This document shows positions 1 to 64,000 of a stretch of 64,000 nt of DNA, in pieces. Origin of the DNA: Listeria ivanovii subsp. ivanovii. Lineage in GTDB: Bacteria > Bacillota > Bacilli > Lactobacillales > Listeriaceae. A model generated the notes under the pieces. It was given only the letters and a program-made list of their open reading frames with translations. It ran no database searches and was not told the DNA's origin. The position numbers were made by a program, and so were the translations under genes. Location of the stretch: positions 232,001-296,000 of the forward strand of contig NZ_LT906478.1 of NCBI RefSeq assembly GCF_900187025.1. The letters are read 5' to 3'. Every line of letters starts with the position of its first letter. The first letter of the stretch is position 1.

Positions 1-176
1 TGTGTGGCAGGGATAAACGCTGAAAGCATCTAAGCGTGAAGCCCCCCTCAAGATGAGATTTCCCATTTCTTCGGAAAGTAAGATCCCTGAAAGATGATCA
101 GGTAGATAGGTTTGGAGTGGAAGTGTAGCGATACATGGAGCGGACAAATACTAATCGATCGAGGACTTAACCAAAA
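1..176 (+). rRNA. 23S rRNA, 3' end (partial)
   Basis: The window begins inside the last domain of a 23S rRNA. The stretch up to the conserved end GAGGACTTAACC is typical of Firmicute 23S genes. The 5' part lies outside the window and the exact 3' end is estimated to within a few bases. Confidence 0.93.
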
Positions 177-249
177 AATGAAACGAAGTTACCTAACTGA
201 ACCCTTTCTTCTCTAGTTTTGAGAGAGCAATCTTTCAACAATTCAATAT

Positions 250-368
250 TGTCTGGTAGTTATGGCGAGAAGGTCACACCCGTTCCCATCCCGAACACGG
301 TAGTTAAGCTTCTCTGCGCCAATGGTAGTTGGGGGCTTCCCCCTGCGAGAGTAGGTCGCTGCCGGGCA
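250..368 (+). rRNA. rrf: 5S rRNA
   Basis: This has the length of a 5S rRNA. The ends GTCTGGTAG and CTGCCGGGC can pair as helix I. The internal conserved segments GGTCACACCCGTTCC and CGAACACGG are present. It follows the 23S gene by about 75 bases with no tRNA between or after, so this rRNA operon has no distal tRNA cluster. Confidence 0.95.
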
Positions 369-373
369 ATTTG

Positions 374-402
374 AAAAGTCCTAATTCGTTAGGACTTTTT
401 TT
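374..402 (+). terminator. rRNA operon terminator
   Basis: A perfect 10-bp stem (AAAGTCCTAA with TTAGGACTTT) and a TTCG tetraloop are followed by a T run, directly after the 5S gene. Confidence 0.92.
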
Positions 403-421
403 GTGTAAAAAGATAAATAAA

Positions 422-471
422 TTGCTAATAGGTAAGGTTATCTAGTATAATTAAAGTCAAAAATAGTCAAA
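422..471 (+). promoter_or_regulatory. SigA-type promoter with CtsR operator upstream of ctsR
   Basis: A -35 element TTGCTA (422-427) and a -10 element TATAAT (446-451) are separated by 18 bp. Directly downstream, 455-471 reads AGTCAAAAATAGTCAAA, which fits the known tandem heptad CtsR consensus RGTCAAANANRGTCAAA exactly. The operator covers the expected transcription start, so the operon is inferred to be repressed by its own first product, as in other low-GC Gram-positives. Confidence 0.9.
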
Positions 472-509
472 GTCAGTAATTGGGAGAATATAGAAAGGAG
501 AGCCTTATA

Positions 510-968
510 ATGAAAAATATTTCTGATATTATAGAAGCTTATTTAAAACAAGTACTGGAGTCTAGTGAAGCAGTCGAAATTAAAAGAAGCGAGATTGCTG
601 ATAAGTTTGAATGTGTACCGTCACAAATCAATTACGTTATTAATACCAGATTTACAATGGAGCGTGGATATATTGTTGAAAGTAAACGTGGTGGTGGAGG
701 ATACATTCGGATTATCAAAGTTAAAATGAATGATAAACTGCAGTTATTGGAAGCTATCATATCTATGGTTCATGATAAAAAGGTATCTCAATCTTTCTCA
801 GAAGATGTTATTTTAAGATTGCTTGAGGAAGATGTTATAACGAAGAAAGAAGCGAGATTGATGGTGGCAGCATTAGATCGAGAAGTTTTAATTTTACAAT
901 TACCGGATCGAGATGTTTTGCGTAGTAAAATATTAGAAGCGATGTTAGTTGCTTTGAAATATGATTAG
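510..968 (+). CDS. ctsR: Transcriptional repressor CtsR (class III heat-shock regulator)
   Basis: This is the 152-residue CtsR repressor, full length for the family. The N-terminal winged HTH includes the glycine-rich wing RGGGGYIRI at about residues 62-70, which contacts the operator. The start at 510 is chosen because AAAGGAG lies at the right distance; an in-frame codon at 480 would place the start inside the leader. It heads the ctsR-mcsA-mcsB-clpC operon and has a perfect CtsR box in its own promoter, giving autoregulation. In the family, heat and McsB-dependent control release CtsR from DNA and induce clpC. Nothing unusual is seen. Confidence 0.97.
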   Translation: MKNISDIIEAYLKQVLESSEAVEIKRSEIADKFECVPSQINYVINTRFTMERGYIVESKRGGGGYIRIIKVKMNDKLQLLEAIISMVHDKKVSQSFSEDVILRLLEEDVITKKEARLMVAALDREVLILQLPDRDVLRSKILEAMLVALKYD

Positions 969-981
969 GGTGTGATAACTT

Positions 982-1500
982 ATGATATGTCAAAGATGTG
1001 GAAAAAATAAGGCTGTTATTGCTTTGCAACAGTTAAAGGATGCTGGGAAAGTAGAGTCGCTATATTTATGTGAGAGTTGTGCTACTGATGAAGCTCTTGC
1101 ATCAGAGAAAGACTTAGTTAAGGCGATGGATACATTTAGTGAAGTTGCTTTAGATTTTTTAACACTCTTACAGAAAGAAGAAGCGGTACAGAAAAAAATG
1201 GTTTGTGAAAAATGCCATTTATCTTTTGAAGAATTTTTACAAACGAATCGTGTTGGTTGTGAAGCATGTTACTCAGCTTTTCAAGCACAATTGGTGCCAA
1301 TTATTGGGCGTGTGCAAAATGGCTATAAGAAGCATATCGGAAAAGTTCCTAAAGAAATTGAACGTGCGGAAGATGTGCAAAATGAAATTATTCGTCTTCA
1401 AGAGAAGTTAAATCAATTAATTAAGAATGAAGAATTTGAGGATGCCGCGATTGTGCGTGATGAAATTCGAGATTTGAAGGCTGGGGGTGAGGATAAATGA
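982..1500 (+). CDS. mcsA: McsA, zinc-binding activator of McsB kinase
   Basis: This 172-residue protein has four CxxC pairs, beginning CQRCG near residue 3 and later CESC, CEKC and CEAC, as expected for the zinc-finger modulator McsA. The C-terminal third is a UvrB/UvrC-type helical motif (EKLNQLIKNEEFEDAAIVRD region). In this family McsA activates the arginine kinase McsB and tunes CtsR release. The reading frame starts 13 bases after ctsR and overlaps mcsB by four bases (ATGA), indicating translational coupling. Confidence 0.95.
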   Translation: MICQRCGKNKAVIALQQLKDAGKVESLYLCESCATDEALASEKDLVKAMDTFSEVALDFLTLLQKEEAVQKKMVCEKCHLSFEEFLQTNRVGCEACYSAFQAQLVPIIGRVQNGYKKHIGKVPKEIERAEDVQNEIIRLQEKLNQLIKNEEFEDAAIVRDEIRDLKAGGEDK

Positions 1501-2528
1501 ATGTATTTGAACCTCGGCTTAGTTCTTGGTTAGAGAATGATGGGGACGATGATGATGTAGTACTTAGTTCGCGAATCCGATTAGCTAGGAATTTAAAAAA
1601 TGAACCATTTCCAATTTATGAGCAAAAAGAAGGAACGATGGATACTATTTCCGCTGTTTTTGATAATAATTTTACCCTATTTAAAATGAACGAAATTTCT
1701 AAGCTTGAGAAGGCTCTTTTGGTGGAGAAACATTTAATTAGTCCTTATTTGATGAACAAGAGTCAGCATGGGGCAGTTCTTTTAAATGAAGAAGAGAATG
1801 TTAGTATTATGTTGAATGAAGAGGATCACTTGAGAATTCAGTGTATGACACCGGGATTAAGGTTGTTTGATGCACTGGAAGCAGCTCTCCAAATTGATAG
1901 TTATGTAGAAGATAAGGTTGTTTATGCTTTTGATAAGCAGTTTGGGTATTTGACTAGTTGTGTGACGAATATTGGGACTGGAATGAGGGCCTCTGTTATG
2001 GTTCATTTGCCAGGACTTGTCACGACTAAAAGGATTAAAAATGTGGTTGAAGCGATTAGGAGCCTTGGTTTTGTGGTAAGAGGTATATACGGGGAAGGTA
2101 GCATGCCCGCGAGTAATATCTTCCAAGTATCTAATCAAGTGACGCTTGGAAAAACAGAAACTGAAATTGTGGAAGATTTAACGCAAGTAATGGAACAAAT
2201 TATTATGCAAGAACGAGTGGCTAGAACGACTTTGAAGCAAAAATTTCATATAGCACTTGAGGACCGAGTTTTTAGGTCATATGGTTTGCTTAGAAATTGT
2301 CGGATTATTTCTATTCAAGAAGCAGCAGATGCTATTTCTGATATTCGGTTAGGTGTTGAATTAGGATTTTTCGAGCATATTTCTCGCAAAAAAATGAATG
2401 AGTTGGTACTATTCTCGCAACCAGCTTTTTTAAGGATAGAAGCTGGACGAGATATGGATGCCTTAGAAGAGAAAGTAATACGAGCCAAAGTGATTCGCGA
2501 GATTTTGGGCGATAATGGAATTGGCTGA
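1497..2528 (+). CDS. mcsB: Protein-arginine kinase McsB
   Basis: The 343 residues show the guanidino-kinase fold of McsB, including the nucleotide-binding motif SSRIRLARN near residues 24-32. McsB phosphorylates arginines on CtsR and on damaged proteins, marking the latter for ClpCP degradation. The start ATG overlaps the mcsA stop codon. The last codons precede clpC by about 20 bases, so the whole set is one heat-shock operon. Length and motifs are typical. Confidence 0.96.
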
Positions 2529-2547
2529 GGATAAGGAGGAAACAACA

Positions 2548-5010
2548 ATGATGTTTGGACGTTTTACGCAAAGAGCTCAGAAAGTACTCGCTTTGTCACA
2601 AGAAGAGGCAATGCGCTTGAATCATAGTAATTTAGGTACGGAACATATACTGCTTGGACTTGTTAGAGAGGGAGAAGGGATTGCAGCAAAAGCGCTCTAT
2701 GAACTTGGAATTAGTGCTGAAAAAGTTCAACAAGAAGTAGAAGGATTAATTGGTCATGGCGAAAAAGCTGTAACGACCATTCAATATACACCTCGAGCTA
2801 AAAAGGTAATTGAACTTTCAATGGATGAAGCACGGAAACTTGGACATACGTATGTTGGAACAGAGCATATTCTATTAGGACTTATTCGGGAAGGTGAAGG
2901 AGTTGCCGCTCGAGTTTTAAGCAATCTAGGTATTAGCTTGAATAAAGCTAGACAACAAGTATTGCAACTGCTTGGTGGCGGGGATGCAACTGGAGCTGGA
3001 AGACAAACTAATACGCAAGCGACGCCTACGTTAGACAGTTTAGCTCGTGATTTGACTGTTATTGCTCGTGAGGATAATTTGGATCCGGTTATTGGCCGCT
3101 CTAAAGAAATTCAACGTGTGATTGAAGTGTTAAGTCGTCGGACAAAAAATAATCCAGTTCTTATTGGGGAACCAGGTGTAGGTAAAACAGCGATTGCTGA
3201 GGGGCTAGCACAGCAAATTGTACGTAATGAAGTTCCTGAGACGTTGCGCGGAAAGCGTGTAATGACGCTTGATATGGGGACTGTAGTTGCAGGAACTAAA
3301 TATCGCGGTGAATTTGAAGACCGATTGAAAAAAGTAATGGATGAAATTCGCCAAGCTGGAAATGTGATTTTATTTATTGACGAACTTCATACGTTAATTG
3401 GTGCTGGTGGAGCGGAAGGTGCAATTGATGCATCTAACATTTTGAAGCCACCTCTAGCTCGTGGAGAGTTGCAATGTATTGGTGCAACAACGCTTGATGA
3501 GTACCGGAAATATATTGAAAAAGACGCAGCACTTGAAAGGCGTTTCCAACCAATTAAAGTAGATGAACCGACTGTTGAGGAATCCATTCAAATTTTACAT
3601 GGCTTACGTGATCGTTATGAAGCGCATCACCGGGTTGCTATTACTGATGCGGCGCTTGATGCAGCAGTTCGCTTATCGGACCGCTACATTTCTGACCGCT
3701 TCTTACCAGACAAAGCAATTGATGTGATTGATGAAGCTGGTTCTAAAGTTCGGTTGAAATCTTTTACAACACCCAAAAATGTAAAAGAAATGGAGAATAA
3801 CTTAACAGATTTGAAGAAGGAAAAAGATGCAGCTGTGCAAGGTCAAGAATTCGAAAAAGCGGCAGCATTACGAGATAAAGAGCATAAACTTAAAAAATCT
3901 TTAGAAGAAACAAAAGCAAATTGGAAAGAAAAACAAGGGCTTGATCATAGTGAAGTGACAGAAGATATTGTTGCAGAAGTTGTAGCTAGTTGGACTGGAA
4001 TTCCGGTTGCAAAACTTGCTGAAACGGAAACAAATAAATTACTTAACATGGAAAAACTTTTACATGAGCGAGTAATTGGTCAGGATGCTGCTGTTAAAGC
4101 TGTATCCCTAGCCGTTCGTCGGGCGCGTGCTGGACTTAAAGATCCGAAGCGTCCAATAGGTTCCTTTATTTTCCTTGGACCAACTGGTGTCGGAAAAACC
4201 GAACTTGCTCGTGCACTTGCGGAGTCAATGTTTGGTGATGAAGATTCAATGATTCGGATTGATATGTCAGAGTATATGGAGAAATTTTCAACTGCTCGTT
4301 TAGTTGGGGCTCCTCCTGGTTACGTTGGTTATGAAGAAGGTGGACAATTAACTGAGAAAGTCCGTCAAAAACCTTATTCAGTAGTTCTTTTAGATGAGAT
4401 TGAAAAAGCACATCCAGATGTATTTAATATGTTGCTACAAGTGCTAGATGATGGTCGTTTAACAGATTCTAAAGGACGTGTAGTTGATTTTAGAAATACG
4501 GTTATCATCATGACCTCGAATATTGGTGCACAAGAAATGAAACAAGATAAATCGATGGGCTTTAATGTAATTGACCCACTTAAAGATCATAAAGCAATGG
4601 AACACCGCGTTTTACAAGATTTAAAACAAGCGTTCCGTCCAGAGTTTATCAATCGCATTGATGAAACCATTGTGTTCCATTCGCTTCAAGAGAAAGAGCT
4701 AAAACAAATTGTAACGCTTCTAACTGCACAATTAACTAAACGCCTTGCTGAACGTGATATACATGTGAAGCTGACAGAAGGCGCGAAAGCTAAAATTGCA
4801 AAAGACGGTTATGACCCAGAATACGGGGCTCGTCCTTTGAAACGGGCAATTCAAAAAGAAGTAGAGGATATGCTTTCTGAAGAGTTGCTTCGTGGAAATA
4901 TCAAAGTGGGAGATACAATTGAAATTGGTGTGAAAGATGGGAAGCTGAAAGTTAGACAAAAAGCTGCACCTAAAAAGAAAGCTACACCTAAAAAAGTTAA
5001 AACAAAATAA
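2548..5010 (+). CDS. clpC: ATP-dependent Clp protease ATP-binding subunit ClpC
   Basis: This is the 820-residue Hsp100 unfoldase. Two Clp N-domain repeats occupy residues 1-145. The first AAA+ module has Walker A GEPGVGKT near residue 208. A coiled-coil M-domain lies around 410-470, and the second AAA+ module has Walker A GPTGVGKT near residue 544. The tail is lysine-rich. It feeds substrates to ClpP and uses McsB and adaptor proteins. Translation is placed at 2548 because AAGGAGGA lies 8 bases upstream; the in-frame codon at 2515 lies inside mcsB without a ribosome site. A terminator follows. Confidence 0.98.
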
Positions 5011-5016
5011 ATAGAG

Positions 5017-5049
5017 AGCCTTTCCTAAGAAATTTAGGAAAGGTTTTTT
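5017..5049 (+). terminator. Terminator of the ctsR-clpC operon
   Basis: A CCTTTCCTA stem pairs with TAGGAAAGG and is followed by a T run, seven bases after the clpC stop codon. Confidence 0.88.
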
Positions 5050-5159
5050 AAAACGCGAAAATACAAGATTTATGGCCAAAATACGAGTTTAATTAAAAGG
5101 CTTAACGCGAACAGATGATCTGTGGTAAAATGAAGCATATGTATGGAGGGGTGTTAGAA

Positions 5160-6533
5160 ATGGCTAAGGCAAAAAGGACGACCAAATTTGTATGTCAGGC
5201 ATGTGGATATGAATCGCCAAAATGGATGGGGAAATGTCCGAATTGCAACGAGTGGAATCAAATGGTGGAGGCGCTAGAACCATCTAAGAAATCACGCTCA
5301 GCTTTTAATCATACTGGGGAAGCGGCAAAAGCAACTCCGATTACGCAGATTGCCAGCGAAGAAGAGGCTCGAGTAGAGACACGTATGCCTGAGTTAAATC
5401 GTGTACTTGGTGGTGGAGTTGTCCCAGGATCTATGGTACTAGTTGGTGGGGATCCAGGTATTGGTAAATCAACACTTTTACTTCAAGTATCAGCACAACT
5501 AACGCTGACAAATAAAAAAGTACTGTATATTTCTGGGGAGGAATCAATCAAACAAACAAAACTTCGAGCTGAGCGATTGCAAGTTTCAGGAGATAATTTA
5601 TATGTTTACGCGGAAACGAATTTAGAAGCAGTGCAAGAAACGATTGATTTTGTGAAACCAGATTTTGTTGTAATTGACTCTATTCAAACAGTGTATCATC
5701 CAGATGTCACCAGTGCTGCTGGAAGCGTATCTCAAGTTCGTGAATGTACGGCGGCTTTAATGCGAATCGCTAAAATGCAAAATATCGCTATTTTTATAGT
5801 AGGGCATGTAACAAAAGAAGGCGCAATTGCAGGACCACGTTTACTTGAACACATGGTAGATACGGTGCTCTATTTTGAGGGAGAGCGCCACCATGCTTAC
5901 CGAATTTTGCGTGCTGTGAAGAACCGTTTTGGATCAACGAATGAAATTGGTATTTTTGAAATGCGTGATGTAGGTCTTGTTGAAGTTGCCAATCCATCGG
6001 AAGTCTTCCTAGAAGAACGTTTAGAAGGAGCATCAGGTTCAACGGTAGTTGCATCTATGGAAGGAACACGCCCAGTACTTGTCGAAATTCAAGCCCTTGT
6101 TTCACCAACCATGTTTGGAAATGCAAAACGAATGGCAACGGGAATTGATTATAATAAAGTATCATTGATAATGGCTGTTTTGGAAAAGAGAGTAGGATTA
6201 ATGCTACAAAATCAAGACGCTTATCTGAAAGCAGCAGGTGGAGTGAAATTGGACGAACCGGCTGTAGATTTAGCTGTGGCTGTAAGTGTAGCATCAAGTT
6301 ACCGAGATAAACCGACTAAAAGTACTGATTGCTTTATCGGCGAACTAGGTTTAACTGGAGAAATTCGTCGAGTGGCAAGAATTGAACAACGCGTACAAGA
6401 GGCGGCAAAACTTGGATTCAAACGAATTTTCATTCCGAAAAATAATGAAGGTACTTGGAAAATACCAAAAGATGTGCAAGTGGTTGGAGTAGAAACAATT
6501 GGGGAAGCTTTGAAGAAGGCATTGCCAGACTGA
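5160..6533 (+). CDS. radA: DNA repair protein RadA
   Basis: This 457-residue protein has the three RadA parts: an N-terminal C4 zinc finger (CQACG and CPNC, residues 11-28), a RecA-like ATPase with Walker [11 protein letters not shown] near residue 96 and the RadA-specific KNRFG motif near 254, and a C-terminal Lon-like domain. RadA promotes branch migration of recombination intermediates. ATG 5160 is favoured by the GGAGGGG sequence upstream; the upstream in-frame start at 5115 has none. A candidate promoter (TTAACG at 5102, TAAAAT at 5126) lies in the gap after the clpC terminator. Confidence 0.96.
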
Positions 6534-6566
6534 AAATAAATACTTGAGAGATTCCGTGAGTACTAT

Positions 6567-6596
6567 TTGCGGTATCGTCTTTTAATAGTGTAGAAT
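6567..6596 (+). promoter_or_regulatory. Candidate promoter upstream of the PIN-TRAM gene
   Basis: TTGCGG (6567) and TAGAAT (6591) are separated by 18 bp, within the 133-base gap between radA and the next gene. Confidence 0.5.
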
Positions 6597-6666
6597 AGTG
6601 CTATATGTATATTTGATAATAGCTCAAATATGCCTATAAATATAAAAACGGAGAGGGGGAAACTAA

Positions 6667-7740
<1,074 letters not shown>

Positions 7741-7759
7741 GTGGAAGGAGTAAACAAGC

Positions 7760-8461
7760 ATGAATTATGAGCTGGTTTTTTTAGCAGCAGGACAAGGCAA
7801 ACGCATGAATGCGAAACAAAATAAAATGTGGCTAGATTTAGTTGGAGAACCAATATTTATTCATGCATTACGTCCTTTTTTAGCGGATAATCGTTGTTCA
7901 AAAGTGATTGTTGTATGCCAAGAAGCGGAAAGAAATCATGTGAAAAATTGGATGCAACAGTTAGATGTTGCTGAAAAACGCACAGAAATTGTCAAAGGTG
8001 GAAGCGAGCGACAATTCAGTGTAGCTGCTGGTCTGGAACATTGTGGTACAGAGCAAGTAGTTCTTGTACATGATGGGGCGAGGCCGTTTGTAACACTTGA
8101 TATTATTGATCGTCTTCTTGATGGTGTCAAAGCGAATAAAGCTGCTATTTGTGCAGTGAAGGTCAAAGATACGGTCAAACGAGTTACAGATAGTATCGTG
8201 CAAGAAACTGTTGACCGAGAAAATCTTTGGCAAGTTCAAACTCCGCAAGCCTTCGAGTTACACATTTTACAAAAAGCACATCAGCTTGCTAAGGAAGAGC
8301 AATTTCTTGGAACGGATGAGGCGAGCTTGGTTGAGCGGATACCTATTCCAGTTTCGGTTGTTCAAGGAAGTTACTACAATATTAAACTCACCACGCCAGA
8401 AGATATGCCGCTTGCGAAGGCAATCCTGGGAGAAATTACGAATATGAAGAAGCAGATCTAG
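7760..8461 (+). CDS. ispD: 2-C-methyl-D-erythritol 4-phosphate cytidylyltransferase IspD
   Basis: The 233 residues carry the IspD nucleotidyltransferase signature [10 protein letters not shown] near residue 7 and the conserved [11 protein letters not shown] segment near residue 94. The enzyme makes CDP-methylerythritol in the MEP isoprenoid route. The frame is intact and of normal length. In Listeria and Bacillus, ispD is normally followed by ispF; here only 42 non-coding bases separate it from gltX. Either IspD works with IspF encoded elsewhere or the pathway is being lost. The function call is firm; its present role is uncertain. Confidence 0.93.
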
Positions 8462-8503
8462 TAAAAAAATCTTACTTGAAAATATTTGAAGGAGTGAATA
8501 ATT

Positions 8504-9979
8504 GTGAGCGAAACAAAACGTGTACGTGTACGTTATGCGCCGAGTCCAACTGGATTTTTGCATATTGGGAATGCGCGTACAGCCTTATTTAACTATTTAT
8601 TTGCAAGACATAATGATGGAGACTTTATTATCAGAATTGAAGACACGGATGCTAAACGTAACGTGGAAGACGGAGAAGAAAGCCAAATGAAAAACCTGAA
8701 ATGGCTTGGTATAGACTGGGATGAAGGAGTTGATGTCCCTGGAAAATACGGACCTTACCGTCAATCTGAACGTCAATCCATCTACGAACCACTTATTCAA
8801 AAACTTTTGGATGAAGGCTTGGCTTATAAATGTTATTGTACAGAAGATGAATTAGAAGCAGAACGCGAAAAACAAAAAGCAAATGGTGAAATGCCTCGTT
8901 ATAGCGGGAAATGTCGCCATTTAACAAAAGAACAACAAGTAGAAAAAGAAGAGCAAGGCTTTAATCCAAGTATTCGTTTTAAAGTACCTGCAAACCAAAC
9001 GATTACTTTTAACGATATGGTAAAAGAGGATGTTTCTTTTGAATCGAATGGTATTGGAGACTTTGTTATTGCGAAAAAAGATGGTATTCCAACATATAAT
9101 TTTGCAGTAGCAGTAGATGATCATTTAATGGAGATTTCTCATGTGCTTCGCGGAGATGATCACATTTCCAATACACCGAAACAATTACTTATTTATAATG
9201 CTTTTGGTTGGGAGCCACCAATTTTTGGTCATATGACTCTTATTGTAAATGAAAGCAGACGTAAATTAAGTAAGCGTGACGGTTCGATTATTCAATTTAT
9301 TGAGCAATATCGTGATTTAGGTTATTTGCCAGAAGCGTTATTTAATTTTATTGCAATGCTTGGTTGGTCCCCAGAAGGCGAAGAAGAAATTTTCTCTAAA
9401 GAAGAATTCATCCAAATGTTTGATCCAAAACGTCTATCTAAATCACCAGCGTTGTTTGATAATGTTAAATTAACGTGGGTGAACAACCAATATGTGAAGA
9501 AATTACCGCTAAATGATGTCGTAGAGCTTTCTTTACCACATTTACAAAAGGCCGGAGTTGTTTCTGAAGAGTTAGACCAAGCTGAACTTAATTGGGTACA
9601 CAAGTTAGTTTCGCTTTACCATGAACAAATGAGTTATGGTGCGGAAATCGTGCCACTTTCGGAAATGTTCTTTGCGGATGCGGATTCGATTACTTTTGAT
9701 GAGGAAGAAAAAGCGGTTCTTGTAGAAGAAACTGTTCCAACTGTTATCTCAGCTTTCAAAAAGGAATTGGAAGCTTTAGAAGTTCTAGAAGCTACTGAAG
9801 TAAAAGCGGCTATCAAACGCGTTCAAAAAGAAACTGGTGTCAAAGGTAAAGGGCTATTTATGCCAATTCGAATTGTGACTACTGGTGAAATGCACGGTCC
9901 TGAATTGCCACTCGCTATTGAAGTGCTTGGCAAGGAAAAAGTGATTAATCGATTAGATACATGGCTACAAAATAACTAA
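8504..9979 (+). CDS. gltX: Glutamyl-tRNA synthetase
   Basis: This 491-residue class I synthetase has the HIGH-type motif HIGN near residue 21 and the KMSKS-type motif KLSKR near residue 254. It charges tRNA-Glu, and in bacteria of this group usually also tRNA-Gln, which is then amidated by GatCAB. The start is a GTG preceded by GAAGGAG. The upstream neighbour is ispD rather than ispF. In related genomes cysE follows directly; here about 8 kb of accessory genes separate them. Confidence 0.97.
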
Positions 9980-9982
9980 TAC

Positions 9983-10025
9983 ACCCCCCTTGTAACAAAG
10001 GTATTATCTATGTTGCGAGGGGGGT
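9983..10025 (+). terminator. Inverted repeat after gltX
   Basis: ACCCCCCT (9983-9990) and AGGGGGGT (10018-10025) form a strong 8-bp stem directly after the gltX stop. It is not followed by a long T run, so termination is plausible but not certain. It marks the left border of the accessory cluster. Confidence 0.55.
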
Positions 10026-10058
10026 TGCATTTCATGAATTTATAAAGTAGATAGTTTG

Positions 10059-10103
10059 AAAATGACGCAATGTCTTGAGTTTGTGAGAAAGAGAATATAT
10101 ACT
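10059..10103 (+). promoter_or_regulatory. Promoter of the DeoR-type regulator, with an operator-like motif
   Basis: TTGAGT (10075-10080) and TATACT (10098-10103) are spaced by 17 bp. The motif AAAATGAC at 10059-10066 lies 16 bases upstream of the -35, a similar position to the identical core near the epimerase promoter. This suggests autoregulation by the DeoR protein (inference). Confidence 0.6.
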
Positions 10104-10200
10104 AAGATGAGCGAATGAATCGTAAATTAAATTTAGAGAGTCCTTGATTATTTAAATCGGCATATTTTAAGTGTAATCAATTATAAGGTAGGGGGAAATA

Positions 10201-10962
10201 GTGTTGCTAGCTAAGGAACGATTACTATATATATTAAAAAGGCTACATGATCAACCATCGATATCGGTAACTGACTTGTGTAAAGAATTGGGTGTATCAA
10301 AATCCACTATCCAACGGGATCTTAAAGCGCTTGAGCAAGATGGAAAGGTCGATCGAGCGAGAGGTGGAGCTATCCAAAAAAACTTTGATGAAACGATGAG
10401 TGATCTTACAGAGGTACCTGTTTTAGATAAGTTAGGTGTTCATATTAAAGAAAAACAGGCTGTGTGTAAGGAAGCTGCCAAAATGATTAATGATGGAGAT
10501 TTAGTTTTTTTAGATTCGGGAACAACACCTGTCCAACTGTTGCCCTATTTACAAAATAAAAGAATTAAAGTTGTAACTAATAGTTTTTTTCTTTTATCGC
10601 GTTTATCTATTCCAAATGGAAGTATTTATATGCTGGGGGGGGCTTATAATCCTAAATACGAAACATGCTATGGACCAAGTACTATAGAGCAAATCAAAGA
10701 ATTTAGATTTGATAAAGTTTTTATTGGTGCGAATGGTGTAGACCTAGATTTAGGTGAGGTTTATGCTAGTGAATTTGAAGTTGGAGCTTTAAAGAAGGCT
10801 GTAATGGAAAGAGGCAAGCACTCGTATTTATTAGTTGATCATTCTAAATTTTCTTTAACAGGCATAAGTACTTTTGGTTATTTAAACCAATTTGACAAAA
10901 TATTTGTGGATGATTTTCCTACTGATAAGAAGAATTATAAAAATATAGTGATTTCTAAATAA
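10201..10962 (+). CDS. DeoR/GlpR-family transcriptional regulator
   Basis: The 253-residue protein has a DeoR-type HTH at residues 6-57 (VTDLCKELGVSKSTIQRDL) and a C-terminal sugar-phosphate-sensing domain with the family motif FLDSGTT near residue 102. Such regulators respond to phosphorylated sugars. The GTG at 10201 follows a GGGGG ribosome site closely; the next codon, TTG at 10204, is an alternative start. It reads toward the convergent activase pseudogene and shares a bidirectional terminator with it. Its location and the repeat motifs near both its own and the epimerase promoter suggest that it controls the PTS-radical enzyme cluster. The frame is intact. Confidence 0.88.
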   Translation: MLLAKERLLYILKRLHDQPSISVTDLCKELGVSKSTIQRDLKALEQDGKVDRARGGAIQKNFDETMSDLTEVPVLDKLGVHIKEKQAVCKEAAKMINDGDLVFLDSGTTPVQLLPYLQNKRIKVVTNSFFLLSRLSIPNGSIYMLGGAYNPKYETCYGPSTIEQIKEFRFDKVFIGANGVDLDLGEVYASEFEVGALKKAVMERGKHSYLLVDHSKFSLTGISTFGYLNQFDKIFVDDFPTDKKNYKNIVISK

Positions 10963-10966
10963 AGAG

Positions 10967-11003
10967 GATGGAAAGGTGGATATAGCCTTTCCATCTTTTT
11001 TTA
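10967..11003. terminator. Bidirectional terminator between the DeoR gene and the activase
   Basis: GATGGAAAGG (10967-10976) pairs with CCTTTCCATC (10986-10995) and is followed by T7. It lies between two convergent genes. The reconstructed activase stop codon sits in its right flank. Confidence 0.85.
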
Positions 11004-11789
11004 GGCGATTTCGCAATGGATTCCATGTGAAATAAATATTTTTTTTGTGCAGAAGCAGGTCCGTGGTGCTTAATTGTGGTGTGGTTGTAAACTCATATTT
11101 TCTGCCAAGGAATTTATACTTACTCTTGCCAAATTGGTGAAAAGGGAGTAATTCTACTGCTTGGATATTAAGGGAGCTTAGTAATAGGGCAAATTGTTCT
11201 GAGTCAGCAAGAGAATCATTGTATCCAGGGATAATCGGTATTCGTAAGAGCATATCTTTATCTGAAAGACTTGCTAACTTAAGATTTTCAATTATTGGTT
11301 CTAACTTTACACCTGTTTTATCCCTGTGTTTTTCGCTGTTGTAATGTTTGATATCCATTATGAGTAGGTCAACGTTTTCTAATAATAACAGAAATTTTTC
11401 TTTGGAGGAGTATGCAGAAGTTTCACAAGCTGTGTGTATTCCATTTTCCTTGCACTTTTTTAGGAATTTAATGACAAAAGGTAACTGAGCTAAAACTTCG
11501 CCACCAGTTACAGTGACCCCGCCGCCTGATTCTGCGTAATAATCGATGTCTTTTAGGACTTCTGACATTATCTCGTCTACTGTAAGATAATCTCCAGTGA
11601 GTATATTCTTCTTTTTGATATTGTCCCACATCCATGCTGGTAAACGCTTTTGGGACTCGGGATTAGAACACCATGTACATTGTAAGGGGCAGCCTTTAAA
11701 AAAATGGTTGTTCTAATACCGGGACCATCATGAATACTAAAACGTTGAATGTTAAAGACACAGCCTTTTGTATCTACTATTTTAATCAC
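11001..11789 (-). pseudogene. Glycyl radical enzyme activase (radical SAM), two frameshifts
   Basis: When both shifts are repaired this is a GRE-activating enzyme of about 262 residues. The N-terminal frame has the activase signature SIHDGPGIRTT. The radical SAM cluster motif CPLQCTWC appears only in the -1 frame, after the point where the first frame runs into an unrelated tail. The central part includes VTVTGGE and LLRIPIIPGYND. A second shift lies in an A8 run (11039-11046): removing one A restores the usual end KIFISHGIHCEIA and a stop at 11001. The first break coincides with U UUU UUA in the zero frame (11697-11703). Mutation, sequencing error or recoding are possible; decay is most likely because the partner GRE is also broken. 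A canonical intact activase would donate the radical to the GRE at 13.0-15.3 kb. Confidence 0.85.
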
Positions 11790-11853
11790 GCCTTTCTATG
11801 TGTATTTATAACTTAAACTAAGTATAACTGTAAAATTTAATAAAATAAAGTTC

Positions 11854-11883
11854 AAAATGACTTAATTTGATTTAAAATGATTT
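11854..11883. repeat. Three 10-bp phased direct repeats, left set
   Basis: Units begin at 11854 (AAAATGACT), 11864 (AATTTGATT) and 11874 (AAAATGATT), each with a following T, one helical turn apart. They lie in the 464-base divergent region between the activase and the epimerase. They resemble operator repeats of DeoR-type regulators (inference). Confidence 0.65.
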
Positions 11884-12051
11884 ATTTGGGTAATAATTAA
11901 GTTTTTTGAATGGTGAGGGTTAGTTTGAAAATTGATAAATCCTTATTAAATATGGCTTTTTGTAAAATATTACTTATTTTAAATTCTTTTTCAAATAAAT
12001 TATAGTTAGTTATTTGAAGCAAGGACATCCGTTTTTTGGATTTTTTGACAC

Positions 12052-12081
12052 AGAATGATTTAAAATGACTAAAAAAGACTT
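12052..12081. repeat. Three 10-bp phased direct repeats, right set
   Basis: Units begin at 12052 (AGAATGATT), 12062 (AAAATGACT) and 12072 (AAAAAGACT), again at a 10-base period with the same consensus as the left set. They abut the -35 of the epimerase promoter. Confidence 0.65.
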
Positions 12082-12109
12082 GAAAAGGTTTTTTCGAAGG
12101 TGATATACT
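12080..12109 (+). promoter_or_regulatory. Promoter of the epimerase-GRE-PTS operon
   Basis: TTGAAA (12080) and TATACT (12104) have an 18-bp spacer. The -35 overlaps the last phased repeat. The expected leader to the epimerase start is about 140 bases; no riboswitch was recognised in it. Confidence 0.65.
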
Positions 12110-12253
12110 GAACAAGAAATGTGAAAGGGTATTCATAATTCGTTTTAATCATATTAACACGCGTTTTTTGAGTTAAGAATGTAAGGTTATATTCGCTTGG
12201 ATTTAGTGAAAAATGAAATTCATTAAGAAAAATTACTCAAAGGAGAGAAACGT

Positions 12254-13003
12254 ATGAAAACAAGTAATCAAAAAAATAAAGCTTTATTAGAATCGTTGAA
12301 AGGTGGTTTGGTTGTTTCTTGTCAAACGCAAAAGGATGAACCAATTTATACGGATGATATGGTAGTGAAAATGGCTGAGTCAGCTAAGTGGGCTGGCGCA
12401 GTAGGTATTAGAGCAAACTCGCCTGAACAAATTCGGTTAATTAAAGAAAAAGTAGATTTGCCGATTATTGGTCTTTGGAAAATTTGGAATGATGATACGG
12501 ATGTTTTTATTACTCCGACATTACAATCGTGTAAAGACATCTGGGAGGCTGGAGCGGATATTATCGCTTTAGACTGCACTGGTCAAATAACTCATGAAGG
12601 GACCGTTGCTTGGGATTTGCTACCGATAGTGAAGCGTGAAATTCCAGATGCACCAATTTTTGCAGATATATCGAATTATGATGAGGCGAGACGAGCGATT
12701 GATAATGGGGCAGATATCGTTGCACCAACTTTGTATGGATACACAAAAGAAACAAAACATATTGAAGAACCGGATTTTAGAGAATTTGCCCGAATGTGCC
12801 GCGATTTTAAAGATGAGGCCTATGTAATGATGGAAGGACACATCTATTCGCCGGAAGATGCAATGAAAGTATTATATCTAGGGGCACACTCAGTAGTTGT
12901 AGGGAGTGCGATTACTAGACCTCACTATATTGCTAAAAGATTTGTTGATTTGTTGGGAGGTTATCAAGACAATTGGCGAGATGCTGAAAGGAGTAAACAT
13001 TAG
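12254..13003 (+). CDS. NanE-like N-acylmannosamine-6-phosphate 2-epimerase
   Basis: This 249-residue TIM-barrel protein matches NanE, with GLVVSCQ near residue 16, AVGIRAN near residue 50, ITPTLQS, IALDCTG and the C-terminal phosphate-binding VVGSAITRP. NanE interconverts ManNAc-6-phosphate and GlcNAc-6-phosphate at C2. No nanA lyase, nanK kinase or nagA/nagB gene is nearby. Instead it lies two bases upstream of a GRE gene and in one transcription unit with a mannose-class PTS. Its real substrate may therefore be a different 2-substituted hexose-6-phosphate (inference). The ribosome site AAAGGAGAG is strong and the frame is intact. Confidence 0.82.
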   Translation: MKTSNQKNKALLESLKGGLVVSCQTQKDEPIYTDDMVVKMAESAKWAGAVGIRANSPEQIRLIKEKVDLPIIGLWKIWNDDTDVFITPTLQSCKDIWEAGADIIALDCTGQITHEGTVAWDLLPIVKREIPDAPIFADISNYDEARRAIDNGADIVAPTLYGYTKETKHIEEPDFREFARMCRDFKDEAYVMMEGHIYSPEDAMKVLYLGAHSVVVGSAITRPHYIAKRFVDLLGGYQDNWRDAERSKH

Positions 13004-13004
13004 G

Positions 13005-15287
13005 ATGAAAAAAACAAATATTGTCGGTGCTCAAAATGTAGAAGTAAGTATCAAGCTACCAAGTGAAAAAACGCCGCAAGAACAACTAGCGATAATGGAA
13101 GAATATACTCGTGTTCACAAAGAGTCAAAAGGTCTTTCCAAAGAAAAACGAGAAATTAATTGCCTTAAAGTTATTTATCCGACGTTGTTTCGGAGTATTG
13201 AAGAGCAGGACTTATTAGCGGGACGTTTGGATTTTTTGCCAATTGGTTTTGGTTGTGTTACTTCTCTTGGTGGAGTAGGACATTATTGTGTGTTTGATAA
13301 GCTGTTGAAATTTCGTGAAGAGCTTTCTTTGGTTGAAGATCAAAAACGCGTTGATGAGATGTATTCATACTGGGAAGAGAATGATGTCAAAGCGCTTTAT
13401 TGTAAAGATGTACTAACGGAAGATACAGTAGGCCGTTTTATTGATTGCGATTTCCCTCTGATGGCGACAGCTAGACTAAGTGGGATGATGCTTGATTATC
13501 CTAAGCTTTTAGATAATGGCATTGAAGGTTTGAAAACACTAATAAAAGAAAAACAAGTTGTATTGGGTGATAACGAATTTTTTACCGCATCCATTGAATC
13601 GTTGGAACTTTATCAACAGGTCGTAGATTTTGAAAGGGAATTAGTTCAAAAGGCAATGCTTCAAGTTTCACCAGAACGTCGAAAACAATTAGAAATGATG
13701 GATAATGATTTAGAAGTTGTTCGTAGTCAAAAACCTAGAACCTTTCATCAAGCGTTACAAATGGTCTAGCTATATGCTTTGCTTGCTGGATGTATAAACT
13801 ACGGTAGATTAGACGATTATCTTGGACCATATTTGAAAAACGACTTAGATAATGGTGTTATTACTGAAGAAGATGCATTTGATTATCTGAAATCTCTTTG
13901 GAATTTAATTGAAAATCGGAGAACTACAGTTAATGGCCGAATTATTGTGGGGGGATATGGAAGGAAACACCCGGAAGCGGCAGATATTTTTGCGAAAATT
14001 GCGATGAAAGTAACGCAAAAATGTAATTATGTAGAGCCGCAATTTACGTTAAGGTTCAATAAGGAAACATCAGAAGAAATCATGGATATGGCATATGACT
14101 GTATTGGCAGTGGCGCAACATACCCTACACTTTATAATGATGAGGTGAACGTGCCAGCTGTTATGTATGCAATGCGAGTGGATCGAGAAGCAGCAGAGCA
14201 ATATGTGCCGTTCGGATGTGGAGAATTTGTAATTCAAGGACAGAGTGTAGGTACCCCGAATACTTTGCTTAATCTAGTGAAGCTGTTGAATATCACATTG
14301 AATAACGGGATAGACCCGATAGATGGTGTGAAAAAGTCTGGTCCTGTTCAAATAAAAGATAATAGTGAGTTTCATACTTTTGATGATTTGTATAATAATT
14401 ATAAAGAATTACTAGATTACTATTTTGATCTCTCGGTGGATGCGCAATATTATAGTTATGAACTTATGAATCAAGAAGTTTCATTTCTGTTTGCTAGTAT
14501 TCTGATGGATGATTGTATTAGTAAAGGGAGCGCTATTCTAGATGGAGGTATTAGGTATCTTGGTGGAACGAATGAAACTTACGGAAATATAAATACAAGT
14601 GATACCCTTACAGCGATTAAAAGCTTGGTTTATGAGCAGCGGAAATATACTTTAGCTGAATTAAATGAAGCGGCACTTAAGGATTTTGCGGGGTATGAGA
14701 AAATACGTGAGGATTTGTGGAGTCAAGGTAAATATGGTAATGACCTTAAAGATGTCGATGAATTAGCCAATGATTTTTATGAATATGTCGCAAAAGGGAT
14801 TAGAGATAGAGGTATTGAGAAAGGAATGGATTATTATCTAATTGTTATTAGTAATAATCAAACAAATACGGAATGGGGACGAAGAACTTCTGCTTCTTTA
14901 GATGGACGTTATTCGGGAAGGTTTATGAATCCAGCTAATAATCCTCAAGGTGGGGCTGCTACGAGCGGACCAACAGCTGTATTGAATTCACTGTCTACCT
15001 TTGATGCTAAGTATCATGGAGGGGCAGTTCAAAATATTAAATTTACCCCTAATATGTTTAATAAAAATAGACAGCAAATTAAATATTTATTTAACACTTA
15101 CTTCAAAAGAGGTGGTTGTCATTTAATGGTGACAATTGTTGATCATGGGGGTTTGGAAGATGCGCAAAAACATCCAGAGAAATATCCTAATTTAATAGTG
15201 AGAGTCAGCGGTTTTAGCGCAGTGTTTGTTAACTTGGATAAAGATGTTCAAGATGAGTTGCTTAGTCGAACGTTATATGATGAATAG
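13005..15287 (+). pseudogene. Glycyl radical enzyme (eliminase type) interrupted by an in-frame amber codon
   Basis: Ignoring one TAG (13767-13769, codon 255), the frame encodes a 760-residue GRE. The C-terminal glycyl radical motif RVSGFSA places the radical glycine near residue 736. The thiyl cysteine is in PFGCGE (Cys405). The C-x-E arrangement is that of dehydratase/lyase-type GREs and differs from the Cys-Cys pair of pyruvate formate-lyase. The interrupted site reads QMV-stop-LYALLAG where relatives have a tryptophan, so TGG to TAG is the simplest change. As it stands, translation would yield 254 residues without an active site. Codon structure downstream remains good, so the lesion appears recent. 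The substrate is unknown; the PTS context suggests a phosphorylated sugar or polyol. Confidence 0.88.
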
Positions 15288-15304
15288 ATAACTTTAACAA
15301 AAAA

Positions 15305-15318
15305 TGAAAGCGCTATAA
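15305..15318 (+). promoter_or_regulatory. cre-like site and possible internal promoter before the PTS genes
   Basis: TGAAAGCGCTATAA matches the CcpA cre consensus TGWAARCGNTWNCW at 13 of 14 positions and includes the AGCGCT core. It overlaps a TATAAT-like element in the gap between the GRE and PTS IIB. Catabolite repression is inferred. Confidence 0.6.
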
Positions 15319-15341
15319 TTTCAACATCAGGAGGAAAAGAA

Positions 15342-15797
15342 ATGTTTATTAGAGTAGATGACAGATTAGTACACGGGCAAGTAGTTACGGCGTGGATTAA
15401 ACAACTTAACGCCAAAAAGATTTTTGTTGTAGATGATTTAGCAGCTAGTAACCCAATTATTTCAAAAGCACTAATTATGGCGACCCCGAAACATGTGGAA
15501 TTAGTTATTAAAAGTGTAGAAGATGCAAAAACGAGTATTTCTGAATTAAATGAAGAGCAAACGATGCTTATTACAAAAGCTCCAGTAAATGTTAATGCTT
15601 TAATTGAAGCGAATGATAGCTTTAATTGGACGATAAACGTTGGAAATATTGGGATGGCTAAAGGGCGCGAAAAATTTGCGCAAACGGTACATTTAGATGA
15701 GGAAAATCTTGCGGCAATTAATAACTTAAAAACAAAGAATAATGTCGAAATATTTATGCAAACTGTACCAGGACAATCGATAAATAAATTTGACTAA
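15342..15797 (+). CDS. PTS mannose-family IIB component
   Basis: The 151-residue protein has the mannose-family IIB N-terminus FIRVDDRLVHGQV, in which the histidine near residue 11 is the expected phosphorylation site. It would accept phosphate from IIA and pass it to sugar moving through the IIC-IID channel. The AGGAGG ribosome site lies upstream, and IIC follows 18 bases later. It is intact, unlike the upstream radical enzyme. Confidence 0.92.
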   Translation: MFIRVDDRLVHGQVVTAWIKQLNAKKIFVVDDLAASNPIISKALIMATPKHVELVIKSVEDAKTSISELNEEQTMLITKAPVNVNALIEANDSFNWTINVGNIGMAKGREKFAQTVHLDEENLAAINNLKTKNNVEIFMQTVPGQSINKFD

Positions 15798-15815
15798 GCA
15801 TCTAGGAGGAAAACT

Positions 15816-16586
15816 ATGACGTTAATACAAGCAATTTTAATAGCCTTATTTGCATATTTAGGATGGATTGCCAGTCCGTGGTTAGGTGGACAAGGTATTT
15901 CATATCATGTTTTTGGAAAACCACTTGTTGCGGGACTGATAGTTGGTATCATAATGGGGGATGTAACTAATGGTGTAATAATTGGGGCGACTATCAATGC
16001 TTTATATGTTGGTGCAGTTACTCCTGGTGGGGCGATGTCATCAGATATCACTTTTGCTGGGTATGTAGGGACAGCATTAGCGTTATCTACTGGTGTTACC
16101 GCAGATATGGCAGTATCTATAGCAGTTCCGTTAGGGCTGATAGGGACATTTGTGTGGCAATTATTCGCAACTATTAATTCTGTGTTAGTTCATAAAACAG
16201 ATGAATACGCTGCGCAAGGTAATGTGGCAAAACTGACATTTATGACAATAGGTTTGCCTCAAATAATTGCATTTGTTTTAAGATTCTTCCCGGCGTTTTT
16301 AGTACTTTATTTTGGGGCTTCAGCTGCTTCAGAAATTGTTCAATATATTCCAGATTGGTTAACTAATATTATTACTGTAATTGGTGGTATGTTACCAGCG
16401 TTAGGTATGGCTGTTCTTCTTAAGATGTTATTAACTACAAGATCTTTGATGGGATATTTTATTGTTGGTTTTATAGCGGTAACAGCATTAAAGCTTCCAA
16501 TTTTTACGATTGCAGTTATTGGAGCTGCCTTAGCAATGATTAGTTTCCTTAATAAACCAAAAGGAGAGTATGCAGATGTCGACTAA
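15816..16586 (+). CDS. PTS mannose-family IIC component
   Basis: This 256-residue hydrophobic protein has multiple membrane segments and family features such as LVAGLIVGIIMGDVTNG near residue 33 and AVTPGGAMSSDI. It forms the sugar channel together with IID. The end overlaps the IID start region, which indicates coupled translation. Length is normal for the family. The transported sugar cannot be read from the sequence. Confidence 0.92.
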   Translation: MTLIQAILIALFAYLGWIASPWLGGQGISYHVFGKPLVAGLIVGIIMGDVTNGVIIGATINALYVGAVTPGGAMSSDITFAGYVGTALALSTGVTADMAVSIAVPLGLIGTFVWQLFATINSVLVHKTDEYAAQGNVAKLTFMTIGLPQIIAFVLRFFPAFLVLYFGASAASEIVQYIPDWLTNIITVIGGMLPALGMAVLLKMLLTTRSLMGYFIVGFIAVTALKLPIFTIAVIGAALAMISFLNKPKGEYADVD

Positions 16587-17406
16587 AACAAAAGAAGTTG
16601 AGGTAACTAAAAGAGATATATATAAAGTTGGTCTTAGGTGGTTGATGTCTAATACATCTGCTTGGAATTGGGAGCGAATGCAAAATGTAGCATTTGCTTG
16701 GAGTATGGTCCCTGTTTTGAAAAAAGTGACCGATGGAAGTAAGGAAGAAATGGGTGAAGCTTTAACCAGACATATGAACTTTTTTAATACAGAGCCAACG
16801 ATTGGAGCGCCGCTGGTAGGATCTGTTGCGGCTATGGAAGTTTCGAAAGCAAATGGAGAAGATATTCCAGATGATGTCTTTAATGCAATTAAATCTGGGC
16901 TAATGGGACCAATGGCGGCTTTAGGAGATTCCCTTTTTGCGAGTACAGGGAATGCCTTATTGTTGAGCTTTGGAATGGGGTTAGCGTTAGATGGTAATGT
17001 TTTAGGACCGATTATTTTTTTAGTCGGTTGGACGGCAATCACACTTGGTTTTTCTATGTGGGGCGTTCAATTTGGTTTCCGTGAAGGAATGAAAATTATG
17101 GATTCAGCTATTTTTTCTTCTGCTATGATCCAAAAAGTAACAGCCTTCTTATCTATTTTAGGTTTAACGGTTGTTGGCGGATTATCGGCCCAGTTCGTTT
17201 CTCTATCAACATCTATCTCGTGGACTAGTGGAGAAAGTACGACGAAACTTCAAGAAATACTAGATGGTTTGATGCCGGGATTATTACCTTTTATATTGGT
17301 TTTGGTTGTTTGGTATTTACATGATAAGAAAAGTGTTTCTGTGATGAAATTATTAGTTATCCTAATTGGTGTAGGAACAATGGGATCACTTTTACACATA
17401 TTTTAA
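16576..17406 (+). CDS. PTS mannose-family IID component
   Basis: This is a IID subunit of about 276 residues. It has the family motif WNWERMQNVAFAW near residue 33, a PTIGAPLVGSVAAME segment, the GLMGPMAALGDSL loop, and membrane helices at the C-terminus. An alternative ATG at 16570 lies only 5 bases after AAAGGAG; 16576 has more usual spacing. The gene overlaps the IIC 3' end by 11 bases. The subunit is complete, so the transporter may remain functional even though the radical pathway genes are broken. Confidence 0.92.
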   Translation: MSTKTKEVEVTKRDIYKVGLRWLMSNTSAWNWERMQNVAFAWSMVPVLKKVTDGSKEEMGEALTRHMNFFNTEPTIGAPLVGSVAAMEVSKANGEDIPDDVFNAIKSGLMGPMAALGDSLFASTGNALLLSFGMGLALDGNVLGPIIFLVGWTAITLGFSMWGVQFGFREGMKIMDSAIFSSAMIQKVTAFLSILGLTVVGGLSAQFVSLSTSISWTSGESTTKLQEILDGLMPGLLPFILVLVVWYLHDKKSVSVMKLLVILIGVGTMGSLLHIF

Positions 17407-17418
17407 TGGAGGTTTTGT

Positions 17419-17835
17419 ATGGAGAATAACATGAGTAACATCATAGTGATGACGCATGGTGAGTTTGCGGAAGGTATTGTTAAATCCGCAGAAATGATAA
17501 TTGGCGAGCAAAAAAATTTGAAATCTGTCACATTTCACCCGGAGATGTGTTTGGATAGTTTGGTTTTAGAATTTAAAACTAAAATTAAAGAGTTTAATAA
17601 TGATTACCCGTGCTTGATTTTTGTGGATTTATTTGGAGGATCACCATCCAACGCAGTGGCGATACTTTTAGCAGAAAAATACGATATTCAAGCAATTGCC
17701 GGAGTTAATTTACCAATGCTTCTAGAGGTTTTGGGAGGAAGGACGATTTTTCCGATTGATATTTTAGTCAAACAGGCTGAAATGGCAGGAACAGAAGGTG
17801 TAGTAAACATTGTTAAACGTTTTTTAGAAGATTAA
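17419..17835 (+). CDS. PTS mannose-family IIA component
   Basis: The 138-residue IIA domain has the phosphorylated histidine in the N-terminal MTHGEFAEG motif (near residue 13) and the DLFGGSPSN segment typical of the family. It is a single-domain IIA rather than a IIAB fusion. It ends the cluster and is followed by a terminator. The gene order epimerase-GRE-IIB-IIC-IID-IIA suggests one operon. Confidence 0.92.
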   Translation: MENNMSNIIVMTHGEFAEGIVKSAEMIIGEQKNLKSVTFHPEMCLDSLVLEFKTKIKEFNNDYPCLIFVDLFGGSPSNAVAILLAEKYDIQAIAGVNLPMLLEVLGGRTIFPIDILVKQAEMAGTEGVVNIVKRFLED

Positions 17836-17880
17836 ATATCGCTTTTCATAGAAGTAAGTTTTTGGTATCTAAAAAATAAT

Positions 17881-17915
17881 GATGGCGCTTCGTTCGCGAG
17901 GCGCTTTGTTATTTT
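17881..17915 (+). terminator. Terminator after PTS IIA
   Basis: GCGCTTCG (17885) pairs with CGAGGCGC (17897) around a TTCG loop and is followed by a T-rich stretch. It marks the right border of the accessory cluster. Confidence 0.75.
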
Positions 17916-17927
17916 AATATATTTCAG

Positions 17928-17955
17928 TTGCAAGGATTTTTATTGCTGTTATAAT
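17928..17955 (+). promoter_or_regulatory. Promoter of the cysE-cysS operon
   Basis: TTGCAA (17928) and TATAAT (17950) are separated by 16 bp, immediately upstream of the T-box leader. Confidence 0.7.
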
Positions 17956-17961
17956 AGAACT

Positions 17962-18216
17962 AAATATATGGAAAAAGTGCTGATAGGAAGAAGTACGGAA
18001 TTTTAAGCTTGTAGAGAGAGTCGCCATGGCTGGGAGCGACTTAGCTGAACGCTCCCGAAATGCCTCCTTGAATTCTGGTGGGAATTTTAGTATCACCAGA
18101 CGAAATGTGGGTCGTTACCCCCGCCCCTAGAGTTGGAGTATCTGCCAGAAATTTGGCAGAACTCAAGTCAGAGTGGAACCGCGCAAAGCGTCTCTGTAGT
18201 AGAGGGGCTTTTTTTG
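17962..18216 (+). ncRNA. T-box leader (cysteine specific) upstream of cysE
   Basis: The invariant T-box sequence AGAGTGGAACCGCG is at 18170-18183 and is followed by a terminator hairpin with a T7 run. A long stem I precedes it, with TGC (18061-18063, Cys codon) in a position consistent with the specifier. Uncharged tRNA-Cys would stabilise the antiterminator and switch on cysE and cysS. The same leader location is known from Bacillus, where cysE follows gltX. Confidence 0.9.
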
Positions 18217-18270
18217 TTGTTTTTTAAGGCTAATGAAAAAACGTACTAACTTGAATAAGGAGGCAACAAA

Positions 18271-18885
18271 ATGCCAACTCGCTTAAAAGAAGATATTGCA
18301 ACAATTATAAAAAATGATCCTGCAACAAAGAGTTTTTTTGATGCTTTTTTAACTAATCCTGGACTTCACGCGCTTTGGTGGCACCGGGTGGCGAACTTTT
18401 TTTATCGTCATAAAATGGTTTTATTTGCTAAAGTGTTATCGCAAGTGGCGCGTTTTTTAACTAATATAGAGATTCACCCAGGAGCAACGATAGGTAGGCG
18501 TCTCTTTATTGACCATGGTGCGGGAATTGTTATTGGAGAAACAGCGGAAATTGGTGATGATGTAACGATATTTCATGGAGTCACACTTGGGGGGACAGGG
18601 AAAGATTGCGGAAAACGTCATCCAACAGTTGGTGATGGCTCACTAGTTTCAGCTGGAGCAAAAGTACTTGGACCAGTCGAAATTGGAGCAGGTTCGCGAA
18701 TTGGAGCGGGAGCAGTGGTTTTAAAAGATGTTCCACCGGGCGCAACAGTTGTCGGGATTCCAGCTAAAGTAGTTCGGCTTAATGGACGGACAGTAGGCCA
18801 CGCGGTTCCAAAGATGGATGAACTTAATTTACGAATTGCTGAATTAGAAAATATAGTAGAAAAACTTTTGAAGGAAAAGGAGTAG
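18271..18885 (+). CDS. cysE: Serine O-acetyltransferase
   Basis: The 204-residue enzyme has left-handed beta-helix hexapeptide repeats beginning HPGATIG near residue 70 and the catalytic region [12 protein letters not shown]. It acetylates serine, the first step of cysteine synthesis. The short N-terminal domain is typical of Firmicute SATs. The gene lies behind a cysteine T-box and 6 bases before cysS, which links cysteine supply to tRNA-Cys charging. AAGGAGG precedes the ATG. Confidence 0.96.
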
Positions 18886-18891
18886 ATTGGA

Positions 18892-20307
18892 TTGTCGATA
18901 CAAATTTTTAATACGTTAAAACGAGAGAAAGAACCCTTTAAACCGCTGAGAGATGGCGAAGTAAAAATGTATGTATGTGGTCCAACTGTATACAATTACA
19001 TCCATATTGGGAATGCGCGTCCGATTATTGTATTTGATACAGTTCGACGTTATTTCACGTATCGTGGGTATGATGTGAAATTCGTATCTAATTTTACTGA
19101 TGTGGATGATAAACTAATCCATGCTGCAAAGGAGTTGAAGCTAACAGTTCCAGAAGTAGCGGATCGTTTTATTGGAGCTTATTTTGATGATGTCGATCAA
19201 CTGAATGTCGCAAAAGCAAGTGTAAATCCTCGTGTAACGGAAAATATGGATGAAATTATTCAGTTGATAAGCACATTAATTGAAAAAGGCTATGCGTATG
19301 AGTCAGCTGGAGATGTATATTTCCGCACGAAAGAGTTTAAAGATTATGGTAAACTATCTGGACAAGCATTATCAGAATTGCAGCACGGGGCTAGAGTTGA
19401 GTACAATGAACGTAAGCGAGATGAACTCGATTTCACGCTTTGGAAAGCTGCAAAACCAGGGGAGATTTTCTGGGAAAGTCCGTTTGGAAATGGTCGTCCT
19501 GGTTGGCATATTGAATGTTCAGCGCTTGCTAAAAAATATCTTGGTGACACGATTGATATTCATGCTGGCGGGCAAGATTTGATTTTCCCTCATCACGAAG
19601 ACGAAATTGCGCAATCAGAAGCAGCGACAGGTAAAACATTTGCTAACTACTGGATGCATAATGCTTTTTTAAATATTGATGGCGAAAAAATGTCTAAATC
19701 GCTTGGGAATTTTATTACGCTCCATGATGTTCTAAAAGATAATGATCCAAATGTCATTCGCTTCTTTATGCTGTCCGTACATTACCGGAAACCTATTACG
19801 TTAAATGATGCCATTTTAGAAGATGCAAAAAATGGATTGGAACGTTTAATGATTGCTTATCAAAACATTGACCATCGTATTCAAACTGATGATGGGGAAT
19901 ATGTGGAAGAAGCTCATCAAGACGAATGGTTAGAGCAATTAACCGAATTGAAACACGCTTTTGAAGAAGATATGGATGATGATTTTAATACAGCAAATGC
20001 AATTACAACATTCCATGAACTTGCAAAGCGAGCGAATATTTATCTGTCGAAAGAAGTTGTCTCCGTTAATGTATTGCGCGAATTCCTAAGTATGATGCGT
20101 TTATTTGCCGAAGTTTTAGGGTTGAAACTAGAGAATGCGAAAACAGATTCGCTTGATGACAATGAAGTAGAAGCGCTGATTGAAGAACGATTACAAGCTA
20201 GAAATGAACGTAATTTCGCACGAGCTGATGAAATTCGAGACATTTTAAAAGAAAAAAATATTATTTTGGAAGACACTGCGCAAGGCACGCGGTTTAGACG
20301 GGGGTAA
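18892..20307 (+). CDS. cysS: Cysteinyl-tRNA synthetase
   Basis: This class I synthetase of 471 residues has the zinc-binding Cys in YVCGPTVYN near residue 28, a HIGH-type HIGN near residue 37 and KMSKS near residue 266. The start is TTG at 18892 with GGAGTAG upstream. It is cotranscribed with cysE behind the T-box and is followed two bases later by mrnC. Confidence 0.97.
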
Positions 20308-20309
20308 AT

Positions 20310-20720
20310 ATGGCAGAAGTTAAAGAATACAAACAACTTAATGGTCTCGCACTTGCTTATATGGGCGATGCTGTTTATGAAAAATTTATCCGCGAACATT
20401 TGCTAGCTGCTGGTAAAACAAAGCCTAATCAACTGCACAAAACAGCCACAAAATTTGTATCGGCTAAAGGTCAAGCCGTGGCACTAAAAAAAATGATAGC
20501 AGATGATTTCTTAACAGAGGAAGAAGCGGCGGTTGCTAAACGGGGACGAAATGCAAAGTCGTACACTGTTCCGAAAAATACAGATCCTGCAACATATAGT
20601 ATGTCTACATCATTTGAAGCGGTACTTGGGTATCTTTATTTAGCAGGGCAACTCGACCGACTTCAAGAGTGGATGGAAAAGGCGATTGAAATAGTAGAAA
20701 AAGGAGTGGAGAATAGCTAA
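20310..20720 (+). CDS. mrnC: Mini-ribonuclease III MrnC
   Basis: The 136-residue protein has a single RNase III-like catalytic domain (AYMGDAVYE near residue 13) and no double-stranded RNA-binding domain. In Bacillus, Mini-III matures the ends of 23S rRNA. The gene sits between cysS and rlmB as in related genomes; its stop overlaps the rlmB start by one base. Confidence 0.93.
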   Translation: MAEVKEYKQLNGLALAYMGDAVYEKFIREHLLAAGKTKPNQLHKTATKFVSAKGQAVALKKMIADDFLTEEEAAVAKRGRNAKSYTVPKNTDPATYSMSTSFEAVLGYLYLAGQLDRLQEWMEKAIEIVEKGVENS

Positions 20721-21475
20721 TGGAACAAGAAAATGAACAAGAATGGATTGGCGGTAGAAATCCAGTTCTCGAAGTATTGCGTTCAGATAGAGATATTCAT
20801 AAAATTTATGTACAAGAAGGCGTGCAAAAAGGTATTTTAAAGCAAGTTTTAGCCTTAGCAAAAGATCGCAAAATTCAAGTTCAATTTGTACCAAAACAAA
20901 AAATTGAAAAAGTAGTTAGTGGTGCACATCAAGGAGTTGCAGCACAAGTCGCAGCCTATCAATATGCAGAACTTGATGACTTGTTTAATGCAGCTGAAGC
21001 AAAAGGTGAAATGCCGTTCTTTATTATTTTAGATGAATTAGAAGATCCACATAATCTTGGCTCTATTATGCGGACGGCAGACTCAGTTGGGGCACATGGG
21101 ATTATTATTCCGAAACGACGCGCAGTTGGTTTAACGCAAACTGTAGCAAAGGCTAGTACTGGTGCAATGGAATATGTACCAGTTGTTCGAGTGACGAATA
21201 TGGTACGGACAATGGAAGAATTACAAAAACGAGGCTTATGGATTTTTGGAACAGATGCAAATGGTAGTAGTGATTACCGGACAATGGATGTGGACATGCC
21301 ACTTGCGATTGTTATTGGTAGCGAAGGCTTTGGAATGAGCCGTTTAGTTAGAGAAAAATGCGACTTTTTAGTTCATTTGCCAATGCGCGGAAAAGTGACC
21401 TCGTTAAACGCTTCTGTTGCAGCTAGTATATTGCTTTATGAAGTTTACCGGAAACGTTTCCCACTGGAGAAATAA
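20720..21475 (+). CDS. rlmB: 23S rRNA (guanosine-2'-O-)-methyltransferase RlmB
   Basis: The 251-residue SpoU-family methyltransferase has an N-terminal substrate-binding domain and the three SPOUT motifs: HNLGSIMRTAD near residue 111, GSEGFGMSR near 194 and SLNASVAASI near 226. The family methylates G2251 of 23S rRNA. The gene lies in a tight run with mrnC and yacP, all RNA-processing genes. Confidence 0.93.
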   Translation: MEQENEQEWIGGRNPVLEVLRSDRDIHKIYVQEGVQKGILKQVLALAKDRKIQVQFVPKQKIEKVVSGAHQGVAAQVAAYQYAELDDLFNAAEAKGEMPFFIILDELEDPHNLGSIMRTADSVGAHGIIIPKRRAVGLTQTVAKASTGAMEYVPVVRVTNMVRTMEELQKRGLWIFGTDANGSSDYRTMDVDMPLAIVIGSEGFGMSRLVREKCDFLVHLPMRGKVTSLNASVAASILLYEVYRKRFPLEK

Positions 21476-21477
21476 CG

Positions 21478-21990
21478 ATGGAACAGATTCTACTTGTTGA
21501 TGGATATAATGTGATTGGGGCTTGGCCGGAATTGAGCTATTTGAAAGATCGGGACTTAGAAGCGGCGCGAGATAAACTTATCGAATGGATGGCTGAGTAT
21601 CAAAGTTACACGGGTTATCGCGTGGTAGTTGTTTTTGATGCGCAGTTTGTTCGTGGGGTAAAGCGGAAAAGTATGAAACACCAAGTCGAAGTTGTTTTTA
21701 CACACGAAGATGAAACAGCAGATGAATTTATCGAACAAAAAGCTATCGAATGGAAAGACGCCCGAACTCAAATTATTGTTGCCACATCAGACTATACAGA
21801 ACAATGGGCAATATTTGGTCAAGGAGCGCTACGAATTTCTTCTAGGGAACTACTTTTTGAAATTCAAGAAATGAGTAAAAAGATTGGCCAGAAAATCAAG
21901 CGAATCCAAGAAAAAATGCCAAAATCAAACCTCAATATAGATTCTGACGTTATTTCCCAACTTGAAAAGTGGCGTAGAGGCGAGAAGTAA
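21478..21990 (+). CDS. yacP: NYN-domain endoribonuclease, YacP/Rae1 family
   Basis: The 170-residue protein has the NYN/PIN-like fold start ILLVDGYNVIGAW with the conserved aspartate near residue 8 and further acidic residues. The Bacillus homologue Rae1 cleaves some mRNAs in the ribosomal A site. It starts two bases after rlmB and ends the cysE-to-yacP operon. A separate promoter for sigH follows. Confidence 0.9.
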   Translation: MEQILLVDGYNVIGAWPELSYLKDRDLEAARDKLIEWMAEYQSYTGYRVVVVFDAQFVRGVKRKSMKHQVEVVFTHEDETADEFIEQKAIEWKDARTQIIVATSDYTEQWAIFGQGALRISSRELLFEIQEMSKKIGQKIKRIQEKMPKSNLNIDSDVISQLEKWRRGEK

Positions 21991-21994
21991 GGGA

Positions 21995-22023
21995 TTGACG
22001 GAGAGTTTTTAGCTATGTATAAT
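21995..22023 (+). promoter_or_regulatory. Promoter of sigH
   Basis: TTGACG (21995) and TATAAT (22018) with a 17-bp spacer form a strong vegetative-type promoter in the 80-base gap. Confidence 0.75.
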
Positions 22024-22070
22024 AAAGCAACCTAAGAAGAAATCCTGTTGAAAAGGAGCCGAGTAGCTTA

Positions 22071-22676
22071 GTGAATAATTCAATAAATCAAGAAGAGATG
22101 AAGATGCTTGAACTAGCTAGAAGCGGTGATACGGACGCATTAGAATATTTTTTCAGTAAGTACCAATCAGTTATTTACTGGAAATCAACGCAATATTTTT
22201 TGCAAGGTGCAGAGCGAGATGATTTAATTCAAGAAGCGATGATTGGGTTATTTAAAGCGATTCGTGATTATGATCAAACCAAAGAAGCTTCTTTTCGTTC
22301 TTTTGCGGAAATGTGTATTAACAGGCAACTTCTTTCAGCGGTAAAACGGGCTTCACGGCAGAAAAACATTCCACTTAATAATTCTGTTTCACTAGATACC
22401 CCTATGGCCGAAGATGATGTAGACTGGACTTTGCTGGATGTTATTTCCGAAAAAGCAGCCGAAACCCCAGAAGATTTTTTAATCAAAAATGAAGATTTAA
22501 CTCATGTAGCACGAAAGTTAGAAGAAGTTACAAGTGAATTTGAAAAAGAAGTTTTAAAACAATATTTAGAAGGGAAAAGCTATCAAGAAATGGCGGTCTT
22601 CTTCAACAAAAAAGAAAAGGCAGTTGATAACGCCTTGCAACGAGTCAAAAAGAAAATGATGAAGCAGTTTGACTAA
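22071..22676 (+). CDS. sigH: RNA polymerase sigma factor SigH
   Basis: The 201-residue sigma-70-family factor resembles Bacillus Spo0H/SigH. Region 2 includes GAERDDLIQEAMIGLFKAI near residue 45; region 4 near the end includes YQEMAVFFNKKEKAVDNAL. Listeria does not sporulate, and SigH there is linked to stationary-phase and competence-like functions. The GTG start is supported by AAAGGAG. The sigH-rpmG-secE-nusG order is that of Bacillus. Confidence 0.94.
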   Translation: MNNSINQEEMKMLELARSGDTDALEYFFSKYQSVIYWKSTQYFLQGAERDDLIQEAMIGLFKAIRDYDQTKEASFRSFAEMCINRQLLSAVKRASRQKNIPLNNSVSLDTPMAEDDVDWTLLDVISEKAAETPEDFLIKNEDLTHVARKLEEVTSEFEKEVLKQYLEGKSYQEMAVFFNKKEKAVDNALQRVKKKMMKQFD

Positions 22677-22684
22677 GAAAACAA

Positions 22685-22713
22685 TTGACTAGAAATGAGC
22701 CAAGTGTTATATT
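22685..22713 (+). promoter_or_regulatory. Promoter of rpmG-secE
   Basis: TTGACT (22685) and TATATT (22708) with a 17-bp spacer lie directly after sigH. Confidence 0.75.
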
Positions 22714-22779
22714 TATATGGATGAAATGTGCCTATTTTTTGGCATGGCATATTTAATGATTGCGGAGTTGAGATAATTT

Positions 22780-22929
22780 ATGAAGAAGAAAACATCCCTC
22801 GCTTGTTCTGAGTGTGGTTCGAGAAACTATACTGTTAATGTCAGCGGGACGCAGAAAGAAACTCGCTTAGAAGTGAAAAAATTCTGCCGGCACTGCAATA
22901 AACATACATTACATCGAGAAACAAAATAG
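22780..22929 (+). CDS. rpmG: 50S ribosomal protein L33
   Basis: This 49-residue frame encodes a zinc-ribbon L33 with two CxxC pairs (CSEC and CRHC). It is too short for usual gene-length cut-offs but is well supported by position between sigH and secE. The ATG at 22780 gives the expected family length. A second L33 type elsewhere in the genome is usual in Listeria. Confidence 0.93.
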
Positions 22930-22948
22930 ACGATATGGAGGTTTTGGT

Positions 22949-23128
22949 ATGTCTGCAATAGCAAGATTCTTTCGGAACGTTTCATCCGAAATGCATAAAG
23001 TTACATGGCCAACTAGAAAAGAACTTTTAACATATACAGTAACAGTAGTTATTACAGTTATCTTATTTGCTGTATTCTTTATGGTTATTGATTTCGGGAT
23101 TGAACAATTAATTCAACTTATTATGTAG
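22949..23128 (+). CDS. secE: Preprotein translocase subunit SecE
   Basis: The 59-residue protein has the SecE amphipathic helix with the conserved HKVTWPTRKE motif and a single membrane span (VTVVITVILFAVFFMVI). It stabilises SecY in the translocon. The ribosome site TGGAGG precedes ATG 22949. It lies between rpmG and nusG as in most bacteria. Confidence 0.95.
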   Translation: MSAIARFFRNVSSEMHKVTWPTRKELLTYTVTVVITVILFAVFFMVIDFGIEQLIQLIM

Positions 23129-23173
23129 TACTAGGAATTTTATTAAGAAAATGATATACTGTTAATTGAGACA

Positions 23174-23202
23174 AAACCCGTACAACTTTCGGGTTTTTTA
23201 TT
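23174..23202 (+). terminator. Terminator or attenuator between secE and nusG
   Basis: AAACCCG pairs with CGGGTTT and is followed by T6. Its position before nusG suggests partial termination or attenuation. Confidence 0.7.
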
Positions 23203-23256
23203 TTGGATTATACTAAAAGGAGGATGGCGGCAAAATAGGATGCAGCCAAACAAACA

Positions 23257-23790
23257 ATGGAAAAAAATTGGTATGTAGTTCATACTTACTCCGGTTATGA
23301 AAATAAAGTCAAAGCAAACTTAGAAAAACGTGTAGAATCAATGGGCATGTCAGATAAAATATTCCGTGTTATCGTACCGGAAGAAGAGGAAACAGAAGTA
23401 AAGAACGGTAAAACAAAGACAATTAAACGTAAAGTTTTCCCTGGTTATGTACTTGTGGAAATTGTAATGACAGATGATTCTTGGTATGTAGTTCGTAATA
23501 CGCCGGGTGTTACTGGCTTCGTCGGTTCATCAGGTTCTGGCTCAAAACCAACGCCACTACTTCCAGAAGAAGCAGACCGTATCTTGAAAAGCATGGGTAT
23601 GGTTGAAAAACGTGCTGAAGCTGATTTCGAAATTGGCGAAACAGTTATGGTCAAAGAAGGACCATTCGCGGACTTCTCTGGTAAAGTGGACGAAATGGAC
23701 AATGATAAAGGTAAAGCGAAAGTCATGGTTAACATGTTCGGTCGTGAAACGCCAGTCGAAGTTGATTTCAATCAAATCGAAAAAATCTAA
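23257..23790 (+). CDS. nusG: Transcription termination/antitermination factor NusG
   Basis: The 177-residue NusG has the N-terminal NGN domain (KNWYVVHTYSGYENKVK) and a C-terminal KOW domain starting near residue 125 (ETVMVKEGPFADFSG). It binds RNA polymerase and modulates pausing and elongation. The ATG at 23257 gives the typical start; the AAGGAGGATGG sequence lies well upstream. A terminator follows the stop codon. Confidence 0.96.
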   Translation: MEKNWYVVHTYSGYENKVKANLEKRVESMGMSDKIFRVIVPEEEETEVKNGKTKTIKRKVFPGYVLVEIVMTDDSWYVVRNTPGVTGFVGSSGSGSKPTPLLPEEADRILKSMGMVEKRAEADFEIGETVMVKEGPFADFSGKVDEMDNDKGKAKVMVNMFGRETPVEVDFNQIEKI

Positions 23791-23796
23791 AACGAA

Positions 23797-23827
23797 CAAC
23801 CTCTACGAAAAATCGTGGAGGTTATTT
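23797..23827 (+). terminator. Terminator after nusG
   Basis: AACCTCTACGA pairs with TCGTGGAGGTT around an AAAA loop, followed by a T-rich stretch that runs into the ribosome site of the next gene. Confidence 0.8.
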
Positions 23828-23847
23828 TTATAGAAAAGAGGCACGAG

Positions 23848-24318
23848 ATGAAGCGAGCTAAAGAAATCTATTTAGAATTAAAACGAGAAGCTTACTTTTT
23901 CGACCTTGATTTTCCTTTGTTTTTAGGCGATGGACCAGGTTCAGGAGAATTGTGTATGGATTACAACGGGCAGGACGGATATATACTTTATGGTTACGAA
24001 CGTGGTAAACGCACTAGCGAATTTAAAACAGCCGATTTGGAAGAATTTAGATATGAAGTTTTTTTACATCTTTGCTGGTATATGGGAATGGAATTTGAAT
24101 TGCGCCATCGAAAGGAACACATCAAACGAGATGATAATATTCTTGAAACCGACACACGGAAAATTGCTTTTGAAAAAACATTACAACTATTAAATGAAGT
24201 CAATCCGGCGTGGCTAGATAAAGCTGCTATAGGGTACACGGGTTATTTAAATCTATGGCGTAAGCAGCAAAATGTATACTTTGATAAAAACACGATGGAG
24301 TTTAAAGTAAATTCATAA
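23848..24318 (+). CDS. Conserved protein of unknown function between nusG and rplK
   Basis: The 156-residue protein is soluble, rich in aromatic and charged residues, with no signal peptide or membrane segment. I do not recognise a named domain. Motifs that stand out are DLDFPLFLGDGPGSGELC and YIGYTGYLN-like aromatic clusters near the end (AIGYTGYLNLW). The start at 23848 follows AAAAGAGG. A similar gene occupies this place in other Listeria, so it belongs to the genus backbone; no function is proposed. Confidence 0.75.
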   Translation: MKRAKEIYLELKREAYFFDLDFPLFLGDGPGSGELCMDYNGQDGYILYGYERGKRTSEFKTADLEEFRYEVFLHLCWYMGMEFELRHRKEHIKRDDNILETDTRKIAFEKTLQLLNEVNPAWLDKAAIGYTGYLNLWRKQQNVYFDKNTMEFKVNS

Positions 24319-24324
24319 AAAATC

Positions 24325-24353
24325 TTGCAACTAATTGGTTAAAATGGTATCAT
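24325..24353 (+). promoter_or_regulatory. Promoter of rplK-rplA
   Basis: TTGCAA (24325) and TATCAT (24348) with a 17-bp spacer lie about 90 bases upstream of rplK. Confidence 0.7.
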
Positions 24354-24442
24354 ATATAAGTACGTTTTTACGTATGTTTTAACGTGGGAGGGGAAATATC
24401 AGCCCCAGTCAACCACATCACGGACTTAAGGAGGTATGTCTC

Positions 24443-24868
24443 GTGGCAAAAAAAGTGATTAAAGAAGTTAAACTTCAAATTCCAGCAGGTAAAGCAAATC
24501 CTGCACCTCCAGTTGGACCTGCATTAGGTCAAGCTGGCGTAAACATCATGGGATTCTGTAAAGAGTTTAATGCTCGCACAGCCGATCAAGCTGGTCTTAT
24601 TATTCCTGTTGTGATCACTGTATTTGAAGACCGTTCGTTTACGTTCATCACTAAAACTCCACCAGCAGCTGTATTACTTAAAAAAGCAGCTAAAGTGGAA
24701 AAAGGATCCGGTGAACCAAACAAAACAAAAGTTGCATCTGTAACTCGCGCTCAAGTACAGGAAATTGCTGAAACAAAAATGCCAGACCTTAACGCTGCAA
24801 ATGTTGAATCTGCAATGCTAATGGTTGAAGGTACTGCACGTTCTATGGGTATCACTATCCAAGACTAA
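24443..24868 (+). CDS. rplK: 50S ribosomal protein L11
   Basis: The 141-residue L11 has the N-terminal domain with the proline-rich [17 protein letters not shown] segment that contacts factor-binding rRNA, and a C-terminal RNA-binding domain. The start is GTG with AAGGAGG upstream. It pairs with rplA in one operon. Confidence 0.97.
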
Positions 24869-24907
24869 TCGTGTGTTTCACAATTTGACAATTAAGGAGG
24901 AAAAGAA

Positions 24908-25597
24908 ATGGCTAAGAAAGGCAAAAAGTATCAAGATGCTTTAAAACAAATTGATGCAAACAAAGTTTACACTGCAGAAGAAGCAGTTGAACTTGCTAAA
25001 AAAATTGACTTCGCTAAATTTGATGCAACTGTTGAAGTAGCATTCCGTCTTGGCGTTGACCCTAAAAAAGCGGACCAACAAATCCGTGGTGCTGTTGTAT
25101 TACCAAATGGTACTGGTAAAACTCAACGCGTATTAGTATTCGCAAAAGGTGAAAAAGCAAAAGAAGCTGAGGCTGCTGGAGCTGATTACGTTGGTGAATC
25201 TGAATTCGTTGAAAAAATCAACCAAGGTTGGTTTGACTTTGACGTTATCGTTGCAACACCTGACATGATGGGTGAAGTTGGTAAATTAGGCCGTGTCCTT
25301 GGACCAAAAGGTTTAATGCCAAACCCTAAAACTGGTACAGTAACTATGGACGTAACTAAAGCAGTTAACGAAATTAAAGCTGGTAAAGTAGAATACCGTG
25401 TTGATAAAGCTGGTAACGTCCACGCTGCAATCGGTAAAGTATCTTTTGATGCTGCTAAACTAGTAGAAAACTTCCGTACTGTGAATGACGTTCTACAAAA
25501 AGCAAAACCTGCTGCTGCGAAAGGTACTTACGTGAAAAATCTTTCCGTAACAACTACTTTCGGACCTGGAATCAAAGTCGACCCAGCTAGCTTATAA
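24908..25597 (+). CDS. rplA: 50S ribosomal protein L1
   Basis: The 229-residue L1 has the family signature around [15 protein letters not shown] near residue 137. L1 forms the mobile L1 stalk and, in many bacteria, represses its own operon by binding mRNA. It follows rplK by 39 bases with AAGGAGG before the ATG. Confidence 0.97.
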
Positions 25598-25605
25598 AAT
25601 TTAAC

Positions 25606-25634
25606 TTGACCAGCCCCTTGTCTTTTGATAAGAT
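25606..25634 (+). promoter_or_regulatory. Promoter of rplJ-rplL
   Basis: TTGACC (25606) and TAAGAT (25629) with a 17-bp spacer lie between rplA and the L10 leader. Confidence 0.65.
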
Positions 25635-25639
25635 AGGCT

Positions 25640-25782
25640 AGTTGAAACAATCAAATATCCTTACCGTAGACAGTTGGCGCGTTTATCGCTTAAATTTTGC
25701 CACCCGAGGGATTTCTTTTGAAGTGTGCGTCCGCGTGCATTTTACAAAAACCTCTGATGTCTACGGTGTCAGAGGTTTTTTG
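25640..25782 (+). ncRNA. L10 leader with attenuator (rplJ leader)
   Basis: The leader ends in a terminator: AAAAACCTCTGA (25746) pairs with TCAGAGGTTTTTT (25769). The terminator loop TGTCTACGGT (25758-25767) is a perfect complement of ACCGTAGACA at 25663-25672, so an alternative long-range pairing can compete with the terminator. This fits autogenous control by the L10(L12)4 complex. Confidence 0.85.
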
Positions 25783-25845
25783 TTGCTGATCAAACGGAAC
25801 TTGTGTCTGTTTAATTAGATTTAATTGTTGGACGGAGGTGGAAAA

Positions 25846-26346
25846 ATGAGTAAAGTTCTTGAAGCTAAACAAAGTGCAGTAGAAGAAATTAAAACAAAAT
25901 TATCAGCTAGTGCGTCTACAGTAATTGTTGATTACCGCGGTTTAAACGTTGGCGAAATCACTGAATTACGTAAACAATTGCGTGATGCTGGTATTGAGTT
26001 TAAAGTTTACAAAAACTCACTAACTCGCCGTGCTGTTGAAGCTAACGGTTATGAAGGTTTAGAAGGAGCTCTAACTGGTCCTAACGCAATCGCATTCAGT
26101 AATGAAGACGTAGTTGCGCCTGCGAAAATTCTTAACGATTTCGCTAAAGATCATGAAGCACTAGAAATCAAAGCCGGTGTTATTGAAGGTAAAGTTGCTT
26201 CTCTTGAAGAAATTAAAGCACTTGCAACACTTCCATCACGCGAAGGATTGCTATCTATGCTTTGCAACGTACTTCAAGCTCCAGTTCGCGGTCTTGCTAT
26301 CGCTACTAAAGCTGTTGCTGACCAAAAAGAAGGACAAGAAGCATAA
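25846..26346 (+). CDS. rplJ: 50S ribosomal protein L10
   Basis: The 166-residue L10 anchors L7/L12 dimers to the stalk. It contains the conserved [20 protein letters not shown] region near residue 27. ATG 25846 is preceded by GGAGGTGG; the upstream in-frame codon at 25825 is not supported. It follows a long regulated leader and precedes rplL. Confidence 0.97.
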
Positions 26347-26424
26347 TCTGTTCTACCCAGGGGAAACCCTACAAACAAATCTCGGTTAAATCCGAAAAAA
26401 TTATATTATTGGAGGAATTTCAAA

Positions 26425-26787
26425 ATGGCTTTAAACATTGAAGAAATCATTGCTTCCGTAAAAGAAGCATCTGTATTAGAACTGAACGATTTAGTAAAAG
26501 CAATCGAAGAAGAATTTGGCGTAACTGCTGCAGCTCCTGTAGCTGTAGCTGCTGCTGGTGGCGCTGCTGCTGAGCAAACTGAATTCACTGTAGAACTAGC
26601 ATCTGCTGGCGAATCTAAAATCAAAGTTATCAAAGTGGTACGTGAAATCACTGGTCTTGGCTTAAAAGAAGCTAAAGAATTAGTTGATAACGCTCCTAAA
26701 GCTCTTAAAGAAGGCGTAACTAAAGAAGAAGCTGAAGAACTTAAAGCTAAACTTGAAGAAGTTGGCGCTAACGTAGAAGTTAAATAA
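26425..26787 (+). CDS. rplL: 50S ribosomal protein L7/L12
   Basis: The 120-residue L7/L12 has an N-terminal dimerisation helix, an alanine-rich hinge (residues 38-52) and the C-terminal factor-binding domain with [28 protein letters not shown] precedes the ATG. A terminator follows, and the next gene has its own start signals. Confidence 0.97.
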
Positions 26788-26795
26788 TTAGTTTG

Positions 26796-26831
26796 AAGAC
26801 CTTGGATACTCGTTATCTAAGGTCTTTTTTT
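26796..26831 (+). terminator. Terminator after rplL
   Basis: AAGACCTT (26796) pairs with AAGGTCTT and is followed by T7. Confidence 0.85.
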
Positions 26832-26939
26832 ACGCAATTAACTAGGTTTAAGACGAGTTGCCAAAAATTCCTTTTAAATATACTTTAGATCGAGGTTTTA
26901 TGCTAAAATAACTAGAGATATGAAAGGAAGGTGCGGTTC

Positions 26940-27545
26940 TTGACTAATAATCATTACTACACAAACGATGAAACAATTAAACACAACCGAAAAACATGGC
27001 AAGTGATGTTAAAAGGTTTTAATATGAGTTTTACAAGTGACAATGGCGTATTTTCCAAAAATACGGTCGATTTTGGTTCGAAATTATTGATTGAGTCTTT
27101 TGAGTTAGAAACGAAAATAGGAAAAATCTTGGATGTTGGTTGTGGTTATGGTCCGATGGGGTTAACGGTAGCGAAAGCGTTCCCTGATAGCCAAATTGAA
27201 ATGGTGGACGTTAATTTGCGCGCACTAGAACTTGCGAAAGAAAATGCGGAAATCAATAAAATTACGAACACGCATATCTATGAAAGTTCGGTTTATGATA
27301 GCGTAACTGCGAACGATTACCAAGCGATTATTAGTAATCCGCCAATTCGTGCAGGGAAAAGAATAGTTCATGCGATTTTAGAAGGTGCTTACGATCACTT
27401 GCAAGAAACCGGAGAACTTTGGATTGTTATTCAAAAGAAACAAGGCGGCCCATCTGCTGAAAAGAAAATGGAAGAAGTTTTCGGCAACGTTGAAACAGTG
27501 GCAAAAGATAAGGGCTATTTTATTTTCAAAAGCGTTAAAAATTAA
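26940..27545 (+). CDS. Class I SAM-dependent methyltransferase, RsmC/YbxB-like
   Basis: The 201-residue protein has SAM motif I DVGCGYGPMG near residue 62 and the catalytic NPPIRAGK motif near residue 133, typical of N2-guanine rRNA methyltransferases of the RsmC type. A homologue (YbxB) lies between rplL and rpoB in Bacillus. TTG at 26940 is chosen because AAGGAAGG lies 8 bases upstream; GTG at 26931 would overlap that site. Function as a 16S rRNA methylase is by family. Confidence 0.87.
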   Translation: MTNNHYYTNDETIKHNRKTWQVMLKGFNMSFTSDNGVFSKNTVDFGSKLLIESFELETKIGKILDVGCGYGPMGLTVAKAFPDSQIEMVDVNLRALELAKENAEINKITNTHIYESSVYDSVTANDYQAIISNPPIRAGKRIVHAILEGAYDHLQETGELWIVIQKKQGGPSAEKKMEEVFGNVETVAKDKGYFIFKSVKN

Positions 27546-27546
27546 G

Positions 27547-27575
27547 TTGTATCAAGTGCGGAAACGTGCTAATAT
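27547..27575 (+). promoter_or_regulatory. Promoter upstream of a small reading frame
   Basis: TTGTAT (27547) and TAATAT (27570) have a 17-bp spacer, directly after the methyltransferase stop codon. Confidence 0.6.
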
Positions 27576-27609
27576 AGAAATACATTTTACCAAGAAAGGA
27601 CTGAGGGAT

Positions 27610-27726
27610 ATGCTTAGAATGAAAGATATACTAGAAAAAAACAACCAATCAAGACAGAAGATAATAGGTATTTCTTTAACGTTCCTGCATAGCCAACCGG
27701 TGTCTTTTCAAGGTAGCGTCCGTTAA
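27610..27726 (+). CDS. Small hypothetical protein (38 residues) or leader peptide
   Basis: A 38-codon frame beginning MLRMKDILEKNN has a promoter, an AAGAAAGGACTGAGGG ribosome-site region and its own terminator 8 bases after the stop codon. It thus forms a complete short transcription unit of about 190 bases. There is no signal peptide or membrane span; the composition is basic and polar. It could be a small protein or a coding sRNA. No family is recognised. Confidence 0.45.
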   Translation: MLRMKDILEKNNQSRQKIIGISLTFLHSQPVSFQGSVR

Positions 27727-27733
27727 AAGTTAC

Positions 27734-27768
27734 GTCCTTCAATCTTTCTTGATTGAGGGACTTTTTTT
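27734..27768 (+). terminator. Terminator after the small frame
   Basis: GTCCTTCAATC pairs with GATTGAGGGAC over a short TTTCTT loop and is followed by T7. Confidence 0.88.
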
Positions 27769-27891
27769 ATACCTAAAAATAAATTTGAAAGAAGTGAGTC
27801 GAATGACAATAGGAGAACTGGAGAATTTTAACAGCTAGGAAGAGAAGTGGAGACTTTCATTTCTCTATTAAACAGAAAATGAGGAATAGAA

Positions 27892-29070
27892 ATGCTAACA
27901 TTAAAAGGAAAATATAACGAAGCGAAAGTTTTTACAGATAATGTGGACGACAATACCATCGGGCAAATTATTACGCTGTGTAATCAACTGTTTGCGAAGG
28001 ATAGTAAGATTCGGATCATGCCCGACACGCACGGTGGTAAAGGCTGTGTGATTGGAACGACAATGACAATTCAAGATAAAATTGTACCGAATTTGGTTGG
28101 AGTAGACATCGGTTGTGGACTGCATGTAGTGAAACTAAAACCTGGAAAGTTAAAAATGGACTTTGATAAGCTAGATAAAGTTATTCGCGAACGAGTGCCA
28201 TCCGGAAGCAAAACGCACGATAAGCCTGTAGATGAATTTGATTTGGAAGGTATAGTTGCGCCAATTCATCACGGCTGGGCAGCTAGAAGTATAGGGACGC
28301 TTGGTGGCGGGAACCATTTTATTGAAGTGAATCAAGGTTCTGATGGTATTTACCTTGTAATCCATAGTGGAAGTCGGGTGCTTGGTAAAGAAATCGCAGA
28401 ATACCACCAAGAAGTAGCTTATAAAAGATTAGACATATTGCGTAAAGAATTGAAATTAGACGCAACTGCTGCGAAAAAACGCGGCAATTTAGAAATGGCC
28501 AACAACTTGAACGGTGAGCGTGAGCAAGTGAAATTGGATTATGACTTATCTTATGTGACGGGCTCTGATTTAAACAATTATTTAAATGACATGGAAATTG
28601 CACAAAAATTTGCAGCGCGTAATCGTTACGTCATGGCAGAAACTATTTTAAAAGCGATGAAGTGGGATAAAGCAGTTGTTTCAGCGTTTGATTGTGTGCA
28701 TAATTACATTGATATTGATAACCACATGCTTAGAAAAGGTGCGACATCTGCTCAGCTTGGAGAGCAAATTATCATTCCGCTTAATATGCGCGATGGCAGC
28801 ATTCTTGCAACGGGTAAAGGAAATGCAGATTGGAATTACTCGGCGCCGCACGGGGCGGGAAGGATGCTAAGTCGTTCTAAAGCAAAAGCGCAAATCAGTT
28901 TAGAAAGCTATCAGGCAGCAATGAAAGACGTTTGGACTACTTCTGTTTCTAAAAAAACAATTGATGAAGCTCCAAAAGCCTATAAATCTGCTAAACAATT
29001 ACTTGCTGATGTAGAAGATACGATAGAGATTCAAGAAATAATTAAACCGTTATACAATTTCAAAGCATGA
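27892..29070 (+). CDS. rtcB: RtcB-family RNA ligase
   Basis: The 392-residue protein shows RtcB motifs: MPDTHGGKGCVIG near residue 43, the metal-binding GVDIGCG near residue 70, GGGNHFIE near 145 and the guanylylated-histidine region SAPHGAGRMLSR near residue 320. RtcB joins 2',3'-cyclic phosphate or 3'-phosphate ends to 5'-OH RNA. It is a short version of the family. No archease, rtcA or prfH release-factor gene is next to it, so its RNA substrate is not indicated. ATG 27892 follows ATGAGGAATAG. It ends with its own terminator and precedes the sugar cluster. Confidence 0.9.
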   Translation: MLTLKGKYNEAKVFTDNVDDNTIGQIITLCNQLFAKDSKIRIMPDTHGGKGCVIGTTMTIQDKIVPNLVGVDIGCGLHVVKLKPGKLKMDFDKLDKVIRERVPSGSKTHDKPVDEFDLEGIVAPIHHGWAARSIGTLGGGNHFIEVNQGSDGIYLVIHSGSRVLGKEIAEYHQEVAYKRLDILRKELKLDATAAKKRGNLEMANNLNGEREQVKLDYDLSYVTGSDLNNYLNDMEIAQKFAARNRYVMAETILKAMKWDKAVVSAFDCVHNYIDIDNHMLRKGATSAQLGEQIIIPLNMRDGSILATGKGNADWNYSAPHGAGRMLSRSKAKAQISLESYQAAMKDVWTTSVSKKTIDEAPKAYKSAKQLLADVEDTIEIQEIIKPLYNFKA

Positions 29071-29073
29071 TGG

Positions 29074-29116
29074 AAAAGAAGCAGCATATATTACTATTTG
29101 CTGCTTCTTCTTTTTG
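29074..29116 (+). terminator. Terminator after rtcB
   Basis: GAAGCAGCA (29078) pairs with TGCTGCTTC (29099) and is followed by a T-rich run. Confidence 0.85.
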
Positions 29117-29214
29117 TTGTTAGAGTAGTGTTATAAGGAAATAAGTTCTCACTTTTTCTGTAATCTGATATAATAAATTAAAATAGATGAATTTGAAATT
29201 TTAGGGAGATAGAT

Positions 29215-30210
29215 ATGAATAAAGTGACGAAAATTGGAGATGTAGCAGAGAAAACGGGCTATTCTATAACTACTATTTCTCGAGCAATTAATGGTAATCC
29301 AAATGTTTCAGATAAAACAAAAAAGAAAATTTTTGCTGCGATGAAAGAACTGAATTATTATCCTAATAATATTGCTCAACAATTTCGAGGGCAGGGGACT
29401 AAGATGATTGGTGTTGTGATTTCCTTTATAACCAATCCTTTTTTTGCGTACCTTGTTGATGCGATTGAACGCTATCTATCTCACAGAGGGTATCAGGTTG
29501 TCATGTTGCAAACTTTAGAAAATCCTGCAAAAGAATTACAATTTATCGAGATGTTACAAAAGAAACAGCTAGATGGATTGATTATGGCTAACTTAGAAAA
29601 TGATACAGAAGAAATTAAATCACTCGTTGAAAGTGGCAAAATTGTTCTTTGTAATCGTTATCTGGGAAATGAAAATTTGACGATTATTAACATTGATGAA
29701 ACGAAAGCGGCTTATCAAGCAACGAATTATTTAATAAAGTGCGGTTATAAACGCCTTGCCTACTGTACTGGTGGTATTAAAAATAAAAATGATTACCGTT
29801 TTAAAGGATTCATGCAAGCTGTAACAGAAAATGGACTTTCTTTTGATGAATCATTGTATTTTGAGAAGTTATTAACCATTAAAGATGGCGAAGAGCTTCT
29901 AGTTAATATTTTAGAAGAGAAATCTACTCTGCCGGACGCAATTTTTTCAAATGGTGATACGGTTGCTGCTGGGATATTATATGCTGCAAAAAAATACGGG
30001 ATAGCAGTGCCAGAGGAGCTAGGAATCATAGGTTTTGATAATCAACCTATAGCGGAAGTTCTGAATCCGGCGTTGACAACTATTAAACAACCAATTAAAG
30101 AACTTGGTGAATATTCGGCGCAAGTTCTATTGGCTAATTTACAAGGAACGAGTGTGCCGGTAGCGCCAGACCTTGAAACAAAACTAATAATAAGAGAGAC
30201 TACCAAGTAA
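29215..30210 (+). CDS. LacI-family transcriptional regulator of the sugar ABC cluster
   Basis: The 331-residue regulator has a LacI-type HTH at residues 6-25 (IGDVAEKTGYSITTISRAIN), a hinge helix and a periplasmic-binding-protein-like effector domain. It is transcribed just upstream of the ABC operon and separated from it by a terminator and a promoter carrying a perfect LacI-type palindrome. It is therefore the likely local repressor responding to the imported glucoside or a product. The frame is complete. The start ATG follows AGGGAGATAG. Confidence 0.9.
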   Translation: MNKVTKIGDVAEKTGYSITTISRAINGNPNVSDKTKKKIFAAMKELNYYPNNIAQQFRGQGTKMIGVVISFITNPFFAYLVDAIERYLSHRGYQVVMLQTLENPAKELQFIEMLQKKQLDGLIMANLENDTEEIKSLVESGKIVLCNRYLGNENLTIINIDETKAAYQATNYLIKCGYKRLAYCTGGIKNKNDYRFKGFMQAVTENGLSFDESLYFEKLLTIKDGEELLVNILEEKSTLPDAIFSNGDTVAAGILYAAKKYGIAVPEELGIIGFDNQPIAEVLNPALTTIKQPIKELGEYSAQVLLANLQGTSVPVAPDLETKLIIRETTK

Positions 30211-30230
30211 ATTCTCTCTTATTATTTTTA
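30186..30230 (+). terminator. Terminator overlapping the LacI-gene 3' end
   Basis: AATAATAAGAGAGA pairs with TCTCTCTTATTATT and is followed by T5. The left arm lies in the last codons of the regulator. Confidence 0.85.
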
Positions 30231-30232
30231 TG

Positions 30233-30320
30233 AAAACGGTTGACATTTTGTAAGATAATTGATATTATTTTTACGATATATGAAACCGCTTAAACCAAAA
30301 TGACAACCGGTTGTCATTTT
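30233..30320 (+). promoter_or_regulatory. Promoter and LacI-type operators of the sugar ABC operon
   Basis: TTGACA (30240-30245) and TATTAT (30263-30268) are spaced by exactly 17 bp. A perfect 24-bp palindrome with arms AAAATGACAACC and GGTTGTCATTTT occupies 30297-30320, with the central CCGG typical of LacI-family sites. A second related copy (ACGGTTGACATTTT) overlaps the -35. The arrangement suggests a repression loop between the two sites (inference). A TGAAACCGCTTAAA element between them is a weak cre-like match. Confidence 0.85.
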
Positions 30321-30347
30321 AAGTGAAGATAAGGAGAATGTTCAAGT

Positions 30348-31574
30348 ATGAAGAAGTTACTTTTGTCCATCAGTATTATTGTCGGTTTAAGTTTGTTGGC
30401 TAGTTGTGGTGTAGAAAAGGAATACAAGCCAGATATAAAAGTAAACGAGAAAAATGTTTCTTTAAAAGTTTGGGTGGATTTAAATCAGGGAGATTTTTAT
30501 AGGAAAGTAGTAGATGATTTTAAAAAAGATCATCCTGATAAGAATTATGACATTACGGTTATTGAATCTGAATCTGGGCGAGCACAAGAATATGTTCAGA
30601 AAGATCCAGAAGCTGCGGCGGATGTATTTATAACTCCGAATGACCGTCTAGGACAACTGGTAGAGTCTGGTGCGGTTTACCAATTGACAAAGTATACAGA
30701 TGATATTAAGAAAAATAATACACCAACCTCCATTCAAGCTGCTACATATCAAGATAAAATGTATGGTTTCCCTGTGACGGCGGAAGCGATGTTTATGTAT
30801 TATGATAAGCGCGTTTTTTCAGAGGATGATATTAAAACTTTTTCTGGAATAACGTCTAAAGGGAAGCTAGGAATAAATCTTGCGGAAGCTGGCGCGGATT
30901 ATCGTGAAACTCCTTGGTTTATTGCAAATGGTACATATCTTTATGGTGAGAACGGCGAAGATCCTTATGGGACAACCTTCAACACTCCAGAAGGCGTCCA
31001 AGTATTGAACTGGATTGGTGAGTTGAAAAATAATCCTAATGTTGTCGCTGTAAATGCAGATGAGATTAGTGCGCTTAGATCCGGTAAAATAAATGCCGTT
31101 TTTAGTGGGGGTTGGAATAAAGATGCGATACGAGAGGTTTTGGGTGAAAATATGGGAGTGGCAGTATATCCAAAGGCCGATTTTGGAAGTGGTCAGGTAG
31201 ATATGATGGCTTTCCAAGGAAGCGGGATATACTGTGTGAACGCATTTACTAAATCGCCATTAGATGCGATGGAACTAGCTGATTATATTACTAATGCGGA
31301 TGTGCAGGAAAAAGCTTTTAAAGAGTTAGGGAAAATTCCGAGCAATTTAGAGGCACGAACTAGTTCTACAGTAGAAAAGGACGATGTGGCGAAAGCAGTT
31401 ATTGATATGACATCCGGAAAGCACTCCGTTTTAATGCCGAAAATACCTGAAATGAACGTTTTTTGGCAACATATGAACCCGCTATTAGTAGATACTTATA
31501 AAGGCAAGATTAAGAAAGAAGATTATCCAGAGGCGCTCGATAAATTAGTCAAAGATATTACACCAGCGAAATAG
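30348..31574 (+). CDS. Sugar ABC transporter substrate-binding lipoprotein (CUT1 family)
   Basis: The 408-residue protein starts with a lipoprotein signal peptide whose lipobox LLASC places the lipidated cysteine near residue 20. The rest is an extracellular solute-binding protein of family 1, like MalE/MsmE, including YGFPVTAEAMFMYYDK near residue 143. It would deliver an oligosaccharide to the two permeases that follow. Given the downstream GH13 enzymes, alpha-glucosides such as sucrose, isomalto- or malto-oligosaccharides are candidates (inference). The AAGGAG ribosome site is good. Confidence 0.92.
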   Translation: MKKLLLSISIIVGLSLLASCGVEKEYKPDIKVNEKNVSLKVWVDLNQGDFYRKVVDDFKKDHPDKNYDITVIESESGRAQEYVQKDPEAAADVFITPNDRLGQLVESGAVYQLTKYTDDIKKNNTPTSIQAATYQDKMYGFPVTAEAMFMYYDKRVFSEDDIKTFSGITSKGKLGINLAEAGADYRETPWFIANGTYLYGENGEDPYGTTFNTPEGVQVLNWIGELKNNPNVVAVNADEISALRSGKINAVFSGGWNKDAIREVLGENMGVAVYPKADFGSGQVDMMAFQGSGIYCVNAFTKSPLDAMELADYITNADVQEKAFKELGKIPSNLEARTSSTVEKDDVAKAVIDMTSGKHSVLMPKIPEMNVFWQHMNPLLVDTYKGKIKKEDYPEALDKLVKDITPAK

Positions 31575-31591
31575 GAAAGTAGGTTAAGTAT

Positions 31592-32929
31592 ATGATGGTT
31601 AAGAAGAATTATTTTAATATTTTTAAGAATGGTTCTGTTTCTACGAGATTATCTTATGTAATTATGGGGGCTGGTAATTTGGCCCATAAGCAAATTGCGA
31701 AGGGACTTCTATTTCTTTTTAGTGAACTTGCTTTCTTGTTTTTCTTTGTGTTTTATGGCATTACCTTAATTCAAGGTATGGCGACATTAGGGACAGTTAA
31801 CCAATCGTGGAATTTTGATAAGAGTTTAGGTATTATGGTTCGAACACCGGGCGATAATTCCATGCTGATGCTAATATATGGGATTATGACAGTTGTTATT
31901 TGTGTACTATTTCTCTTCTTGTACCTTGCTAATATTAGAAGCGCTAGCCAGGTGGAGGGCTTCCGGCGGGAAAATAAAAAAATCCCAACATTTAAGGAAG
32001 ACTTAAAGAGTTTGCTAGACAATAAATTTCATGTAACTTTACTGACGATCCCGATGATTGGGGTTGTGGTGTTTACGATAATGCCACTTGTTTATATGAT
32101 TTCTTTGGCTTTTACCAATTATGATCATGAACATTTACCACCAAGGAATTTATTTGGATGGGTAGGATTTGTTAACTTTAAAAATGTGCTAAATGGTGAT
32201 GTTTCCAGTACGTTCTTTCCGGTGCTTGGATGGACACTTATTTGGGCGCTTTTAGCTACTGCTACTTGTTTCTTTTTTGGCGTATTGCTTGCACTTCTTA
32301 TTAATCATAAGGGTGTTAAATTCAAAAAGTTTTGGCGCACTATCTTTGTTATAACTATGGCGGTACCTCCGTTTGTGTCACTTCTCGTAATGCAGAACTT
32401 GTTGCATGCAGCAGGACCGCTTAATACGATGTTACTTAATTGGGGAATTATAGCTGAGCCGATACCATTTTTGACAGATGCTTTGCTGGCAAAGGTATCC
32501 GTCATATTTGTCAATATGTGGATTGGGATTCCGGTAACTATGTTAATCGCCACGGGGATTTTAATGAATCTACCGAAAGATCAATTGGAAGCGGCGCGAA
32601 TGGATGGAGGTAACAGTTTTCATTTATTTAGATACATAACTTTCCCTCAAATCTTAACGGTGATGTTGCCAAGTCTGATTCAACAATTTATTGGAAATAT
32701 AAATAACTTTAATGTGATTTATCTCTTGACTGGTGGAGGACCTTCGAATAGTAACTTCTATGGTGCTGGGGATACGGATTTGCTCGTGACATGGCTTTAT
32801 AAATTAACAGTAGAAGCTGCGGATTATAATTTAGCTTCGGTTATTGGGATTGTAACATTCATTCTTAGCGCGGCATTCTCGTTATTTGCCTACACACGTA
32901 CAAATTCTTATAAAGAAGGGAGCAACTGA
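31592..32929 (+). CDS. Sugar ABC transporter permease, MalF type
   Basis: The 445-residue permease has a long N-terminal extension with extra membrane segments, as in MalF, followed by the core binding-protein-dependent transport domain. The EAA loop (EAARMDGGNSFHLFRYITF near residue 333) binds the ATPase. It is translated right after the binding protein and one base before malG. No ATPase gene is in the operon. Confidence 0.93.
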   Translation: MMVKKNYFNIFKNGSVSTRLSYVIMGAGNLAHKQIAKGLLFLFSELAFLFFFVFYGITLIQGMATLGTVNQSWNFDKSLGIMVRTPGDNSMLMLIYGIMTVVICVLFLFLYLANIRSASQVEGFRRENKKIPTFKEDLKSLLDNKFHVTLLTIPMIGVVVFTIMPLVYMISLAFTNYDHEHLPPRNLFGWVGFVNFKNVLNGDVSSTFFPVLGWTLIWALLATATCFFFGVLLALLINHKGVKFKKFWRTIFVITMAVPPFVSLLVMQNLLHAAGPLNTMLLNWGIIAEPIPFLTDALLAKVSVIFVNMWIGIPVTMLIATGILMNLPKDQLEAARMDGGNSFHLFRYITFPQILTVMLPSLIQQFIGNINNFNVIYLLTGGGPSNSNFYGAGDTDLLVTWLYKLTVEAADYNLASVIGIVTFILSAAFSLFAYTRTNSYKEGSN

Positions 32930-32930
32930 A

Positions 32931-33761
32931 ATGAAAAGAGCTACAGTATGGCCTAACTTATTGTTGGTAGTGCTCGGGTGTATCTGGATATTCCCGATTA
33001 TCTGGATTGTTTTGACAGCTTTTAGAGCGGAAAGTGGACAATTTGTTTCGTATATCTTTCCGAAAGAATATACGCTAGATCATTTTGCTTACCTATTTGA
33101 AAATCATGAAAATTTTCCTTTTATGTTATGGGTTAAAAATACAATGATTGTTGCGGTGTGTTCCTGTTTATTGAGCACTTTTATAACCGTTTCGATGGCT
33201 TATGTGTTATCTAGACTTCGCTTTAGATTTAAAAAGACAATGTTAAAAACAGCGCTAGTTTTAAATATGTTTCCTGCTTTTATGAGCATGATAGCAGTTT
33301 ACTATATTTTAAAAGCATTTGGATTAACGCAATCTCTAACGGCGCTTGTGTTAATTTATTCATCTACAGCTGCATTAACTTTTTATATTGCAAAAGGATT
33401 TTTTGATACAATACCAAAATCTTTGGACGAATCGGCAATGATGGACGGGGCGACGAAATTAAGTATCTTTACAAAAATAACTTTACCAATGTCTAAGCCT
33501 ATTATTGTATACACAGCTTTAATGGCATTTATGTTGCCTTGGATGGATTTTATTTTTGCTAAAGTGATTATGGGAGACAATGTGCCTAAATATACAGTGT
33601 CGATAGGTTTATATTCCATGTTGAATCAAACAACGGCAAATACAATGTATACAACGTTTGCGGCTGGCTGTATATTGATTGCGGTACCAATTACAATACT
33701 GTTTATTTATTTGCAAAAATATTATGTTGAAGGCATTACGAGTGGTGCTGTTAAAGGATAG
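32931..33761 (+). CDS. Sugar ABC transporter permease, MalG type
   Basis: The 276-residue permease has six predicted membrane segments and the EAA loop DESAMMDGATKLSIFTKITL near residue 165. ATG 32931 is preceded by AAGGGAG; the longer frame from 32886 overlaps malF and lacks a site. With the MalF-type subunit it forms the CUT1 channel. The ATP-binding subunit is probably the shared MsmK-type protein encoded at 60.3 kb. Confidence 0.93.
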   Translation: MKRATVWPNLLLVVLGCIWIFPIIWIVLTAFRAESGQFVSYIFPKEYTLDHFAYLFENHENFPFMLWVKNTMIVAVCSCLLSTFITVSMAYVLSRLRFRFKKTMLKTALVLNMFPAFMSMIAVYYILKAFGLTQSLTALVLIYSSTAALTFYIAKGFFDTIPKSLDESAMMDGATKLSIFTKITLPMSKPIIVYTALMAFMLPWMDFIFAKVIMGDNVPKYTVSIGLYSMLNQTTANTMYTTFAAGCILIAVPITILFIYLQKYYVEGITSGAVKG

Positions 33762-33775
33762 GAGATAGATTAATA

Positions 33776-35473
33776 GTGGAAATAACAGAAACGAAAGAAT
33801 GGTGGAAAGAATCGGTAGTGTACCAAATCTATCCGCGTAGTTTTCAAGATTCAAATGGGGATGGCATTGGAGATATTAGAGGAATTATAGAACGACTTCC
33901 TTATTTGAAAGATTTAGGTATTAATGTGATTTGGCTTTGTCCGGTCTATAAATCACCTATGGATGATGGTGGTTATGACATTTCTGATTACTATGAGATT
34001 GATCCAATGTTTGGAACGATGAGTGATATGGATGAATTAATTGAGAAGGCAGAAAAATTAGGAATAAAAATATTGATGGATTTGGTGGTAAACCATACAT
34101 CTGATGAACATGAATGGTTTGAAAAAGCAATAGCTGACCCAAAAAGTAAATATCGAGATTATTATATTTTCCGAGAGGGTGTAAATGGAAACCCGCCTAA
34201 TAATTGGCGTTCTTATTTTGGGGGATCTGCGTGGGAAGCCGTACCAGGTGAGGAAAACATGTTTTACCTGCATGCTTTTTCTAAAAAACAGCCAGATTTA
34301 AACTGGGAAAACATTGTAGTGCGTAATGAATGTATCCAAATGATTAACTGGTGGCTTGAAAAAGGTTTAGGTGGCTTTAGAATTGATGCTATTTTAAATT
34401 TGAAGAAAAGAATTGAGTACGGTACTTTCCCAGCGGACGGGGAAGATGGCTTGGTTTTCATCGGTCATTGGATTTTAAATCAGCCGGGAATTGAAGAGTG
34501 GCTCAAGGAGATTGACGAACGGACATTTAAAAAACATAATGCATTTACTGTGGCTGAGGCGGATGTGCCTGAAGAAAGACTTTCTGAATTTATAGGTGAA
34601 AATGGTCATTTCCGTATGGTGTTTGATTTTAGCTATACAGATATTGATACTCCTGAAACAGGCGAATGGTTCAAGAATTCAGAATGGACAGTAAAAGAAT
34701 TAAAAGAGAAAATAATTACCAATGAACTGGTGACACAGCGAAATGGTTGGGGGGCAAAATACTTAGAAAATCATGATCAACCGCGTTCGATAAATAAGTA
34801 TTTACCTCAAGAATACCAAGATGATCGTAGCAAAAAAATGCTAGGCATGTTATTTATGATGTTGCACGGTACGCCGTTCATTTATCAAGGACAAGAGATT
34901 GGCATGAGTAATACTCGGATGGAAAGTATAGATGATTATAACGATATCGCGACGCACGATCAATACCATCGCGCAATTCTCTCTGGAATGAGTCCGGAAG
35001 AAGCGCTTGAAGGAATGTATCGGCGTAGTAGGGATAATTCAAGAACACCAATGCAATGGAATAATCAAAAGAACGCTGGTTTTTCCGACTCGGATGAAAT
35101 TTGGTTGAAAGCAAACCCTAATTACCTTGATATTAACGTAGAGCAGGAACAAAACGATGATAATTCCGTATTGAATTTTTATAAGAAATTAATCCATTTA
35201 AGAAGTGATTCTAGTAAATATAAAGAAGTGGCTGTTTATGGAGAATTACTGCCAGTAGAATCAAGTGATGAAGTTATTGCTTACAAACGTAAAACAGATG
35301 ACGCTGAGCTCTTAATCATCGTGAATTTTTCTGATTCTGAAAATCAATTATGCATTGAAGGTACTTATGAACAGGTACTTGCTAATGTAGCGTTGCCAGA
35401 AATGGTAGAAAATGTCCTTGAAATACCTGCATATACAGGTGCCGTTTTCTCAAGGGTTTTGGAGGTAGACTGA
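33776..35473 (+). CDS. GH13 alpha-glucosidase (oligo-1,6-glucosidase / dextran glucosidase type)
   Basis: The 565-residue cytoplasmic enzyme begins with WWKESVVYQIYPRSF, the hallmark of the oligo-1,6-glucosidase/DexB group. Catalytic residues can be placed: nucleophile Asp204 in GGFRIDAI, acid/base Glu261 in VAEAD, and Asp334 in ENHDQPR. There is no signal peptide, so it acts on imported oligosaccharides. The GTG start is preceded by AGGAGAT. Specificity between alpha-1,4, alpha-1,6 and sucrose-like bonds cannot be settled here. It abuts the sucrose phosphorylase gene with no gap, indicating coupled translation. Confidence 0.92.
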   Translation: MEITETKEWWKESVVYQIYPRSFQDSNGDGIGDIRGIIERLPYLKDLGINVIWLCPVYKSPMDDGGYDISDYYEIDPMFGTMSDMDELIEKAEKLGIKILMDLVVNHTSDEHEWFEKAIADPKSKYRDYYIFREGVNGNPPNNWRSYFGGSAWEAVPGEENMFYLHAFSKKQPDLNWENIVVRNECIQMINWWLEKGLGGFRIDAILNLKKRIEYGTFPADGEDGLVFIGHWILNQPGIEEWLKEIDERTFKKHNAFTVAEADVPEERLSEFIGENGHFRMVFDFSYTDIDTPETGEWFKNSEWTVKELKEKIITNELVTQRNGWGAKYLENHDQPRSINKYLPQEYQDDRSKKMLGMLFMMLHGTPFIYQGQEIGMSNTRMESIDDYNDIATHDQYHRAILSGMSPEEALEGMYRRSRDNSRTPMQWNNQKNAGFSDSDEIWLKANPNYLDINVEQEQNDDNSVLNFYKKLIHLRSDSSKYKEVAVYGELLPVESSDEVIAYKRKTDDAELLIIVNFSDSENQLCIEGTYEQVLANVALPEMVENVLEIPAYTGAVFSRVLEVD

Positions 35474-36916
35474 TTGCAAATTAAAAATAAAGCTATGTTA
35501 ATTACTTATTCTGATAGTTTAGGGGAAAATATGGAAGAATTATCCAAGGTGATGGAAACTTATTTTGAAGATGCGGTTGGCGGGATTCACTTATTGCCGT
35601 TCTTTCCATCCACTGGAGATCGAGGGTTTGCGCCAAGTGATTACACAACAGTAGATAGCGACCTAGGCTCTTGGGAAATGATCGAGAAATTAGGCGAAAA
35701 GTATTATTTAATGTTTGATTTTATGATTAATCACATTTCTCGCGAATCACTCTTCTTTCAAGATTTTAAAAAAGAGCATTTAAACTCAAAGTATAAAGAT
35801 ATGTTTATTCGTATCAATGATTTCTTTCCTCCGGGTAGACCAAATGAAAAAGACTTAGATTTAATTTATAAGAGAAAAGACAAGGCACCTTTCCAAGAAG
35901 TTGAATTTGCTGATGGAGAAACGGAATTAGTTTGGAATGCTTTTGGGGAAGAACAAATTGATTTAGATGTGACAGCCGAAGTTACAAAAGAATTTATTCG
36001 TCAAACGATAAAAAATATGGCTGCACATGGTTGTTCTATTTTGCGCCTTGACGCCTTTGCTTATGCAATTAAAAAATTAGATACAAATGATTTTTTTGTA
36101 GAACCAGAAATTTGGGATTTACTGGATGAAGTGAAAGCAGAAGCGGCCAAATATGATATGGAATTATTACCAGAAATTCATGAACATTATTCCATCCAAA
36201 TGAAAATCGCGAACCATGATTATTATATCTATGATTTTGCGTTACCCATGGTGATGCTGTACTCGTTATATAGTGGCCGAGTGGAACGTTTAGCTAAATG
36301 GTTAGAAATGAGTCCGATGAAGCAATTTACTACTTTAGATACGCATGATGGCATTGGCGTTGTGGATGCACGCGATTTATTAACAGATGAGGAACTCGAT
36401 TATACCTCAGCGGAATTATACAAAATAGGAGCTAATGTTAAAAAGATATATTCCTCTGAAAAATATAATAACCTGGATATTTATCAAATTAATAGTACCT
36501 ATTATAGTGCTTTGGGTGACGATGACAAAAGTTACTTGTTGGCGAGAGTAATTCAATGTTTTGCGCCGGGGATTCCGCAAATTTATTATGTTGGTTTACT
36601 TGCTGGCAAAAATGATATTGACCTTTTAGAGGAAACAAAAGAAGGGCGTAATATTAATCGTCATTACTACACAATAGATGAAATTAAAAATGAAGTAAAA
36701 AGACCAGTTGTTAAAGCGTTGTGCAATTTACTGAGATTTAGAAATACTTCTGAAGCGTTTGATTTGGAAGGAAGTATAGAAATTGAGACACCTAGCTCAA
36801 ATGAAATCGTTATTATTCGCAAAAACAAAACAAATAAAATTACAGCGACATTAAAAGCAAATTTAAGTACTAAAACATTCCAAATCAGCGAAAATGAAAG
36901 AAATATTTTAATTTAA
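35474..36916 (+). CDS. gtfA: Sucrose phosphorylase (GH13 subfamily 18)
   Basis: The 480-residue protein closely follows streptococcal GtfA along its length, including [19 protein letters not shown] near residue 39 and [15 protein letters not shown] near residue 284. The nucleophile is Asp193 (ILRLDAFAY) and the acid/base is Glu234 (LLPEIHEHY). The enzyme converts sucrose and phosphate to glucose 1-phosphate and fructose; a phosphorylated-sucrose variant is possible. The TTG start is directly adjacent to the GH13 stop codon. The set regulator, binding protein, two permeases, glucosidase and gtfA parallels the Streptococcus msm operon, but without an alpha-galactosidase or msmK. Confidence 0.92.
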
Positions 36917-36922
36917 CATTTT

Positions 36923-36958
36923 ATAAACACGAATGAGCCTCTTCGTTCGTGTTTATTT
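36923..36958 (+). terminator. Terminator after gtfA
   Basis: ATAAACACGAA pairs with TTCGTGTTTAT and is followed by a T-rich segment. Confidence 0.8.
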
Positions 36959-36968
36959 CTATTTTCTA

Positions 36969-37471
36969 TTGACATTGGCTAATGGTTATTGTATTATTAT
37001 ATAATGCCAAAAGAATCGAAACTGTTTTTTGTGTTTATTATTAAGCGAAAATGCTGTCGAAAATCAAGCATTTGCAATCGATTTTGGCAAAATAGAAGAC
37101 ATAGATGTGGCTTTCAAAAATACAAAACGGTATAAACTTTTTCCGTCTTGTACTGACACTTTTAAGGAAAATTATTTTCTAGGGAGTTTCAGCAATATGA
37201 AATCCGCTTTCTTTTTGTCTAAATAGAATATTTTTTGTACGAAAGTTCCACTTATGTTAACTCTGGAAATGCTTCTTGGATGCGTGTTTGCAAGCCAAGA
37301 TTAGAAACAAAAAGGAAAATTTTGATGCACGGTGTTTAAGCCAGTATATTTTGCACGTAGCAAAAAACTGCTAGCGTCTTAAACCTCGGATACGGAAGGT
37401 TCCATTGTTTTCGCAACCATAATTAACAAGTGTGCTTATAAATTTTTTAATTAATTTGAGGGGTGAATAGT
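36969..37471 (+). promoter_or_regulatory. Promoter and long leader of rpoB
   Basis: TTGACA (36969) with TATTAT (36992, 17-bp spacer) starts a leader of about 460 bases with no supported gene. Within it a nested inverted repeat is visible: GTTTAAG (37334) with CTTAAAC (37378), enclosing TAGCA (37358) with TGCTA (37369). The length and structure suggest post-initiation control of rpoBC, but no known leader class was recognised. Confidence 0.55.
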
Positions 37472-40400
37472 TTGTCAGGACATTCAGGACATGATGTAAA
37501 ATATGGACGGCATCGTACGCGTAGAAGTTTTGCGCGAATCAGTGAAGTACTTGAATTACCAAACTTAATTGAGATTCAAACAGCTTCTTACCAATGGTTC
37601 TTAGATGAAGGGCTACGTGAGATGTTCCGCGATATTTCGCCAATTGAGGATTTTGCGGGTAATTTATCTTTAGAATTCATTGATTACGATCTTGGAGAGC
37701 CGAAATACTCGGTAGAAGAATCTAAGAACCGTGATGCAAACTATGCGGCTCCACTACGCGTGAAGTTGCGCCTAATCAACAAAGAAACCGGCGAAGTAAA
37801 AGACCAAGAAGTATTTATGGGAGATTTCCCGTTAATGACTGAAATGGGTACGTTCATTATTAATGGGGCAGAACGTGTTATCGTTTCCCAATTAGTTCGT
37901 TCTCCAGGTGTCTACTTCAACGGAAAACTCGACAAAAATGGTAAAAAAGGCTTTGGTTCTACAGTCATCCCTAACCGTGGGGCTTGGCTTGAGTACGAAA
38001 CAGATGCTAAAGACGTTGTACACGTTCGTATTGACCGTACACGTAAATTACCAGTAACGGTTTTACTTCGTGCACTAGGCTTTGGTTCCGATCAAGAAAT
38101 TATTGATTTAATCGGGGACAATGACTACTTGCGCAACACGCTTGAAAAAGACAACACTGACAATGCTGAAAAAGCACTTCTAGAAATTTACGAAAGATTA
38201 CGTCCGGGTGAACCCCCAACAGTTGATAATGCTAGAAGCTTACTGGTTTCTCGTTTCTTTGATCCAAAACGCTATGATCTTGCAAGCGTTGGACGTTATA
38301 AAATCAACAAAAAATTACATCTAAAAAACCGTCTATTCAATCAAACATTAGCAGAAACTTTAGTGGATCCAGAAACTGGTGAAATTATCGCTTCTAAAGG
38401 TGACATTTTGGATCGTCGTAATTTAGATCAAATTATTCCTAATTTAGAAAACGGTGTAGGTTTCCGTACACTTCGTCCAACTGATGGAGTTATGGAAGAT
38501 AGCGTACTCGTTCAATCTATTAAAATCTACGCACCAAATGATGAAGAAAAAGAAATCAACATCATTGGTAATGCGTATATTGAAGAAAACGTAAAACACA
38601 TCACGCCTTCTGATATTATTTCATCCATTAGCTACTTCTTTAACTTGCTACATGGTGTTGGCGATACAGATGACATCGATCACCTAGGTAATCGTCGTCT
38701 TCGTTCTGTTGGTGAACTTTTACAAAACCAATTCCGTATCGGTTTATCCCGTATGGAACGTGTGGTTCGTGAACGTATGTCTATTCAAGATATGACTACA
38801 ATTACTCCACAACAATTGATTAATATTCGCCCAGTAGTTGCATCCATTAAAGAGTTCTTTGGTAGCTCGCAGTTATCTCAGTTTATGGATCAAACAAATC
38901 CACTTGGCGAACTTACGCATAAACGTCGTCTTTCAGCGCTTGGACCTGGTGGTTTGACGCGTGAACGTGCTGGTTATGAAGTACGTGACGTGCATTACTC
39001 TCACTATGGCCGTATGTGTCCGATTGAAACGCCAGAGGGACCAAACATTGGTTTAATTAACTCCCTTTCTTCCTTTGCAAAAGTAAATAAATTCGGCTTT
39101 ATTGAAACGCCTTACCGCCGCGTAGATCCTGAAACAAACCGTGTTACAGATAAGATTGACTATCTAACTGCGGATGAAGAGGATAATTACGTAGTAGCGC
39201 AAGCGAACTCGAAATTAGACGATGAAGGTACTTTCACAGAAGAAGAAGTTATGGCTCGTTTCCGTTCAGAAAACTTAGCGGTAGAAAAAGAACGTATTGA
39301 TTACATGGATGTATCGCCTAAACAGGTTGTATCTGTTGCGACAGCATGTATCCCATTCCTTGAAAACGATGATAGTAACCGTGCGCTAATGGGAGCGAAC
39401 ATGCAGCGTCAAGCAGTTCCTCTTATGCACCCTGAAGCTCCATTTGTTGGAACAGGTATGGAACACGTATCTGCAAAAGACTCTGGTGCTGCTGTAACTG
39501 CCAAACATGACGGTATTGTAGAACACGTTGAAGCTCGTGAAATCTGGGTTCGTCGTGTATCTCTAGTGGATGGCAAAGAAGTAACTGGCGGAATTGATAA
39601 ATATACTTTACGTAAATTTGTTCGTTCTAACCAAGGTACTTGTTATAACCAACGTCCAAACGTAGCTGAAGGAGACCGCGTTGTTAAAGGAGAAATCCTT
39701 GGTAATGGTCCTTCAATGGATTCCGGTGAACTTGCTCTAGGTCGTAACGTACTTGTTGCATTCATGACTTGGGACGGTTATAACTACGAGGATGCAATCA
39801 TCATGAGTGAACGTCTTGTAAAAGATGACGTTTATACTTCGATTCATATTGAAGAATTTGAATCAGAAGCTCGTGATACAAAACTCGGACCTGAAGAAAT
39901 GACTCGTGATATTCCAAACGTTGGGGAAGATGCTTTACGCGACCTTGACGAACGTGGAATTATCCGTGTCGGAGCAGAAGTAAAAGATAACGACCTTCTA
40001 GTTGGTAAAGTAACACCAAAAGGAGTTACCGAACTAACTGCTGAAGAACGTTTACTACATGCTATCTTTGGTGAAAAAGCGCGTGAAGTTCGTGATACTT
40101 CCTTACGTGTACCTCACGGCGGCGGAATCGTGCTTGACGTGAAGATCTTTACACGTGAAGCAGGAGACGAATTGCCACCTGGTGTAAACCAATTAGTACG
40201 TGTTTATATTGTACAAAAACGTAAAATTCACGAAGGCGATAAAATGGCTGGACGTCATGGTAATAAAGGGGTTATCTCCCGTATTTTACCTGAAGAAGAT
40301 ATGCCATTTATGCCAGACGGAACACCTGTTGACATCATGCTTAACCCACTAGGGGTACCATCTCGTATGAATATCGGACAAGTTCTTGAATTACACTTAG

Positions 40401-41023
40401 GTATGGCTGCTCGTGCTTTAGGAATTCATGTTGCAACTCCAGTATTTGATGGAGCGAATGAAGAAGACGTTTGGAGCACAGTGGAAGAAGCTGGTATGGC
40501 CCGCGATGCGAAAACAATTCTTTATGACGGACGTTCTGGTGAAGCATTTGATAACCGTATCTCTGTAGGTGTAATGTACATGATCAAACTTGCCCACATG
40601 GTTGATGATAAACTTCATGCGCGTTCAACTGGACCTTACTCTCTAGTAACGCAACAACCGCTTGGTGGTAAAGCGCAATTTGGTGGACAACGTTTTGGTG
40701 AAATGGAAGTATGGGCACTGGAAGCTTATGGTGCTGCTTATACACTTCAAGAAATCCTAACGATTAAATCCGATGACGTGGTTGGTCGTGTGAAAACTTA
40801 CGAAGCGATTGTTAAAGGCGAAAGCGTTCCAGAACCTGGTGTGCCAGAATCCTTCAAAGTACTCATCAAAGAGCTTCAAAGTCTTGGAATGGACGTTAAA
40901 ATGCTTTCCGCAGACGAAGAAGAGATCGAGATGCGTGACATGGATGATGACGACTTTACTAATCAAAATGATGCCTTCAATATCGTACAACCGGAAAACG
41001 CAGCCGCTGAAAAGACTGAGTAA
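37472..41023 (+). CDS. rpoB: DNA-directed RNA polymerase subunit beta
   Basis: The 1183-residue beta subunit contains all conserved blocks, including the rifampicin-binding region ([22 protein letters not shown] split over cluster I), [14 protein letters not shown] and the catalytic-centre-proximal [12 protein letters not shown]. The start is TTG at 37472, seven bases after GAGGGGTG; a GTG at 37463 overlaps that site. The residues at the rifampicin site look wild type. The gene lies behind an unusually long leader and is followed by rpoC after 170 bases. Confidence 0.98.
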
Positions 41024-41193
41024 TTCGGTTCGATAATTGAGACTCCAAAACAATAAGAAACAATGATTTGTTTTTTGCAAAATATAAAATTAAGCGATCG
41101 CTAAGACTTTACCTGAAAAGTCAAGGAAGTGTGCGGGAATCCCCAAGCACTTCCTAAAGCGAATGCTCCAAACTAATTTAGGAGGTTGGGCAC

Positions 41194-44100
41194 TTGTTAG
41201 ATGTTAATAATTTTGAGTATATGAAAATCGGTCTGGCATCTCCAGATAAAATTCGTTCATGGTCTCACGGTGAAGTGAAAAAACCTGAAACCATCAACTA
41301 CAGAACGCTTAAACCTGAACGTGACGGCTTATTCTGTGAAAGAATTTTTGGACCAATGAAAGACTGGGAATGTTCTTGTGGTAAATACAAACGCGTGCGC
41401 TATAAAGGCGTAGTTTGTGACCGTTGTGGAGTAGAAGTAACGAAATCAAAAGTGCGCCGTGAACGTATGGGGCACATTGAACTCGCAGCTCCTGTATCCC
41501 ACATTTGGTACTTCAAAGGTATCCCAAGCCGTATGGGTCTTGTTATGGACATGTCTCCACGTGCATTAGAAGAAATTATCTACTTTGCATCCTACGTGGT
41601 TACTGAACCAGGCGACACTCCACTTGAGAAGAAACAACTTTTATCTGAACGTGAATACCGCGTTTATCGCGAAAAATATGGTAAAGGTTTCTCAGCTGGT
41701 ATGGGCGCAGAAGCAATAAAAAAAATCTTAGCCGATATCGACTTAGAAAAAGAAACAAATGATTTAAAAGAAGAACTAAAATCCGCACAAGGTCAACGTC
41801 GTACTCGTGCAATTCGTCGCTTGGAAGTTATGGAAGCTTTCCGTAATTCCGGCAACAACCCTAGCTGGATGGTGCTTGACGTACTGCCAGTTATCCCACC
41901 AGAAATTCGTCCAATGGTACAACTTGAAGGTGGACGTTTTGCAACAAGTGATTTGAATGACTTATATCGTCGGGTAATCAACCGGAATAACCGTTTGAAA
42001 CGCCTACTTGATTTAGGTGCGCCAAACATTATCGTGCAAAATGAAAAACGGATGCTACAAGAAGCTGTCGATGCTTTAATTGACAATGGTCGTCGTGGTC
42101 GTCCAGTAACAGGTCCGGGTAACCGTCCGCTTAAATCCCTTTCTCATATGCTTAAAGGGAAACAAGGTCGTTTCCGTCAAAACTTACTAGGTAAACGTGT
42201 CGATTATTCTGGTCGTTCCGTTATCGTAGTTGGACCTAACTTAAAAATGTACCAATGTGGTCTTCCAAAAGAAATGGCGCTTGAATTATTCAAACCATTT
42301 GTAATGAAAGAGCTTGTTGGACGCGGTTTAGCACACAACATTAAGAGCGCTAAACGTAAAATCGAACGTATGTCACCAGAAATTTGGGATGTATTAGAAG
42401 AAGTTATCCGTGAACACCCGGTACTACTTAACCGGGCGCCTACACTTCACAGACTTGGTATTCAAGCATTTGAACCAACGCTAGTGGAAGGCCGCGCAAT
42501 CCGTCTTCACCCTCTTGTATGTACAGCTTACAACGCTGACTTTGATGGTGACCAAATGGCGGTTCACGTTCCTTTATCCGCAGAAGCACAAGCAGAAGCT
42601 CGTATTCTAATGCTTGCGGCTCAAAATATTTTGAATCCTAAAGATGGTAAACCAGTTGTAACACCTTCCCAAGATATGGTGCTAGGTAACTACTACCTTA
42701 CTTTAGAACGTGAAAATGCTGTCGGCGAAGGGACAATCTTCAAAGACATCAATGAAGCACAACTTGCATATCAAAACGGCTATGTACACTTACATTCACG
42801 TATTGCTGTATTCGCTGGTTCGATTCCAAATGAACGTTTCACTGATGAACAACGTAACCAATTATTAATTACGACAGTTGGTAAATTGATCTTCAATACA
42901 ATTTTACCGAAATCGTTCCCTTATATTAACGAACCAACGAAATTCAACTTAGAAATCGAAACACCTGAGAAATATTTCGTTGATACAACTACAGATGTTC
43001 GTGCTCATATTGCGGCACAAGAACTAATCGACCCATTCAAGAAGAAAATCCTCGGTAATATTATCGCGGAAGTCTTCAAGAAATTCCATATTACCGAAAC
43101 TTCCAAAATGCTTGACCGTATGAAAGATCTTGGCTTCAAGATCTCGACTAAGGCTGGTATGACAGTTGGTATTGCGGATATCTTAACACTTGAAGAAAAA
43201 CATGAAATTCTTGAAAAAGCACATGATACAGTTGAAAAAATCACTAAATCATTCCGTCGTGGTTTGATTACTGATGATGAAAGATACGAACGCGTTATCG
43301 CTGTATGGAATGCTGCCAAAGACGAAATCCAAGGAAAACTTATCTTGAGTTTGGATCGCTTAAATCCAATCTTCATGATGCAAGACTCCGGAGCTCGTGG
43401 TAACATCTCCAACTTTACACAGCTTGCAGGTATGCGTGGACTAATGGCTGACCCATCCGGACGTATCGTAGAATTGCCGATTACATCTAACTTCCGTGAA
43501 GGTCTAACGGTCTTAGAGTATTTCATTTCTACCCATGGTGCGCGTAAAGGTCTTACCGATACAGCCCTTAAAACTGCCGATTCTGGTTACCTTACTCGTC
43601 GTCTTGTTGACGTGGCTCAAGATGTTATCATTCGTGAAGACGATTGTGGCACTGACCGCGGTCTTACAATTAAGGCTATTCGTGAAGGTACTGAAATCAT
43701 CGAACCACTGGAAGAACGTCTGGAAGGTCGTTATTCTCGTAAAACAATTCGTCACCCAGAAACAAATGAAGTTATTGCACGTGAAAATGACTTAATTACA
43801 GAAGCTATTGCAACTCAAATCGTAGAAGCTGGAATTGAAGAAGTTACGATTCGTTCCGCATTTACATGTAATACTAAACACGGAGTATGTAAAAAATGTT
43901 ATGGTAAAAACTTGGCAACTGGTACAGAAGTCGAAGTTGGAGAAGCAGTTGGTATCATCGCTGCTCAATCTATCGGGGAACCAGGAACTCAGCTTACTAT
44001 GCGTACATTCCATACAGGTGGGGTTGCCGGAGACGATATCACGCAAGGTCTTCCACGTATTCAAGAAATCTTTGAAGCACGTAATCCGAAAGGGCAAGCT

Positions 44101-44799
44101 ATCATCACTGAAGTTGGTGGAGAAGTTGTTTCTATCGAAGAAGGTCGTGATCGTCAACAAGAAATCACTATCCAAGGTACAGATGACCGCCGTTCTTACA
44201 ACATTCCTTATACTGCTCGCTTGCGTGTAGAAGAAGGCTCCATTGTAGAACGTGGGGAAGCTCTAACTGAAGGTTCTGTTGATCCTAAAGCCTTGATTCG
44301 TGTTCGCGACGTTTTATCCGTTCAAGAATACTTACTTGCAGAGGTACAAAAAGTTTACCGGATGCAAGGGGTTGAAATTGGCGATAAACACGTTGAAGTA
44401 ATGGTTCGTCAAATGTTACGTAAAATCCGCGTAATGGACACTGGAGATACAAATATCTTACCAGGTACATTAATGGATATTCATACATTTACAGAAGCTA
44501 ACCGTGAAGCAATCTTAAGCGGTAGCCAACCAGCAACAGGTCGTCCAGTTCTTCTAGGGATTACAAAAGCTTCCCTTGAAACTGACTCCTTCTTGTCTGC
44601 TGCATCATTCCAAGAAACAACTCGTGTTTTGACAGATGCTGCAATCAAAGGAAAACGTGATGAACTTCTAGGACTTAAAGAAAATGTTATCCTAGGTAAA
44701 CTTGTCCCGGCTGGTACTGGTATAGGCCGTTACCGCAAACTAAAATCCGAAGTTATTAAAGAAACTGCTGAAGTAACTGACGAAATCACAAATATTTAA
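41194..44799 (+). CDS. rpoC: DNA-directed RNA polymerase subunit beta'
   Basis: The 1201-residue beta' subunit has the N-terminal zinc-binding cysteines (CSCGKY and CDRCGVEV), the absolutely conserved catalytic [12 protein letters not shown] motif near residue 448 and the trigger-loop region. The start is TTG with TTAGGAGG upstream. It ends in a strong terminator. The 170-base rpoB-rpoC gap contains a GGAAGTG/CACTTCC hairpin near 41124-41154 without a T run, which may be an mRNA processing or stability element. Confidence 0.98.
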
Positions 44800-44803
44800 T
44801 TCC

Positions 44804-44845
44804 AAAAAGCCAAGTGTCACGTTCGCGCGCACTTGGCTTTTTTTG
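44804..44845 (+). terminator. Terminator after rpoC
   Basis: AAAAAGCCAAGTG pairs with CACTTGGCTTTTT and is followed by further T residues. Confidence 0.92.
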
Positions 44846-44874
44846 TTATACTTTTAAAAAAGGAGTGAAGTGAT

Positions 44875-45423
44875 TTGATTACACATGTTATTTGGGATAT
44901 GGGCGAAACGTTGAACACCGTACCAAACACAAAGTATGACCATCATCCTCTTGATACTTACCCAGAAGTTATTTTACGTAAAAATGCGCTCGAAACACTT
45001 GAAAAAGTAAAACAATTAGGATTTAAGCAAGCGATTTTGAGCAATACAGCATCAAGTGATAGTGAAGTGGTAAAACGAGTTCTGCAAAACTTCGGTATTC
45101 TTGATTTTTTTGATTTCGTTTATGCATCTAATTCAGAATTACAACCTGGAAAAATGGAAAAGCCGGATAAAACTATTTTTGAATATACCTTAAAGGAATT
45201 AAATATTGCAGCATCACAGGCTGTTATGATTGGAAATACTTTTGAAAGTGATATTATCGGCGCAAACCGAGCAGGAATTCATTCCATTTGGCTACAAAAT
45301 CCGGAAGTCTGCATCCAAGAAGAACGATTACCAATTGTGACTCCACCGTTCATTTTGCCAGCTTGGGACTTGAAGGACGTACCAGAAGCACTTCAACTTT
45401 TGAAAAAAATAACCATTCGCTAG
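44875..45423 (+). CDS. HAD-family hydrolase
   Basis: The 182-residue HAD protein has motif I IWDMGETLN near residue 6, motif II AILSNTASS near 53 and motif IV IGNTFESDIIGANRAG near 121. In motif I the usual second aspartate is replaced by glycine (D-M-G), so classic phosphatase chemistry is uncertain. The substrate is unknown. The TTG start follows AAGGAGTGAAG. A homologue occupies the same place after rpoC in L. monocytogenes. Confidence 0.82.
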   Translation: MITHVIWDMGETLNTVPNTKYDHHPLDTYPEVILRKNALETLEKVKQLGFKQAILSNTASSDSEVVKRVLQNFGILDFFDFVYASNSELQPGKMEKPDKTIFEYTLKELNIAASQAVMIGNTFESDIIGANRAGIHSIWLQNPEVCIQEERLPIVTPPFILPAWDLKDVPEALQLLKKITIR

Positions 45424-45433
45424 AAATTTCTTC

Positions 45434-45464
45434 TTGACCTGTAATGCATTACACAGGGTAGACT
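45434..45464 (+). promoter_or_regulatory. Promoter with palindromic operator before the GH1 gene
   Basis: TTGACC (45434) and TAGACT (45459) flank a perfect 14-bp palindrome TGTAATGCATTACA (45440-45453). A repressor bound there would block the promoter. The regulator is not identified. Confidence 0.6.
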
Positions 45465-45484
45465 AAAAAAGTAGAAGAAATTAG

Positions 45485-46963
<1,479 letters not shown>

Positions 46964-46974
46964 AAAGAAATTTA

Positions 46975-47017
46975 GGCTGTAAACAAACTAAGAGATTAGT
47001 ATGTTTACAGTCTTTTT
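46975..47017 (+). terminator. Terminator after the ascB-like gene
   Basis: GGCTGTAAAC pairs imperfectly with GTTTACAGTC and is followed by T5. Confidence 0.75.
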
Positions 47018-47092
47018 GATACTATTCTCTCTGTTTACTCAAAAAAATTCAGGGAAAATATATGATGGATAATACGGAAGGAAGGCGAGGAA

Positions 47093-48235
47093 ATGGAGCA
47101 ACAAAAAAAGTTACAAATTTTAAAAGACATTATCAACATTAACTCAACGAATGGACATGAAGAACAGGTCGCGAATTATTTGCAAAAATTGTTAGCGGAA
47201 TACAGCATCCAAGCTGAAAAGGTGCACTATGACACAGATCGTGCGAGTCTTATAAGCGAAATCGGCGCAGAGCAAGGACGAGTGTTAGCTTTTTCCGGTC
47301 ATATGGATGTGGTGGATGCTGGAGATGTTTCTAAGTGGACCTTTCCGCCATTTGAAGCAACCGAATCGGATGGAAAAATTTATGGCCGTGGTTCTACCGA
47401 TATGAAATCTGGTTTAGCTGCGATGGTCATTGCGATGATTGAGCTTCATGAAGAAAAAACTAAATTAAATGGGAAAATTAAATTATTGGCAACAGTTGGA
47501 GAAGAAGTTGGAGAGCTCGGAGCGGAACAGCTCACTACGCAAGGTTACGCAGATGACATAGATGGTTTGATTATCGGCGAACCAAGTGGACATCGGATTG
47601 TTTATGCGCATAAAGGTTCAATTAATTATACAGTCAAATCTACTGGTAAAAATGCACATAGTTCAATGCCAGAATTCGGTGTTAATGCGATTGATAATTT
47701 GCTATTGTTTTATAATGAAGTAGAAAAGTTTGCGAAATCGGTCGACACTACAAACGAAATATTAGGTGATTTTATTCATAACGTCACCGTAATTAATGGT
47801 GGAAATCAAGTGAATAGCATCCCTGAAAAAGCAGAACTTCAAGGGAATATTCGCTCCATTCCAGAAATGAGTAATGAAACAGTGAAACAAGTGCTAGTGA
47901 AGATTATCAATGAGCTAAATAAACAGGAAAATGTGCAACTAGAGTTAATATTTAATTATGACAAACAACCAGTATTTAGCGATAAAAATTCAGAATTAGT
48001 GAAAATTGCTAAAAATGTGGCGAAAGACATTATTAAAGAAGAAATTCCATTACTGGGGATTTCCGGAACAACGGATGCAGCTGAATTTACTAAAGCCAAA
48101 AAAGCCTTTCCAGTTATTATCTTCGGACCAGGAAACGAAACACCTCACCAAGTAAACGAAAATGTTTCGATAGATAATTATTTGGAAATGGTGGATGTAT
48201 ACAAGCGAATTGCTGTTGATTTCTTAAACCAATAA
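47093..48235 (+). CDS. dapE: M20-family peptidase, succinyl-diaminopimelate desuccinylase-like
   Basis: The 380-residue protein has the M20 metal-binding set: GHMDVVDAG near residue 69, GRGSTDMKSG near 98, GEEVGELGAE near 138 and the C-terminal ETPHQVNENV. Members of this branch are annotated DapE or ArgE; substrate specificity is not certain from sequence. Internalin genes, which precede dapE in many pathogenic strains, are absent. AAGGAAGG precedes the ATG. Confidence 0.82.
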   Translation: MEQQKKLQILKDIININSTNGHEEQVANYLQKLLAEYSIQAEKVHYDTDRASLISEIGAEQGRVLAFSGHMDVVDAGDVSKWTFPPFEATESDGKIYGRGSTDMKSGLAAMVIAMIELHEEKTKLNGKIKLLATVGEEVGELGAEQLTTQGYADDIDGLIIGEPSGHRIVYAHKGSINYTVKSTGKNAHSSMPEFGVNAIDNLLLFYNEVEKFAKSVDTTNEILGDFIHNVTVINGGNQVNSIPEKAELQGNIRSIPEMSNETVKQVLVKIINELNKQENVQLELIFNYDKQPVFSDKNSELVKIAKNVAKDIIKEEIPLLGISGTTDAAEFTKAKKAFPVIIFGPGNETPHQVNENVSIDNYLEMVDVYKRIAVDFLNQ

Positions 48236-48357
48236 TATAGTAGGTAAATAAGGGCAGGCCAGTAGACAAACTACGGGTCTGTTTTTATTAAAGCCAGATT
48301 ACTTGCTTTTATTAAAGTTTAGAACTAAACTAATGGTATCAAGAGGAGGGGATGAGC

Positions 48358-48774
48358 ATGGTTAAAAAAGAAGAACGACTAGGGGTTTTACTTTGGTTTC
48401 GATTTAGTCGGTTTTATAATCGAAATATGAAGCTGACCAATCAGAATTTACGAGATGCCGGAATTTCGACAGCACAATTCGACTGTATTGCGCAGATAGG
48501 GCTGGACAGTGAGATTACACAACAACAACTAGCAGAAAAATTAGTTGTGACAAAAGGAAATGTAACTCAACTCCTCACAAAATTAGAAGAGCTGGACTAC
48601 ATCACACGAACAAAAGCTGGACGAGAAAAGCACATCAAATTAACGGAAAAAGGAAAAAAATGCTACTTGGAAAATGTTCCTAAACAAGAAGCTTTTCAGC
48701 AATCGCAATTCGATAAATTATCTAGAAAAGAACAAAAGGTATTACTTCAACTTTTAAAAAAATTAGGAGAGTGA
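48358..48774 (+). CDS. MarR-family transcriptional regulator
   Basis: The 138-residue regulator has the MarR winged HTH (TQQQLAEKLVVTKGNVTQLLT near residues 57-77). ATG 48358 is favoured; the ATG at 48352 lies too close to GAGGAGGGG. It precedes a ring-cleaving-dioxygenase-like gene by 5 bases. This pair resembles mhqR-mhqO of Bacillus, in which MhqR senses quinones and electrophiles. The local role is inferred. Confidence 0.88.
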   Translation: MVKKEERLGVLLWFRFSRFYNRNMKLTNQNLRDAGISTAQFDCIAQIGLDSEITQQQLAEKLVVTKGNVTQLLTKLEELDYITRTKAGREKHIKLTEKGKKCYLENVPKQEAFQQSQFDKLSRKEQKVLLQLLKKLGE

Positions 48775-48779
48775 TTTTT

Positions 48780-49739
48780 ATGAAATTAGCAGGAATTCAT
48801 CACGTGTCTGTTTTCACAGCAAATGCACGCGCAAACTTTGATTTTTATACAAAAATAATCGGGTTACGATTAGTAAAAAAATCCGTGAATCAAGATGATC
48901 CATACACTTATCATTTGTACTACGGGGATGAAATTGGTTCACCAGGGACAGCGCTAACTTTTTTCGAAGTGCCTAACATGGCTAGAAATAAGCCATCACG
49001 TAATGCTATTTCTGGTCTTAGTTTGCGTGTTCCAAATGACGAAGCGCTTAGATACTGGGATAAACGTCTCGATAAACACCAAATTTTTCATAGCAAACCA
49101 ATGAATCAATTCGGTCGCCAAATTATTCGCTTGAAAGATATCGATGGCTTACCAATTAATTTGATTTCTGATGAGACAAGTACACAGCTTACAGAGTTTT
49201 CTTATTGGGAAGATAGCCCGGTTCCAGCTGAATATGCAATTCGCGGTCTGGGTCCAGTTCGCTTCTCCGTTTTCAAAAAAGAAAAAACGGATCAACTTTT
49301 AACAAAGGTATTAGGCTTTGAACGAGTTGGCGCCTATGAAGATGATGATAAATTAGTCACCGTATTTAAAACTGGTGCTGTCGGGCTTGGCGGGGAAGTG
49401 CATGTCGAATCGCGACCAGATTTAGAACAGGGAAATCTTGGTGCTGGAGGGATTCACCATGTGGCGTTCCGTGTGCCAACAGATGGTGACTTAATCGGCT
49501 GGACAGAAATGATTCAAGACCTTGGTTACCATAATTCAGGATATGTAGACCGTTTTTATTTCCACTCGCTTTATTTCCGTGAAAGTAATGGTATTTTAAT
49601 TGAACTCGCGACGGATGGCCCTGGATTCCAAACTGATTTCACGAAAGAAAACGGCACTTACATAGATTTACCACCACATCTCGAAGACCGTCGTGAAGAG
49701 ATTTTGACACATTTACAACCATTAGATACGGATAAATGA
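48780..49739 (+). CDS. Glyoxalase/ring-cleaving dioxygenase-like protein (MhqO type)
   Basis: The 319-residue protein contains two VOC-fold halves. Metal-ligand candidates are His8 in GIHHVSVF and the matching histidine in GIHHVAFR near residue 225, with a glutamate in GILIELATDGPG near 276. This size and two-part arrangement match the MhqO/MhqE group linked to hydroquinone detoxification. ATG 48780 lies 9 bases after GGAGAG. It is transcribed with the MarR gene. Confidence 0.85.
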   Translation: MKLAGIHHVSVFTANARANFDFYTKIIGLRLVKKSVNQDDPYTYHLYYGDEIGSPGTALTFFEVPNMARNKPSRNAISGLSLRVPNDEALRYWDKRLDKHQIFHSKPMNQFGRQIIRLKDIDGLPINLISDETSTQLTEFSYWEDSPVPAEYAIRGLGPVRFSVFKKEKTDQLLTKVLGFERVGAYEDDDKLVTVFKTGAVGLGGEVHVESRPDLEQGNLGAGGIHHVAFRVPTDGDLIGWTEMIQDLGYHNSGYVDRFYFHSLYFRESNGILIELATDGPGFQTDFTKENGTYIDLPPHLEDRREEILTHLQPLDTDK

Positions 49740-49810
49740 CAAAGTAAGCCTTGAAAATATACCTATTCATGATACAATTTTAGGAGAATGTGTAATTAGG
49801 AGGCAGAATT

Positions 49811-50446
49811 TTGGCAGAAGGTTTACGAACAATTTATTTTGTAAGACATGGCAAAACAGAATGGAATATGACTGGGCAAATGCAAGGGTGGGGCGATTCA
49901 CCGCTTGTTGCTGAAGGGATAGACGGAGCAAAAGCAGTCGGCGAAGTTTTAAAAGATACGCGGATTGATGCTGTTTATACGAGTACGAGTAAACGCACAA
50001 AAGATACTGCTGCATATATTTTAGGAAACAGAGACATTCAGATACGCGAACTAGAAGAACTAAAAGAAATGCACTTTGGAACTTGGGAAGGTATTACTGT
50101 AACAGAAATAGACGAAAAACATCCAGAAGAGCGAGCAAAAATCCTTCATAGTCCAGAAACGTATAAAGCAGAAGTGAACGGTGGCGAAACATATTATGAA
50201 CTTGCTGAAAGGTTACAGCGTGGTGTAGAGAAAATCATCGCAGAAACTCCAAGTGGCAATATTTTAGTCGTATCTCACGGCATGTCACTTACACTGCTAT
50301 TATATTTGCTACAAGGTGGAACTGTTGAAGACCACCGCAAAGAAGCACCTCGGATTTTAAACACAAGTATTAGTATCGTAGAGTATGAAAATGGTGAATT
50401 TACACTAAAAAAATTAAATGAAATTGATCATTTGAATTTAAAATAA
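49811..50446 (+). CDS. Histidine phosphatase family protein (phosphoglycerate-mutase-like)
   Basis: The 211-residue protein has the RHGKTEWN motif near residue 12, with the phosphorylated histidine, and the second catalytic histidine in VVSHGMSL near residue 154. It belongs to the cofactor-dependent PGM/phosphatase group. Short members are generally phosphatases (PhoE-like) rather than glycolytic mutases. The TTG start is supported by TTAGGAGG. The substrate is unknown. Confidence 0.87.
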   Translation: MAEGLRTIYFVRHGKTEWNMTGQMQGWGDSPLVAEGIDGAKAVGEVLKDTRIDAVYTSTSKRTKDTAAYILGNRDIQIRELEELKEMHFGTWEGITVTEIDEKHPEERAKILHSPETYKAEVNGGETYYELAERLQRGVEKIIAETPSGNILVVSHGMSLTLLLYLLQGGTVEDHRKEAPRILNTSISIVEYENGEFTLKKLNEIDHLNLK

Positions 50447-50450
50447 ATAG

Positions 50451-50492
50451 GATCTTGGACATGTCTTAGAGGGGGATGTGTCCTAGATTTTT
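50451..50492 (+). terminator. Terminator after the histidine phosphatase gene
   Basis: An imperfect stem of ATCTTGGACAT with ATGTGTCCTAGAT is followed by T7. Confidence 0.7.
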
Positions 50493-50531
50493 TTAACATA
50501 TAAGATAACTAAAAAGGGAGAAATAATACAT

Positions 50532-52421
50532 ATGAAAAAAGTTGTCAAAATTTTTCTACATTATTTTTTAGGAATTATCGGGATTATTCTGATTAGCTGT
50601 GTACCGGCGATTTTTAGTAAAGTGACTTCCTGGTCATCGGAAACCTATCTGGAAGCATTAATGTCGATTTTCACGACTATTATCCATCCAACCACCTGGG
50701 AAATCACCTATCAAGGCAGTGCAGAAGTTTTCCATGTCTCATTATATGATTTTATCAGCGGCCCATACGCATACACGATGAAAATTATTATTGCTAGCTT
50801 ACTGATTTCTTTAGGGATTGCTTATCTTTTAGTAATATTGACTTTCCGCGGTCCAAACTGGTTACGCCAAGGATTAGCTGGCTTTTCATCACTTCTTCAA
50901 GCATTTCCTGATTTTTCTTTTATTTTTCTTATTCAAATGTTAGTCGTATATATATATCAACAAACTGGCATTTTCACATTAAACTTTTATAGCCTAAATG
51001 GAGAACAAATCTATGCAGCACCAATTGTTTGTTTATCAATTATTCCGACCGTGTTATTTTATAAAATGATGATGCTTTTAATGAGAAACGAATGGCAGGA
51101 AGACTACATCGACCTTGCGCGCGGGAAAGGATTAACAAACACAGCCATTTTACTTCGGCACGCGACTCCGAACATGGCCCAAAGCTTGTTTTACCAATCA
51201 AAAACAATTATTTGGTTTATTTTAAGCGCCTACTTAATTGTGGAATTTTTATTTGGAATTGAAGGTGTGTTGTATTATCTTTTAGCTGGCTTTAATCCGG
51301 TAAATACTTTCCTAATATTAGCCTTAATTTTTACACCGTTTTACTTCTTTTATGCGCTAGTGGACTTATGGATTAGCCGTGGCAAAACACTTACGAGTGC
51401 AACCATCACGAAAATCCCGCTACACTGGAATAGCTTTCAGAAAACCGTTGCTGAAAAAGTAGACCTTAAAAGCAGATGGCGAAAAGCTAGATTAACGATT
51501 TTGAAGTGCTTAAAACGGCCATCATTCAGCATTCCGCTAGTCACGCTTATGATTATGCTAGTTGTAAGTCTAATTTACGGATTAATGGGAGATACAATTC
51601 ATACACTAAAATTCATTAGTGATTCATCGGGGAAAGTAACTGGAATGGCTCCGTTTAAACCAAATTCAGAAGTTTGGCTTGGGACTGATGGAGCAGGTAA
51701 TTCTATTTTGGATCAATTGTTAGTTGGGGTTAAGTATACGTTAATAATTGCTGTCTTTATCGCGACATTACGTGTTTTTATTGGCTATCTTTTGGCTGTT
51801 CCATTGGCTTTTTTCAGCAAACCGAGAACACGAAACTTTGTTCAAAGTCTTGCTGATGGGATGCATTATTTACCGTTATCGCTTCTGGTTTTTATTGTTA
51901 TGGTGAATGAGTACATTAGCTATTCTGGTGTATTTGAAACAAGTTTATTTACACGAATTGCTTTCCAAGTGTTAATCATGGTTGTTATCGTTTTACCAAT
52001 TACGACTAATCGAATTAACAGTGAGATATCTCAAGTGATGAAAAAAGAGTTTGTTTTGAATTCGCTTGTTTTTGGAGGGAATGCTCGGTGGATTTTAACG
52101 AAGCATATTAACCCACAAATTTGGTCTAAACTGATACTAATTTGGCTCGAGCAACTTGTCCAAGTTTTACAGATGTTTGTTCATTTGGCAATTTTGGGCA
52201 TTTTTATTGGTGGTGCGATCAAAGGGGCTGATGACGGAATGCTTAATCCGGTCATTCCAGAGCTATCTGGTTTAATTGCTAATGCCAAATTCGTTTTTGC
52301 CAATCATCAATTTTGGATTATTTTACCACCGTTACTAATTTTTATGGTGCTTATCTTATGCTTCCAAATGATTGCGAGTTCGTTGCTGAAAATGGAAGAG
52401 GAAAGAGAACGCGGGTATTAA
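50532..52421 (+). CDS. ABC transporter permease, two dipeptide-type permease domains fused
   Basis: The 629-residue membrane protein contains two consecutive binding-protein-dependent permease modules. The first half resembles DppB/OppB, with its EAA-like loop ARGKGLTNTAILLRHATPN near residue 196. The second begins around residue 335 and resembles DppC/OppC, with an N-terminal WLGTDGAGNSILDQL segment near 382. Each is normally a separate protein. No binding protein or ATPase lies nearby; an ATPase from elsewhere or loss of transport function are both possible. The gene is flanked by terminators, so it is a single-gene unit. Confidence 0.85.
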   Translation: MKKVVKIFLHYFLGIIGIILISCVPAIFSKVTSWSSETYLEALMSIFTTIIHPTTWEITYQGSAEVFHVSLYDFISGPYAYTMKIIIASLLISLGIAYLLVILTFRGPNWLRQGLAGFSSLLQAFPDFSFIFLIQMLVVYIYQQTGIFTLNFYSLNGEQIYAAPIVCLSIIPTVLFYKMMMLLMRNEWQEDYIDLARGKGLTNTAILLRHATPNMAQSLFYQSKTIIWFILSAYLIVEFLFGIEGVLYYLLAGFNPVNTFLILALIFTPFYFFYALVDLWISRGKTLTSATITKIPLHWNSFQKTVAEKVDLKSRWRKARLTILKCLKRPSFSIPLVTLMIMLVVSLIYGLMGDTIHTLKFISDSSGKVTGMAPFKPNSEVWLGTDGAGNSILDQLLVGVKYTLIIAVFIATLRVFIGYLLAVPLAFFSKPRTRNFVQSLADGMHYLPLSLLVFIVMVNEYISYSGVFETSLFTRIAFQVLIMVVIVLPITTNRINSEISQVMKKEFVLNSLVFGGNARWILTKHINPQIWSKLILIWLEQLVQVLQMFVHLAILGIFIGGAIKGADDGMLNPVIPELSGLIANAKFVFANHQFWIILPPLLIFMVLILCFQMIASSLLKMEEERERGY

Positions 52422-52466
52422 AAAAGATCTAGTTCTTGTGTTTGACAAGAGCTAGACCTTTTTTAA
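52421..52466. terminator. Bidirectional terminator between permease and SMI1 gene
   Basis: AGATCTAGTTCTTGTG and CAAGAGCTAGACCT form an imperfect stem with A and T runs on its two sides, between convergent genes. Confidence 0.8.
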
Positions 52467-52478
52467 ATTTAGATAGGA

Positions 52479-53105
52479 TTAGTTTTCAAATTCTTTGATA
52501 GATATATCTAACCATAATTCGTACCAAGCAAGAAAGTCTAAACGTGATTCATTACCAAAATAAAAATCAGGGTAAATTCCATTACTATTACACCTATCGT
52601 CAACCCAGATTTCTCCGTATGCTTCACCATTTACGACTAAATTTATCGAGACGCCACATCCAAAATTAGCAATTCTCAAGAAACCGTTTGTGATATCGTC
52701 TTGAAAACACGCTTCTTCCCAAATTTGATACGCTTCTTCAGACATGTTATTTACATCTCCTGGAAGATTCCATTCATCCGTATGAGGGAATGGTTCGCTT
52801 AAATTTTGTAATCCGTATTTTGCTTCTTTGTAATCTAAGGAAGTAAATACGCCATCTTCTAAAGACTCTAAGCCATAATAAGGACCGGTGCCACCATTTC
52901 CAATCTGTTGTAAAAACAATCGGTAAGCGGGCGGAAGGGTTATTTGGTGTGACTTTTCGAATTGGTTGATAGTAGCATCTGATAAAGGGGCTTGAAGTTC
53001 ATAATTATGTGACTCGGCGCCAAATAGACTTTTGTTAGTATCAAGTGTTTTTAGTTTCACGATTTTGGTATTAATTCTTTCGAGAGCATCTTGGTGAATA
53101 GTCAT
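52479..53105 (-). CDS. SMI1/KNR4 family protein
   Basis: The protein of about 208 residues has the SMI1/KNR4 core, with the conserved helix-sheet motif LPPAYRLFLQQIGNGG near residue 68 followed by the YYGLESL segment. In bacteria this fold is common among immunity proteins of contact-dependent or polymorphic toxins. No toxin gene is adjacent, so it may be an orphan immunity gene or a general protein. ATG 53105 has GGGGAAG upstream; an ATG at 53126 overlaps the bgl gene and has no site. It lies just downstream of the GH1 gene on the same strand. Confidence 0.8.
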   Translation of the reverse strand: MTIHQDALERINTKIVKLKTLDTNKSLFGAESHNYELQAPLSDATINQFEKSHQITLPPAYRLFLQQIGNGGTGPYYGLESLEDGVFTSLDYKEAKYGLQNLSEPFPHTDEWNLPGDVNNMSEEAYQIWEEACFQDDITNGFLRIANFGCGVSINLVVNGEAYGEIWVDDRCNSNGIYPDFYFGNESRLDFLAWYELWLDISIKEFEN

Positions 53106-53109
53106 GCGA

Positions 53110-54546
53110 TTATAATTCTTCCCCATTTGTTTTGATTACTTTTTTATACCAATAGTAGCTTTTTTTCGGAATACGAGTCATCGGTGCATCATCCTCTACG
53201 TCGCGATCAACATAAACAAAGCCATAGCGTTTTTGGTAGCCGTTTAGCCAGCTTAGAAGGTCTGTGAAGCTCCAAGTGCAATATCCTAACATATCAACTC
53301 CATCACTGATTGCATCGCGAATAGCGGTAGCATGAGCGCTTAGGTAGTCGATACGATAGTCATCGTTTACTTTACCCTCAACTAATTTATCAAATTCACC
53401 TAAACCATTTTCGGTGATTAAAATTGGTAATGCATAGCGGCTGTTGATACGACGAAGCGCAATTTGCAGACCTTTTGGATCGATTGTCCAATCCCAGTTC
53501 GTAGTTTTTACAAACGGATTCACCACTTTTTTATAAACACCTGGTACACCAGTTTCTTTCGTGCTACCTTTTTTACCAGTGAAGTTCATTTCATTGTTTT
53601 GACCAACACCATCAAGTGGGTTGTAAGCAACAGTTGCAGATTGATAGTAATTGACTCCCATGAAATCTGGTTTTGCAGAAGCAAGCAATTCCATGTCTCC
53701 AGCTTCAATAACTGGAGCAATATCATTTTCTTCTAAATATTTCCAAACCGCTTTTGGATAACGACCAAAGGCATACATATCCATCCAGAAGTAACTATTT
53801 AATTCTTCCGCATCATCCGCTGCTTGAACGTTTTTAGGGTCTGTATCGATTGGATAGTGTGGTGTATAAGCAAAACTTGGTCCGATTTTTCCATCAGGAA
53901 CGATCTCGTGGAAAGCTTTGATAACACTAGCATTAGCTAAGTTTGCAATATGGTTCACTGCGTACATTCTCTTTGGATCGCTCACTTTTGGTGGATGAAG
54001 TGCTTGACCATAACCCATGCCAACAAAGATATTTTGTTCGTTTAAGGAAATCCAGTATTTCACACGATCTCCGTAACGTTTGAAAAGGGTAGTGGAGTAG
54101 TTTGTGAAGTCTTCAATAACTTGGCGCGATTCCCAGCCACCATATTCATCAAATAGCGCTTGTGGGATATCCCAATGATAAAGCGTTACCAGTGGTTCAA
54201 TTTCATATTTAATCAATTCATTAATTAAGTTATCATAAAATTGTAACCCAGCTTCGTTGACTTCTCCCTTACCATTTGGAAAAATACGAGTCCAAGCAAT
54301 GGAGAAACGGTAAGCTTTCAGTCCAGCTTCGGCCATTAGTTTCACATCTTCTTTATAACGATGGTAATGGTCAACTGCTACATCACCATTTGTTCCTTTA
54401 AAAGTAGTTCCTGGAATACGAACATATTCATCCCACACTGATTTTCCTTTACCATCAGCGTCCCAGGCACCTTCAATTTGATAAGCTGCAGATGCAGAAC
54501 CCCATAAGAAGTCTTTCGGAAATGGTGAACGTTTTTGATGTTCCAT
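53110..54546 (-). CDS. Beta-glucosidase / 6-phospho-beta-glucosidase (GH1)
   Basis: The 478-residue GH1 protein begins FPKDFLWGSASAAYQIEGAW. The acid/base glutamate is in SLNEQN near residue 171 and the nucleophile in ITENGLGEFD near residue 375. It is the second GH1 gene in the window and is on the opposite strand to the first. There is no associated transporter gene. AATGGAGG lies before the start on the minus strand. Whether it prefers phosphorylated or free glucosides cannot be settled. Confidence 0.92.
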   Translation of the reverse strand: MEHQKRSPFPKDFLWGSASAAYQIEGAWDADGKGKSVWDEYVRIPGTTFKGTNGDVAVDHYHRYKEDVKLMAEAGLKAYRFSIAWTRIFPNGKGEVNEAGLQFYDNLINELIKYEIEPLVTLYHWDIPQALFDEYGGWESRQVIEDFTNYSTTLFKRYGDRVKYWISLNEQNIFVGMGYGQALHPPKVSDPKRMYAVNHIANLANASVIKAFHEIVPDGKIGPSFAYTPHYPIDTDPKNVQAADDAEELNSYFWMDMYAFGRYPKAVWKYLEENDIAPVIEAGDMELLASAKPDFMGVNYYQSATVAYNPLDGVGQNNEMNFTGKKGSTKETGVPGVYKKVVNPFVKTTNWDWTIDPKGLQIALRRINSRYALPILITENGLGEFDKLVEGKVNDDYRIDYLSAHATAIRDAISDGVDMLGYCTWSFTDLLSWLNGYQKRYGFVYVDRDVEDDAPMTRIPKKSYYWYKKVIKTNGEEL

Positions 54547-54668
54547 AAAAAATAACCTCCATTTTAAACGATTTTTTAATAAAAACTCTACTAATATATT
54601 TTAAAGTATATTCTTTTAAAAAGATAGTTAAAAACGCAGATGAGATAAGGAAAATGTGCTTAGGCAGC

Positions 54669-54722
54669 AGAAAAAGCGAATTTCCAGATGCGCTTTTTCT
54701 ACGGATTCCTACATGTTATAAT
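54669..54722 (+). promoter_or_regulatory. Inverted repeat and extended -10 promoter of the Hol-Tox gene
   Basis: A perfect 10-bp inverted repeat (AGAAAAAGCG at 54669, CGCTTTTTCT at 54691) precedes TGTTATAATA, in which TATAAT (54717-54722) has an extended TGn. Transcription would begin near 54729. Confidence 0.6.
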
Positions 54723-54822
54723 AATTAGGCAAACAAGTTTATGGTGGTGTGCCAGCCTTCTTCATCAGAAAGTAGGTGGTGCTTATGTTATTTTTGGAGC
54801 GTTGCCTGGAAAGGATAAACGT

Positions 54823-54909
54823 GTGACTGTTTTCGAGAGTCTTACGCTTATGATTGCTTTTGCAGTCTTAATCGTAACAATCATGAACAGTAAAGATGAC
54901 AAAAAATAA
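54823..54909 (+). CDS. Small hydrophobic peptide of the Hol-Tox (holin-like toxin) type
   Basis: A 28-residue peptide begins TVFESLTLMIAFAVLIVTI and ends in a charged NSKDDKK tail. The pattern (short VFE start, one membrane span, lysine-rich end) is that of putative holin-like toxins, a type I toxin class of Firmicutes. The GTG start at 54823 has AAAGGA seven bases upstream. The longer frame from 54688 begins before the promoter and is rejected. The transcript would have a leader of about 95 bases and end at a strong terminator. A convergent antisense RNA is predicted. Confidence 0.75.
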   Translation: MTVFESLTLMIAFAVLIVTIMNSKDDKK

Positions 54910-55030
54910 AAACCACTCATAAGCTTGAGCGGCTAAAAATGAGTGGTTTTTAATCTCATATAAGGCTGTCACCATCTTAAATGGTGTTTGCACTGTAAGG
55001 GAGTCATGTTGACGCATGGCTCTCTTTTCA
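54905..55030 (-). ncRNA. Predicted antisense antitoxin RNA overlapping the Hol-Tox terminator
   Basis: On the minus strand TTGTGA (55060-55065) and TATTAT (55037-55042) are spaced by exactly 17 bp. Transcription from there would run toward the toxin gene and could end in the same symmetrical hairpin (54908-54951), overlapping the toxin mRNA 3' end. This geometry is that of known type I pairs such as txpA/RatA. An internal hairpin lies at 54999-55026. The RNA itself is inferred. Confidence 0.55.
54908..54953. terminator. Bidirectional terminator of the toxin and antisense units
   Basis: AAAAACCACTCAT (54908) pairs perfectly with ATGAGTGGTTTTT (54939); A and T tracts on both arms allow use from either strand. 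Confidence 0.85.
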
Positions 55031-55087
55031 TGTTTTATAATAACATATTTAAGCATTGTTCACAATAAATCTAACTAAGATAAAGTA

Positions 55088-55906
55088 CTAGTTAGATTTA
55101 TCAAGCACAAATTTTTGGATGGCTTTGGCAACACCACTATCATTGTTAGAGGCAGTGGTATAATCAGCCAATTCTTTTATATGTTCTGGTGCATTACCCA
55201 TTGCAATTCCAAGTCCAGCAAATTCAAGCATCGTTACATCATTTTCTTGATCGCCGATGCAGATAACTTCACTTTGCTTTATACCAAGCTTTTCAGAAAG
55301 TTCTCGTACCGCATTCCCTTTACTTGCATCACGATTAAGAATTTCTAAGTAAAATGGTGTGCTACGAACCAAATGGTATTTTTCCTTAAACGATTCTGGT
55401 AGTTTCGCGATACCAGCTTCTAAAAGTGGAGCTTCTTCAATAAACATCGCTTTAGACATAATAAAATCATCTGGTACATTTTCGATTTCTTTGAAAATAA
55501 GTTGGCTGCCAGTAAGGTATGCTTCGACAATTGTATATTTACCAATTTCTCGGTTTGGTGTATAAAGGGCCTTACTATCAAAGAAATGCATGTGTAAATT
55601 GCTATCTAGGCTTACTTGATAGATTTCTTTTAAGTCTTCTATTCCAAGTGTTAAGTGAGAAATGACTTCTTTTGTAAAAGTATCTTGGACAAATGCGCCG
55701 TTAAAGCTAATAACATAGTCGCCTTCTTCACGCAGTTCAAGCTCAGTTAAGTAATTTTCTACACCAACAAGTGGACGCCCAGTACAAAGAACCACTTTTA
55801 CCCCTTTTTGCTTGGCGTGCCGAATCGCATCTTTTACTTCTGTTGTTACCTTATGATCGTCTGTTAGTAACGTTCCATCAATATCAATCGCAATTAATTT
55901 ATACAA
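55088..55906 (-). CDS. Cof-type HAD-IIB sugar phosphatase
   Basis: The 272-residue protein has HAD motif I AIDIDGTLLTDD near residue 7, motif II VVLCTGRP near 38 and motif IV IGDQENDVTMLEFAG near 217, with the large C2B cap between. It resembles YidA-type phosphosugar or FMN phosphatases. It is intact, in contrast to the related gene at 58.3-59.1 kb. AAGGAG precedes the start on the minus strand. Confidence 0.9.
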   Translation of the reverse strand: MYKLIAIDIDGTLLTDDHKVTTEVKDAIRHAKQKGVKVVLCTGRPLVGVENYLTELELREEGDYVISFNGAFVQDTFTKEVISHLTLGIEDLKEIYQVSLDSNLHMHFFDSKALYTPNREIGKYTIVEAYLTGSQLIFKEIENVPDDFIMSKAMFIEEAPLLEAGIAKLPESFKEKYHLVRSTPFYLEILNRDASKGNAVRELSEKLGIKQSEVICIGDQENDVTMLEFAGLGIAMGNAPEHIKELADYTTASNNDSGVAKAIQKFVLDKSN

Positions 55907-56038
55907 TATAATAACTCCTTTTCCATCATAAACTCATTCTAGTATAGCATAAAATCACCCGGATTTCTGACTATCTATTGAAACAACAGGGAATTTATGG
56001 CATGATGGATTTGGAAACTTGATAAAGAAAAGAGTGAA

Positions 56039-56542
56039 ATGATGAAACGTAATTATCACGTAAAATTTCTAACGGAAAAAGATGTCGCACTTGCTGAAGC
56101 TGTTTGCAGTGCTTCAGAAGATTATTATTTAATAGAACAAGATAAGCCCGCATCCAAAAGTGATGCACTAAAAATTATCACAGAAATTCCAAACGGGAAA
56201 ACACGCTTTGACAAATTTGTAATGGCTGTTCTTGATGAAAATGAAAAGCCAATTGGGCTAGTTGATATTGTGTCAGACTATCCAAGAAAAGGTCGCTGGT
56301 TCATAGGATTACTATTGTTAACCCCAGCAGCACGTGGAAACGGATTAGGAAAAGTACTTCATCAAACAATTCAAGAGTGGGCTAATGATGGTGGGGCGGA
56401 TTCGCTTGCTTTAGGCGTGCTTGCTGAAAACGAGAAAGCATGTGGCTTTTTTAAACATTTAGGTTATACAAAAGAGGAAACAAAAGAAGCAACTTATGGC
56501 GAAAAAGTGCATCAAGTTGATATTTATACGTTAACTATTTAA
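56039..56542 (+). CDS. GNAT-family N-acetyltransferase
   Basis: The 167-residue protein has the acetyl-CoA-binding motif A LLTPAARGNGLGKVLHQ near residue 98 and a C-terminal ACGFFKHLGY motif near residue 137. The acceptor is unknown. A second ATG follows directly, so the start may be one codon later. It stands alone, divergent from the HAD gene and ending in its own terminator. Confidence 0.88.
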   Translation: MMKRNYHVKFLTEKDVALAEAVCSASEDYYLIEQDKPASKSDALKIITEIPNGKTRFDKFVMAVLDENEKPIGLVDIVSDYPRKGRWFIGLLLLTPAARGNGLGKVLHQTIQEWANDGGADSLALGVLAENEKACGFFKHLGYTKEETKEATYGEKVHQVDIYTLTI

Positions 56543-56545
56543 ATA

Positions 56546-56580
56546 AAAAGGAGGCCGCATCCAGTGCAGCCTCTTTTTTT
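56546..56580 (+). terminator. Terminator between the GNAT and Crp/Fnr genes
   Basis: AAAAAGGAGGC pairs with GCCTCTTTTT around a loop containing GCA/TGC; it may serve both convergent genes. Confidence 0.85.
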
Positions 56581-57242
56581 TAACGTGTAATATCGTTCTT
56601 CTTATTCAAAGCATTCATGTCAATTTGCCATTGTGAATGAACTTTAGAGATGATTTTCGCTTCTTTTAGTTCTTTTAATTGGGCATAGAAGAAAGCTTTG
56701 GATAGTGTACAGTAATTCTTGATAATAGTTGTACTGATGGGCTTAGGTAATGTAGCAATTCCATCTATTATATCCACATTAAGCAATGTCACAAGTGTTT
56801 CAAAAGCAAATGCCAATTGGTTCTTTTTGTTCTGATATTGCAGAAGTGATTTATAATAACCATGTCTTGCGATAGTTTTCATGATAGTATACTGAAATCC
56901 AAAATTTTCAGGGAATAGCGACAAGGAATATTCAACATCTTTTTTCTTATAAAGTAAAACATCACATTCTGTAAGCGTCTGGCAAGTTAGAGCGAGTGGT
57001 GTATCATCAAAAATCGTGAAATATCCCATAAAAAAATTATCATTAAAAACAGAATAAATCTTCCTTTTATCAAAATCGATGTAACCGGCAATTATCCCAG
57101 TCTTTACTAAAAAAAGATAATTTTCATGTTCTGTAGCTAAATCATTTAAAATAGTATGCTCTGGAATGGTTATTCTTGTTGATTTTAAATTGTATTGATC
57201 CATCATACTAACAAATTCTTCATGATTGAACGGAAAAACCAT
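56580..57242 (-). CDS. Crp/Fnr-family regulator (PrfA-like)
   Basis: The 220-residue protein has an N-terminal cyclic-nucleotide-binding-like beta-barrel (VKTGIIAGYIDFDKRKIYS near residue 46) and a C-terminal HTH domain with the recognition-helix region around TLSKAFFYAQLKEL near residue 178. No FNR-type cysteine cluster is seen at the N-terminus, so oxygen sensing by an iron-sulfur centre is unlikely. Listeria carries many such PrfA relatives of unknown ligand. It is a lone gene; its targets are not known. Confidence 0.82.
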   Translation of the reverse strand: MVFPFNHEEFVSMMDQYNLKSTRITIPEHTILNDLATEHENYLFLVKTGIIAGYIDFDKRKIYSVFNDNFFMGYFTIFDDTPLALTCQTLTECDVLLYKKKDVEYSLSLFPENFGFQYTIMKTIARHGYYKSLLQYQNKKNQLAFAFETLVTLLNVDIIDGIATLPKPISTTIIKNYCTLSKAFFYAQLKELKEAKIISKVHSQWQIDMNALNKKNDITR

Positions 57243-57430
57243 TATATGTTTCGTCTCCTTTAGAATCAGTTATTAAAATACTAGTACATTGTAGCATCGT
57301 ATTAATAAAGATAACTACTAAAATTAGACCGCGAGAAACACCTATTTAATGCTGTTTCCGAGTTTGAAGAATCAAATTGCTAACAATATCGACTTATTTA
57401 AAGTGGTTTTACTACGGAAAAAACAGCGAA

Positions 57431-58273
57431 CTATTTACCAACTTTATATGAAGAACCATTTCCTGTTACAACGATGGTTTTATTTTTATTAGTTTGGTAA
57501 ACTTTGGTTCTTGCTTTCGTTAAGGTTTTAACAGTCTGTGAGTTTGGATGATCATAGCCGTTTTTACCGACGCTAATAATAGCGTATTTAGGTTTTACAA
57601 CGTTGACAAAAGTGGAACTAGTGGCATTTTTGGAGCCTTGAGTACTTACTTTTAAAACATCAGCGCGTAATTTCTTTTTTGCTTTAATCATATCTTTTTC
57701 TGCTTTTATTTGCGCGTCACCAGTAAAAAGGAAAGTATTTTTCTTATAAGTTAGATGAAGTACAGCGCTCCAATTATTTCGATCGGTTTTCCCGTAGGAC
57801 TTAACGGGACCGACAAATTGAGCGGTAACACCTTTTACAGGTAGCTTTACTCCAGCTTTAGCGTTTTTGATGGCTAATTTTTTCTTTTTGGCCGTATTTA
57901 CAAAATTTTTGTATGCCGCAGTAGTATTCGTGGATTTAGGTGCATAAAGACTTTTGACTTTGATGCTATTCATTACTTCTGGAAGTCCACCAATATTGTC
58001 TGCATCTGGGTGAGAAGCAATCATAATTTCGATATCTTTTACTTTTAATTTTTTAAGATAGTTAACAACGGTTTTTCCTTTTCCTTTGTTTCCTGCATCA
58101 ATTAAAATGTCTTCACCACTTGGCGCTTTGATATAAATAGCGTCTCCTTGGCCAACATCGATGAAGTGCACTTTAATGCTTGGTGCGGCGGCTTCTGCTT
58201 GAATAGAGCTTGGAATCGATAATCCAGTTACTAAAACAAAAGCTAGCAAAACTTTATAAATTCCTTTTTTCAT
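57431..58273 (-). CDS. Secreted ComEC-like metallo-beta-lactamase fold protein with degenerate metal site
   Basis: The 280-residue protein has a signal peptide (residues 1-29, ending AEAAA) and the ComEC/Rec2-type beta-lactamase domain starting VHFIDVGQGDA. The usual SHPDADH motif reads SHPDADN here (Asn93 in place of the last histidine), and the usual SHHGS motif reads STQGS (Thr211, Gln212). At least three expected metal ligands are therefore replaced, while His88, Asp90, Asp92 and LFTGDA remain. It is probably exported. Loss of hydrolase activity or a changed function is inferred. The frame is intact. Confidence 0.82.
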   Translation of the reverse strand: MKKGIYKVLLAFVLVTGLSIPSSIQAEAAAPSIKVHFIDVGQGDAIYIKAPSGEDILIDAGNKGKGKTVVNYLKKLKVKDIEIMIASHPDADNIGGLPEVMNSIKVKSLYAPKSTNTTAAYKNFVNTAKKKKLAIKNAKAGVKLPVKGVTAQFVGPVKSYGKTDRNNWSAVLHLTYKKNTFLFTGDAQIKAEKDMIKAKKKLRADVLKVSTQGSKNATSSTFVNVVKPKYAIISVGKNGYDHPNSQTVKTLTKARTKVYQTNKNKTIVVTGNGSSYKVGK

Positions 58274-58291
58274 CCTTCTCCCTCTTTTCTA

Positions 58292-59110
58292 TTAAATGAA
58301 TTCTTTTAGAAACTTGTAAACCCCGTCTGCTTCATTTGTGTCTGTAATGCTGTTTGCTGCAGCTTTTACATTGTGGCTTGCGTTTTTCATCGCAACACCA
58401 ATGCCGGCATATTCTAGCATACCGATGTCGTTCTCACCATCGCCAAAAGTAATTATTCTTTCACGTGGAATGTTGTAATGTTTTCCAAGGGCTTCGACAG
58501 CTGCTTTTTTTGTCAGAATTAGCAGGTAAGATTTCCAAATTATTATGATGAGAAGAAAGAACGCGAATCCCGCTTGCTTCGTTCAAAGCAGTTCGAACAG
58601 ATGGTAAGCGAGATGCGTCTTCTTCGGCAACAACAATGGCATTCAAAAATTGGTGCAAATTTTCATCAAAGGCGCTGGAATCATTAATCGAAACGAGCGA
58701 AAAACGATCATGGCCTGTGTCTAATCGACTTTTGTCAGCAAGACTTTGAAAAAATGCCGGCGGTTCTTTTGTGTAAAATAATGTATTGGTAGAAAAGAAA
58801 AATAACGGTAAGTTAAAATCACGCATAATATGATACGTATCGCGAATGGCTTTTTCTTCTAAAGTGGTTTTAAGCAGTTGCTCATCGCGAATCGCTGCGT
58901 AAGAACCATTCGAAGCAATAACGTGACCGGAATCGCTTACTTGCAAGCCGACTTCACGCGCGGAACGATACATTCGTCCGGTGGAAATCGAGAAAATATG
59001 TCCGTCATTTTCGAGTGTTTGAATTAAATCACGGGTTTTTTCTGATACGGTTTGATCCGAATGCAACAATGTGCCATCAATATCGGAACAAATTAAATAT
59101 TTTTAGTCAA
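58292..59110 (-). pseudogene. Cof-type HAD-IIB phosphatase, two frameshifts
   Basis: Read in one frame the middle part (58461-59069) shows HAD motif II ISTGRMYRS and cap sequences. Motif I CSDIDGTLL and the likely TTG start (59108-59110, after AAAGGATG) lie in another frame; adding one A to an A5 run near 59099 would join them. The C-terminal part with motif IV TFGDGENDIGMLEYAG continues in a third frame; removing one A from the A7 run near 58510 restores it to a stop at 58292. Repaired length is about 272 residues, normal for the family. Both lesions are single-base homopolymer changes. Confidence 0.82.
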
Positions 59111-59245
59111 ATATAATCATCCTTTGTAGTTAATACCCTAAGTATACCATGTGCGAAAGCGAATAGTTATTATGATACAATAGTTTTATACATATTTTTA
59201 TAACTTCTGAGCTTATTTGAAAATATAAATCTAAGGAGTTTTACA

Positions 59246-60217
59246 ATGAATAAACTTAACTGGGCAATTCTTGGTCCTGGATCGATTGCGCACCAATTTG
59301 CAGAGGGAATGAAAGGTTTAGACCGTGCAATTTATGCAGTAGGAGCTAGAAATTTGGAGAAAGGTCAAGCGTTTGCAGAACAATATGCTATTAAAAACGT
59401 TTACGATGACTTTGATAAAATGCTTGCTGAACCAGCGATAGACGTGGTTTATATTGCAACGCCGCACTCCAATCACTATGAATATATTATGAAAAGTTTG
59501 CAAAATGGCAAGCACGTGCTTGCAGAAAAAGCGATTACAGTAAGTAGTACCGAATTGGATGAAATAAGTGCGCTTGCGAAAGAAAAAGGCTTAATTGTTA
59601 AAGAAGCGATGACGATTTTTCACATGCCACTTTATAAAAAATTACGAGCAATTGTTGATTCAGGTGAAATTGGTAAATTAAAACTTATCCAAGTCGCATT
59701 CGGAAGTGCAAAAGAAAAAGACCCAAGCAACCGTTTTTACAATATGGACTTAGCTGGCGGGGCACTCCTTGATATTGGTACATACGCATTAAGCTTCGCG
59801 CGCTACTTTTTAACCGGGGCACCAGATGAAGTGCTAACAACGATGAAAAAATTCGAAACAGGCGTGGATGAGCAATCTGGCATTCTGCTGAAGAATAAAG
59901 AGGAAGAACTCGCAATCGTGTCGCTTTCTTTCCGAGCAAAAGTGCCAAAACGTGGAATTGTTGCTTGTGAAGAAGGTTTTATCACTGTGGATGAATACCC
60001 GCGTGCAAGCCGAGCAACTGTGACTAATACAATTACAGGAAAAGTGGAAGAAATTGTGGCTGGTGATACGGATAAAGCTTTAGAATACGAAATTGCCGCG
60101 ATGGAAGAAAGTATTACAACTGGAGAAAATACAACATCCGAGTTAACGAGTGATGTCATCGCGATTATGACGGATGTTAGAACACAATGGGGCATTAAGT
60201 TTCCGTTTGAAAAATAA
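59246..60217 (+). CDS. Gfo/Idh/MocA-family oxidoreductase
   Basis: The 323-residue NAD(P)-dependent enzyme has the N-terminal Rossmann motif ILGPGSIAHQFAEG near residue 8 and the EKAITV motif near residue 93 (the EKP-like catalytic lysine region), followed by the GFO-IDH-MocA C-domain. Substrates of this family are sugars, inositols or dihydrodiols; the specific one is not evident. AAGGAG precedes the ATG. It ends at a bidirectional terminator shared with the ATPase gene. Confidence 0.9.
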   Translation: MNKLNWAILGPGSIAHQFAEGMKGLDRAIYAVGARNLEKGQAFAEQYAIKNVYDDFDKMLAEPAIDVVYIATPHSNHYEYIMKSLQNGKHVLAEKAITVSSTELDEISALAKEKGLIVKEAMTIFHMPLYKKLRAIVDSGEIGKLKLIQVAFGSAKEKDPSNRFYNMDLAGGALLDIGTYALSFARYFLTGAPDEVLTTMKKFETGVDEQSGILLKNKEEELAIVSLSFRAKVPKRGIVACEEGFITVDEYPRASRATVTNTITGKVEEIVAGDTDKALEYEIAAMEESITTGENTTSELTSDVIAIMTDVRTQWGIKFPFEK

Positions 60218-60219
60218 GA

Positions 60220-60253
60220 CAAGCCAGCCGACAAAATTCGGCTGGCTTTTTAT
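60220..60253. terminator. Bidirectional terminator between the oxidoreductase and ATPase genes
   Basis: AAGCCAGCCGA pairs with TCGGCTGGCTT and has a T run on the plus side and A-rich sequence on the other. Confidence 0.85.
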
Positions 60254-60260
60254 AAGTATT

Positions 60261-61361
60261 TTAGTCTGTCAAATTATCTTCTGTTTCTGGATCAAAGAAG
60301 TGAGATTTAGACATTTCAAATGCAAGTGTAAGTACTTCATTTGGTTGGTGTTCAGAGCGAGCATCCACACGAGCAACGAATTCGTGCGTACCAACACGGC
60401 TATGAAGCATAAATTCAGCACCAGTAAGTTCGGCAACGATAGTAGTTGCTTTGAAAGTATAACCTGGGTTTGCTTCAATTACGATAGGCTCATCATGGAT
60501 ATCTTCCGGACGAATACCGAAAACGATATCTTTCCCATCAAATCCTCTGTCTTTAAGAAGTTTCAATTTTCCTTCTGGAACGGCAATTGTGAAATCATCA
60601 CCGATAAAGTTAGAACCATCTAAGCGACCTTTAAAGAAGTTCATCGCTGGGCTACCAATAAAGCCAGCTACGAACATATTCACTGGATGATCATACACTT
60701 GTTTTGGTGAACCAACTTGTTGGATAACGCCGTCTTTCATGATAACGATACGAGTGGCCATCGTCATTGCTTCTGTTTGGTCATGGGTAACGTAAATCAT
60801 CGTAGTATCTAATTGTTGGTGTAGTTTTGTAATTTCCGCACGCATTTGCACACGTAATTTTGCATCCAAGTTGGAAAGTGGTTCATCCATTAAGAATACT
60901 TTTGCATCACGAACGATTGCACGTCCTAAAGCAACACGTTGACGTTGACCACCAGAAAGTGCGCTTGGTTTACGTTTTAAGTATTCTGTTAAACCAAGAA
61001 TATTTGCTGCATGTTCTACACGTTCTTTAATTGCGTCTTTTGGCATTTTACGTAATTTTAAACCGAAAGCCATGTTATCATATACAGTCATATGCGGATA
61101 AAGCGCATAGTTTTGGAATACCATTGCGATGTCGCGGTCTTTTGGTGCGACATTATTCATTACTTTACCATCAATGGATAGTTCGCCTTTAGAGATTTCT
61201 TCTAGTCCGGCAATCATCCGTAGAGTAGTAGATTTACCACAACCAGATGGACCAACGAAAACGATAAATTCTTTGTCATCGATTTCTAAATTAAAATCAG
61301 ATACTGCTGTTACTTTGTTGTCATATATTTTATAAATATGTTCTAGTGATAATTGTGCCAA
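60261..61361 (-). CDS. Carbohydrate ABC transporter ATP-binding protein (MsmK/MsmX/UgpC type)
   Basis: The 366-residue ATPase has Walker [10 protein letters not shown] near residue 37, the signature [14 protein letters not shown] near 135, Walker [15 protein letters not shown] near 155 and a C-terminal TOBE domain. It is the multipurpose CUT1 ATPase type that serves several sugar transporters encoded elsewhere. It stands alone with no permease, while the 30-37 kb operon has permeases without an ATPase; the two are likely partners (inference). Confidence 0.93.
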
Positions 61362-61405
61362 CTAACTTCGCCTCTTTCTATTTTTTAACTTGTGTTCATT
61401 GTATA

Positions 61406-61420
61406 TGAAAACGCTTTACA
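61406..61420. promoter_or_regulatory. cre-like element upstream of the ATPase gene
   Basis: TGAAAACGCTTTACA, about 45 bases upstream of the ATPase start, resembles a CcpA site but needs a one-base spacing change to fit. Catabolite control would suit a shared sugar ATPase. Confidence 0.35.
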
Positions 61421-61622
61421 AAAACTATGGCAAATTGCACAAAGAAAATTTTTAACTATTGGGCAACATGCCTAACTACCAAAAAAATAAAAAGTTGTAA
61501 AGGTGACAAAAGACCTTTTATGTGAAATATTTTCATGCTAATTAATTCTTTAGTACCAATTCAAAAAAATCCTCAGATATCATTATAAAAAATCTTCATC
61601 TTGTGTTATATTATTAAAGCAG

Positions 61623-61638
61623 GCACAATATATAGTTA
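61623..61638. promoter_or_regulatory. NrdR-box-like site upstream of nrdD
   Basis: GCACAATATATAGTTA resembles the NrdR consensus ACACWATATATAGTG. A weaker related element (TTGTGTTATATTATT) lies at about 61600. NrdR control of nrdDG is expected from family knowledge. Confidence 0.5.
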
Positions 61639-61651
61639 GTGGGGGATTATC

Positions 61652-63802
61652 ATGTACGTGGAACAACTTAATGAACAAATGGTAATAAAAAGGGACGGCC
61701 GTAAAGCAAGTTTTGATTTAATTAAAATTCGTAATGCGATTGAAGCATCTATGAAAGCAATTAATTTAGAGGACGAACCCTTTTTAGAAGAGGTTTTGCT
61801 TGAGGTTGTAAGTGAATTACCTAACAAGGCAGATATGACCATCGATGAGATCCAGAATAGCGTCGAAAATACTTTAATGAAATCGACGTATCCAGATGTT
61901 GCGAGGGCTTACATAGAATATCGCCATGATCGTGACCATGAGCGTGAGAACATCACAGACATGCACAAAAGCGTAGAAAAATTACTACAAAAAGACAAAA
62001 CAGTCGTCAACGAAAATGCCAATAAAGATGCAACGGTATTTAACACCCAACGAGATTTGACAGCAGGCGCCGTAGCCAAAAGTTATGCCCTAAAATATAT
62101 GCTGCCAAAACACGTATCCAATGCTCATCTAAAAGGAGAAATTCATTTTCACGATTTAGATTACAGCCCGTATCACGCTATGACGAACTGTTGTTTAATT
62201 GATATTGAAAGTATGTTATCAAAAGGATTTACAATTGGTAATGCCAATGTAGAAAGTCCGAAGTCTATCCAAACAGCAACCGCACAAATTGCTCAAATCA
62301 TCGCAAACGTTGCCAGCTCACAGTATGGTGGTTGTTCCGTAGATAGGATTGATGAAGTATTATCTGTCTATGCTCGCTTGAATTTTGAAAAACATCAAAA
62401 AGATGCAGCAGAATGGGTTGTTCTAGAAAAACAAGAAGGCTATGCAGAAGAAAAAACGCGCAAAGATATTTATGATGCAATGCAAAGCCTTGAATACGAA
62501 ATCAACACGTTGTATACAAGTAACGGACAAACACCTTTTGTAACGCTAGGATTTGGTCTTGGAAAAGACTGGTTTGCTCGTGAAATCCAAAAGGCTATCC
62601 TAAAAGTTCGGATTGGCGGTGTTGGGAAAGACAAACATACAGCGATTTTTCCAAAGCTAGTATTTTCGATTCGTCGTGGAACCAACCTGAATGCAGCTGA
62701 TCCAAACTACGATATTAAACAATTAGCACTTGAATGTTCCTCTAAGCGGATGTATCCAGATGTACTGAATTATGATTCACTCGTTCGTTTAACAGGTGAT
62801 TTTAAAGTTCCGATGGGTTGTCGTTCGTTCTTACCTGCTTGGACTAACGAAAACGGAGAACATGTAAATGCTGGAAGAAACAATCTTGGTGTAGTAACAC
62901 TTAATATTCCACGAATTGCTATCCAAAGTGGTGGGGACAAAGACCGTTTTTGGGAAATTTTCCATGACCGGATGAAAACGGTCAAAGATGCGCTACTTTT
63001 CCGTTTAAACCGTGTGCGCCAAGCTCGTCCAGAAAATGCACCAATTTTATATAAATATGGCGCATTTGGCAAACGACTACAAGACGGAGAAGAGGTTGAT
63101 CAACTTTTCAATAAAGAACGTTCAACTATTTCGATTGGTTACATCGGGCTTTATGAAGCAGCAACTGTATTTTATGGTGGCGAATGGGAAGGCGATGCAG
63201 AAGCAAAAGACTTCACATTAGCTATCCTCAAAGAATTAAAAGCATATGCAGACAACTGGAAAGACGAGTATGGCTATTGGTTTAGTGTCTACTCTACTCC
63301 AAGTGAAAGTTTGACAGACCGTTTTAATCGTTTAGACAAAGAAAAATATGGTGTAATCAAAGACATCACCGACAAAGATTATTATCAAAACTCATTCCAT
63401 TATGATGTACGCAAAAAAATTACACCATTTGAAAAAATTGATTTTGAAAAAGATTATCCAGAATTTTGTTCAGGCGGATTTATTCATTACTGTGAGTATC
63501 CTAAAATGGTACACAATACGAAGGCACTTGAGGCTGTATGGGATTACTCTTATGACCGTGTAGCTTATCTTGGAACAAATACACCAATCGACAAATGCTA
63601 TGAATGTGACTTTGAAGGAGAATTTGTACCGACGGAAGAAGGATTTAAATGCCCTAGTTGTGGAAATACCGATCCAGAAAAAGCGGATGTCGTAAAACGT
63701 ACATGTGGCTATTTAGGTAATCCAATGAAGCGTCCAATGGTTCATGGACGTCATGTGGAAATTAGCAATCGAGTAAAACATATGGAGAACTTAGGTGAAT
63801 AA
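61652..63802 (+). CDS. nrdD: Anaerobic ribonucleoside-triphosphate reductase NrdD
   Basis: The 716-residue class III reductase has an N-terminal ATP-cone (VIKRDGRKASFDLIKIRNAI), the large catalytic barrel, the C-terminal zinc site (CYEC and CPSC) and the glycyl radical motif RTCGYLGNP near residue 688. It makes dNTPs without oxygen. The C-terminal region around the radical glycine is complete. The nrdG start lies within its last codons. This is the intact radical enzyme-activase pair of the window, unlike the one at 11-15 kb. Confidence 0.97.
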   Translation: MYVEQLNEQMVIKRDGRKASFDLIKIRNAIEASMKAINLEDEPFLEEVLLEVVSELPNKADMTIDEIQNSVENTLMKSTYPDVARAYIEYRHDRDHERENITDMHKSVEKLLQKDKTVVNENANKDATVFNTQRDLTAGAVAKSYALKYMLPKHVSNAHLKGEIHFHDLDYSPYHAMTNCCLIDIESMLSKGFTIGNANVESPKSIQTATAQIAQIIANVASSQYGGCSVDRIDEVLSVYARLNFEKHQKDAAEWVVLEKQEGYAEEKTRKDIYDAMQSLEYEINTLYTSNGQTPFVTLGFGLGKDWFAREIQKAILKVRIGGVGKDKHTAIFPKLVFSIRRGTNLNAADPNYDIKQLALECSSKRMYPDVLNYDSLVRLTGDFKVPMGCRSFLPAWTNENGEHVNAGRNNLGVVTLNIPRIAIQSGGDKDRFWEIFHDRMKTVKDALLFRLNRVRQARPENAPILYKYGAFGKRLQDGEEVDQLFNKERSTISIGYIGLYEAATVFYGGEWEGDAEAKDFTLAILKELKAYADNWKDEYGYWFSVYSTPSESLTDRFNRLDKEKYGVIKDITDKDYYQNSFHYDVRKKITPFEKIDFEKDYPEFCSGGFIHYCEYPKMVHNTKALEAVWDYSYDRVAYLGTNTPIDKCYECDFEGEFVPTEEGFKCPSCGNTDPEKADVVKRTCGYLGNPMKRPMVHGRHVEISNRVKHMENLGE

Positions 63803-64000
63803 TCCAAAACCTGGCGAATGGAAGTCGACCGAATTATCCAGAGGCTATATCGCTGACTATAAAGCATTCAACTTTGTGGACGGGGAGGGTGTACGATGCA
63901 GTTTGTATGTATCGGGATGTCCTTTCCACTGCGAAGGTTGCTACAATAAAGCCGCACAATCTTTTAAATACGGCAAACCTTACACGAAAGAACTAGAAGA
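63795..64000 (+). CDS. nrdG: Anaerobic ribonucleotide reductase activase NrdG (partial)
   Basis: The frame starts at GTG 63795, overlapping the nrdD stop by 8 bases, and runs off the window end after 68 codons. The radical SAM motif is CPFHCEGC near residue 42. NrdG generates the glycyl radical in NrdD using SAM and an iron-sulfur cluster. The overlap indicates translational coupling. The 3' part lies outside the window. Confidence 0.94.
   Translation, partial: MNNPKPGEWKSTELSRGYIADYKAFNFVDGEGVRCSLYVSGCPFHCEGCYNKAAQSFKYGKPYTKELE

Follow-up and report, generated by a model that had tools for sequence, protein, structure and literature searches.

A glycyl radical enzyme and a NanE-like epimerase at a disrupted locus of Listeria ivanovii: candidate partners in anaerobic phosphosugar breakdown

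Introduction

To our knowledge, few families of glycyl radical enzymes (GREs) have known substrates, and several found recently opened unsuspected anaerobic routes for choline, hydroxyproline, isethionate and anhydrohexitols. The window analyzed here, a stretch of 64,000 nucleotides of Listeria ivanovii, contains a cluster of 7.9 kb in which a GRE gene stands beside the genes of a NanE-like epimerase and of a sugar phosphotransferase system (PTS), and the question that it raises is which reaction these proteins would carry out together. In the open-licence PMC literature, searched in part, there was no paper linking a GRE with N-acetylmannosamine-6-phosphate and none on a GRE with a PTS in Listeria, and no paper on this cluster was found among the matches listed, the larger sets being covered in part only. 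The sections of PMC7798349 consulted concern other genes. The analysis reported here suggests an undescribed anaerobic route of sugar breakdown.

Organization of the locus

In blastn comparisons, the match of L. monocytogenes DNA to the window ends at position 9980 and restarts at 17893, so the bounds of the insert were set at approximately 9981 and 17892 (positions are those of the window); L. monocytogenes has 23 bp there. The preliminary description had the cluster bounded by hairpins, and these were recovered as an inverted repeat at the left edge (9983–10025) and a terminator-like stem at the right edge (17884–17905, + strand), the latter of a type showing no excess in the site scan (4 sites in the region vs. 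4.5 in shuffled sequence). The place between gltX and cysE, whose T-box, putatively of the cysteine type, lies to the right of the insert at 17971–18198 (Rfam), and the order of the genes also stood as first described: a DeoR regulator, a GRE activase, a NanE-like protein, a GRE with a C-x-E motif and a full mannose-class PTS. The regulator, of the DeoR/GlpR type, is open on the + strand (10201–10962; PF00455 with 147 bits, PF08220; dN/dS of 0.03 with respect to L. immobilis), and the radical SAM activase lies on the − strand (11001–11789). The epimerase (12254–13003; open), the GRE (13005–15287; PF02901 and PF01228 on its pieces) and the PTS genes are on the + strand. The latter encode IIB of the mannose/sorbose class (15342–15797; PF03830), IIC (15816–16586; PF03609, 239 bits), IID (16570–17406; PF03613, 295 bits) and IIA (17419–17835; PF03610), all four domains of a complete system being matched in Pfam. 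We take the His in the RLVHGQ of IIB (15363–15380) and that in the VMTHGEF of IIA (17446–17466) to be the phosphorylation sites. None of the PTS subunits reached the cut-offs of the NCBIfam equivalog models for single-sugar systems.

Alignment with L. immobilis revealed a candidate nanE promoter (TTGAAA-18-TATACT; 12054–12115, + strand) which falls in a block conserved in that species and is accompanied by AAATGAYT repeats, a possible DeoR operator. Promoter-like sites in the scan were not above shuffles, the AAATGAYT motif alone was no more frequent than expected by chance, be it in the window or in the L. immobilis locus, and the cre-like site at 15304–15319 belongs to a class of which 15 were found and 14.6 were expected.

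Decay in L. ivanovii and the intact copy of L. immobilis

A single broken gene had been reported for this cluster. The in-frame TAG of the GRE (13767–13769) was confirmed, but it is not the only lesion: the activase has two frame breaks, one immediately ahead of the CxxxCxxC motif and one close to the C-terminus. Reading the GRE stop in a non-standard way was discarded as an explanation, given that the activase is broken as well and that the L. immobilis copy has no stop. The search for the same neighborhood with intact genes succeeded in L. immobilis, where the orthologues, including a 262-aa activase (L006:6237–7025), are intact and colinear at the same site. The cluster is present in 2 of the 25 Listeria genomes, and in both copies the gap between epimerase and GRE is 1 nt. 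In the comparison with L. immobilis, which covered nine genes or gene pieces of the cluster but not the short N-terminal piece of the activase, dN/dS ranged from 0.02 to 0.11, and judging from these ratios each of the nine is under purifying selection. A chance gene set is excluded by these values together with the intact, colinear genes of L. immobilis. There is about an even chance that the L. ivanovii locus is the decayed copy of a module for anaerobic phosphosugar degradation.

Proposed pathway

In the pathway proposed, a sugar 6-phosphate would be delivered by the mannose-class PTS in Listeria and by an uptake system together with a ROK kinase in relatives of Parabacteroides; the GRE-linked branch of NanE would then invert C2 of its open-chain aldose form by deprotonation and reprotonation. 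The radical SAM activase would generate the glycyl radical of the GRE, and the thiyl radical formed from it would abstract a hydrogen from the sugar; with the Glu of C-x-E acting as base, a neighboring carbon–heteroatom group would be expelled. In our opinion, the group expelled would most likely be the one at C2 of an amino-sugar-like 6-phosphate, because inversion at this carbon would bring the substituent into the axial position. Such an amino sugar would need to be an unusual one, because GlcNAc-6-P and ManNAc-6-P are degradable without a GRE; Heyns products of the glucoselysine type and other C2-amino substrates were weighed as well. Given that no further pathway enzyme is linked to the cluster in Listeria (L. 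immobilis locus), the product would pass into central metabolism through housekeeping enzymes. Beside the gene set, its co-occurrence, the clade and its conserved residues, which were observed directly, we infer the order of the steps (epimerase, then GRE), the bond cleaved and the substrate; the gene order kinase, epimerase, GRE coincides with the proposed reaction order and argues slightly for it. We hold the full reading, from sugar 6-phosphate through C2 epimerization to carbon–heteroatom cleavage by the GRE, with confidence evenly balanced between its being right and wrong.

The NanE-like epimerase

The epimerase is a member of the family of NanE (N-acetylmannosamine-6-phosphate 2-epimerase), scoring above the cut-off of both models (PF04131, 161 bits; NCBIfam NF002231, 239.9 bits vs. 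a cut-off of 189). The six catalytic residues Gln11, Arg40, Lys63, Asp124, Glu180 and Arg208 (S. aureus numbering, PMC8482478) are kept in all 12 of the GRE-linked epimerases compared. Among the backbone positions that anchor the phosphate, Gly181 and Gly203 are kept in 12 of 12, position 182 is His in 12 of 12 and position 204 is Ser, as in three of the seven ordinary NanE aligned. In contrast to these ordinary enzymes, with which identity is 32–42%, the pocket is altered in every one of the 12 sequences (Arg64 to Ile, Asn182 to His, Ala179 to Met and Thr144 to Pro) and there is a conserved C-terminal extension. The signature given for NanE in the part of PMC8482478 consulted, X-P-X-I-G-I-X-K-Z with Z basic, is replaced by G-L-W-K-I in 12 of 12, Ile thus following the catalytic Lys, with Z non-basic in one of the seven ordinary NanE too. 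The same genome encodes an ordinary NanE elsewhere (43% identity), and a role in the scavenging of sialic acid or ManNAc was weighed.

These residues bear on an alternative which we consider unlikely, namely that the GRE would act first, releasing an N-acylmannosamine 6-phosphate from some unusual derivative taken up by the PTS, and that the epimerase would then yield the GlcNAc 6-phosphate form for putative housekeeping NagA/NagB. Tyr149, which in S. aureus NanE contacts the methyl group of the acetamide, and the Phe at position 72 are both kept in 12 of 12, which is in agreement with it as far as their roles are described in the part of PMC8482478 consulted. A housekeeping end point would likewise fit the lack of a linked downstream enzyme in Listeria; however, the four pocket replacements point to a changed substrate. 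Moreover, we know of no GRE reaction yielding a C1 aldehyde with the C2 amide retained.

The glycyl radical enzyme and its activase

The GRE has the features of the superfamily: both domains (PF02901 and PF01228), the thiyl Cys and the C-terminal radical Gly. Its C-x-E is Cys-Gly-Glu (14217–14225) and its glycyl motif is RVSGFS (15201–15218). Thiyl Cys405, Glu407 and radical Gly736 are invariant in the 21 clade members, all of which have Phe after the radical Gly, where the 16 other GREs aligned have Tyr. Identity to YbiW, PflD, HypD and CutC is 24–26%, and in the tree the GRE forms its own clade on a 100/100 branch, outside those four and glycerol dehydratase. GREs of the benzylsuccinate synthase, propanediol dehydratase and IslA types were outside the scope of the tree, and phmmer scores to their PDB chains were below 200 bits. 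With seven NCBIfam equivalog models (HypD, CutC, HpsG, HpfG, HPAD, IAD and PRK09983) the intact L. immobilis GRE reached 218–282 bits, about one fifth to one quarter of the cut-offs of 1000–1150, and the GRE of Parabacteroides distasonis also fell outside the NCBIfam equivalog models. Placement inside a characterized family, which, for a family with a known non-sugar substrate, had been named as the result that would overturn the first interpretation, was therefore found for none of the families tested by tree and scores; membership of YbiW/PflD, HypD, CutC or glycerol dehydratase is ruled out by identity, tree and NCBIfam scores. The best PDB match, the glycerol dehydratase 1r8w, shares superfamily and C-x-E but gave only 243 bits, and its His164, His281 and Asp447, which we take to be pocket residues in that numbering, align to a gap, Gly and Asn.

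The C-x-E motif had been read as the mark of an eliminase. The motif is present, but on its own it argues weakly for that activity because the clade lacks the His/Asp of the eliminases compared: after G-x-[AG], all 16 other GREs have His, Asp or Arg and none of the 21 clade members does, their residue opposite being a gap in the alignment used, or Gly if aligned without the gap. We assume this His/Asp to be a pocket residue in eliminases, and even the eliminase label could be wrong. The AlphaFold model, built from nine sequences, had a mean pLDDT of 48, too poor for use.

That the GRE represents a novel branch within the anhydrohexitol-phosphate lyases, in which ring-opening C–O cleavage of a 1,5-anhydro sugar 6-phosphate would leave the epimerase to deal with a side product, is improbable. 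YbiW and PflD, the E. coli 1,5-anhydroglucitol and 1,5-anhydromannitol 6-phosphate lyases, resemble the present system in being anaerobic C-x-E GREs with their own activase and a PTS-supplied phosphosugar, according to the part of PMC12441222 consulted; in E. coli, pflD adjoins the frw PTS genes and ybiW adjoins fsaA. The Listeria activase points in the same direction, being 54% identical to the one adjoining a YbiW-type GRE in Enterococcus gilvus. It is of the short type, without the 8-cysteine ferredoxin-like insert (cysteine positions from the L. immobilis orthologue, which has the CxxxCxxC radical SAM motif and reaches 282.8 bits with TIGR02494 vs. a cut-off of 174.35). The likeness which the preliminary description saw to these GREs is nevertheless not close: the low identity, the separate clade and the missing His of YbiW/PflD stand against it, as do the NanE-like partner and the mannose-class PTS or ROK kinase of the cluster. 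In addition, an epimerase of the NanE type requires a C1 carbonyl, which anhydrohexitols do not have, and the L. immobilis locus has neither an aldolase nor an enzyme of the GldA type linked to it.

Comparably doubtful is the view that the GRE, rather than being an eliminase, would split a C–C bond of an anionic sugar or of a sugar acid, or decarboxylate it, with the anion bound by clade-specific Arg. The position lost in all 21 clade members is occupied by His in YbiW, PflD and HypD, by Asp in CutC, and Arg74 and Arg312 are present in 21 of 21 members and in none of the 16 other rows; the Arg157 in R-[LM]-x-G does not set the clade apart, since HypD-type rows also have it. In the part of PMC6453916 consulted, the isethionate sulfite-lyase IseG/IslA is a GRE with a catalytic Glu whose arginines bind the sulfonate, but the cluster GRE scored only 145.8 bits against 7kq3, a chain of IslA, and no sulfonate gene was seen among those named at the s1 loci. 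Furthermore, the C-x-E Glu is invariant in the clade, whereas the row of pyruvate formate-lyase, a C–C lyase, has Cys-Cys and no such Glu.

Co-occurrence and distribution

Relatives of Parabacteroides carry a kinase–epimerase–GRE–activase set in which the GRE is 65% and the epimerase 75–77% identical to those of Listeria, although the activases share only 33%. The best listed ordinary NanE shares 45% with the epimerase, which indicates that the pair diverged together. Of the 123 genomes searched within the Parabacteroides family, 11 have the GRE, and exactly these 11 have the epimerase. The order ROK, NanE, GRE is found in the 10 loci retrieved, one of which (L057) ends inside the GRE at a contig end; in the eleventh genome (G1143), left out of the loci, the GRE starts at a contig edge and the epimerase is on another contig. 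The expected companionship of epimerase and GRE is thus upheld, but that of the PTS is not: the two Listeria genomes are the only ones in which it goes with the pair, and the Parabacteroides loci rule it out as a constant part of the module. The idea of a phosphosugar is strengthened, because a ROK kinase takes the place of the PTS; feeding by either one, together with the conserved Gly181 and Gly203, points to a 6-phosphate substrate. The Listeria and Parabacteroides copies would be best explained by horizontal transfer. A scan of viral contigs gave one pattern match and no relative.

The sister clade s2 comprises 11 sequences, from Bacteroidota that include Persicobacter and Bacteroidales. 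Its 11 loci contain neither NanE nor ROK family proteins, so the clade as a whole is independent of the epimerase; the neighbors are an SSF symporter, GH130, GH92, a nucleoside-hydrolase-like protein, SMP-30, MocA, an aldo/keto reductase and, in some, a PhyH dioxygenase. Two of seven s2 matches (L069 and L072) showed one internal stop; the ORFs there have none, and these are probably terminal stops.

That epimerase and GRE have no function in common and stay neighbors through transfer and descent agrees with the likely horizontal transfer, the relatedness of the 11 Parabacteroides-family genomes and the s2 loci, but is very improbable in view of the identical presence and absence over 123 genomes, the parallel divergence, the 1-nt gap in both Listeria copies and the replacement of activase and transport module while the pair stayed.

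Significance

The clade is deep and separate, with an altered pocket and a constant partner whose understood chemistry restricts the substrate to an aldose 6-phosphate and so makes the problem testable. Listeria also offers a case in which orthologous GREs of 65% identity have very different activases (33% identity). A more daring proposal, which we put forward only tentatively, is that this would be the first radical lyase paired with a 2-epimerase. In an active site without the His/Asp of the eliminases compared, a hexose 6-phosphate with C2 inverted would lose the amine, amide or hydroxyl at that carbon; the activity would be common to gut Bacteroidota, among them the human gut commensal P. 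distasonis in which the module is found, and to Listeria, with s2 as a second, functionally different branch in other Bacteroidota.

Genomic context and integrity of the cluster

The gap between gltX and the T-box/cysE region holds, in this order, genes for a DeoR regulator, an activase (on the opposite strand), a NanE-like epimerase, a glycyl radical enzyme (GRE) and the PTS components IIB, IIC, IID and IIA, and all the genes named in the preliminary description of a PTS-coupled GRE cluster at this site were found. The genome, a single contig of 2.92 Mb, has a flank (7.7 kb) that matches L. innocua and L. monocytogenes DNA at about 88–89% identity, and the alignment with the latter ends at 9980 and restarts at 17893, where L. 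monocytogenes has 23 bp. No integrase or transposase was detected among the ten proteins or pieces of the insert scanned by domain. In L. innocua, an IS3 transposase lies between gltX and epsC/cysE (NZ_CP095725.1:46689-50457), so insertions may have hit this site repeatedly. The Listeria sRNAs rli24 and rli28 were matched in the window (Rfam), which together with the flank identity marks the genome as Listeria. Beside rli28 there is a minus-strand match to a RatA-type antitoxin RNA (54.7 bits, gathering 49), the pair being located at 54947-55040 and 54707-54893.

In the window, the GRE is interrupted by a single in-frame TAG (13767-13769), and the activase by a frame shift just ahead of its cysteine motif and a second one near its C-terminus, while the reading frames of DeoR, the epimerase and all four PTS genes are uninterrupted. 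The amber codon reported previously is present, but it is not the sole lesion. Intact genes in the same neighbourhood, which had been proposed as a check, were found in L. immobilis, where every cluster gene is intact at the same chromosomal site. Between the two species, dN/dS ranged from 0.02 to 0.11 across nine cluster genes or pieces (highest: 0.11 for the activase, then 0.09 for the N-terminal GRE piece) and from 0.04 to 0.06 in three flanking genes; dS was 0.66–1.2 in the cluster versus 0.60–0.69 in gltX, cysE and cysS. We infer that the insert would be older than the split of the two species and would once have been under selection; the lesions would be either late decay or sequencing errors. 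The cluster is genuine; it is disrupted in the window but intact in relatives, and none of the sources searched characterises it.

The divergent activase-epimerase spacer contains blocks conserved with L. immobilis, one of which, 5' of the epimerase, comprises TTGAAA-18-TATACT and AAATGAYT repeats; the counts of both patterns were not above chance. A DeoR operator in this spacer is plausible. A cre-like sequence was located upstream of IIB (15304-15319), cre-like sites in the window being not above chance.

Distribution and phylogeny of the GRE

Within Listeria, two of 25 genomes carry the clade GRE and the epimerase, namely that of the window and that of L. immobilis. The same two were recovered with the GRE among 395 sampled genomes of the host order at E 1e-70, where two further matches (32% identity) were YbiW-type in the tree. 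Order and phylum searches covered samples of genomes: the host phylum gave only the window's own genome (1/299, E 1e-90), the order taken to be Bacteroidales 3/393 and Bacteroidota 7/395. In the family holding a P. distasonis-like genome the clade GRE was present in 11 of 123. A plasmid collection yielded 144 matching records, with two clade members among the 30 matches listed, from P. distasonis (65% identity) and Persicobacter (39%); the former record is probably chromosomal in fact, since it bears dnaG, ftsH and nusB.

The tree included ten members of subclade s1, from L. immobilis and Parabacteroides-family genomes (the interrupted copy of the window was omitted), and eleven of subclade s2 (other Bacteroidota). 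Together they form one clade apart from the YbiW, PflD, glycerol dehydratase, HypD and CutC types, with support of 99–100 for s1, s2 and the whole clade, on a long stem and against a small outgroup set lacking BSS, HPAD, IslA and propanediol dehydratase sequences. Membership of HPAD, IAD, HpsG or HpfG was ruled out by profile scores alone. The best solved relative, out of 36 sequences with matches at E 0.001, was glycerol dehydratase, whose 243 bits are too low for a clade member.

All 21 clade members share the thiyl Cys405, Glu407 and the radical Gly736, and the residue following this glycine is Phe in all of them versus Tyr in the 16 other rows. Thirteen more polar residues are invariant in the 21 and absent from the rows of YbiW, PflD, E. 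gilvus, HypD and CutC used as references; the five of the thirteen that were checked further (Arg74, Arg312, Glu524, His671 and Gln676) are also absent from all 16 other rows. Where YbiW has GDAH, PflD GQGH, HypD GPGH, CutC GGGD and one PFL GRGR, all 21 members have R-[LM]-x-G without a subsequent His, Asp or Arg, a position that is a gap according to the aligner and would be filled by Gly if ungapped. The lost position presumably corresponds to a substrate contact (glycerol dehydratase His164; CutC Asp216). Position 310, presumably in the pocket, is Asn in s1, Asp or His in s2, Tyr in YbiW, Gly in PflD and Phe in HypD and CutC.

YbiW and PflD are the only GREs that we found reported for phosphosugars (PMC12441222, citing Ma et al.). 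Like the cluster GRE, they are fed by a phosphorylating step; however, the cluster GRE fails their sequence tests, and their anhydrohexitol pathway could not use the epimerase that is its partner.

The conserved unit and its epimerase

The P. distasonis locus runs from ROK kinase through epimerase and GRE to activase. Ten of the 11 Parabacteroides-family loci were fetched, and the first three genes keep this order in all ten; in one (L057) the contig ends within the GRE, and in the remaining nine the activase is directly next. The epimerase query hit exactly the same 11 of 123 genomes as the GRE (p = 6.5e-16 under random draws, the real surprise being smaller as the genomes are related), and no further NanE at E 1e-40 or better was found in the 123. 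The Parabacteroides loci have no PTS, and the Listeria cluster lacks the ROK kinase. Hence, of the co-occurrence with the GRE that had been set as a test for epimerase and PTS, the part concerning the epimerase held and that concerning the PTS did not. The phosphorylated sugar would be supplied by the PTS in Listeria and by the ROK kinase, whose best family is glucokinase (248 bits, slightly below the cut-off of 260), in the Parabacteroides loci. An AraC gene lies within about 6 kb in eight of the nine activase-holding loci. This regulator gene and a set of DUF1080, two Gfo/Idh/MocA and TIM-barrel genes, which presumably resembles the 3-keto-glycoside systems of Bacteroides, adjoin GRE loci of this family (L019:17914-24251; L048-L056).

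Listeria and Parabacteroides GREs are probably isofunctional, because the 65% identity between those of Listeria and P. distasonis lies above the network edge (about 60%) that separates characterised functions (PMC6453916). The epimerases of Listeria and P. distasonis are 75–77% identical (77% by tblastn), and only 1 nt separates epimerase and GRE in both Listeria copies. The best ordinary (not GRE-linked) NanE was only 45% identical, among the 25 best of 406 records plus 28 matches of a further search. An ordinary NanE is also encoded elsewhere in the window's genome (G000:C1:2873487-2874167), with 43% identity to the GRE-linked one.

All 12 GRE-linked epimerases aligned keep the six NanE active-site residues named in PMC8482478 (S. 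aureus numbering), together with Phe at 72 and Tyr149, which is reported there to meet the acetamide. All 12 also have Ile at residue 64 (basic in six of seven ordinary NanE), His at 182 (Asn, Lys or Arg in ordinary NanE), the changes Ala179 to Met, Thr144 to Pro and Met122 to Phe, and Arg100 replaced by Asn or Thr, depending on the alignment; an added C-terminal extension is carried as well. Given that all catalytic residues are kept and other residues changed, these enzymes probably still invert C2 of an open-chain aldose 6-phosphate, though probably with a changed substrate.

Activase and sister subclade

With the E. gilvus activase, which accompanies DeoR and a YbiW-type GRE (E. raffinosus being alike), the activase of Listeria shares 54% identity, but with that of P. 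distasonis only 33%. The P. distasonis activase also has a second cysteine cluster that, judged by cysteine positions, is absent from the Listeria protein. An unseen intermediate lineage could account for this difference; our reading is that the activase partner would have been swapped during or after transfer. Large plasmids of E. gilvus (L063) and E. raffinosus (L084) encode a GRE together with DeoR, a short activase, GNAT and VOC proteins; the E. gilvus plasmid GRE is YbiW-type in the tree.

The s2 loci hold sugar genes (SSF, GH130, sulfatase). Counted from protein clusters with one representative named per cluster, the neighbours in 11 loci were GH92 and AraC (7/11 each), aldo/keto reductase (6/11), nucleoside-hydrolase-like, solute-binding, SMP-30 and MocA genes (5/11 each) and GH130 (4/11). 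A PhyH-type dioxygenase is linked to the GRE in three s2 loci by cluster c17 and in Persicobacter by annotation (L020:13227-13982, L076:1468-2226, L078:6852-7610 and L079:19258-19686); as a guess, the two enzymes might attack the same stable bond aerobically and anaerobically. The identity of about 40% between s2 and s1 GREs suggests a different function for s2, since 40–50% is below the level separating most functions (PMC11528403). Altogether, the cluster GRE belongs to a new clade and has an informative partner in the epimerase.
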